Assembly: GCA_011049455.1 (NCBI GenBank) | Contig: DSBL01000076.1 | Span: 1-33,196, forward strand | Reading direction: 5' to 3' | Length of the DNA stretch: 33,196 nt | Origin: Desulfonatronum sp. | Lineage (GTDB): Bacteria > Desulfobacterota > Desulfovibrionia > Desulfovibrionales > Desulfonatronaceae | Shown: piece after piece, positions 1-33,196 of the stretch | Numbering within the stretch: the stretch's first letter is position 1 | Layout of the letters: each line of letters opens with the position of its first letter | Position numbers and translations under genes: made by a program | The notes under the pieces: generated by a model | Seen by the model: the letters and a program-made list of their open reading frames with translations, nothing else | Told to the model about the DNA's origin: nothing | Databases searched by the model: none

Positions 1-142
1 CCAAGGCTATAATGGGCGAGGATTTTCAAGCTATTTGCTCCTGCAAGCCTAAAACCACCTTAAAATCAATCGCTACGGCACTACTGGGAATGGCGGCGTA
101 AGCAGTTTTCGTGAAACTTCAGTAAAAGAATCCTGATCCCTT
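1..142. other. Noncoding flank, nothing recognised
   Basis: No recognisable gene lies in this stretch. A 29-codon ATG frame runs from 12 to 101 on the plus strand, but it has no ribosome binding site and resembles nothing I know. The stretch could be the edge of a repeat or of a gene outside the window; the sequence here does not decide it. Confidence 0.4.
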
Positions 143-168
143 TTAAAAAGGCAGCCCCGTGGACGGGG
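141..168 (-). terminator. Possible terminator at the end of the paaK-like gene
   Basis: On the minus strand a GC-only hairpin (CCCCG/CGGGG around a four-base loop, 155-168) is followed five bases later by TTTTT. It overlaps the last codons and the stop of the upstream gene. It has the shape of an intrinsic terminator, but the stem is only five to six pairs and the gap to the T-run is longer than usual. Confidence 0.35.
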
Positions 169-1459
169 ATTCCTTTTCAAGTATTGTGGTTTTATACGTC
201 AACCCGGCCAAGGGCAGGCGCTGGGCCGGCACCTGGCGCAGACGCAATCCCAGCCCAAGGGCGCGGCGAACCCGACTGCGCATGGTTTCCAGGACCGTGC
301 CGGGCAGGGATCCGCCTTGCGGGACGGCCACCAGCAATTCCACCTGGTCTCCCAGACCGTGCATGGTGTGCACCACCACGCGCACGTCTTCGATGTCCGG
401 CGTCACCTCCCGCACGATGCGCTCCAGGCTTTGCGGATAAAACCGCACTCCGCGCACGGTCAGGGCGTCGTCGCATCGCCGCAGTACGGGAGACAGCCTG
501 GCCAGGGTCCGGCCGCAGGGACACGGTCCAGGCTGGAGCCGGCTGACATCGCCGGTGCGCAAACGAATCAAAGGGTATCCTTGGGTGGACAGGCTGGTCA
601 CCACCACCTCGCCCTCCTCGCCCAAGACCTTGGGACTGCCAGTATCCGGATCCACGATTTCCACCAGAAAATGATCTTCGGCCAGATGCAGACCCCGCTG
701 TTGAGAACATTCCGCGGCCAGGGCCGGTTCGATCATCTCCGCCACCCCATAAAGGGCATATGCCTTAAGACCCAAGCCTTGCTCGAGAAGATCGCGCACC
801 TTTGGAGTCAAACCTTCCGGTCCGAACAATCCGATGCGCAGGTGCAAATCGTTTTTCCTTCCGGCTACGTTCAAGGCGGGAATCATGTTCAGAGCAAAGG
901 ATGGTGTGCTGGCCAGAATAGTGGAACGGAAATCCACCATCATCCGAATCTGCAAAGACGCGGAAACCGTGGCTGCCGGGGTGAACATCGCGCCCAGCGC
1001 CTCGGCTCCCTGGTTGAAGGTGAAAGCGCCGGGAAACTGGCTGTAATGAAAGGCCACCTGGATGACGTCCGTACGCCCGACCCCGGCGGAAGTCATGGCC
1101 CGGCACATCAGCTCGGTCCACATCCGGATGTCCTGGCGGGTGTATCCGACAACAATGGGTTCCGCACTGGCCGCCGCGAACCGGAGTTGGACCACGCTGC
1201 GCAACGGCACGGCGAACAGTCCGTAGGGATAAGCCCGAACCAGGTCGTCGCGGGTGGTGAACGGAATCTTTGTCAAATCGGAAAGTTGCCGGATATCCTC
1301 GGGCAGCAACGCCAAATCACGAAACCGTTTGGCGTAAAAATCCACGTTGCGGGCCGCCAGGTTCAGCGTCATCTGCAGCCGCTCCAGCTGCAGCTGCTCC
1401 AGAGCCTCGCGGTCCATGCACTCCGCTTGCGGGTTCCACACGGCGTGTTCCATGCTCAT
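143..1459 (-). CDS. Phenylacetate-CoA ligase-like protein with degenerate AMP-binding loop
   Basis: PaaK-family adenylate-forming enzyme of about 438 residues, the usual family length. These enzymes normally activate aryl acids to acyl-CoA through an acyl-adenylate. Family marks are the N-terminal LEQLQLERLQ helix, an RTGD motif near residue 302, the CPCGRT cysteine pair and the GYT that follows the P-loop. The Ser/Thr/Gly-rich loop, SSGTTGKPT in typical PaaK, is here FAAASAEPI (about residues 94-102), and the YGLTE..GPG motif reads YGVAEMIEPA. The ATP-dependent step is therefore doubtful. The ATG at 1459 overlaps the livF stop as ATGA; ATGs at 1468 and 1453 are alternatives, and GGGAG at 1461-1465 suits 1453 as well. 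The gene ends a liv operon, so an aromatic or branched-chain acid ligand is likely (inference). Confidence 0.8.
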   Translation of the reverse strand: MSMEHAVWNPQAECMDREALEQLQLERLQMTLNLAARNVDFYAKRFRDLALLPEDIRQLSDLTKIPFTTRDDLVRAYPYGLFAVPLRSVVQLRFAAASAEPIVVGYTRQDIRMWTELMCRAMTSAGVGRTDVIQVAFHYSQFPGAFTFNQGAEALGAMFTPAATVSASLQIRMMVDFRSTILASTPSFALNMIPALNVAGRKNDLHLRIGLFGPEGLTPKVRDLLEQGLGLKAYALYGVAEMIEPALAAECSQQRGLHLAEDHFLVEIVDPDTGSPKVLGEEGEVVVTSLSTQGYPLIRLRTGDVSRLQPGPCPCGRTLARLSPVLRRCDDALTVRGVRFYPQSLERIVREVTPDIEDVRVVVHTMHGLGDQVELLVAVPQGGSLPGTVLETMRSRVRRALGLGLRLRQVPAQRLPLAGLTYKTTILEKESPSTGLPF

Positions 1460-2193
1460 CGCTCCCATTTGGCCTTGTAATCGCGTCCCAGATAGGCCCG
1501 GCGAAACTCGTCGTCGCCCTCCAGATCCCGGGGGTGTCCGCTTAAAATCAGGCGGCCGGCCTGCAGAACATAAGCCCTTTGACTGACGCGCAAGGCGGCC
1601 ACGGCGTTTTGCTCCACCAGCAAAATGGTCAAACCCTGCTCCTTGAGTATGTCCAAGGTTCGGAAGATTTCCTTGACCACCAGCGGGGCCAGACCAAAAG
1701 ACGGTTCATCCAGCACCAGCAAACGCGGTGCGGCCATCAGGGCTCGGGCAATGGCCAACATTTGCTGCTCCCCTCCGCTCAAGGTCGCGGCCCGTTGATC
1801 CAAACGCTGTCCAAGGACCGGAAACAACTCCAGCAGTCTGGCCTTGTTCTCTTTGATCAGTACGGCATTGCGCCGCCCGCGCAAGGCAAACGCGCCAAGA
1901 TGGAGATTCTCCCTGACGCTCATGGAGGGAAAAAGCTGACGCGCCTCGGCCACCTGCACCAGGCCCAGCTCCACGATGCGATGGGCGGGCAAACGCCTTA
2001 CGTCATAACCTTCGAAGGTCAACTCTCCGGACAACGGACGAATCAATCCGCTGAGCGCCTGGAGCAGAGTGCTTTTGCCCGCGCCGTTGGCGCCCACCAG
2101 GCAGACCGTTTCCCCGTTATTCACGTGCAGGCTGACTCCGTGCAGCACGGCGATACCGTCATACCCGGCATGGAGATTGCGTATGCGCAACAT
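1456..2193 (-). CDS. livF: Branched-chain amino acid ABC transporter ATP-binding protein LivF (copy 1)
   Basis: One of two cytoplasmic ATPases of a Liv/HAAT-type importer for branched-chain or other hydrophobic amino acids. The 245 residues are full length. Walker A GANGAGKST lies at about 34-42, the canonical ABC signature LSGGEQQ at about 138-144, and Walker B with LDEP at about 158-164. The C-terminal part keeps the VEQN switch region typical of LivF. The gene follows livG by seven bases and its stop overlaps the start of the paaK-like gene, so the genes are probably one transcript and translationally coupled. All catalytic motifs are intact, unlike those of its partner LivG in this operon. 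Confidence 0.92.
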   Translation of the reverse strand: MLRIRNLHAGYDGIAVLHGVSLHVNNGETVCLVGANGAGKSTLLQALSGLIRPLSGELTFEGYDVRRLPAHRIVELGLVQVAEARQLFPSMSVRENLHLGAFALRGRRNAVLIKENKARLLELFPVLGQRLDQRAATLSGGEQQMLAIARALMAAPRLLVLDEPSFGLAPLVVKEIFRTLDILKEQGLTILLVEQNAVAALRVSQRAYVLQAGRLILSGHPRDLEGDDEFRRAYLGRDYKAKWER

Positions 2194-2200
2194 CTTGATG

Positions 2201-2971
2201 CTATTCCCCCAAATACGCCGAAATCACTTGCGGGTCGGCCTGGATCTCTCGCGGCGGTCCCTGGGCCAAAAGCCGTCCATGGTGCAACACCAGCACATGG
2301 TCCGTATGCGCCATAACCATGTCCATATCGTGCTCCACCATGATCATGCTCATCCCTTGACCGCGCAAATCTTGCAGCAACAGCGCCATGGATTCGCGTT
2401 CGGCCATGGTCAATCCGCCCATGGGCTCGTCCAGCAGTAGCAGTTTGGGGTCACCGGCCACGGCCCTGGACAGCTCCAACAGCTTGCGCTGCCATAGGGA
2501 CAATTCCAAGACCGGTCGGCTCCATAGCGTTTCCAGGGAAAAACGGGCCAACAGCTCCAGCCCTTTTTCCTGCATTTTGCGCTCCTCGCGCCGGCTGGCC
2601 GAGCTGCGCAACAGATGTCCGAATACTCCCACTCGGCCCTGGGTGTGCAACCCCAGCAACAAATTGTCCAGAACATTCATCTCCTGCACCAACTGCACGG
2701 TCTGAAAAGTCCGAGCCAAACCCAGGACCGCACGCTCATATGCCGGCACGCCGTACAAGCTTCGTCCCTCCAGCAGGACATCCCCGGCCTGCGGGGCATA
2801 TAGGCCGCAGATGACATTGAGCATGGACGTTTTTCCAGCGCCATTGGGGCCGATCAAGGCGGACCAAAGTCCGGCCGGGACATGCAGGGAAATGTCCATC
2901 AATGCCTGCAATCCGCCGAAGCGCAGGCAAACATCCCGCAGAACAAGCAATGAGGACGCAGCCTCAGCCAT
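2201..2971 (-). CDS. livG: Branched-chain amino acid ABC transporter ATP-binding protein LivG (copy 1), altered signature loop
   Basis: Second ATPase subunit of the Liv importer, 256 residues. Walker A GPNGAGKT (about 41-48), Walker B LLLLDEP (about 177-183) and the switch histidine in VEHD (about 213) are intact. The signature loop is unusual: it reads LSLWQRKLLELSRA (157-170), where the second LivG in this window has LPYGRQRLLELARA. The conserved signature glycine is thus replaced by tryptophan, a position that contacts ATP across the dimer. The C-terminal YLGE ending is typical of LivG. The start overlaps the livM stop by eight bases. The family call is firm; full ATPase competence is not. 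Confidence 0.9.
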   Translation of the reverse strand: MAEAASSLLVLRDVCLRFGGLQALMDISLHVPAGLWSALIGPNGAGKTSMLNVICGLYAPQAGDVLLEGRSLYGVPAYERAVLGLARTFQTVQLVQEMNVLDNLLLGLHTQGRVGVFGHLLRSSASRREERKMQEKGLELLARFSLETLWSRPVLELSLWQRKLLELSRAVAGDPKLLLLDEPMGGLTMAERESMALLLQDLRGQGMSMIMVEHDMDMVMAHTDHVLVLHHGRLLAQGPPREIQADPQVISAYLGE

Positions 2972-3938
2972 GTCCCCTCCAGATTTTGCGCGCCATATTT
3001 TTCAGGGCGGGCAACAAGCCACGAGGGCAAAACATCAGCACAATCATCAAAATCAGGCCGTGCAGCAACGGCATCACATCAGGCACGGCATGCAGCCATT
3101 CCGGCAGCAGCAGCAAAAACGCCGCTCCGAAAACGCCCCCCCAAAGGTTGCCCAGCCCCCCCACGGCGGTCATGGTTACAAGTTGCAGGGACACGAACAT
3201 GTCAAAGCTGTGAGGGCTAATAAACTGCAGGTAGTGAGCGTACAGGCAGCCGGCCAAGGCCGCGAGCAAAGCCGCGGCCACAAACAGGGCGATTTTGTAT
3301 TGGACCACGGGAATGCCCAGGGACACCGGCAACAGATCGCCTTGGTGCAGGCTGCGCAGTGCCCTGCCAGGCCTGGTGCGCAGCAAGTTGGAGCACAGCC
3401 AGAGCACCGCCAAAAGCACGCCCCAAACCAAGTAGAAAAAATTGCGGTCGCTGCTCAAGTTCACCCCGGCCAGGGACATCGCCGGGATGCCGAACAAGCC
3501 GGAGGAGCCGCCGGTCATAGACTCCCATTGGATGCAGACAATGGTGAAGATCATGTTCAAGCCCAAAGTGGCCATGACCAGGTTGTGGCCTTCCAGCTTG
3601 AGCGTTGGCGCGGCCAGCACCAGGGCCACAAGGCCGGTAAGGGTCAGAGCCGCTGCAATCGCCAGACCCACGGGCAGACCATGGTGCACCGTCAAAATAC
3701 CCGAGGCGTAGGCACCCAGACCGAAAAAAGCGGCCTGCCCCAGGGAAACCTGGCCGGCCATGCCGATGAGCAGGTTCAAGCCGGTCACGGCTAAAGCAAA
3801 CAGGCCGATCAGGCTGCCCAAGGAAAGCAAATAGGTGTCCGTGACCGCGAAAGGCGTTAAGGCTGCGGCTGTGGCCAGGATCGCATACGGCAACAGACGG
3901 CGCCAAGGTCTTGCAGCTGCTGTTCGTCCGGCACTCAT
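2964..3938 (-). CDS. livM: Branched-chain amino acid ABC transporter permease LivM (copy 1)
   Basis: Inner-membrane permease of the Liv importer, about 324 residues and very hydrophobic, with roughly eight to ten membrane segments. Family marks are the GLNLLIGMAGQVSLGQAAFFG segment near the N-terminus (around residue 50) and the conserved MTAVGGLGNLWGG cytoplasmic loop near the C-terminus. I chose the ATG at 3938 because it overlaps the livH stop as ATGA; an upstream in-frame start at 3995 would add 19 polar residues and intrude 60 bases into livH. The start overlap points to translational coupling with livH, its heterodimer partner. Confidence 0.9.
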   Translation of the reverse strand: MSAGRTAAARPWRRLLPYAILATAAALTPFAVTDTYLLSLGSLIGLFALAVTGLNLLIGMAGQVSLGQAAFFGLGAYASGILTVHHGLPVGLAIAAALTLTGLVALVLAAPTLKLEGHNLVMATLGLNMIFTIVCIQWESMTGGSSGLFGIPAMSLAGVNLSSDRNFFYLVWGVLLAVLWLCSNLLRTRPGRALRSLHQGDLLPVSLGIPVVQYKIALFVAAALLAALAGCLYAHYLQFISPHSFDMFVSLQLVTMTAVGGLGNLWGGVFGAAFLLLLPEWLHAVPDVMPLLHGLILMIVLMFCPRGLLPALKNMARKIWRGHG

Positions 3939-4816
3939 ACCCGTTTCAACGTCCTTTGGCCGAACAAGCCCGAGGGTCTGACCCACAACACGCAAAGCAG
4001 AATCAGAAAAGCCAGGGCGTCCTTATAGGCCGAGGAAATGAATCCGGCCGCCAGGGACTCCAGAACTCCCAGGAGCAGCCCACCGGCCACGGCTCCCCAG
4101 ACATGTCCGTAGCCGCCGAGAATGGCAGCCGCAAACCCCTTCAAGCCGAGCATCACCCCGGCGCTATAGTGCATGCCGGTGATGGGCGCGATGAGGATTC
4201 CGGCAGTGGCTCCAAGAGCCGCGCTCAAGGCAAAGGACACCATGACCATGCGGGCCACGGGAATGCCCACCAGCACGGCTCCGCGGCGATTATCGGCCAC
4301 GGCCCGGATGGCCTGCCCCACAGGGGTCCGGTGAAAGAATACATGTAAAAGGGTCACCGCGGCCATGGTCAGAAACAAAATCCACAGTGCTTGCCGGGAA
4401 ATCACCGCGTTGCCGAGCAATAACGGTGCTTCCGAGGAAAAGGAGGTCAGTGCCCGGGCCGTTTTGCCCCAAAAGAGCGACGCTGCGCCACGTACGGCGA
4501 TGGAAAAACCCACGGTGATCAGCACGAGAATGAGGATATGTCTGGACCTGGCCAGACCCAGGGGGATGCGCTCCAAAAAGAGGCCCACAAGCATGGCCCC
4601 GGCAATGCTTAGCACAAAGGCCGCAGGCAGGGACAGTCCCAGATCCTGGGTCAAACTGATCATGATCATGGCCCCGAGCATCACGAATTCGCCCTGGGCG
4701 AAATTGACCATGCCCGTGGCGTTGTGAATGATGCAGAACCCCACGGCCACCAAGGCGTAAATGCTGCCCGAGGTCAACCCGGACAGCAGAAACTGGGGAA
4801 GTTGATCAAAAAGCAT
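3935..4816 (-). CDS. livH: Branched-chain amino acid ABC transporter permease LivH (copy 1)
   Basis: Second permease of the Liv importer, 293 residues, hydrophobic throughout. It carries the family segment NFAQGEFVMLGA near residue 40 and the conserved GLKGFAAAILGGYG loop near residue 220. A TTG at 4831 would add five residues, but the ATG at 4816 gives a protein of exactly the length of the second LivH in the window, with aligning N-termini (MLFDQLPQFLLSGLT against MDLASLLQFLASGLT), so I prefer it. The ribosome binding site is weak. No periplasmic binding protein gene precedes it: the position taken by livK in the other operon is occupied by a phosphoglycerate mutase gene. Confidence 0.9.
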   Translation of the reverse strand: MLFDQLPQFLLSGLTSGSIYALVAVGFCIIHNATGMVNFAQGEFVMLGAMIMISLTQDLGLSLPAAFVLSIAGAMLVGLFLERIPLGLARSRHILILVLITVGFSIAVRGAASLFWGKTARALTSFSSEAPLLLGNAVISRQALWILFLTMAAVTLLHVFFHRTPVGQAIRAVADNRRGAVLVGIPVARMVMVSFALSAALGATAGILIAPITGMHYSAGVMLGLKGFAAAILGGYGHVWGAVAGGLLLGVLESLAAGFISSAYKDALAFLILLCVLWVRPSGLFGQRTLKRV

Positions 4817-4827
4817 GGAAACCGGAA

Positions 4828-6030
4828 TCAAACCTTAAAAGAACGCAAAATCCAGGGCAGCAGTTCCTCGCCTTGTTCCAGGATCAGTCCGGTGGAAGCG
4901 GCCTGGGTCTCGCCAAAGCCGTTGGCTGTTGCCCCCGCGGAGATGCCGGGCCAAAGCAGAAACGGCACGGGATCGGCCACGTGGGTGCGTTTGACCAGAG
5001 GGGTGAGGTGATCGCAGGCAATCAACATGGCGCAGCCTTGATCTGCAAGCCCGGCACGCATTGGTCCGACCACCTGGGCATCAAAATCCTCAATAGCCCG
5101 GACCTTGTTTTCCAAGCTGCCCTGGTGTCCGCATTCGTCCGGGGCCTCCACATGCACGAACACAAAATCCCCCTGGTCCAAAAAATCCAAAGCGGTGCGC
5201 ACCTTGCCCGCATAGTCCGTATCCAGATAGCCCGTGGCCCCGGGCACCTCTGCCACGGTCATGCCCATGGCCCGGCCCAGCCCCTTGATCAAATCCACGG
5301 CGGAAATCACGGCCCCGCGCATTCCGAAGCGTTCTGCGAAAAACGGCAAGCGCAAAGGCTTGCCCTGCCCCCAGGGCCAAATGGCATTGGCCTGGGAAGG
5401 ATTGAGCGCGGGGTCCGCAAGCAGCTTGGCGGCCTTGTTGATCGCTTCCCACAAGGCCGGTGCCTGCTGGAACCGCTGCAAGTCCTCGCCGATAGGTTGA
5501 TCCAGAATGTCATGGGGCGGACGGATGAACAGCCGCGCCTCGTCTCCCTGGGCGCGGCCGGATTGCGTCAGCAAGTGACGATACTGCACCCCTGCGTGAA
5601 AATCCAACCCGTTGTTGCCGCCCAATTGTTTGCGCAACAAGGTGATCAACCGCCCGGCCGTGTCCGAATCAATATGCCCGGCGGAATAATCCACCATTAT
5701 TCCAGCCTCGCTCCACTGGGAAACCTGGACCAGATTGCAGCGCCAGATAAGATCTTCCGGCGCCAGTTCCAATCCTTGGGCCGCCGCCTCAATGGGACCT
5801 CGGCCCGTATGAAACACAGCTGGATTGCAGCCCAGTAGGGCCATGTTCGCGATGTCCGATCCAGGAGGCAGACCCTCGGGCACTGTACGGCACAAGCCCA
5901 CGCTGCCCTCCCTGGCCAGGGCGTCCATGTGCGGTGTATGCGCCGATTCCAGGGGGGTTTTGCCGGCCAATGCCGCGATGGGCCAATCACCCATGCCGTC
6001 GGCGATCAAAAAGGCGATTTTCTTGCTCAT
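4828..6030 (-). CDS. apgM: Cofactor-independent phosphoglycerate mutase, ApgM type
   Basis: Alkaline-phosphatase-superfamily phosphoglycerate mutase of about 400 residues, the archaeal-type 2,3-bisphosphoglycerate-independent enzyme that interconverts 3- and 2-phosphoglycerate. The N-terminal ADGMGDWP contributes the first metal aspartate (about residue 11), PPGSDIANMALLG carries the region of the nucleophilic serine (about 58), and the C-terminal part has HVEAPDECGHQG and CDHLTP metal ligands. Length matches the ApgM family rather than the 510-residue GpmI. It lies 29 bases downstream of ddl and 11 bases before livH, so it is co-transcribed with cell-wall and transport genes. A related phosphotransfer role is possible, but the motif set favours mutase. 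Confidence 0.85.
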   Translation of the reverse strand: MSKKIAFLIADGMGDWPIAALAGKTPLESAHTPHMDALAREGSVGLCRTVPEGLPPGSDIANMALLGCNPAVFHTGRGPIEAAAQGLELAPEDLIWRCNLVQVSQWSEAGIMVDYSAGHIDSDTAGRLITLLRKQLGGNNGLDFHAGVQYRHLLTQSGRAQGDEARLFIRPPHDILDQPIGEDLQRFQQAPALWEAINKAAKLLADPALNPSQANAIWPWGQGKPLRLPFFAERFGMRGAVISAVDLIKGLGRAMGMTVAEVPGATGYLDTDYAGKVRTALDFLDQGDFVFVHVEAPDECGHQGSLENKVRAIEDFDAQVVGPMRAGLADQGCAMLIACDHLTPLVKRTHVADPVPFLLWPGISAGATANGFGETQAASTGLILEQGEELLPWILRSFKV

Positions 6031-6059
6031 GGTTTTCTTTTCTGCGCACTGATGGCGCG

Positions 6060-6962
6060 TTACTGTTTCATTCCCAATTCGATCAACCTGGCAATCAGGT
6101 GATCAAAGTCCAAACCATGCGCCGCGGCTGCCTGAGGCAGCAGACTGGTGGCGGTCATGCCCGGCAGGGTGTTCACTTCCAGCAAATACGCCTGCCCCTC
6201 ATGCAGGATGAAGTCCGAACGGCTGTAGCCGCGTAAACCAAGGATGCGATGGGCGTGCACGGCCATGGCCTGAATGCCCCGGCTTACATCCTGAGGCAAT
6301 GGGGCTGGGCAGATTTCCTGCGCCTGGCCGGGAACATACTTGCTTTGATAATCAAAAAAACCGGCCCTTGGGCCCGGTCTGATCAAGATCAACGGCAACG
6401 GTTCATCTCCAAGCACGGCGCAGGTCACTTCCAAACCAGGTTGGTACTGCTCCACCACCACTTCCCGGCCACGGGCCAAAATGCTTCGTATTGCGGGCAA
6501 AAGGTCTTCGGCCAGGCGGACCACTTCGATGCCCAGGCTTGAGCCACCCAGATTCGGCTTAACAACAAAAGGAGGGCCGAATGGACACCTCCAATCCGGA
6601 TCGGGGTCATTGGGGAGAAAGACCCAAGGTGGCGTGCACAGGTGGTGCAAAGCAAACAAAGATTTGGCTGCGGCCTTGTTCAGGGCCAGCAGGGATCCGC
6701 CCGGTCCGCTTCCCTGGTACGGGCGCCCCAGCCTGTCCAAAAGGGCCTGGACCAAACCATCCTCTCCGGGCGCGCCGTGCAGATTCAAGAAAGCGAATTC
6801 GATATCTTGAGCGACCTGGATCAATTTCCACAGTCCGTTGCCCAGGTCGAACAGGACCACTTCATGCCCTAAACGCCGAAGGGCCGCCTCAATGCTCGCA
6901 GCTCCAGTCAAAGAAACCTGGCGTTCATCGGACCATCCGCCGGCAATCAAAAGAATACGCAT
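6060..6962 (-). CDS. ddl: D-alanine-D-alanine ligase
   Basis: ATP-grasp ligase joining two D-alanines for peptidoglycan precursors, about 300 residues, the normal Ddl size. The N-terminus has the family pattern with a serine in the substrate region (WSDERQVSLTGA), the glycine-rich ATP-grasp loop is KPNLGGSSLGI (about 135-145), and the C-terminal metal and substrate motif EVNTLPGMTATSLLPQ is canonical. The ATG at 6962 is preferred over a TTG one codon upstream. The gene begins inside the end of the HD-domain gene (38-base overlap) and is followed by apgM, so all three are probably one transcript. No other mur genes are nearby. Confidence 0.93.
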   Translation of the reverse strand: MRILLIAGGWSDERQVSLTGAASIEAALRRLGHEVVLFDLGNGLWKLIQVAQDIEFAFLNLHGAPGEDGLVQALLDRLGRPYQGSGPGGSLLALNKAAAKSLFALHHLCTPPWVFLPNDPDPDWRCPFGPPFVVKPNLGGSSLGIEVVRLAEDLLPAIRSILARGREVVVEQYQPGLEVTCAVLGDEPLPLILIRPGPRAGFFDYQSKYVPGQAQEICPAPLPQDVSRGIQAMAVHAHRILGLRGYSRSDFILHEGQAYLLEVNTLPGMTATSLLPQAAAAHGLDFDHLIARLIELGMKQ

Positions 6963-7617
6963 CAAGATCGACCTTTAATTCACGCTCCAGCAAGGTCTCC
7001 ACGATTCGGCCCTGCTGCAGGGAGAGTTGAATGTGTTTACGAGCCAGTGAAGTTTTTCCGTAACGATGCAAAAGATCCGTGAAGCGTTCATCCATGCTCA
7101 CGATTTCCGCATGCCTGACGCGTTTGTCGCTGTAAAACACGATCAAGGACACGGAATAACGATGCACATCCATGGCAAAAGGCCAAAAAACGTGATGCAG
7201 CACGGCCCTGGCCAGAAGGGCGTTACCGGTCCATTCCTGGACCCAGGCCGCCCCCAGTTGACTGTGGCTTCCTCCGTAGCGAATGGTGTAAACTTTCGCC
7301 ACATCGTGCAACAGCGCCGCTGCCTCGACCAAACCCAGATTCAGGTTCGAAAGGAAGCGTTTCTTGGCCATCCGGGCGATATTCAACGCCACTTCCGCCA
7401 CCAGAAAGCTATGCTCTCGGATATGATCGGGCATGCCCATGTCCGACCAAAACGCACGACATTCCTCGGCGTTGGGTACGCGGCCCGTCCCTTGTCTCGC
7501 CTGGATATCTCCAGGCGCCGTGAATGTTGATGCCCGCGTGTCTGTGTTGTCTGCATGCATGGCGCGCGTCATGATCATCCGAGCCAACCCATGGAAACCG
7601 CAAGTGGTTTGACACAT
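6925..7617 (-). CDS. HD-domain (HDIG-like) metal-dependent phosphohydrolase
   Basis: Protein of up to 230 residues with an HD-superfamily fold: EHSFLVAEVALNIA supplies the first histidine, ALLHDVAK the HD pair, and GSHSQLGAAW and VLHHV further candidate ligands. Such small HD proteins hydrolyse nucleotides or phosphate esters; the substrate cannot be read from the sequence. The start is uncertain. ATG at 7617 would begin within the apparent -35/spacer of the divergent hyp promoter, while ATGs at 7578 and 7572 keep the whole domain, and none has a strong ribosome binding site. Its 3' end overlaps ddl. As first gene of the minus-strand run it may set expression of ddl, apgM and livHMGF. Confidence 0.75.
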   Translation of the reverse strand: MCQTTCGFHGLARMIMTRAMHADNTDTRASTFTAPGDIQARQGTGRVPNAEECRAFWSDMGMPDHIREHSFLVAEVALNIARMAKKRFLSNLNLGLVEAAALLHDVAKVYTIRYGGSHSQLGAAWVQEWTGNALLARAVLHHVFWPFAMDVHRYSVSLIVFYSDKRVRHAEIVSMDERFTDLLHRYGKTSLARKHIQLSLQQGRIVETLLERELKVDLDAYSFDCRRMVR

Positions 7618-7637
7618 GAAAACATCGTGCTTATCAA
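7609..7637 (+). promoter_or_regulatory. Candidate sigma-70 promoter of hypCDE
   Basis: A perfect TTGACA at 7609-7614 is followed by a 17-base spacer and TATCAA at 7632-7637, which predicts a transcript start near 7644, about 26 bases before hypC. It lies in the divergent gap and overlaps the farthest possible start of the HD-domain gene. Confidence 0.55.
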
Positions 7638-7669
7638 CAGCCTGAGTAAATTGCAAAAGGAGATACCCC

Positions 7670-7903
7670 ATGTGTCTTGCCGTGCCCATGGAAATCAAGA
7701 CCCTTGATCATGATTTGAATATCGCTGAGGTGGAAATCGGCGGAGTGAAGCGTCAGGTCCGCCTGGACATCATTGACGAACAGCCTTTGGTCGGCGACTT
7801 CGTCATTGTTCATGCCGGATTTGCCCTGCGCCGGCTGGATCGCGAGGACGCCCTCGAAACCATTAAGCTTTTTCAGGAGAACTTGCACCTTGAACTCTCA
7901 TGA
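7670..7903 (+). CDS. hypC: Hydrogenase maturation chaperone HypC
   Basis: Small chaperone (77 residues) of the HypC/HybG family that works with HypD to carry the Fe(CN)2CO unit to the [NiFe]-hydrogenase large subunit precursor. It begins with the diagnostic MCLAVP, whose Cys2 binds the iron complex after removal of Met1. The rest is the small beta-barrel with GDFVIVHAGFALRRLD typical of the family. An AAGGAG ribosome binding site sits nine bases before the ATG. The end overlaps hypD, consistent with co-expression. No hydrogenase structural genes are in the window, nor are hypA, hypB or hypF. Confidence 0.96.
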   Translation: MCLAVPMEIKTLDHDLNIAEVEIGGVKRQVRLDIIDEQPLVGDFVIVHAGFALRRLDREDALETIKLFQENLHLELS

Positions 7904-8984
7904 CCCTCTCGCGGAGTTCAAGGATCCTGGCCTTTGCCGCCGCCTGTTGGCGAAAATCCACGCGGAATTGACCGCGCCTCTTAGATTCATGGAGGTATGC
8001 GGTACCCACACCGTGGCCATTTTCCAAAGCGGTCTGCGCTCCCTGCTCTCCGCGGACATAGTCCATGTTTCCGGACCAGGGTGCCCGGTCTGCGTCACCC
8101 ATGAAGGAGAAGTGGCCGCCTTTCTTGAGCTTGCGCGCAAAGACAAGGTAATCATCGCCACTTTCGGCGATTTGATGCGCGTGCCCGGCCCCCACGGCGG
8201 CAACCTCAAAGCCGTCCAGGCCGAAGGGGCCAGGGTGGAAGTGGTCTATTCAGCCTTTGACGCTCTTCAGTTGGCCGTAAAGCATCCGAAGGACCGGATC
8301 GTCTTCCTGGGCGTGGGATTCGAGACAACCGCGCCCACCGTGGCGGCCACCATCAAGAACGCGGCCGCCCAAAATGTGGAAAATCTGCTGCTGTTTTCCA
8401 TGCATAAGCTGATACCCCCGGCTTTGGCCGTACTTTTAGACGATTCCGACCTCAATGTGGATTCACTGCTTCTTCCAGGCCACGTTTCCACCATCATCGG
8501 ACTGGAACCGTATCGATTCATCGCTGACAAGTATGGTGTACCAGCGGTGATCACCGGATTCGAACCTCTGGACATCCTGCAGGCCCTGCAGTTGATCATT
8601 TCCCAAATCAAGGACAGACGCCCGAAGGTGGTCAATGAATATACACGGGCCGTGGCCGATCAGGGCAATCCCAGAGCCAGGGAGGTCATGTCCCAAGTGT
8701 TTGAGCCCTGCGATGCCCTGTGGCGGGGGTTGGGCCGCATTCCCCAAAGTGGACTGACCTTGCATGGTGAGTACGCTCGCTTCGACGCCCTGCGATTTTT
8801 TGATGTCGCGGTCGAAAATTTACCTCCTCTGCCCGGGTGTTGTTGCGGCGATGTGCTCAAAGGGAAAATGCGCCCCAACAACTGCCCCTTGTTCGGCAAG
8901 GCCTGCATTCCGGCCAACCCGGTCGGACCGTGCATGGTTTCCACTGAAGGCAGTTGCGCCGCGTATTACAAATATTCGCTGTGA
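7890..8984 (+). CDS. hypD: Hydrogenase maturation factor HypD
   Basis: Iron-sulfur scaffold on which the Fe(CN)2CO group of [NiFe]-hydrogenase is assembled together with HypC and HypE; 364 residues, normal length. Conserved blocks are MEVCGTHTVAIFQSG (about 33-47), GPGCPVCVT (about 63-71), GFETTAPT in the middle, and the C-terminal cysteine-rich cluster region PGCCCGDVLKG through GSCAAYY. No ATG fits: the best start is the TTG at 7890, preceded by AGGAG at 7875-7879 and lying inside the end of hypC, which suggests coupling. A longer frame starting at 7773 is only the hypC shadow. Confidence 0.94.
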   Translation: MNSHDPLAEFKDPGLCRRLLAKIHAELTAPLRFMEVCGTHTVAIFQSGLRSLLSADIVHVSGPGCPVCVTHEGEVAAFLELARKDKVIIATFGDLMRVPGPHGGNLKAVQAEGARVEVVYSAFDALQLAVKHPKDRIVFLGVGFETTAPTVAATIKNAAAQNVENLLLFSMHKLIPPALAVLLDDSDLNVDSLLLPGHVSTIIGLEPYRFIADKYGVPAVITGFEPLDILQALQLIISQIKDRRPKVVNEYTRAVADQGNPRAREVMSQVFEPCDALWRGLGRIPQSGLTLHGEYARFDALRFFDVAVENLPPLPGCCCGDVLKGKMRPNNCPLFGKACIPANPVGPCMVSTEGSCAAYYKYSL

Positions 8985-9025
8985 CCCCGCACCCCAAACC
9001 TCAAACCTTGGATACCGTTTGTCCC

Positions 9026-10033
9026 ATGCATTCATCGCGACTTCTTCTGGATTCCGGCAGCGGCGGCAAGGCTTCTCATCGCCTGATCAAGGACTTCTTC
9101 CTGCAACATTTCGGCAACGCCACCCTGAACAGGCTCGACGACGCGGCCTTGCTGGAGATTTCCGGTCCAGTGGCCATGAGTACGGACAGCTTCACGGTCA
9201 CGCCGCTTTTTTTCCCGGGTGGGGATATCGGCTCTTTGGCTGTCAACGGTACGGTCAATGACGTGGCCATGCTCGGTGCCCTTCCGCGCTTTCTCAGTTG
9301 CGCGTTCATTCTCGAAGAAGGCCTGGAAATGGACGTGTTGGAGCGCATTGTCCGCTCCATGGCCCAGGCTGCGGACAGGGCCCAGGTACAGATCGTCACC
9401 GGCGATACCAAGGTGGTGCCCAAGGGGGCAGTGGACAAGATTTTCATCAATACCACGGGCATCGGCGAAATCCTTGTTCAGCCCCATCCCCAGGGACATC
9501 GCGCCCGTCCCGGAGATGCCGTCCTGGTCAGCGGAACCATGGGCGACCACGGATTAACCATTCTGGCCACCAGGGAAGGCCTGAGCTTCGACGCCCCTGT
9601 TGCCAGCGACTGCGCGGGGCTTGGCCATCTTGTCGGCGAACTGCTTGAGGCTGTGCCGGAAATTCACGTTCTTCGCGACCCGACCCGAGGAGGATTGGCC
9701 ACCACGCTGAACGAGATCGTTATGCAGTCCGGCGTGGGATGTCTGATCCAGGAGAACATGGTTCCTGTCAATCCTGTTGTGTCCGCCGGTTGTTCCTTTC
9801 TTGGGCTGGACCCCTTGTACCTGGCCAATGAAGGCAAGCTGATCTGCATTTTACCAGAACAATTCGCGAAGCAGGCCTTAACGATCCTGGGCAAGAACGA
9901 ATTCGGCACAAAAGCGGCGTGCATTGGTCGAATCATTGATACCCATCCCGGAAGGGTCGTCCTGCAGACTCCCCTGGGAGGCCATCGCCTCCTGGACATG
10001 CTGGAAGGAGAACAGTTACCGCGTATTTGCTAA
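9026..10033 (+). CDS. hypE: Hydrogenase maturation factor HypE (carbamoyl dehydratase)
   Basis: ATP-dependent enzyme of the PurM/ThiL superfamily that dehydrates a carbamoyl group on its own C-terminal cysteine to thiocyanate, supplying the cyanide ligands of the [NiFe] site. It has the N-terminal LDSGSGGKASH block, RLDDAALLE, a GDTKVVPKG metal-nucleotide motif, the DPTRGGLATTLNE motif and ends precisely in PRIC, whose terminal cysteine is the active one. The ATG at 9026 gives 335 residues, typical for HypE. A GTG at 8981 that overlaps the hypD stop as GTGA would add 15 residues; neither start has a clear ribosome binding site. Confidence 0.94.
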   Translation: MHSSRLLLDSGSGGKASHRLIKDFFLQHFGNATLNRLDDAALLEISGPVAMSTDSFTVTPLFFPGGDIGSLAVNGTVNDVAMLGALPRFLSCAFILEEGLEMDVLERIVRSMAQAADRAQVQIVTGDTKVVPKGAVDKIFINTTGIGEILVQPHPQGHRARPGDAVLVSGTMGDHGLTILATREGLSFDAPVASDCAGLGHLVGELLEAVPEIHVLRDPTRGGLATTLNEIVMQSGVGCLIQENMVPVNPVVSAGCSFLGLDPLYLANEGKLICILPEQFAKQALTILGKNEFGTKAACIGRIIDTHPGRVVLQTPLGGHRLLDMLEGEQLPRIC

Positions 10034-10152
10034 AAATCGGACAATTTTTCCCGCTTAACCTTGTAATTCCACCTTTGGCCGATTTTCAATTGCAGTTAAG
10101 CTCGTAATAGAGCATCAAAAAATTTTTTTTTTTTAATCATCTGAAAAAGGAG
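10034..10152. other. Gap between hypE and comEA: inverted repeat and A6T12 tract
   Basis: AAAATCGG at 10033-10040 is repeated in inverse as CCGATTTT at 10079-10086 with a 38-base loop, and a small GCTC/GAGC hairpin at 10100-10113 is followed after nine bases by twelve T (10123-10134) preceded by six A. Together these may end the hyp transcript, but neither hairpin is a textbook terminator. No clear promoter for the next gene was found. Confidence 0.3.
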
Positions 10153-10158
10153 GTGCTG

Positions 10159-10437
10159 ATGAGGATTGTTCGAGTCGTTGTTGGAGTTTGGCTGTTGGCC
10201 ATGGTCCTGTGTTTGGCCTTTGGACCGACAAATGCCCAAGCAGAGGCGAAAATCAACATCAATACCGCGCCGGTTGAAGTCCTGCAGACCCTGCCAGGAG
10301 TTGGACCGGCCCTGGCTGAAAAGATCATTGCCTACCGAGAAGCCACACCGTTCAAGTCCATTGAGGACATCACCGAGGTCAGCGGAATCGGTCAAGCAAC
10401 TTTTGAAAAATTCAAGCACATGATAACGGTGAAGTGA
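10159..10437 (+). CDS. Exported ComEA-like helix-hairpin-helix protein
   Basis: Short protein (92 residues) made of an N-terminal signal peptide or membrane anchor (residues 1 to about 25, cleavage plausible after NAQA) and one ComEA-type double helix-hairpin-helix unit: ININTAPVEVLQTLPGVGPALAEKIIAYRE is the first hairpin region and VSGIGQATFEKFK the second. ComEA proteins bind DNA at the cell surface in competence; stand-alone versions like this are common in bacteria without obvious competence systems, so uptake is only a possibility. The ATG at 10159 follows a strong AGGAGG by five bases. It is transcribed away from hypE and ends at a strong palindromic terminator. Confidence 0.88.
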   Translation: MRIVRVVVGVWLLAMVLCLAFGPTNAQAEAKININTAPVEVLQTLPGVGPALAEKIIAYREATPFKSIEDITEVSGIGQATFEKFKHMITVK

Positions 10438-10465
10438 CCAACCGGCATCATCAACAGGAATCACG

Positions 10466-10499
10466 AAAAAGGCCCGCGGCAATTGCCGCGGGCCTTTTT
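10466..10499. terminator. Perfect palindromic bidirectional terminator
   Basis: A 34-base exact palindrome: five A, GGCCCGCGGCAA, its mirror complement, five T. It forms a 12-pair GC-rich stem with flanking A and T runs on both strands. It lies 28 bases after comEA and between convergent genes, so it can stop transcripts from either side. Confidence 0.9.
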
Positions 10500-10574
10500 C
10501 GTCGCCTGCGCATCCCCTTCGACCTTTGGTAAAAAAAGAATCAAAGGGTGCCCAACGTTGGGCGATGATCACCA

Positions 10575-10613
10575 GAAAAAAACAAACCCGGCCAGGGAGT
10601 GCCGACCGGGTTT
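10575..10613 (-). terminator. Intrinsic terminator of ppaC
   Basis: On the minus strand a stem with AAACCCGG arms (10584-10592 with 10604-10613) is followed directly by a run of seven T (10576-10582). It begins 27 bases after the ppaC stop. Confidence 0.8.
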
Positions 10614-10639
10614 GCGCAACAAGTCCTTTGCAGGAAGGA

Positions 10640-11569
10640 TCAGGCAAAAGCCTTTTCAAAGTTCGGAACAACCTGTTTCTTGCGGCTCATCACTCCGGGA
10701 AGCCACACGCGGTGGAGCCGCTGGTCATCAGGGGCGACGCCGAAGGCCTTTTCGACCACCGAAGGATCATCAGAGGCGATGAGCATCTCAGAGCCTTCCT
10801 TCATGATGTCCGTGAGCAACAGGAACACGCTGTGATTTCCTTTTTCGGCCTTGACTTTTTGGATGTCCTCGAAAAGAGCGTCCTTGATCTTGTCCAGCAT
10901 CGAAAGATCAATGACTTCCAGCTGGCCGATTCCGACCTTTTTGCCGCTCATGTTGAAATCCTTGTAGTCACGGAACACCAGTTCGCGAATCGGGGCACCT
11001 TCAACTGCGGACTTGACCTTGAACATTTCCATGCCCAGAGTCTGGTAATCGTCGACACCGGCCACCTTGGCCAGGGATTCCACTGCTTTCTTGTCCGCGT
11101 CCGTGCAAGTGGGAGACTTGAACATTACCGTGTCCGAAAGGATGGCGCAAAGCATAATCCCTGCAATATTCTTGGGAATCTCGATGCCGTAAAACTTGTA
11201 CATGGCCTCGATCACCGTGCAGGAACAGCCCACGGGCCAGACCCACATTTCCAGCGGATTGGGGGTGGTCACGTCACCCAGCTTATGATGATCCACCACG
11301 CCGACAATCTCCCCCTTGTCCAGGTTGGCCAGGGATTGGGAAAGATCGGTGTGATCCACGAGCACGATCTTCTGGCCGGCCGCATCAGTGAGGATTTCCG
11401 GAGAGGTAAAACCAAACTTGTCCAGGACGAACTTGGTCTCAGGAGCGATCTCGCCCTGAATCACCGGCTTGGCCTGCATTCCGCGCTTGGTGTAAAGATC
11501 GGCCACCGCAATGGCGGAAGCCACGGTATCCGTATCAGGATTCTTGTGACCTACAACGCAAATCGCCAT
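10640..11569 (-). CDS. ppaC: Manganese-dependent inorganic pyrophosphatase (family II)
   Basis: DHH-superfamily soluble pyrophosphatase, 309 residues, hydrolysing pyrophosphate to phosphate in the cytoplasm. The N-terminal VVGHKNPDTD supplies His8, Asp12 and Asp14 of the metal site, VDHTD lies at about 71-75, the family-naming DHH at about 93-95, and the C-terminal substrate-binding SRKKQ near residue 295. No CBS or DRTGG regulatory insert is present, so this is the short, unregulated type. A strong GAGGAGG lies seven bases before the ATG. In sulfate reducers this enzyme pulls sulfate activation forward by removing the pyrophosphate made by ATP sulfurylase (known biology; the link here is inference). 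Confidence 0.95.
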   Translation of the reverse strand: MAICVVGHKNPDTDTVASAIAVADLYTKRGMQAKPVIQGEIAPETKFVLDKFGFTSPEILTDAAGQKIVLVDHTDLSQSLANLDKGEIVGVVDHHKLGDVTTPNPLEMWVWPVGCSCTVIEAMYKFYGIEIPKNIAGIMLCAILSDTVMFKSPTCTDADKKAVESLAKVAGVDDYQTLGMEMFKVKSAVEGAPIRELVFRDYKDFNMSGKKVGIGQLEVIDLSMLDKIKDALFEDIQKVKAEKGNHSVFLLLTDIMKEGSEMLIASDDPSVVEKAFGVAPDDQRLHRVWLPGVMSRKKQVVPNFEKAFA

Positions 11570-11631
11570 AAAAAACCTCCTCTTAAATATTCATGGGGAT
11601 TGTAAAAACTCGCCTGAAAAACAGAAAGTTC

Positions 11632-11660
11632 TTTTTAGCACAAAGTTTTCCTTCTGCCAA
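11632..11660 (-). promoter_or_regulatory. Candidate sigma-70 promoter of ppaC
   Basis: Read on the minus strand: TTGGCA (11660-11655), 17-base spacer, TAAAAA (11637-11632). The expected start near 11625 would give a leader of about 55 bases. It lies in the 143-base gap after cheB, so ppaC can be transcribed independently of the signalling genes. Confidence 0.45.
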
Positions 11661-11712
11661 GAGGCATACCATCATGGATCGGCGCACCATGGACAGCCCT
11701 TCGCAAGTATTG

Positions 11713-12786
11713 TCAAAATCGCTGAAACAAAGCGTTCATGATCCCTTGGGACATGTCCTCGATATCCAGGACTTCGTCGGCCAGACCGGCATCCACGACG
11801 GCTTTGGGCATTCCATAAACCACGCAACTGGCATCATTCTGGGCCAACACGTACCCTGACTTGTTCTTCAGCGCCCTGACGCCTTCCAATCCGTCGCTGC
11901 CCATACCGGTCAAGATCACTCCGACACCGCGTTTGCCCACCCCCTGGGCCACCGAGGCGATCAATACGTTGGCCGAGGGTTTGTACAAAGCCTCCCTGGG
12001 TTCGTCGCTCACCAGCAAATCGATTCGACTGACCTTTTGATCAACAACAAGATGCCGGCCGCCAGGAGCAACATAGGCCGTGCCGGGCTGAACCCGATCA
12101 CCAGGCTCCGCTTCCTTGACGGTGATCCGACAGACGCTGTCCAGTCGTTTGGCAAAGGGTCCGGTAAACGCCCTGGGCATGTGTTGAGCGATGAGTACGC
12201 AGGCCGGAAAATCACCTGGAAGCTTGGAAAGGATTTTTTGGATCGCCGGAGGGCCTCCAGTGGACACGCCAATGGCCACGACGTCCCGCACAAGCGATTT
12301 TTTTTGATAAGCAGCATCAACGTTTTTGGGAACAACGGCAATGTTGGGAGCCACTAGCTCCATTTTGTGTTGCAAACGCAGGGGTCGAACCCTGCGTTTG
12401 GCCACGGTCTTGACCTTGGCTCGCAACTCGTCCTCAATCTTGACGATATCCAGCGAGACCCTGGAAAGCTGTTTGGGAATGAAGTCCACCGCCCCGAGGT
12501 CCATGGCCTTCAAAGTGGCCTCAGCACCTTCCGTGGTCAGGGAGCTGACCATGATTACAGGCCTCGGCATTTCCATCATGATGTGCCGCAAGGCGGTCAA
12601 CCCGTCCATGCGCGGCATCTCAATGTCCAGTGTCACGACGTCCGGTTTGAGCAGGCGGATTTTCTCCAACCCTTCTTCACCGTCCCTGGCCGTCCCGACA
12701 ACTTGAATGTCCGGGTCACCCGCCAGCATTGTGCTTAAGGCCTTGCGCATGAAGGCCGAATCATCCACGACAAGTATTGAAATCAC
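11713..12786 (-). CDS. cheB: Chemotaxis protein-glutamate methylesterase CheB
   Basis: Response regulator with an effector methylesterase/deamidase domain that resets chemoreceptors, 357 residues. The receiver domain occupies 1-120 with phospho-acceptor Asp54 (VTLDIEMP) and Lys105. The C-terminal domain has the catalytic triad: Ser175 in GVSTGGPPAI, His202 in AQHMP and Asp298 in TGMGSDGL. The start is a GTG at 12786, preferred because ISILVVDDSAFMRK is the family N-terminus; it has only a weak ribosome binding site. An eight-codon mini-ORF with a strong site ends on this GTG (GTGA), so translation is probably coupled. No cheA, cheR or receptor genes are in the window. Confidence 0.95.
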   Translation of the reverse strand: MISILVVDDSAFMRKALSTMLAGDPDIQVVGTARDGEEGLEKIRLLKPDVVTLDIEMPRMDGLTALRHIMMEMPRPVIMVSSLTTEGAEATLKAMDLGAVDFIPKQLSRVSLDIVKIEDELRAKVKTVAKRRVRPLRLQHKMELVAPNIAVVPKNVDAAYQKKSLVRDVVAIGVSTGGPPAIQKILSKLPGDFPACVLIAQHMPRAFTGPFAKRLDSVCRITVKEAEPGDRVQPGTAYVAPGGRHLVVDQKVSRIDLLVSDEPREALYKPSANVLIASVAQGVGKRGVGVILTGMGSDGLEGVRALKNKSGYVLAQNDASCVVYGMPKAVVDAGLADEVLDIEDMSQGIMNALFQRF

Positions 12787-12809
12787 GACCGGCTCTCTTG
12801 GTCATCCAT
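12783..12809 (-). CDS. Putative 8-codon leader peptide coupled to cheB
   Basis: ATG at 12809 opens a frame of eight codons (MDDQESRS) ending in TGA at 12783-12785. It is preceded by GAGGAG with a seven-base spacing, the best ribosome binding site in this junction; the G of the GAGGAG lies in the stop of the upstream gene. The TGA overlaps the cheB GTG by three bases as GTGA, in another frame. The layout would deliver terminating ribosomes onto the poorly served cheB start. Its expression is inferred only from this arrangement. Confidence 0.35.
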   Translation of the reverse strand: MDDQESRS

Positions 12810-12820
12810 GGTTTGACTCC

Positions 12821-14323
12821 TCAAAATGACAAGGATTGTCCGCCGCCCAAATGCAGGTTTGCAAACTCCGGTTTGGCGATCTCCTCCAGCCAAGTGGATA
12901 TCAAGCTTTCCTGCCATTGTTTTCCAGCTCCTTCGGCAAGAATGTCGCGCACTGTTTCAGGTGGCAATGCCTTGCGATAGGCCCGGTCCGAGGTCATGGC
13001 TTCAAACGCGTCGACAACGGTCAATATTCGCGCCAAAAAGGGAATTTCCTCGCCGCGCAACCCCATGGGGTAGCCTGACCCGTCTATATGCTCGTGATGA
13101 TAATAAATTATCGGCAAAATATCGCTGAAAGACGTGACCTGATTCAAAATTGCCCTGCCCAGCTCGGGATGGCGCTGCATCACGGAAAATTCTTCCTTGG
13201 TCAGCTTGCTGGGCTTGTTCAATATAGAATCCGGAATGCCGATTTTTCCGATATCATGTAGAATTCCAGCTGTATACAAGCGATTCATATCCTGTGAAGA
13301 CAGCCCCAGCCTGTTCCCGAGATGCGTTGCATACAAGGCCACCCGTTCGGAGTGACCCCGCGTATAGACATCCTTGACCTCCACGGCCTGGGCAAAAGAG
13401 CGAATCACCTCCAGGTTCATGTCGCGCATTGTTCCGTACAACTTGGCGTTTTCAAACGCGGAGGCGGTATGCGCGGCGAAAACATTCAGGAGTTGCAGCT
13501 GTTCACGGGTATAGTCGGCCTTTGAATCATTGCGCAACAAAGCCACCACGCCGATGCTGTTCATGTGGATGGCGATGGGCGTGACAATCACCGAAGTCAA
13601 TGTCTCCTCCGGAGGGAAACCTTCTGTGTTTGACGGAACACCCAACCTGTCCTTGCACATGATCAGCTCAGGTAATTGTTGTCGAAAAATTCGTTCCGCC
13701 AACAGTTTCAGCCAGGCATTAAGACGTGGATTGCCGCGCAACAAGGCGCCCCTGGTCACCTTGGGCTGCAACACGGACTGCTCTTGAAGAAACAGCACCA
13801 CTCCGTCCGGAACAAAGTTTTTCTGAATCTGGGACAGAAATTCATTGATCAAGGATTTCATGTCCAGTTTGGTGTTCATTGCCTGACTCAAATTCAGAAT
13901 GCGGACGAGGTTGCTCAACTTCTTGCGATCCGCCCTGTTGCGACGGGTTTGCAGAATCTTTTCCACCTTGAGCAACAGATGGCTGATGTTGAATGGTTTG
14001 GGCAAATAGTCAGCAGCGCCCAAGCGGATGCTTTCCACGGCAGTCTCAATGCTTCCAAAACCGGTCATGATCAGAAAGTCCGCATCCGACGTCCCCTCTT
14101 TGATTTTTTTCAAAAGCTCCATGCCGCTCATCCCGGGCATGCGCAGATCGGAAATAATCAAATCAAAAGGTTGTGATTCTTCCAGCAGACGCAATGCACT
14201 TGGGGCATCGTTTGCGGTTTGAATGGCATAGCCAGCGTCAGCAAGAGCTTCCTTGCAAATGCCGAGCAAACTTTTTTCGTCATCAACGATCAAAATGGGT
14301 GCCTTGGGCTCCTCATCCAACAC
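12821..14323 (-). CDS. Response regulator with GAF and HD-GYP domains (cyclic-di-GMP phosphodiesterase)
   Basis: Protein of 500 residues. A CheY-like receiver covers 8-122 with Asp59 as phospho-acceptor (LIISDLRMPG) and Lys109 in LPKPF. A GAF-like sensory domain spans about 145-300. An HD-GYP domain covers about 305-490 with HSERVALYA, HDIGKIG, the IIYYHHEHIDGSGYP block and the VDAFEAMTSDRAYRKAL tail, so the GYP motif and metal ligands are intact. Such proteins degrade cyclic di-GMP to GMP in response to a partner kinase. The GTG start at 14323 has AGGAGG seven bases upstream. The gene is followed by the mini-ORF and cheB, which suggests a link between c-di-GMP level and motility (inference). 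Confidence 0.93.
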   Translation of the reverse strand: MLDEEPKAPILIVDDEKSLLGICKEALADAGYAIQTANDAPSALRLLEESQPFDLIISDLRMPGMSGMELLKKIKEGTSDADFLIMTGFGSIETAVESIRLGAADYLPKPFNISHLLLKVEKILQTRRNRADRKKLSNLVRILNLSQAMNTKLDMKSLINEFLSQIQKNFVPDGVVLFLQEQSVLQPKVTRGALLRGNPRLNAWLKLLAERIFRQQLPELIMCKDRLGVPSNTEGFPPEETLTSVIVTPIAIHMNSIGVVALLRNDSKADYTREQLQLLNVFAAHTASAFENAKLYGTMRDMNLEVIRSFAQAVEVKDVYTRGHSERVALYATHLGNRLGLSSQDMNRLYTAGILHDIGKIGIPDSILNKPSKLTKEEFSVMQRHPELGRAILNQVTSFSDILPIIYYHHEHIDGSGYPMGLRGEEIPFLARILTVVDAFEAMTSDRAYRKALPPETVRDILAEGAGKQWQESLISTWLEEIAKPEFANLHLGGGQSLSF

Positions 14324-14591
14324 GACAAGCCTCCTGTAAATTCATAGAACAATCCTCGTTGGGCGGCAAAAAGGTCAAACCATCATGCATGCCGACCACG
14401 CTTTGGTCTTGTAGTGATTCTGCGCCTTGCCGCGGAATTTTTAAACAGTCTGCGGAACCGGACGTCATCAAGACGCCGTTGAGAACATGAAAAAACAGCT
14501 TCTCTGCAACAAGACTCACTTGGAACCGTAGACACATTGCACGAACAAACAATGCCAGGTCAAGCAAAAAAGCGTCCGCCATGCAAATTCA

Positions 14592-15887
14592 TCAAAACTT
14601 GCGGCGGTCCACCACCCTGTTCGGACCGGTCTGCAACTCGGCGATGGTTGAGCGTTCCACAAGCTTGACCTCGAACACCAACCCCAGTTCCATGGCCAGA
14701 CGTTGCCTGGTTAAGTCGATAAATTTTTGCTGCGCCTTGATTTGATCCGGAGCCACCATGTTTGCCTCCACCAGAAGCATGGCTCGATCCAGCCCGCCAT
14801 GGCGGTCCACGACGATGAGATGATCCGGTTCGGCCTTGTGGGTTTCGACAAGAATCGCGCCAATACGCTCCGGGAATACGTTGACGCCCTGGATGATCAG
14901 CATGTCGTCGCTGCGGCCATGAATGCGCTCCATGCGCACCATGGTTCGGCCGCAAGCGCAAGGCTCGAAGAGAAGCCGGGTCAAATCTCCTGTCCGAAAA
15001 CGGATCATGGGCAAGGCTTCCTTGGTCAGGGTGGTTAGGACCAATTCCCCGATTTCACCGGGAGGCAAAGGCTTTAGCGTCATCGGATCAATGATTTCAG
15101 CCAAGAAATGATCCTCGTTGATGTGCATGCCCTGGCGTTCCAAGCATTCGCCAGCCACGCCCGGTCCCATGATCTCGCTGACGCCATAATTGTCCGTGGC
15201 CACGATTTTCAAACGTTCCTGGATGGTCTCGCGCGTCCCTTCAGACCAGACTTCTCCTCCGAACAGTCCCCAGCGTAAAGGCAGGACATTGCGGTTCACG
15301 CCCATTTCATCCATCACATCCGCCAAGTACAGCGCATAGCTGGGGATACATGACAGGGTCGTGGCCCGGTAATCCAAAATGATGCCCACTTGACGCCTGA
15401 CATTGCCGTTGGAAACCGGCACCACCGCTGCTCCCAAGGTTTCCGCGCCGTAATGCATGCCAAAGGCCATGGTGGACAATCCATAGCCGTGGGCCACATG
15501 AACCACGTCCTCCCGTCCCACTCCGCCCGCAGCCAACACCCTGGCCGTCAGTCGAGACCACTTTCGGATGTCCCCCAGGGTGTAGCCAAACACCGTGGTC
15601 CCTTCGGAAAAACCCGAGGATGTCTGCAGTCGAACCACTTCCCGCAACGGCACGGCGAACAAACCGTAGGGCGCATTGTCCCGCAAATCCTGCCGGGTGG
15701 TCAAAGGCAGATGATGTACATCGGCCAACGACTGAAAATCGTAGGGATCAATACCCAATTCCTCAAATTTTTTACAATAAAACGGTACGTTCCTGGAGAC
15801 CCTGGTCAGGGTGGCCTGCAGACGCTCCAGTTGCAGCTGCTCCAGTTCAAGCCTGGACATGCCTTCCAGTTCCGGTTCAAACATCAT
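14592..15887 (-). CDS. Phenylacetate-CoA ligase-like protein (copy 2)
   Basis: PaaK-family adenylate-forming enzyme, 431 residues. It keeps more of the family than copy 1: YGVSEIMGPGVAGEC, GELVLTTLTKEALPMIRFRTGD, CACGRT and RSDDMLIIQGVNVFP are close to canonical. Two sites deviate. The P-loop, usually SSGTTGKPT, is SSGFSEGTT (about residues 90-98), and the C-terminal GKA-type stretch holding the catalytic lysine reads TGPNRVVDRR. Activity as a CoA ligase is likely but not certain. The ATG at 15887 overlaps the livF stop as ATGA and has GGGAGG upstream; a frame that reaches 16019 is out of place. As the last gene of a full liv operon it may activate the acid that the transporter brings in. Confidence 0.88.
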   Translation of the reverse strand: MMFEPELEGMSRLELEQLQLERLQATLTRVSRNVPFYCKKFEELGIDPYDFQSLADVHHLPLTTRQDLRDNAPYGLFAVPLREVVRLQTSSGFSEGTTVFGYTLGDIRKWSRLTARVLAAGGVGREDVVHVAHGYGLSTMAFGMHYGAETLGAAVVPVSNGNVRRQVGIILDYRATTLSCIPSYALYLADVMDEMGVNRNVLPLRWGLFGGEVWSEGTRETIQERLKIVATDNYGVSEIMGPGVAGECLERQGMHINEDHFLAEIIDPMTLKPLPPGEIGELVLTTLTKEALPMIRFRTGDLTRLLFEPCACGRTMVRMERIHGRSDDMLIIQGVNVFPERIGAILVETHKAEPDHLIVVDRHGGLDRAMLLVEANMVAPDQIKAQQKFIDLTRQRLAMELGLVFEVKLVERSTIAELQTGPNRVVDRRKF

Positions 15888-16615
15888 TGCTGTTCCACCT
15901 CCCGTCCAAGATAAGCCCGCTGAACATCCCGGTTGAGTTGCAGCTCTTCTGACGAACCTTGCAGGATAATCCGCCCGGTTTCCATGACATAGCCCCGATT
16001 GGCGATGCGCAGGGCGCACTTGGCGTTTTGTTCCACCAAAAGCACGGTCAAGCCGAAAGCGTCCCGCAATTCAACCACGTGCCGGAAAATCATCTGGGAC
16101 AAGGCCGGGGCCAGCCCCATACCCGGCTCATCCAAAAGCAGCATCCTTGGCTTGGCCATCAAGGCCCGGCCTATGGCCAGCATTTGCTGTTCGCCGCCGG
16201 ACAAAGTTCCAGCGGATTGTTTCCTGCGCTGCCCCAGAACAGGAAACATTTCATAGACTTGTCGAATTTCTTGTTGAATTTGGTTGCGCATTTTCAACCC
16301 GCGGCGCTGATAAGCGCCCAAAAGCAAGTTATCCTCCACGCTCATGGGCTTGAACACCAGCCTTCGCTCAGGCACCTGGGAAATGCCTGCGGCGACAATA
16401 TGTTCCGGACGCAACCTGGTAATGTCTTGCCCGTCAAAATGCAGGCTGCCGCCGGAGGAGCGCAACAGGCCGGAGATGGTGGTCAACAATGTCGTCTTGC
16501 CCGCGCCGTTTCCCCCAATAAGGGCCACGATTTCCCCTTGGTTGACGTGCAGGGAAACCCGTCGCACCGCATGCACACGGCTGTAAAATATGTCCACGTT
16601 TTTCAGAATAAGCAT
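15884..16615 (-). CDS. livF: Branched-chain amino acid ABC transporter ATP-binding protein LivF (copy 2)
   Basis: ATPase of the second Liv importer, 243 residues. Walker A GGNGAGKTT at about 34-42, signature LSGGEQQ near 138 and Walker B LLLDEPGMGLAP are all canonical, as is the VEQN switch. It is two bases downstream of livG and overlaps the next paaK-like gene by four bases. Compared with copy 1 it differs enough in sequence to be an old paralogue rather than a recent duplicate, yet the gene order around it is identical. Confidence 0.93.
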   Translation of the reverse strand: MLILKNVDIFYSRVHAVRRVSLHVNQGEIVALIGGNGAGKTTLLTTISGLLRSSGGSLHFDGQDITRLRPEHIVAAGISQVPERRLVFKPMSVEDNLLLGAYQRRGLKMRNQIQQEIRQVYEMFPVLGQRRKQSAGTLSGGEQQMLAIGRALMAKPRMLLLDEPGMGLAPALSQMIFRHVVELRDAFGLTVLLVEQNAKCALRIANRGYVMETGRIILQGSSEELQLNRDVQRAYLGREVEQQ

Positions 16616-16617
16616 GT

Positions 16618-17397
16618 TTACCGTGCATCCTCGCCAAGATAGGCGGCGATGACTTCCGGATTTTTCTGGATTTCAAACGGTGCTCCAGAGGCGATGACCT
16701 GTCCGAAATGCAGCACGGTAACGGCATCGCTGATCCGCATGATCAATTCCATGTCGTGTTCCACAATGGCCACGGTAATGTTCAATTCGTCCCTGATCCG
16801 CCGGATCAGTCCGGCCAGGGCCTGTGTTTCCCTGGTGTTCAGGCCGGCGGCCGGCTCGTCCAGCAACAGGATCTGCGGTTGCGCGGCCAGGGCCCGAGCC
16901 AGTTCCAACAATCTCTGCCGGCCGTAAGGCAGTTCCCATGCCGGCAGGCTTCTTTCAGCAAACAGCCCGACAAATTCGAGCTTTTCTTCGGCCAAGGCTC
17001 GGCAACGGCGCTCCTCCAAAAAATACCTGGGTGTCTTGAACAGCGCACCCAGCACACCATATCGCACATCCCGATGCGCCCCGGTCATCACGTTTTCCAG
17101 GACGCTCATGGTGGTGAACACTTCCAGATTCTGAAAGGTGCGTACCACACCGGCCTGGGCCCTGGCCCAGGCCGGAACGCGAGTCATATCCTGGCCCAAC
17201 AATCCAACAGTCCCGGAACAGCACTCCACCAGTCCGCTGACCACGTTCAACAGGGTGGTCTTGCCCGCGCCATTGGGACCGATCAGGGCCGTGATCGTTC
17301 CTTGGACAACCCGGAAATCCACATCGCAAAGCGCCATGACACCGCCAAAGCGCACGCTCAGGTTTCGACAGTGCAACGCCACGTTGTCAGGGCTCAC
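16618..17397 (-). CDS. livG: Branched-chain amino acid ABC transporter ATP-binding protein LivG (copy 2)
   Basis: Second ATPase of the complete Liv importer, 259 residues. Walker A GPNGAGKTT (about 40-48), a normal LivG signature LPYGRQRLLELARAL, Walker B LLLDEPAAGLN and switch VEHD are all present. The start is a GTG at 17397 with AGAAGG eight bases upstream, overlapping the livM stop by eleven bases. It is the reference for judging the altered signature loop of LivG copy 1. Confidence 0.93.
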   Translation of the reverse strand: MSPDNVALHCRNLSVRFGGVMALCDVDFRVVQGTITALIGPNGAGKTTLLNVVSGLVECCSGTVGLLGQDMTRVPAWARAQAGVVRTFQNLEVFTTMSVLENVMTGAHRDVRYGVLGALFKTPRYFLEERRCRALAEEKLEFVGLFAERSLPAWELPYGRQRLLELARALAAQPQILLLDEPAAGLNTRETQALAGLIRRIRDELNITVAIVEHDMELIMRISDAVTVLHFGQVIASGAPFEIQKNPEVIAAYLGEDAR

Positions 17398-18352
17398 GGC
17401 CGAACCTTCTGCGGACGTTGCTCAACAATTTGCATACACCGCCCGCCAGCCCTTTGGGTAAAAACATCATGCATAAAATAAGAATCAATCCGTAAATGAT
17501 CACTTCCAGATTCTCATAGAAACGCAAAAATTCCGGCATCACCGTTAAAAACACCGCCCCGGCGATACCGCCCCACAAACTGGCCATCCCGCCCAGCACG
17601 ACCATGGTGATCAGTTGCACGGAAAAGTGAAACCCAAAGGACGACGGGGCCACGAAATTGAGATAGTGGGCGTAGAGCACCCCGGCGATGCCCGCGTACA
17701 CCGAGGAAAGCACGAATACGAACAGTTTGTGCCGAGCAATGTTGATGCCCATGGATTGAGCCGCGGTCTCGCTGATGTGGAGAGCCATCAGGGCGCGTCC
17801 GTATTTGGAGTGGATCAGGTTCAGGGAGGTCAAAAGCGCCACGGCAACCATGCTCCAGACCAGATAAAAATAGGACAGGTCTGAATCGAATACGAATCCG
17901 AATACCTCCAGCACGGGGATGCCCACAAAGCCGGACGGTCCGCCTGTCAAGCCGATGGCTTCATTAAAGAAAATATAGACGATCAGGCCAAAGCCCAAAG
18001 TGGCCATGGCCAAATAATACCCCTTCAATTTGAGTACGGGCATGCCGATAAGCATGGCCACCAGCGCCGTCAGCCCCACGCCGGAAACCGCTCCCACGGC
18101 CAGGGGCAATCCGTACGTGCCGGTGAGAACAGCCGTGGTATAGGCGGCGATACCGAACAAGGCGCCGTGCCCCAAAGAAATCTGTCCGGCAAACCCCAGG
18201 AGCAGATTCAGGCCAAGGACAATGATCGCAAAGATCCCGGCCATGGTCAGGATGCTTAAATAGTAATAATCGTGCCGCAACAGGAAGGGGGTGGCCAAGA
18301 CCAGCAGGAAAAAAGCGGCCACCGGGGTCAGTTGACGCAGGGTTGAAGACAT
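17387..18352 (-). CDS. livM: Branched-chain amino acid ABC transporter permease LivM (copy 2)
   Basis: Inner-membrane permease, 321 residues, with about nine hydrophobic segments. It carries the GLNLLLGFAGQISLGHGALFG segment (about 48-68) and the MVVLGGMASLWGG loop near residue 260. The ATG at 18352 lies three bases after the livH stop. Partner of LivH copy 2 in the membrane channel. Confidence 0.92.
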   Translation of the reverse strand: MSSTLRQLTPVAAFFLLVLATPFLLRHDYYYLSILTMAGIFAIIVLGLNLLLGFAGQISLGHGALFGIAAYTTAVLTGTYGLPLAVGAVSGVGLTALVAMLIGMPVLKLKGYYLAMATLGFGLIVYIFFNEAIGLTGGPSGFVGIPVLEVFGFVFDSDLSYFYLVWSMVAVALLTSLNLIHSKYGRALMALHISETAAQSMGINIARHKLFVFVLSSVYAGIAGVLYAHYLNFVAPSSFGFHFSVQLITMVVLGGMASLWGGIAGAVFLTVMPEFLRFYENLEVIIYGLILILCMMFLPKGLAGGVCKLLSNVRRRFGREP

Positions 18353-18355
18353 GGC

Positions 18356-19237
18356 TCAAACCCGCTCTGTATCCGGAACCCCGAACAATCCCGACGGCTT
18401 CCAGAGCAGAATTCCCAGGATGACCACAAAGGCGATGGCGTCCTTGTAGGCCGAGGAAACAAGACCCGCGCCAAAGGCTTCCAGAATTCCGAGAATCAGT
18501 CCTCCGGCAGCGGCACCGAACGGGTTGCCCAGGCCTCCGAGGATGCACGCGGCAAAGCCCTTCATACCCAGAAGTACGCCCACATCATAGGAGGTCATGG
18601 TCAACGGCGTGAGAATCACTCCCCCCACCGCACCCACAAAGGCCGACAGCATGAAGGAAGCCATGACCATCCGTTCCACGCTGATGCCCACCAGGCGTGC
18701 GGCCCTGGGTTCAAATGAGCAGGCCAGCATTGCCCGGCCAAAGATCGTTCGACTGAAAAAGCCTTTCAGCAACGCCAGAACAACCACCGCGATCCCCAAA
18801 ATCCAGAGACTTTGCGGGATAATGGTCGCGCCCAGAAGATGGATCGGGGCCATTCCGGAAAAAGCAGGGAGCACATAAGTGTCCTTGCCCCAAAAAAGCA
18901 TGACCAGTCCGCGGATGGTGATGGAGACGCCAATGGTCACGATAATCAGGTTGATTGCCGAGGCGTTCCGCACAGGTCGAATGGTCAACCGCTCCATGAG
19001 CAGCCCGACCAAGGTCGTGGCGACCACGGCCAGCAGGATCGCAGCGGGAAGACCGGGATCCAACCAATGCATGAATACCACGGCCAGAATTCCGCCGAGC
19101 ATCACGAACTCGCCCTGGGCGAAGTTGATGATCCCCGTGGTATTGAAAATGATGGTAAAACCCAACGCCGCCAAGCCGTAGGTGCTGCCTACGGTCAAGC
19201 CGGACGCCAGAAACTGCAAAAGACTGGCGAGATCCAT
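18356..19237 (-). CDS. livH: Branched-chain amino acid ABC transporter permease LivH (copy 2)
   Basis: Inner-membrane permease of 293 residues, the same length as copy 1, with NFAQGEFVMLGG near residue 40 and the GMKGFAACILGGLGNPFGA loop near residue 220. The start at 19237 (MDLASLLQF) is chosen because it overlaps the livK stop as ATGA; an upstream frame to 19258 would run into livK without a ribosome binding site. Confidence 0.92.
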   Translation of the reverse strand: MDLASLLQFLASGLTVGSTYGLAALGFTIIFNTTGIINFAQGEFVMLGGILAVVFMHWLDPGLPAAILLAVVATTLVGLLMERLTIRPVRNASAINLIIVTIGVSITIRGLVMLFWGKDTYVLPAFSGMAPIHLLGATIIPQSLWILGIAVVVLALLKGFFSRTIFGRAMLACSFEPRAARLVGISVERMVMASFMLSAFVGAVGGVILTPLTMTSYDVGVLLGMKGFAACILGGLGNPFGAAAGGLILGILEAFGAGLVSSAYKDAIAFVVILGILLWKPSGLFGVPDTERV

Positions 19238-20382
19238 CAATCGGACACAAGCTCCCAATCGCCGCCCGCGATCCGGACTATGACAAAGGCCCGCTCGTCC
19301 AGACCGTTGTGATCCTCGGCCGATAGCTCGAAAATACCGCCAGTGGCGACAAAACCATGTATTTCTTCCAGGTGGTCCCGAATGGCCTGGGGCGTGGCTT
19401 CACCAGCCCGACGCACGGCCTCGACTATGAGTGTCAGGGCATCGTAAGCATATCCGCCGAAGGTGGACACCTCGGTGTTGAATCTGGCTTCATACTCCTG
19501 AATGTATGCCTGGAGCACGGCTTTCTGGGGGTGATCTTCGGACAATTGATCAGCCACGGCCAGGCGTCCCGCCGGAAGAATCAATCCTTCCGCCGCGTCT
19601 CCGGCCAGCTCGATGAACCGTTTGGAAGCAACGCCGTGGCTCATATACAGGGGCGTGTCCATGGCCAGCTGCACCCTGTTGCGGGCAATCACCGCGGGAC
19701 CGGGATTGGTTCCCCAGCAAACAATGGCGTCCGGATTCAGCCCTCGAATTTTCGTCAGCTGCGGGGTCATGTCCGTGTCTTTCGGTCCATAGATTTCATC
19801 CGCCGCCACATTCATGCCATGGGCCGGAATCAACTCCATCAACACTTCGCGACCGGCCTGGCCAAAGCCGTCGGATACCGTAATGATCGCGATGTTTTTA
19901 TACCCCTGGGACTTGGCATGTTCCAAAATCTTGATCACGGCATGGCGGTCGGATTGGGGCGTCTTGAAGACCCAGGGATTGACCGGCTTGACGATTTTTT
20001 CAGCAGCAGCGCAGGAGACAAGGGGTATCCGGGCCGAGGCGAACTTGGGCATGATGGCCAGGGTGTTGCCCGAGGTGGTCCCGCCAATGGCCGCGACCAC
20101 CCGGTCGCGCTTGAGCAGTCGATCCGCGGCGAGCACGGCCTTGTTCACCTCTGTTTCATCATCATAGATGATCATTTCCAGGGGGCGTCCCAAAATGCCG
20201 CCCTGGGCGTTGATCTTGTCCTGAAGCAACAGCAGGGTGTTGCGTTCCGGTTCGCCGAGAAATGACGCCGGACCGCTTACGGAAAGCACTGCGCCGACCT
20301 TGATCGGCTCGGCGGCCTTGGCTGCTGGTGCGCTGATAAATACCATCACCGCGAGAGCAAAAAACAGGATGCGAGTGATCAT
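19237..20382 (-). CDS. livK: Periplasmic branched-chain amino acid-binding protein (LivK-like)
   Basis: Substrate-binding protein of the Liv importer, 381 residues, type I periplasmic-binding fold. It starts with a signal peptide (MITRILFFALAVMVF..., cleavage plausible after AKA near residue 23) and lacks a lipobox cysteine, so it should be free in the periplasm. Family marks are IKVGAVLSVSGPASFLG, the DDETEVNKAVLAADRLL helix and IGGTTSGNTLA. The ATG at 20382 has AAGGAG eight bases upstream; a TTG two codons earlier is too close to it. It is the only binding protein gene in the window and could also serve the livK-less importer (inference). The true ligand may be aromatic, given the paaK-like gene in the operon. 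Confidence 0.9.
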   Translation of the reverse strand: MITRILFFALAVMVFISAPAAKAAEPIKVGAVLSVSGPASFLGEPERNTLLLLQDKINAQGGILGRPLEMIIYDDETEVNKAVLAADRLLKRDRVVAAIGGTTSGNTLAIMPKFASARIPLVSCAAAEKIVKPVNPWVFKTPQSDRHAVIKILEHAKSQGYKNIAIITVSDGFGQAGREVLMELIPAHGMNVAADEIYGPKDTDMTPQLTKIRGLNPDAIVCWGTNPGPAVIARNRVQLAMDTPLYMSHGVASKRFIELAGDAAEGLILPAGRLAVADQLSEDHPQKAVLQAYIQEYEARFNTEVSTFGGYAYDALTLIVEAVRRAGEATPQAIRDHLEEIHGFVATGGIFELSAEDHNGLDERAFVIVRIAGGDWELVSD

Positions 20383-20695
20383 GGCCAAATCTCCTTCGAA
20401 TGGGTTTGCGGTTCACGGGACAGGCGGTTTATCGCATGGACAATTTTGCAAAAACAATACACGGCGTCGAAAATCCCAGTCATTTCATGTTCAACGCAAT
20501 TGTCTCGCCAACAGAAGAAAAGACTCCACGGCTCACGAAGGATGCGCACCATGGACGGGGTGTTCATTACCGGTCCAGCCCTGCCTTGTCATCAAACAAA
20601 CAGCCCATGGGTGGAATCCAGCCGATCAATGGCGGCGGCAAAGAATTCTGATCAGGGCATTGTATTCTTTTGACAAGAAAAGCTTCAAAAAACAT
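20383..20695. other. Gap of 313 bases upstream of livK
   Basis: I see no gene here. The gap holds the livK ribosome binding site, a candidate sigma-54 promoter at 20495-20511, and farther upstream an imperfect inverted repeat (GGAC/GTCC arms, about 20549-20576) at a distance where an enhancer-binding protein could sit. Frames of 60-80 codons in the gap have no ribosome binding sites. Confidence 0.5.
20495..20511 (-). promoter_or_regulatory. Candidate sigma-54 promoter of the livKHMGF-paaK operon
   Basis: Read on the minus strand the site is TTGGCGAGACAATTGCG. The -24 GG and -12 GC are separated by exactly ten bases, and TTGG.C...TTGC fits the consensus TTGGCAC-N4-TTGC at all key positions except the two after TGGC. 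The transcript would start near 20484, about 100 bases before livK. Confidence 0.45.
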
Positions 20696-21589
20696 CTATT
20701 TTCCCACCGCACAAGCGGACGGACTGACCCACAACGCCGCACCCTCCAGCCGACTAAGCAATGTCCTGCTTACAGAGCCCATGGAAAACAGGCCCGAACC
20801 TGTCGTTCCCGTACGACCCACAGCCACAACGGCATATCGCTCGCGGGCGGCTTCCTCCAGGATGGCCTGGGCCGGATGAGCGGCCACCAGCACCTTGCTT
20901 TGAATTCTCTCCCGAGCCACCCCGTTGTCCAGAAGTGAACGAAGAGCCGTCTCGAAAAATGCTTGATGCTCGTCAGCGGCGCTGGCGGAATTCTTGCGCA
21001 CATGAATCAGGGTGATGGCGTGCTCGGGTTGATCCGCCGCGACAAATCCCACATGATCAGCAATTTGCACGCATGGCTCTGAACCGTCAACGGCAAGGAG
21101 AATATTCCTTCGGCCTCGCTCAGGACGTTGACAGACCCAGATGGGAAAGGTCAATTCCTCATTGATTATGGTCTTTGTCACGCTGGCCACGAAGAGTTCT
21201 TCAAACCGGGAGAGGCCGCGACGACCAAGGACAAGGGCGTCAAACAGGCCCTTCACGGATTCCTGAATCAAATCCCTGGCCGAGCCGTATTGGCTGAATA
21301 CCAGGCGAACGTTCACATTTTTTTCCTGGAAACCCGCCCGCAGCAACATTTCCCGGCCCTTTTCCAAAAGCTGTCCGGCACGTTGTTCCTGGCGCTTGTT
21401 CCAGTCCAGTTCAATTCTCTGTTTCTGATACACCTCCCCCCTGTCCAGAGAGATATCCGGGGTCTTGGGGGCGACATACAACAGGGTCAACCGAACCGGA
21501 TGCTTGTAGTGAAAAAAAATCTCCACGAAACGACCGGCCTGATATGAAGTTTGGTCATCGCCGATGGCGAGCAGAAAATGTTTTTCCAT
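20696..21589 (-). CDS. Universal stress protein, tandem UspA domains
   Basis: Cytoplasmic protein of 297 residues with two UspA folds (about 1-155 and 160-292). The second carries the ATP-binding signature GRTGTTGSGLFSMGSVS, the G-2X-G-9X-G(S/T) type. The first has the related but altered GRRGLSRFEELFVASVT, so it probably does not bind ATP in the same way. Tandem Usp proteins are common in strict anaerobes and help in stress survival; a specific role cannot be read from the sequence. The ATG has GAGGGA five bases upstream. It lies 259 bases after the GGDEF-EAL gene and is probably transcribed alone. Confidence 0.93.
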   Translation of the reverse strand: MEKHFLLAIGDDQTSYQAGRFVEIFFHYKHPVRLTLLYVAPKTPDISLDRGEVYQKQRIELDWNKRQEQRAGQLLEKGREMLLRAGFQEKNVNVRLVFSQYGSARDLIQESVKGLFDALVLGRRGLSRFEELFVASVTKTIINEELTFPIWVCQRPERGRRNILLAVDGSEPCVQIADHVGFVAADQPEHAITLIHVRKNSASAADEHQAFFETALRSLLDNGVARERIQSKVLVAAHPAQAILEEAARERYAVVAVGRTGTTGSGLFSMGSVSRTLLSRLEGAALWVSPSACAVGK

Positions 21590-21848
21590 GACTATCCCTC
21601 GTTTCTTTTCGCTGTATCTGATCGCAACGGGTCTTGGATCAACCGGCGCCGTCCATGTGAAAAAAACGCCACGCCCTGATCCGAAAAAACAGCTTGCCCC
21701 TCCAATTTAAGGAGAGCGTCTTCTTGTCGTGACCAGAGAATCAAGAATCATCGTTTTGGCCGACGTAAACTGGCCTGTCAAACATGCGTATGGGCTAAAA
21801 GATACAACAAATGATCCATCAGGGCCACACCAAATCGTTTCTGAGGGA

Positions 21849-24149
21849 TTAGGCAAGCAGTTCATGAATGGCCAAGGCATCCAGCGGTCTGGAAAAAAAG
21901 AATCCCTGCACGCATTGGCAGGACATGCCACGCAATGAATCGATTTGGAGGTCCTTTTCCACTCCCTCGGCCACGACCGTCAACTTCAGGCTATGGGCTA
22001 ACGCCATCATTGCCTGGGTGATCTGTTGACCGTCATGATTGTCCAGGGCCGCGATGAATGAACGGTCGATCTTCAACGTATCCACGGGGAACCTGTGCAA
22101 GTAGGACAAGGAGGAGTATCCCGTTCCGAAATCATCAATAGCCAAGCTGATCCCCAGTCTTTTGAGTTCACGAAGGGTGATCAAGGCCAAATCGGCGTTT
22201 TCCATGATGGCGGATTCCGTAATCTCCAGCTTCAGGGAAGCGGCTGACAACCCGGTCTCTTGGAGCACTTGAAGCACTGTGGCTGCAAGGTTCGGCTGGG
22301 CCAACTGCCGTCCGGAGAGGTTTACGGACATGAACAAATCGCGAGCTTTTGGAAAACGCGTCCGCCACTCGGACATGGTCAAACACGCTGTTTGCAGCAC
22401 CCAATCGCCCAGCTCTTTGATGATCCCGGTTCTCTCGGCAACAGGGATGAATTCCACAGGGCTGATCAAGCCGCGAACGGGATGGTTCCAGCGGGCCAAC
22501 GCCTCAAAACCGATCAAGACGCATCCGTTCAGGGTATAAATCGGCTGGTACTGTAACACAAACTCATTGTGCGCCAACCCCCGGCGCAGGTCATGTTCCA
22601 AGCTGGCGGCATGCATAAAGCGTTGAAGCATGGAGGTGGTGAAAACCTTGAATCCAGCGCCCCCCTTTTCCATGGCGGACTGCAGGGCGATTTCCGCATC
22701 CCGCAACAGGTCGTCGGCGCTGAGATACGATTTTGTCTTGATCAGCAGTCCTCCACTGGCGGTGATGAACAATTCGGTATCGTCAACCACTTCGACCCGT
22801 TTGATTTCATGAAACAGACGCCTGGCAATGACCACGGCCTCGCGTGGGGAATTGAGCTCTTCCAAGAGCACCACAAACTCGTCCCCTCCGGTGCGCGACA
22901 CGGTATCCATCCCCCGCAGGCATTCACCAATGCGTCGACCTTGACGGACCAGAATCTGGTCCCCGATTTGATGCCCCATGGTATCGTTGATCTGTTTAAA
23001 GCGGTCCAGATCCAACATGAGCACGGCGAAATGATAGTTGTTTCTTCGTCGCCCGCGCTCAATGGCCCGTTCCAAGCGTTCCAGGAGCAACGCCCGATTG
23101 GGCAGACCCGTAAGAGGGTCGTGCAACGCCATATGGGTCAGGCGTTCCTGATAGCGCTTGCGTTCGGTGATGTCCTGGGTGCAGCCGAGAACGCCGATAA
23201 TCGCGCCATTGGCGTCTTTCAGGGGCACGACGTCGGTTTCCACCCACGCTTCGGAACCGTCCGCACGCACAATCCTGTCGGTCAGAGCAAGCTGCGCCTT
23301 TTTCTCGCGCATCACGTGAAGATCCACATCCCGATGCCTGGCCGCCTCTTTTTTGCGCCAAGAAAGGTCGCCATCGCTCTTGCCTAAGATATTCTCGGGC
23401 TTTTCCAGGTCGAGCAAACAAGCGTAATGACGGTTGCAGCCAAGATAGACGGACTGGGTGTCCTTCCAGAAAATCCCCTGGGGAATCGTGTCCATGACCA
23501 AGTGGAGCATATGTCGTGAATCGATCAAACTACGTTGTACCCGCTTGCGCTCGGCCATCTCCGATTCCAAACGCTTGATTTTGTCCTCCAGTTCCGAATT
23601 CACCTCACGAATTATCCGGTACAGTTCATAACTTTCCAGGGTCTGAGCGGCCGACTGCATCATGATCGAAAAAATGGCCAGGGATGTATCGTGGATGGCC
23701 TTGCGCGGCTGTTGCGGGATGCCCAAGAAAACCCCTCGGCATCGGGAAACCGTATTCATGGCGTGAATCAACACCTCACTATCGTCACCCCCCGCGAAAT
23801 AATGATCCGAACGCCGCAAAACCAGGGACAAAATCCGTTCCTCCACAAGGCGTTCAAAAATCGCTTTGATTCGTGGGGCAGCTTTCGACGGAGTGCATAG
23901 GACCATGGACAGGTCCGCATCCTGGTCATCCATCAGATAAAAGGCCGCGGCCTCCCAGGGGATGAGCCTGTCGATCTTGTCCTGGACCTCCTGGAGAATG
24001 ATTTCCGGCTTGTCGATGCGATTCAGGCTGACGCCCTGCCTGCCCATTTCCAGCACCAGTCGCAGCGCCTGGATGGTGGCGCGATTGACGGCTTCCAGGT
24101 GGGACGTCCTTTCTCCATTTATCTTGTCGGAATGCGAAGATTTTATCAT
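21849..24149 (-). CDS. GAF-PAS-GGDEF-EAL cyclic-di-GMP turnover protein
   Basis: Protein of 766 residues without membrane segments. A GAF-like domain covers about 20-190, a short coiled coil 195-215, a PAS domain about 215-335, GGDEF about 340-500 and EAL about 515-765. The cyclase site reads RTGGDEF and has an RGMD product-inhibition site five residues before it. The phosphodiesterase domain has EAL, SVNLSGRQ, EITES, IDDFGTG, LKIDRSF, EGVE and CVQGFFFS, so metal and catalytic residues look complete. Both activities may be functional, or GGDEF may act as an allosteric GTP sensor. It begins three bases after the HDOD gene and is probably co-transcribed with it. Confidence 0.95.
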   Translation of the reverse strand: MIKSSHSDKINGERTSHLEAVNRATIQALRLVLEMGRQGVSLNRIDKPEIILQEVQDKIDRLIPWEAAAFYLMDDQDADLSMVLCTPSKAAPRIKAIFERLVEERILSLVLRRSDHYFAGGDDSEVLIHAMNTVSRCRGVFLGIPQQPRKAIHDTSLAIFSIMMQSAAQTLESYELYRIIREVNSELEDKIKRLESEMAERKRVQRSLIDSRHMLHLVMDTIPQGIFWKDTQSVYLGCNRHYACLLDLEKPENILGKSDGDLSWRKKEAARHRDVDLHVMREKKAQLALTDRIVRADGSEAWVETDVVPLKDANGAIIGVLGCTQDITERKRYQERLTHMALHDPLTGLPNRALLLERLERAIERGRRRNNYHFAVLMLDLDRFKQINDTMGHQIGDQILVRQGRRIGECLRGMDTVSRTGGDEFVVLLEELNSPREAVVIARRLFHEIKRVEVVDDTELFITASGGLLIKTKSYLSADDLLRDAEIALQSAMEKGGAGFKVFTTSMLQRFMHAASLEHDLRRGLAHNEFVLQYQPIYTLNGCVLIGFEALARWNHPVRGLISPVEFIPVAERTGIIKELGDWVLQTACLTMSEWRTRFPKARDLFMSVNLSGRQLAQPNLAATVLQVLQETGLSAASLKLEITESAIMENADLALITLRELKRLGISLAIDDFGTGYSSLSYLHRFPVDTLKIDRSFIAALDNHDGQQITQAMMALAHSLKLTVVAEGVEKDLQIDSLRGMSCQCVQGFFFSRPLDALAIHELLA

Positions 24150-24152
24150 GAA

Positions 24153-25391
24153 CTACCCGAAAAAAACACGCATGATGTCCGCCACCTGTTTATCCACCTG
24201 GCGGGCCAGCACCGGCAGGACGTTTTTGGACAAACCTAGACTTGCCCAGGCCTCGATATCCAAAGGAGGCGCCAACGTTGCACCGCTTTTGCCCAAGGCC
24301 AGTGAATGGGCCAAAAAGTCAGCGACATGGGTCACGGCCGCCTCCCGGGCATACCCGCTAGATCCTGGAGAATGGTGTTCTCCCACGGCCAGAACCAGAT
24401 TTTCTGGAAGCTGCCATTTTTCCATGACCTGTTGGGCCAATTCGGCATGGTTGAATCCCCATCGCTTACTTTCCAAGGCATGCAGGGCGACCTTTTGTCC
24501 GCGGTATTCATTGAATACCCCATGAACTGCATCCAGTCGGTTCTTCAGCATGATCAGGCGTCCGAGATCATGCAAAAGGCCGGCAACGAAAAAACGTTCC
24601 TCGTCCTGTTCTCCGCAATGCACGGCGAGAATCATTCCCACAACCCCGCAGGCAACGGAATGCTTCCAGAAGCCGGACATGTCCAACATGTCGCTTTGCA
24701 ATCCCTGGAACATGCTGATCACGGAAATACCCATGGCCAGGTTAATGATCTTATTGTGCCCCAAAAGCACGATGGCCCTGGAAAGAGTATCGACTTTTTG
24801 GGGAAAACCGTAATAGGGCGTGTTCACGACCTTGAGCAGCTTGACGGAGAGAGCCACGTCCTTGCTGACCAAGTCAGCGACATAGGCAGCGGAGCTTTGA
24901 GGATCATTCGCCGCTTGCAGGACATGGCGAAAAATCTCGGGATGAGAGGCTAATTCCAGATCCTGGCGGACAACATTTTCAATGTTCTCTTTTCTGGGCC
25001 AAACAGACACGGGAGGCGCATCAATGGTTCTGGAAAAGACAGCGCAACTGCCTGCTTCATCTTTGGCGAGCAGCTGGGCCGTTCGTTCGATATACAGCTT
25101 GATCGCCTCACGAACCATGGGATGACGGACATCATCCAGGCAAAAAAAGATCTTGGCCAGTTCACGAGCCTGATTCAACAGCGCTGGATTCAAGACAACA
25201 GGATGTGCATCCCCCTCTTGGCCGTTCTCTCCCAGAACGTCTCCTTCCACGATACCCCAAATCTTGCAGGTCCAGATATGCTTTTCCGAAAGCACGGCTC
25301 CTTTGGGCAGGAGCATTCTTCCCTGGGGAGATTTCAAGTCCTCTGCCAAAACCATTCCGGGCTTGAAATCATCAACTTTCAACAACCCCAT
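24153..25391 (-). CDS. HDOD-domain signalling protein
   Basis: Protein of 412 residues. The HDOD domain (about 135-350) has the DVALSVKLLKVVNTPYYGF block and GLLHDLGRL, keeping an HD pair but lacking a GYP motif. The N-terminal 60 residues (LKVDDFKPGMVLAEDLKSPQGRMLLPKG) form the small domain often seen in front of HDOD and HD-GYP proteins. HDOD proteins act as signalling or regulatory adaptors, often with c-di-GMP enzymes; enzymatic activity is rarely shown. The ATG has GGAAG seven bases upstream. Coupling to the GGDEF-EAL gene suggests joint function. Confidence 0.9.
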   Translation of the reverse strand: MGLLKVDDFKPGMVLAEDLKSPQGRMLLPKGAVLSEKHIWTCKIWGIVEGDVLGENGQEGDAHPVVLNPALLNQARELAKIFFCLDDVRHPMVREAIKLYIERTAQLLAKDEAGSCAVFSRTIDAPPVSVWPRKENIENVVRQDLELASHPEIFRHVLQAANDPQSSAAYVADLVSKDVALSVKLLKVVNTPYYGFPQKVDTLSRAIVLLGHNKIINLAMGISVISMFQGLQSDMLDMSGFWKHSVACGVVGMILAVHCGEQDEERFFVAGLLHDLGRLIMLKNRLDAVHGVFNEYRGQKVALHALESKRWGFNHAELAQQVMEKWQLPENLVLAVGEHHSPGSSGYAREAAVTHVADFLAHSLALGKSGATLAPPLDIEAWASLGLSKNVLPVLARQVDKQVADIMRVFFG

Positions 25392-25584
25392 GGATACTTC
25401 CAGCCGCTAATCATTGTTCTTGAACGCCTCTTAAACAACATTCTGAAATGAAAAGGAAGCGAAATCAATTGATTATCTTTTGTGATTTTTTTCTTTAATG
25501 GAGAAAGCAAAAAAAGTCCACGCGATAAAATACGAGTGCTTACCCAAGAACGTTAATTCATAACATATCCACAACGATCTTCTT

Positions 25585-26637
25585 TCAATGCTTCCCGGCA
25601 TTGCGTCGGAGCTCCAGGCGCCTGATGGCCGCGCCCAAAGCAGCATACACCGCGGCCCACATGAAAAGGCCGCATGGAACGAACAGTGTTTTTCCTGCCC
25701 GTAGCAGAATCAAAGCGGAAGTTCCGGTTGCCAGCATCACGGCGTATTCCGCCAGCACGGTCTTCTTGTGCCCCCAGCCCAGTTGCACCAGACGCTGATA
25801 ATAGTGGTTGCGATGGGCCTGCCAGAGCCGCTCCCCGGCTACCAAACGGCGCAGCAGGGTCACGGTGGCGTCCACGATGAACGGTGAAAAAACGAGCACG
25901 CCGGCCCAAAACGGAAACAGTTCCTGGAGGTCAGCAAAAAGGATCAGGATCGCGGCCAGAAACCCCAGGGTTGAGGCGCCGGTGTCACCCATAAAAATCC
26001 GTGCCGGCGGAAAATTGAAAACCAAAAACCCTGCGCAGGCCAAGGCCGCGCTGAAGCAGACCAGGCCGTAGCCAGCGTTCCCAGACAGCCAGCCGAACAG
26101 TCCCAAAAAACAAAAGCCGATCAGCCCCATGCCCCCGGCAAAGCCGTCCATGCCGTCCATGAAATTGTAAAGATTCGTCATCCAGATCAAAAAGAGCAAG
26201 GAAATAATCAGACCCAGCACCCCGGGCCACTGCCAGGTCCAAACGCCCACCTCCAGCGATCCCAGCCCCAGGCCGGCGCTTAAAGCGATGATCGCGGCCA
26301 AGCCGTGCATGGCAAACCGCGGGATCACACCCACACCGGCCCGGTCGTCGCAAAAGGAGATCAGGGCCACCAAGACAGCCCCGGTCAAGGGCCAAACCAA
26401 TCCGTGCGGAAAATGGTTCAAGCCGGATATGAGCAACAGTGCGGCGGCCAGACCGGCCAGAATGGCCAACCCGCCGGTCCGCGGCACAGGGGCCTGATGC
26501 AGGGACCGCTCATTGGGATGGTCAAGAATCCGCAGCTTGGCCCGTGTGCCGGAAAGATAAGCGGTCAGGCCCCAGCTGAAACCCAACGCGGCCAATAAAG
26601 GCAGGATAAAGGATGCGATTGAGACAAGGGACGGCAT
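25585..26637 (-). CDS. Polyprenyl-phosphate sugar-1-phosphate transferase (glycosyltransferase family 4, WecA/WbpL-like)
   Basis: Integral membrane enzyme of 350 residues with about ten hydrophobic segments, of the MraY/WecA/WbpL superfamily that transfers an N-acetylhexosamine-1-phosphate to undecaprenyl phosphate and starts surface glycan synthesis. Motifs: HPNERSLHQAPVPRTGGLAI (about 40-59), FCDDR (about 94-98), NLYNFMDGMDGFAGG (about 155-169), RIFMGDTGA and the C-terminal HRNHYYQRL, which is typical of WbpL-like transferases rather than MraY. It follows an SDR epimerase by 46 bases, the same pair as wbpV-wbpL in O-antigen loci, so a QuiNAc- or FucNAc-type sugar is plausible (inference). 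Confidence 0.9.
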   Translation of the reverse strand: MPSLVSIASFILPLLAALGFSWGLTAYLSGTRAKLRILDHPNERSLHQAPVPRTGGLAILAGLAAALLLISGLNHFPHGLVWPLTGAVLVALISFCDDRAGVGVIPRFAMHGLAAIIALSAGLGLGSLEVGVWTWQWPGVLGLIISLLFLIWMTNLYNFMDGMDGFAGGMGLIGFCFLGLFGWLSGNAGYGLVCFSAALACAGFLVFNFPPARIFMGDTGASTLGFLAAILILFADLQELFPFWAGVLVFSPFIVDATVTLLRRLVAGERLWQAHRNHYYQRLVQLGWGHKKTVLAEYAVMLATGTSALILLRAGKTLFVPCGLFMWAAVYAALGAAIRRLELRRNAGKH

Positions 26638-26683
26638 AATCCGGTCTAATGGTCAAAAGTCATTTGTGATCCGATATATTTCT

Positions 26684-27628
26684 TCAATCTGGGTCTTGCG
26701 ATCTCATATACCACAGGGCCATCTCCTCCAATCCCTGATCCAGCCTTTTGATCGGGGTCCAGCCCAACTCCTCCTGGATCCTGACCGCATTGACCTCCAG
26801 AGAGCCGGTCAATCTGCGAAACTCGGATCGGCGTTTGAGGACCTTGGCCGCCAGTTCCATGAACGGCAGGGGCACGGAAAGCATTCGGGCCTGACGGCCC
26901 ATGGCCTTGGCCAAAACGCGCACCAGATCGGGAGAGGAAACAGCCTCGTCATCGGCGATGAGGTATGTTCCGGTTTTGGGATGGCGGACGCATATGTCCA
27001 GGGCCGCGCAAAGATTGTCCAGCCCAAGCAGGCTGCGCCGGTTCTGCACCGCGCCCAGGGGGAAGGTTCGATTCTGGTGAACGGCCTCCAGCAGTCGCAG
27101 CAAATTGCCCTTCACACCCGGACCATGGACCAAGGGTGGACGCAAAATGGTCGCTTCCAGGCTGGTTGCAGCTGATATTTCGGCCAGGGTCTGCTCGGCC
27201 TCCCACTTGGAGATGCCGTAAGGATCCTCAGGGTGCGGCGGATCATTCTCGGTGAACGCCCGGCCATAGGTTTCTTCTCCGTTCACCTTGATCGAACTGA
27301 CAAAAACCAGGCGGCGCGCGCCATGGGCAGCGGCTTGCCGGGCCAGATTTTCCGTCCCTTCCAGGTTCACCCTGCGGAAAACGTCCAGGGCCGGTCCGTG
27401 CTCTCGCAGGACATGCGCCCGGCCAGCCAGATGCACGACCACGTCCACGCCTTTCAGGGCTTCTGACCAGTCTGTTTTGCCGTGAATATCCCCCACAGCG
27501 ACGACGTTGTCGCCCTCACCGGCCCGAACCGCTTCCCGGACCGCATGCCCCTGACCTCGCAGCACCGGGCACAAGGCCCGGCCCACGAAGCCGTTGGCCC
27601 CTGAGACCAGTATCTTCAGTACACTCAT
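26684..27628 (-). CDS. NAD-dependent sugar epimerase/4-reductase (extended SDR)
   Basis: Extended short-chain dehydrogenase of 314 residues. The nucleotide-binding GANGFVG is at about 10-16, the strand VVVHLAGRAHV near 65, the catalytic serines in VFVSSIKVNGE near 112 and the catalytic YGISK near 137. HxxN-type and C-terminal substrate regions fit UDP-hexose epimerases and 4-keto-reductases such as WbpV. The start overlaps the radical SAM stop as ATGA, so translation is coupled to that enzyme, and the sugar-phosphate transferase follows. The exact nucleotide sugar cannot be deduced. Confidence 0.9.
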   Translation of the reverse strand: MSVLKILVSGANGFVGRALCPVLRGQGHAVREAVRAGEGDNVVAVGDIHGKTDWSEALKGVDVVVHLAGRAHVLREHGPALDVFRRVNLEGTENLARQAAAHGARRLVFVSSIKVNGEETYGRAFTENDPPHPEDPYGISKWEAEQTLAEISAATSLEATILRPPLVHGPGVKGNLLRLLEAVHQNRTFPLGAVQNRRSLLGLDNLCAALDICVRHPKTGTYLIADDEAVSSPDLVRVLAKAMGRQARMLSVPLPFMELAAKVLKRRSEFRRLTGSLEVNAVRIQEELGWTPIKRLDQGLEEMALWYMRSQDPD

Positions 27629-29445
27629 GGTTTTTCCAAATCCTCACGACACTGCTCAACGGGCACGGCCAGACTCAAGAATCGATCATCTTCTCCGAAC
27701 ATCAGCTGCTTGTCCACCATCATGCGCAGGAACCCGTCAAGCTTGTCCGCGGGCAGTTGCTGAAATCGCGCCATAATCCGCTCTCTGGACCGGGTTTTGC
27801 GGCAGAACAGGTAGACCTGGCGCGAGGTCGGGGGCAGACGATGGACTGCGTTGTTCCCGTTTGTCCGGCGATGAATGACGATCAAAAAGTCTTTCCCGTC
27901 CTGATATCCCAGAATCGGTCCGGGATTTGGTCCGCCCATCAGCCGGTCATAGTCCTTGCGCCACTGCCGCAACCGGATCTCCACCGGACGCCACAGCCTG
28001 CGTTGAGCGCCAAGGCCTCCCGTGTAGCCCTGGATCATCATCCGCATTTTCCCGGTTACCGTTGCTGGGAACAGCTTTTCCCAACGCGGATCGTTGCCAG
28101 TCAAACGAATGCCGTGGCGCTCGGGCTGGCGAAATACCGGGCTGTCCAGCCCCAGCCAGAAGGATACCGGCTTTAATGGACGAAAGCACGCGGCATACTC
28201 CAAGTTGCGCAGGGATTCCCGAACTTCGTCCGCGGTGCTGCCGGGAAAATGCAGCAGCAGATTGCCGCCGTGATGCATGCCCAGAGCCTCGCAATGGCGC
28301 AGCATCTCCATGTTGGTCAAGGCGCTGGTTCCCTTATTTATTCTGGCCAGCAGGGCCGTGCACAGGGCCTCGACGCCCACCTGCAGCTCATGCATTCCGG
28401 CCCGGCGCATGGCCAAAAGCAGTTTGACCGGGGTATCGGCCCGGATTTCCCCGAACAGCCGGAACTGGCGTTTGCTTTCTTCCAACAGGGAAAATAGTTC
28501 TTTTGCTCCCTTGCGAGGCAGCAGATTGTCCATGAAAGCAAAGGACAAAATCTTGTGTCTGGCACTCAACTGCTCGATATCGCTGGCGATCCTTTGCGGA
28601 GACTTGCTGCGATAACCCGCCCACTGCAAATTCAGGTTGCAGAACGCGCAGCCGCCGGTTGAACCAGCTTGCCCGGCGGCCTGCCACAAGCAGCCCCTGG
28701 AGCCCTCCACCGGAAGCACAGGGAAAAAGCGCTTGTCCGGGGCAAGGCTCTGCAACAGGGCGAAGTAGTCGTCAAAATCCGGCGTGGGCAGTGTATCCAG
28801 GTCCCGAAGTTGCGTTACCGAAGAAACATGCACCGCCGCTTTTTCCAGGTCCCTCCTGCACAGACCGTCGACCAATTCGGCCAAGGCCGCCTCGCCTTCG
28901 CCCTGGATCAGGAAGTCGATTTCCGGAAACAGCGCGGTCAATGCGGCCGCGGATTCTCCAGCAAGGGTCGAGCCACCGACCACAACGGGCAAACCGGGAA
29001 ACTGCTTTTTGATTTGTCGAATCAAATACAAGGTAGCGGTCAACTGGCACAGGGAAACGCTGAATCCGGCCAGGCCGCAATCCGCCCAGTTGATTGTGCG
29101 GATGAATTGATCGCAGGACTGGTCCAGTGTGGTCTTCAGGTACTCCAGCCCGGTCCTGCGAAGCAGCCTGCTGGCCCTGCTCTCCCTGGTGAACAGCTTT
29201 TCGATGCGCGGAATCTGCGCCGGAAACAACAGGGTCGCGGCCACACACTCGGCGATCCAGGTCCGTTCGGAAACGGCTTGGTACAGGGGATAGCCGATGC
29301 ATGCGGCGACTCCCAGGTGAAAATGCTCGGCCCGCACGGGCAGATCCTGGAAGCATTGACGCAAATGAGCCTTGAGCGCACCAAGCTGGATGGATGGCCG
29401 GTTGTACAGGGCCCAAGGAGCGGAAACGAGAATCACCGGTCGCAT
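27625..29445 (-). CDS. B12-dependent-type radical SAM protein resembling RiPP-maturation C-methyltransferases
   Basis: Protein of 606 residues. The N-terminal part (to about 235) has a cobalamin-binding-like fold with VVVGGSTLAGE and DFLIQGEGEAALAELVDGL. The radical SAM domain follows with VEGSRGCLW. Its three cluster cysteines are Cys252, Cys266 and Cys269, spacing CX13CX2C, then NLNLQWAGYRSKSPQRI. This last stretch and the C-terminal MFGEDDRFLSLAVP resemble the family annotated as RiPP maturation radical SAM protein 1, where the usual spacing, as I recall it, is CX7CX2C. Function is inferred by family only. No precursor peptide gene is seen nearby, and the gene is coupled to a sugar epimerase, so a glycan or lipid-linked substrate is an alternative. 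Confidence 0.8.
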   Translation of the reverse strand: MRPVILVSAPWALYNRPSIQLGALKAHLRQCFQDLPVRAEHFHLGVAACIGYPLYQAVSERTWIAECVAATLLFPAQIPRIEKLFTRESRASRLLRRTGLEYLKTTLDQSCDQFIRTINWADCGLAGFSVSLCQLTATLYLIRQIKKQFPGLPVVVGGSTLAGESAAALTALFPEIDFLIQGEGEAALAELVDGLCRRDLEKAAVHVSSVTQLRDLDTLPTPDFDDYFALLQSLAPDKRFFPVLPVEGSRGCLWQAAGQAGSTGGCAFCNLNLQWAGYRSKSPQRIASDIEQLSARHKILSFAFMDNLLPRKGAKELFSLLEESKRQFRLFGEIRADTPVKLLLAMRRAGMHELQVGVEALCTALLARINKGTSALTNMEMLRHCEALGMHHGGNLLLHFPGSTADEVRESLRNLEYAACFRPLKPVSFWLGLDSPVFRQPERHGIRLTGNDPRWEKLFPATVTGKMRMMIQGYTGGLGAQRRLWRPVEIRLRQWRKDYDRLMGGPNPGPILGYQDGKDFLIVIHRRTNGNNAVHRLPPTSRQVYLFCRKTRSRERIMARFQQLPADKLDGFLRMMVDKQLMFGEDDRFLSLAVPVEQCREDLEKP

Positions 29446-29577
29446 GGCGAAACCTTACCTTTCACTGCCTGGATCATGCAACCGGCTTGCGGACTCCGTC
29501 CGGCTGAGATAATCATGTTTGCATTGATTCACGACATGCTGGATCAATTCCCCCGGAACAACCAGGAAAAGAACGCC

Positions 29578-30339
29578 ATGGCTTCAACAATCCGCATCAT
29601 GCCCTGCCTGGACATGCAAAACGGCCGCGTGGTCAAGGGGGTGCATTTCGTCGACCTCAAGGATGCCGGAGATCCGGTTGCGTGCGCCCGGGCCTACTGC
29701 GAAAACGGCGCGGATGAGCTGGCCCTGCTGGACATCACGGCCACGGTGGAAGGCCGGACCACCTTGCTGGAGACAGTCAAACGCGTCGCCGCGGTGACCA
29801 CCGTGCCCTTCACGGTGGGTGGCGGCATCGTTGATGTCGCGTCGGCCGAAGCCGTGCTGGAGGCCGGGGCGGACAAGATCTCCCTCAGCAGCGCCGCCTA
29901 TCGCAAGCCCGAACTGATCCCGGAACTGATCAAGGTCCTGGGACCGGAACGGATTACCGTGGCCATTGACGTGGACCGGAACCCGAACCTGCCCTCGGGA
30001 TACGAGGTGTACATCAATGGCGGACGCACGGCCACGGGAACTGATGCCGTAACATGGGCCAAACGGGTGGACGGTTATGGCGTTCCCATCATCCTGCCCA
30101 CCAGTAAAGCTGGGGACGGAGCGCAAACAGGGTATGACCTGCCTGTGATTCGGGCCATGAATGCCGCGGTGTCGGCCGAGATCGTGGCCTCCGGCGGCGC
30201 GGGCAGGCTGGAGCATTTCTACGACGCGATCCAGGCAGGCGCCGCCATTCTCCTGGCCGCCTCCATGTTCCATTTCGGCAGAATCCGGATCAGCGAATTA
30301 AAACAGTACCTGAAGGAACGCGGCGTATCGATCAAATAG
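29578..30339 (+). CDS. HisF paralogue (imidazole glycerol phosphate synthase cyclase-like)
   Basis: TIM-barrel protein of 253 residues, full length for HisF, which cyclises PRFAR with ammonia into imidazole glycerol phosphate and AICAR. It keeps Asp12 (MPCLD), Asp131 (VAIDVDR), TVGGGI, the SSAA phosphate loop, SGGAG and the AASMFHFG end. The active-site loop that reads MDRDGTK in canonical HisF is KAGDGAQ here (177-183), and the preceding GAGEILLTS is GVPIILPTS. It may be a standard but divergent HisF or a paralogue with another ammonia-linked job. No hisH, hisA or other his gene is adjacent. I chose the ATG at 29578 because the protein then starts in family register; the same frame is open far upstream but antisense to the radical SAM gene. 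Confidence 0.8.
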   Translation: MASTIRIMPCLDMQNGRVVKGVHFVDLKDAGDPVACARAYCENGADELALLDITATVEGRTTLLETVKRVAAVTTVPFTVGGGIVDVASAEAVLEAGADKISLSSAAYRKPELIPELIKVLGPERITVAIDVDRNPNLPSGYEVYINGGRTATGTDAVTWAKRVDGYGVPIILPTSKAGDGAQTGYDLPVIRAMNAAVSAEIVASGGAGRLEHFYDAIQAGAAILLAASMFHFGRIRISELKQYLKERGVSIK

Positions 30340-30399
30340 CGTCAAGGTCCCTTCCAGGCTAGGAAAAACGATATATGGTTCAAAACTGCGGGCCAGATC

Positions 30400-31116
30400 A
30401 TGGACAGTGAAATAATCACCACCGACACCGACAAGATCATCAAGGCCCTGATGGACATCAGCAGCGCCATCAACTCTGATCTCTACCTGGAGGACATTCT
30501 CCGGCTGATCGTGATGGTCACGGCCAAGGTCACGGGGGTCGAAATCTGCTCGTTGTGGCTGATCGAGGACACGGAAAAGGGGAAAAAAATCCGCCTCAAG
30601 GCGACCCAGACCATTGAGCCGGTGTACCTGAAAGACCGGGAACTGAATATCGACGAGGGCGTTGTCGGGCACGTGGCGTCACGCAAGATCCCGTTGATCG
30701 TTCGCGACGTCCTGGCCGAACCGCTGTTCAAGGAAAAGGAGATGGCCAAAAAGCTCGGCCTCAAATCCATGGCCAGCATCCCCCTGCTGCTCAAGGATCA
30801 CCAAGTGATCGGGGTTCTGAACTGCTTCACCTCGGATTTCCACGACTTTTCAGACACGGAAATCAACCTGATCACCACCGTGGCCAACCAGGCTGCTGTG
30901 GCCATCTATAACTCGGAGCTGATGATCAAGACCAAGGTCATCCAGGAAGAGCTGGAAACCCGGAAAATGGTTGACCGGGCCAAGGACGTCCTGATGCGGC
31001 GGACCGGAATGTCCGCGGAGGAGGCGTATCAATGGCTGCGCAAGAAAAGCATGGACTCCAGAAAGCCCATCCGCGGCATTGCCGAGGCCGTCCTCCTTTC
31101 AGAAGAAATTTATTGA
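30400..31116 (+). CDS. GAF-ANTAR transcription antiterminator
   Basis: Cytoplasmic regulator of 238 residues. A GAF domain (about 10-175) is the likely ligand sensor; there is no receiver domain, so control is by ligand or redox rather than phosphorylation. A helical linker leads to a C-terminal ANTAR domain (about 180-235): ELETRKMVDRAKDVLMRRTGMSAEEAYQWLRKKSMD with the RA-K and EAY-LR pattern of AmiR, NasR and EutV. ANTAR domains bind paired six-base-loop hairpins in nascent RNA and prevent terminator formation. Exactly such a pair lies in the 317-base gap after this gene, before a glutamate-synthase-like gene. It follows the hisF paralogue by 60 bases; its own ribosome binding site is weak. 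Confidence 0.93.
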   Translation: MDSEIITTDTDKIIKALMDISSAINSDLYLEDILRLIVMVTAKVTGVEICSLWLIEDTEKGKKIRLKATQTIEPVYLKDRELNIDEGVVGHVASRKIPLIVRDVLAEPLFKEKEMAKKLGLKSMASIPLLLKDHQVIGVLNCFTSDFHDFSDTEINLITTVANQAAVAIYNSELMIKTKVIQEELETRKMVDRAKDVLMRRTGMSAEEAYQWLRKKSMDSRKPIRGIAEAVLLSEEIY

Positions 31117-31165
31117 AGAGTTTCAAAGAGATACTTTTCCTTGTGACAAAATTGTGAAATGCTGA

Positions 31166-31195
31166 TTGACAAATTTGCGAAAAAGGAGGTATTGG
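31166..31195 (+). promoter_or_regulatory. Candidate promoter of the glutamate-synthase-like gene
   Basis: A perfect TTGACA at 31166-31171 is followed after 18 bases by a weak TATTGG at 31190-31195. The expected start near 31201 coincides with the first base of the leader hairpin P1. The -10 is poor, so transcription might also enter from the GAF-ANTAR gene. An AAAAGGAGG at 31181-31189 overlaps the promoter and resembles a ribosome binding site, but no good start follows it. Confidence 0.4.
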
Positions 31196-31200
31196 CACCC

Positions 31201-31361
31201 ACTCCACGACACAACGGCGTGAAGTGGGGTTTCTAGACATACGCATCAGCCAATGCATTCGCGCGATACTTCCGGCACGACCTGAAGCCTCGGCGCGAAT
31301 CCGCCGCGAGACAAAGACGTCTTGCCCGCAGTTGTTGACAACCGGGGACAGGACGTTTTTT
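31201..31361 (+). ncRNA. ANTAR-responsive attenuator leader (paired six-base-loop hairpins plus terminator)
   Basis: Leader RNA with the two-hairpin layout recognised by ANTAR antiterminators. P1 (31201-31230) has a seven-pair lower stem (31201-31207 with 31224-31230, one G-U), a G-A/A-A internal loop and CAC/GTG closing the loop AACGGC (31213-31218). P2 (31306-31325) has seven pairs, one G-U, closing the loop AAAGAC (31313-31318). Both loops have A at position 1 and G at position 4, the known ANTAR-element pattern. The loop and 3' strand of P2 form the 5' arm of the terminator (31313-31324), so binding to P2 would block termination. The 75-base linker between P1 and P2 is longer than in the best-known cases and contains further hairpins (for example 31292-31305). 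Confidence 0.75.
31313..31361 (+). terminator. Attenuator terminator in the leader of the glutamate-synthase-like gene
   Basis: Twelve-pair lower stem (31313-31324 with 31349-31360, two G-U), inner CCCG/CGGG pairing and a GTTG-TTGA-CAAC tip; the transcript passes into six T (31356-31361). It lies 72 bases before the ATG at 31434 and is mutually exclusive with hairpin P2. Confidence 0.8.
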
Positions 31362-31433
31362 GTTTGCGGCGCCAGGCCTTGAAAAACGCTCCTCTCCCCC
31401 ACCCCCTTTATTCTTCAAGGAGAGAAAAGGATC

Positions 31434-33080
31434 ATGAACGACATGCGTTTTTCAAAGGCCAATGACGTACTTGGAACCACCAATCGCGGCAATCCGGCGG
31501 AATCCGGGTTGTGCACGCTGTGCCGGGCGGACTGCCAGGGCAAGTGTGAAACCTTCCTATCCAGCCTGGTGGGCCGCTCGATTCTCTACCCGAGAAACTT
31601 CGGGCTGGTCACCGCCGGCGCCAACAACACCACCCACGTCGGGGTTTCCTACAACGCGCTGCGCATCCAAGGCCGTGCCTACGGCGTCCAGGGCGTGGCC
31701 CCGGACCTGTCCACGGACCCGGACGACTGCATCTTCCCCAACGTCAGCCTGGAAACCAGTTTCGGTCGAGAAATCAAGACCAAGTCACGCATCCCGCTGA
31801 TGACCGGGGCCTTGGGCTCCACCTTTATCGCGGAAAAATACTGGAATTCCTTCGCCATTGGCGCGGCCCTGGTGGGCATTCCCGTTGTTGTCGGCGAAAA
31901 CGTGGTCGGCGTGGACCGGAACTCGGTGATAGCCAAGGGCAAGATCAGCAAAGCTCCGGAGCTGGAGCGGCGTATTGCCAGCTACACCCGGTATAACGGC
32001 GATTACGGGGCGATCATTGTCCAGATGAACGTGGAAGACACCCGCAACGGCGTGGCCGAGTACATCGCCCAGAAATACGGCGACCAATGCATCATTGAAC
32101 TCAAATGGGGCCAGGGCGCCAAGGACATCGGCGGAGAGATCCAGGTCACCAGCCTTGAATACGCAAAATTTTTGAAGAACCGCGGCTACATCGTCGACCC
32201 TGACCCGGAAAAGGAATGGGTTCAGGCGGCCTTTGCCAAGGGGGCTATCACCTCTTTTGCCCGACACAGCCGCCTGGGCGGCACCAATCTGAGCAAGGTT
32301 GAACAGGTCCGCGAGGACTTCATGAAGACCGTGGACTATTTGCGCAGCCTGGGCGTGCGCAGGATTTCCCTGAAGACCGGGGCCTACGGCATGGAGGAGC
32401 TGGCCATGGCCATCAAGTTCGCCACCGAAGCCAAGCTGGACCTGTTGACCATTGACGGAGCGGGCGGCGGCACCGGGATGAGCCCCTGGAACATGATGCA
32501 GAGCTGGGGCGTACCCTCAATCATTTTGCATGCCAAAGCCCATGAATACGCCTCCATCCTGGCGGCCCGCGGTCAGCAGGCGGTAGACCTGTCCTTTGCC
32601 GGCGGGTTTGCGCTGGAGGACCATATCTTCAAGGCCCTGGCCCTGGGTGCGCCATTCACCAAACTCGTGTGCATGGGCCGGGCGATCATGATTCCAGGTT
32701 TTGTCGGAACCAACATCGAGGGAGCGCTCCATCCCGAACGTCGCGAGAATATCTTCGGCAATTGGGAGCAGTTGCCCAAAACCGTGCAGGATATCGGCGA
32801 TAGTCCGGAACAGATCTTCGCCGGGTATTACGATGTGCAGGAGAAGGTGGGCAAAAAGGAAATGAAGAACATCCCCTACGGCGCCATCGCCTTCTGGACC
32901 CTGGCGGACAAACTGGCCTGCGGACTGCAGCAGCTGATGGCCGGAGCGCGCAAGTTTTCCATGGACCGGATTTCGCGCAGCGACCTGTTTTCCGGGAACC
33001 GGGAAACAGCTCAAGAAACCGGCATTCCATATGTATCCGAAGCTAACGACGAAACCGCCAAGAAAATACTCGCCTCCTAG
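31434..33080 (+). CDS. FMN-binding glutamate-synthase-like flavoprotein
   Basis: Protein of 548 residues consisting of the FMN/central-catalytic barrel of glutamate synthase (GltB-type, about 90-470), with DGAGGGTGMSPWNMMQSWGVP, LSFAGGF and CMGRAIMIPGFVG. The glutaminase domain and C-terminal beta-helix of full GltB are absent, and the usual 3Fe-4S cysteines are not visible. Instead the N-terminus has Cys27, Cys30, Cys34 and Cys38 (CX2CX3CX3C), which may hold an iron-sulfur cluster. Separate amidotransferase and reductase subunits would be needed for glutamate synthesis; none is in the window. A leader with an ANTAR-type attenuator precedes it. AAGGAG lies 11 bases and AAAAGG three bases before the ATG. 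Confidence 0.85.
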   Translation: MNDMRFSKANDVLGTTNRGNPAESGLCTLCRADCQGKCETFLSSLVGRSILYPRNFGLVTAGANNTTHVGVSYNALRIQGRAYGVQGVAPDLSTDPDDCIFPNVSLETSFGREIKTKSRIPLMTGALGSTFIAEKYWNSFAIGAALVGIPVVVGENVVGVDRNSVIAKGKISKAPELERRIASYTRYNGDYGAIIVQMNVEDTRNGVAEYIAQKYGDQCIIELKWGQGAKDIGGEIQVTSLEYAKFLKNRGYIVDPDPEKEWVQAAFAKGAITSFARHSRLGGTNLSKVEQVREDFMKTVDYLRSLGVRRISLKTGAYGMEELAMAIKFATEAKLDLLTIDGAGGGTGMSPWNMMQSWGVPSIILHAKAHEYASILAARGQQAVDLSFAGGFALEDHIFKALALGAPFTKLVCMGRAIMIPGFVGTNIEGALHPERRENIFGNWEQLPKTVQDIGDSPEQIFAGYYDVQEKVGKKEMKNIPYGAIAFWTLADKLACGLQQLMAGARKFSMDRISRSDLFSGNRETAQETGIPYVSEANDETAKKILAS

Positions 33081-33095
33081 TTTCCATCCGGAAAC
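33080..33095 (+). terminator. Weak hairpin after the glutamate-synthase-like gene
   Basis: GTTTCC and GGAAAC pair around a four-base loop, starting in the stop codon. Only A/T-rich sequence without a clean T-run follows, so termination would be inefficient. Confidence 0.25.
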
Positions 33096-33196
33096 ATATA
33101 ACTCTTTGATATTTAACTTTATTAACCGAAAAATCGCTTGACATTTAATGCATTTTTTGACATGCTTCAACTTGTAGCCATTTGTTTATATTATAA
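33096..33196. other. A/T-rich end of the window
   Basis: No gene. Two TTGACAT copies (33138-33144 and 33157-33163) lie 19 bases apart on the plus strand and could be -35 elements for a gene beyond the window, but no -10 at proper spacing is convincing. Confidence 0.3.

Follow-up and report, generated by a model that had tools for sequence, protein, structure and literature searches.

Among the known ANTAR antitermination systems, EutV/eutP, NasR/nasF and AmiR/amiE share a target RNA in which two hairpins carry six-base loops with A at position 1 and G at position 4 (A1/G4 hexaloops), and in which the second hairpin, P2, overlaps a terminator (PMC3369931, PMC8934654). The leader described here, from the sulfate-reducing bacterium Desulfonatronum sp., is built in the same way, and the regulator encoded beside it keeps most of the residues with which ANTAR proteins of such systems contact RNA. 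The sensors differ, being a receiver domain in EutV, a NIT domain in NasR and a GAF domain in the regulator studied here. As in NasR and PAL, sensor and ANTAR domain form one polypeptide and no kinase is needed (PMC7496416), although NasR senses nitrate through its NIT domain and PAL senses light through a PAS-LOV domain. That source counts two characterised one-component ANTAR proteins in all, one with a NIT and the other with a PAS-LOV sensor (PMC7496416). GAF-ANTAR proteins are a recognised class, which had no characterised member in 2012 according to Ramesh et al. (PMC3369931).

Ramesh et al. 2012 already predicted ANTAR elements in front of genes for glutamate synthase, glutamine synthetase and other nitrogen functions (PMC3369931), which reduces the novelty of finding one before a glutamate-synthase-like gene. 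The closest precedents there are glutamate synthase leaders of Desulfotomaculum, a Firmicute, with the same RNA architecture and the same kind of target. They belong to another phylum, and the text of that paper names no cognate regulator for them, whereas at the present locus the regulator lies next door, its gene being the single ANTAR gene that the genome has. Individual matches from Desulfobacterota may be listed in the hit tables that supplement the paper. What the present comparison adds is a predicted regulator-target assignment for a GAF-ANTAR protein and the apparent spread of this pairing in Desulfobacterota.

The window, by which we mean the whole 33,196-nt stretch of DNA that was analysed, is Desulfonatronum sp. 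GCA_011049455.1, contig DSBL01000076.1, positions 1 to 33,196 of the forward strand; the genome (2.87 Mb, 95% complete) is an assembly of 164 contigs. The features of the locus are as follows.

30400..31116, plus strand: GAF-ANTAR regulator gene, 238 aa (PF03861, 71 bits, and PF01590, 70 bits, both over cut-off)
31166..31195, plus strand: promoter-like sequence, TTGACA followed by a weak -10 (TATTGG, 18-nt spacing), from sequence
31201..31230, plus strand: P1 hairpin, loop AACGGC at 31213-31218 (pair listing, comparison with the relative L003, covariation in 29 relatives)
31255..31304, plus strand: linker hairpin between P1 and P2 (folding, -19.8 kcal/mol)
31306..31325, plus strand: P2 hairpin, loop AAAGAC at 31313-31318 (7-bp stem, 100% identical in L003, core kept in relatives)
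31313..31361, plus strand: intrinsic terminator with T-run, using the P2 loop and 3' strand (folding; terminator pairs covary in relatives)
31417..31422, plus strand: ribosome-binding-like AAGGAG, from sequence
31434..33080, plus strand: glutamate-synthase-like flavoprotein gene, 548 aa, the putative controlled gene (partial PF01645 match, 57 bits)

Elsewhere in the window, two similar clusters on the minus strand (143-4831 and 14592-19258) each hold a phenylacetate-CoA-ligase-like gene and genes for a branched-chain-amino-acid-type ABC transporter. A substrate-binding protein gene (19237-20388) adjoins the second cluster.

An earlier note, made from the letters of the window, had described P1, P2 and a terminator that takes the loop and 3' strand of P2 as its 5' arm. 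Both hairpins were confirmed pair by pair within 31201-31361, and the overlap was confirmed by pairing and by folding energies. The P1 loop is closed by CAC/GTG, the only 3 bp that adjoin it; below this upper stem lie a 2x2 purine internal loop and 7 further pairs, with outer ends at 31201 and 31230. The P2 stem is the 7-bp GCGAGAC/GTCTTGC. Thus, judged by the definition of Ramesh et al. 2012, both hairpins have hexanucleotide loops on stems of at least 3 bp (P1 with 3 bp plus its lower stem, P2 with 7 bp), both loops have A1 and G4, and P2 overlaps an intrinsic terminator. The terminator (31313-31360, with the T-run at 31356-31361) folds at -23.7 kcal/mol versus -9.2 for P2 alone and, since its 5' arm begins in the P2 loop, P2 and the terminator are mutually exclusive. 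The leader as a whole folds more stably than its shuffles (z = -5.05). No further A1/G4 hexaloop hairpin was found in the linker between P1 and P2.

The promoter-like TTGACA was placed at 31166-31171 by sequence inspection and is followed by two weak -10 options, TATTGG at 18 nt spacing or GGTATT at 16. The earlier prediction that transcription starts on the first base of P1 holds approximately: the start expected from these signals falls near the 5' base of P1. An exact TTGACA lies upstream of P1 in 27 of 40 element-bearing relatives, and 36 of the 40 reach a score of at least 9 of 12, versus 28% of shuffles. A simple promoter and terminator scan of the leader detected neither site; the terminator stem-loop is longer and bulged and the -10 is weak.

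For statistical tests of the element, we used a detector of two A1/G4 hexaloop hairpins with an overlapping terminator. The window leader scored 69.25, a value reached by none of 2000 dinucleotide shuffles. Applied downstream of GAF-ANTAR genes, the detector was positive in 33 of 84 real regions, in none of their 84 reverse complements and in 1 of 420 shuffles; it was likewise negative in all 24 flavoprotein leaders taken from loci that lack an ANTAR gene. The compensatory changes that had been proposed as a check were found in P1 and the terminator: among 29 leaders, double changes occur in 6 of 8 P1 pairs and 5 of 14 terminator pairs, in both cases above shuffled and slid controls. The A1/G4 loops and the P2-terminator overlap, on whose loss in orthologous leaders the proposal would have fallen, are kept. 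An alignment of 31 leaders, which had been picked by the A1/G4 rule, has no variation at A1 and G4 of either loop, and the P2 core GAC[AANGRY]GTC is present in all aligned relatives. The shared form consists of a P1 with ...CAC[AANGGC]GTG..., a P2 with GAC[AAAGGC]GTC and a terminator arm ending in GRCGCC-TTTTT.

Because the picking rule had favoured good stems, the test was repeated with leaders chosen by P2 and terminator only. An A1/G4 hexaloop hairpin of at least 4 bp lies within 50 nt upstream in 78% of these 64 leaders, a set that includes one chance match without a terminator (L116), compared with 0% in the control region and 5% in shuffles. When the best hexaloop hairpins upstream of P2 are considered independently of the picking rule, 42 of 51 have A1 and G4. 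The commonest closing stem in the repeated test is CAC/GTG.

The element also occurs together with the ANTAR gene. Within the order, 6 of 101 genomes have an ANTAR gene. A search with a covariance model (R1), built from 29 relatives with the window left out, gave strong matches in 4 of these 6 and a weak match in a fifth (G047), whose leader resembles that of the window. Three of the six (those of L004, L006 and L035) contributed leaders to the R1 training set and match by construction; the G037 match is independent of it. The element of the window itself scores only 14 bits and was missed in the R1 genome search, being recognised by inspection and by the detector. Across the 95 genomes that lack an ANTAR gene, R1 gave a single weak match (G097, E = 0.02). 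The element is therefore present in 6 of 6 ANTAR genomes versus 0 or 1 of the 95 others (Fisher p about 1e-9; 5e-7 for the R1 matches alone). Thus, the ANTAR antitermination reading has come through the comparative tests.

A structured leader with a terminator could also be read as one that needs no protein regulator, either a riboswitch, in which the RNA itself binds the ligand, or a leader-peptide attenuator, and the length of the structured leader and its intrinsic terminator are what such a device would have. Nevertheless, a search of the leader against Rfam returned no meaningful family match, conservation is limited to the two hexaloop hairpins and the terminator arms while the linker is free to vary, and presence of the element tracks presence of an ANTAR gene. 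We therefore give this explanation very little credence.

The own genome of the window contains 32 matches to the P2 core, and the window site has the longest uninterrupted terminator arm, 11 pairs versus 8 G-U-rich pairs at most among the other 31. No comparable overlapping terminator was found at any of those 31 sites. The best model match considered as a second element (C6, 23 bits) was rejected, since it falls within a recombinase-like coding sequence. It is thus likely, judging from this assembly of 164 contigs, that the genome has one target.

The regulator has full GAF and ANTAR domains (PF03861 at 71.2 bits versus a cut-off of 27.3) and is the product of the sole ANTAR gene found in the 2.87 Mb, 95% complete genome. 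This agrees with the earlier description of an adjacent GAF-ANTAR protein without a receiver domain; the GAF domain lies where EutV-type proteins have their receiver. An AlphaFold2 model (pLDDT 83) has a GAF fold, a long helix and a three-helix end, in that order. The ANTAR part aligns to EutV without gaps. In EutV, Arg142, Lys143, Lys149, Tyr164, Met172 and Arg175 hold the flipped G4 and the loop (PMC8934654), and the equivalents are R188, K189, K195, Y210, M218 and R221. Across 49 homologues, R188, K189, K195, M218 and R221 never vary, and the Y210 position holds Y or F in 47. The EutV contacts Glu160 and Arg177 are not conserved, so 6 of the 8 positions compared closely are kept, among them the equivalents of Arg142, Lys149 and Tyr164, which hold G4.

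By sequence and by the fold of the AlphaFold2 model, the structures nearest to the GAF half include PtsP (EI-Ntr) entries 3trc and 3ci6, and this half also matches a NifA model. The EI-Ntr and NifA GAF domains are thus among the closest matches of the sensor, whose output, unlike theirs, is an RNA-binding ANTAR domain. The GAF domain of EI-Ntr responds to glutamine in Sinorhizobium and Caulobacter (PMC4848567). This analogy suggests that the ligand of the regulator is a molecule that reports nitrogen status, and since the GAF half is closest to a domain that is glutamine-responsive in other bacteria, our best guess is that it would be glutamine or 2-oxoglutarate.

The leader has the anatomy of an ANTAR target RNA, this anatomy is conserved and covaries in relatives, the element and the ANTAR gene co-occur, and most RNA-contacting residues are kept. 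From these observations we infer that the regulator binds the RNA, that a ligand controls it and which way the switch responds, and we put the probability that the GAF-ANTAR protein exerts ligand-controlled antitermination upstream of the flavoprotein gene at roughly 0.83. Transcription of that gene would start at the intergenic promoter, beside P1. By default, the nascent RNA would fold the terminator at 31313-31361 and transcription would stop after about 160 nt. Binding of a ligand would switch the GAF domain of the regulator, whereupon its ANTAR domains would bind the hexaloops, P1 and then P2. With P2 held closed, the 5' arm of the terminator would be unavailable, and polymerase would read into the flavoprotein gene.

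In one respect the window copy is atypical. Its P1 and P2 loops are 94 nt apart, compared with 19-45 nt in 43 relatives that have one clear P1, and the spacing is far longer than in the EutV, NasR and AmiR systems. The linker between the stems is 75 nt in the window and in L003 and mostly 2-26 nt in relatives, and it falls outside the 2-25 nt of curated actinobacterial ANTAR target RNAs (PMC8164766). Since Ramesh et al. define the linker as variable (PMC3369931), we retain the window leader in the ANTAR target RNA family as an atypical copy. In vitro, EutV antitermination is lost after a 20-nt extension of the linker (PMC8934654). Folding suggests that the linker hairpin at 31255-31304 might bring P1 and P2 together, but the idea of a conserved bridge is not supported: in L003, the nearest relative, 4 of the 18 pairs are disrupted, with a compensatory change in 1.

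The long spacing, the P1 upper stem of only 3 bp, the low R1 score and the poor preservation in L003 of the hairpin that might bridge the gap could all be signs that the window copy is a decaying ANTAR element, with P1 too weak and too distant and the terminator acting as a constitutive attenuator, while the system works in relatives. The comparison with L003 points the other way. Identity between the two leaders is 100% in P2 and 88% in P1 versus 76% in the linker and 59% in the stretch before the promoter, and the P1 loop and its closing pairs are identical. Both loci also keep an intact regulator gene beside the leader, with 94% protein identity. We consider decay improbable, and the switch is probably functional in the window.

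The window and L003 come from different families of the order, yet their DNA is 85% identical over 30399-33074, a stretch that takes in the GAF-ANTAR gene, the leader and the flavoprotein gene. The similarity starts and stops at the outer ends of the two genes, and the upstream HisA-like gene of the window was not found at that place in L003. In a quick flavoprotein tree, the window protein falls in an 8-row set with support of 100, of which seven rows come from ANTAR genomes or loci and the eighth (L005) from a genome with its ANTAR gene on another contig; this set is separate from 23 same-order proteins without ANTAR, which form a fully supported clade. The pattern fits a cassette in which regulator, RNA and target were transferred together.

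The target is less easily classified than the RNA. The flavoprotein has a partial FMN/synthase match to PF01645 (57 bits) and no glutaminase or GXGXG domain; it is therefore not a complete glutamate synthase, which has the glutaminase, FMN/synthase and GXGXG domains in one enzyme. At a separate site, the same genome encodes a protein that matches glutamate synthase much better (346 bits). We accordingly regard it as no more than likely that the target is a nitrogen gene. A glutaminase domain and a GXGXG-type relative are encoded elsewhere in the genome, and it is possible that the flavoprotein is part of a split glutamate synthase. Orthologues occur in 66 of 101 genomes of the order (E <= 0.001, short partial matches included). 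On contig C1 of the same genome (68160-71659), glutaminase and glutamate synthase domains lie in two same-strand frames about 1.5 kb apart, an arrangement that would be a split gene or a frameshift. At L049, L086, L107 and at L103, L109, L110, the GAF-ANTAR gene has as neighbours genes for what, judged from sequence, are the other parts of a split glutamate synthase, a glutaminase-like and a GXGXG-like protein.

A scan of bacterial genomes revealed 80 more GAF-ANTAR loci at 65-80% identity, nearly all of which carry a Desulfobacterota name. A same-strand flavoprotein gene or paralogue follows the GAF-ANTAR gene in about 39 of the loci, and by hand count the element lies in the gap in about 35 of these. 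Where the regulator is next to the flavoprotein, that element is the sole copy in 9 of 12 genomes. A search of 13 genomes whose GAF-ANTAR gene lies apart from the flavoprotein gene found the element elsewhere in all 13, in 10 of them before the flavoprotein gene or a paralogue. These separated loci bear on the explanation that the terminator, lying as it does between the two genes, only ends the transcript of the GAF-ANTAR gene, which it would indeed halt, and that the hairpins do nothing to regulate the gene that follows. The element remains before the flavoprotein or another target when the regulator lies elsewhere, most leaders have a TTGACA promoter before P1, and P1 and the A1/G4 loops are conserved, although a plain terminator needs neither. 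A mere end of transcript is thus very unlikely, and antitermination upstream of the flavoprotein gene remains the preferred reading. The earlier picture of a self-contained switch of sensor, RNA target and nitrogen gene holds insofar as regulator, RNA and gene adjoin and recur in dozens of relatives; the nitrogen role of the gene is only likely.

Other copies of the element precede MvhD and methylene-THF reductase genes or a glutamine synthetase gene. The loci with an element before MvhD-like and methylene-THF reductase genes are L139, L142, L146, L152, L154, L155, L157 and L161. At single loci adjacent to the regulator, the element stands before genes for glutamate dehydrogenase (L093), classical GltB (L106) or a PPDK-like protein (L076).

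Several leaders depart from the shared form. Three successive A1/G4 hexaloop hairpins are present in L075, L090 and L093, and, with one stem mismatch, in L083, L095 and L160; since the middle hairpin lies at the usual distance from P2 (21-27 nt, loop to loop), we regard the outermost as the extra one. The divergent leaders of L099, L100 and L108, which the model misses, have a P1 of the form GTAATAC[AARGGC]GTATTAC followed by the hairpin GTCTC[AAAGAT]GAGAC or similar. In the glutamine synthetase leader L158, the first position of the P2 loop is G rather than A (GAAGGC).

A wider interpretation, which we offer as tentative and somewhat against the odds, is that a GAF-ANTAR protein, probably reading glutamine or 2-oxoglutarate, controls an antitermination regulon throughout Desulfobacterota. 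Such a regulon would comprise nitrogen assimilation (glutamate-synthase-like genes, glutamine synthetase, glutamate dehydrogenase) and C1 metabolism (MvhD, methylene-THF reductase). It would travel between families as a two-gene cassette with its RNA, and some of its members would have a third hexaloop hairpin or a spacing well beyond the limits of known ANTAR elements. The copies at MvhD-like and methylene-THF reductase genes would be what ties the regulon to C1 metabolism. At the locus itself, the regulator, its RNA target and the putative controlled gene are adjacent and the ANTAR gene is the only one of the genome, so that both ligand and mechanism would be testable in one construct. The long-spaced window copy bears on the claim that ANTAR systems require closely spaced hairpins, and the recurrence of the pairing in dozens of sulfate reducers would make it a regulon ready for study.
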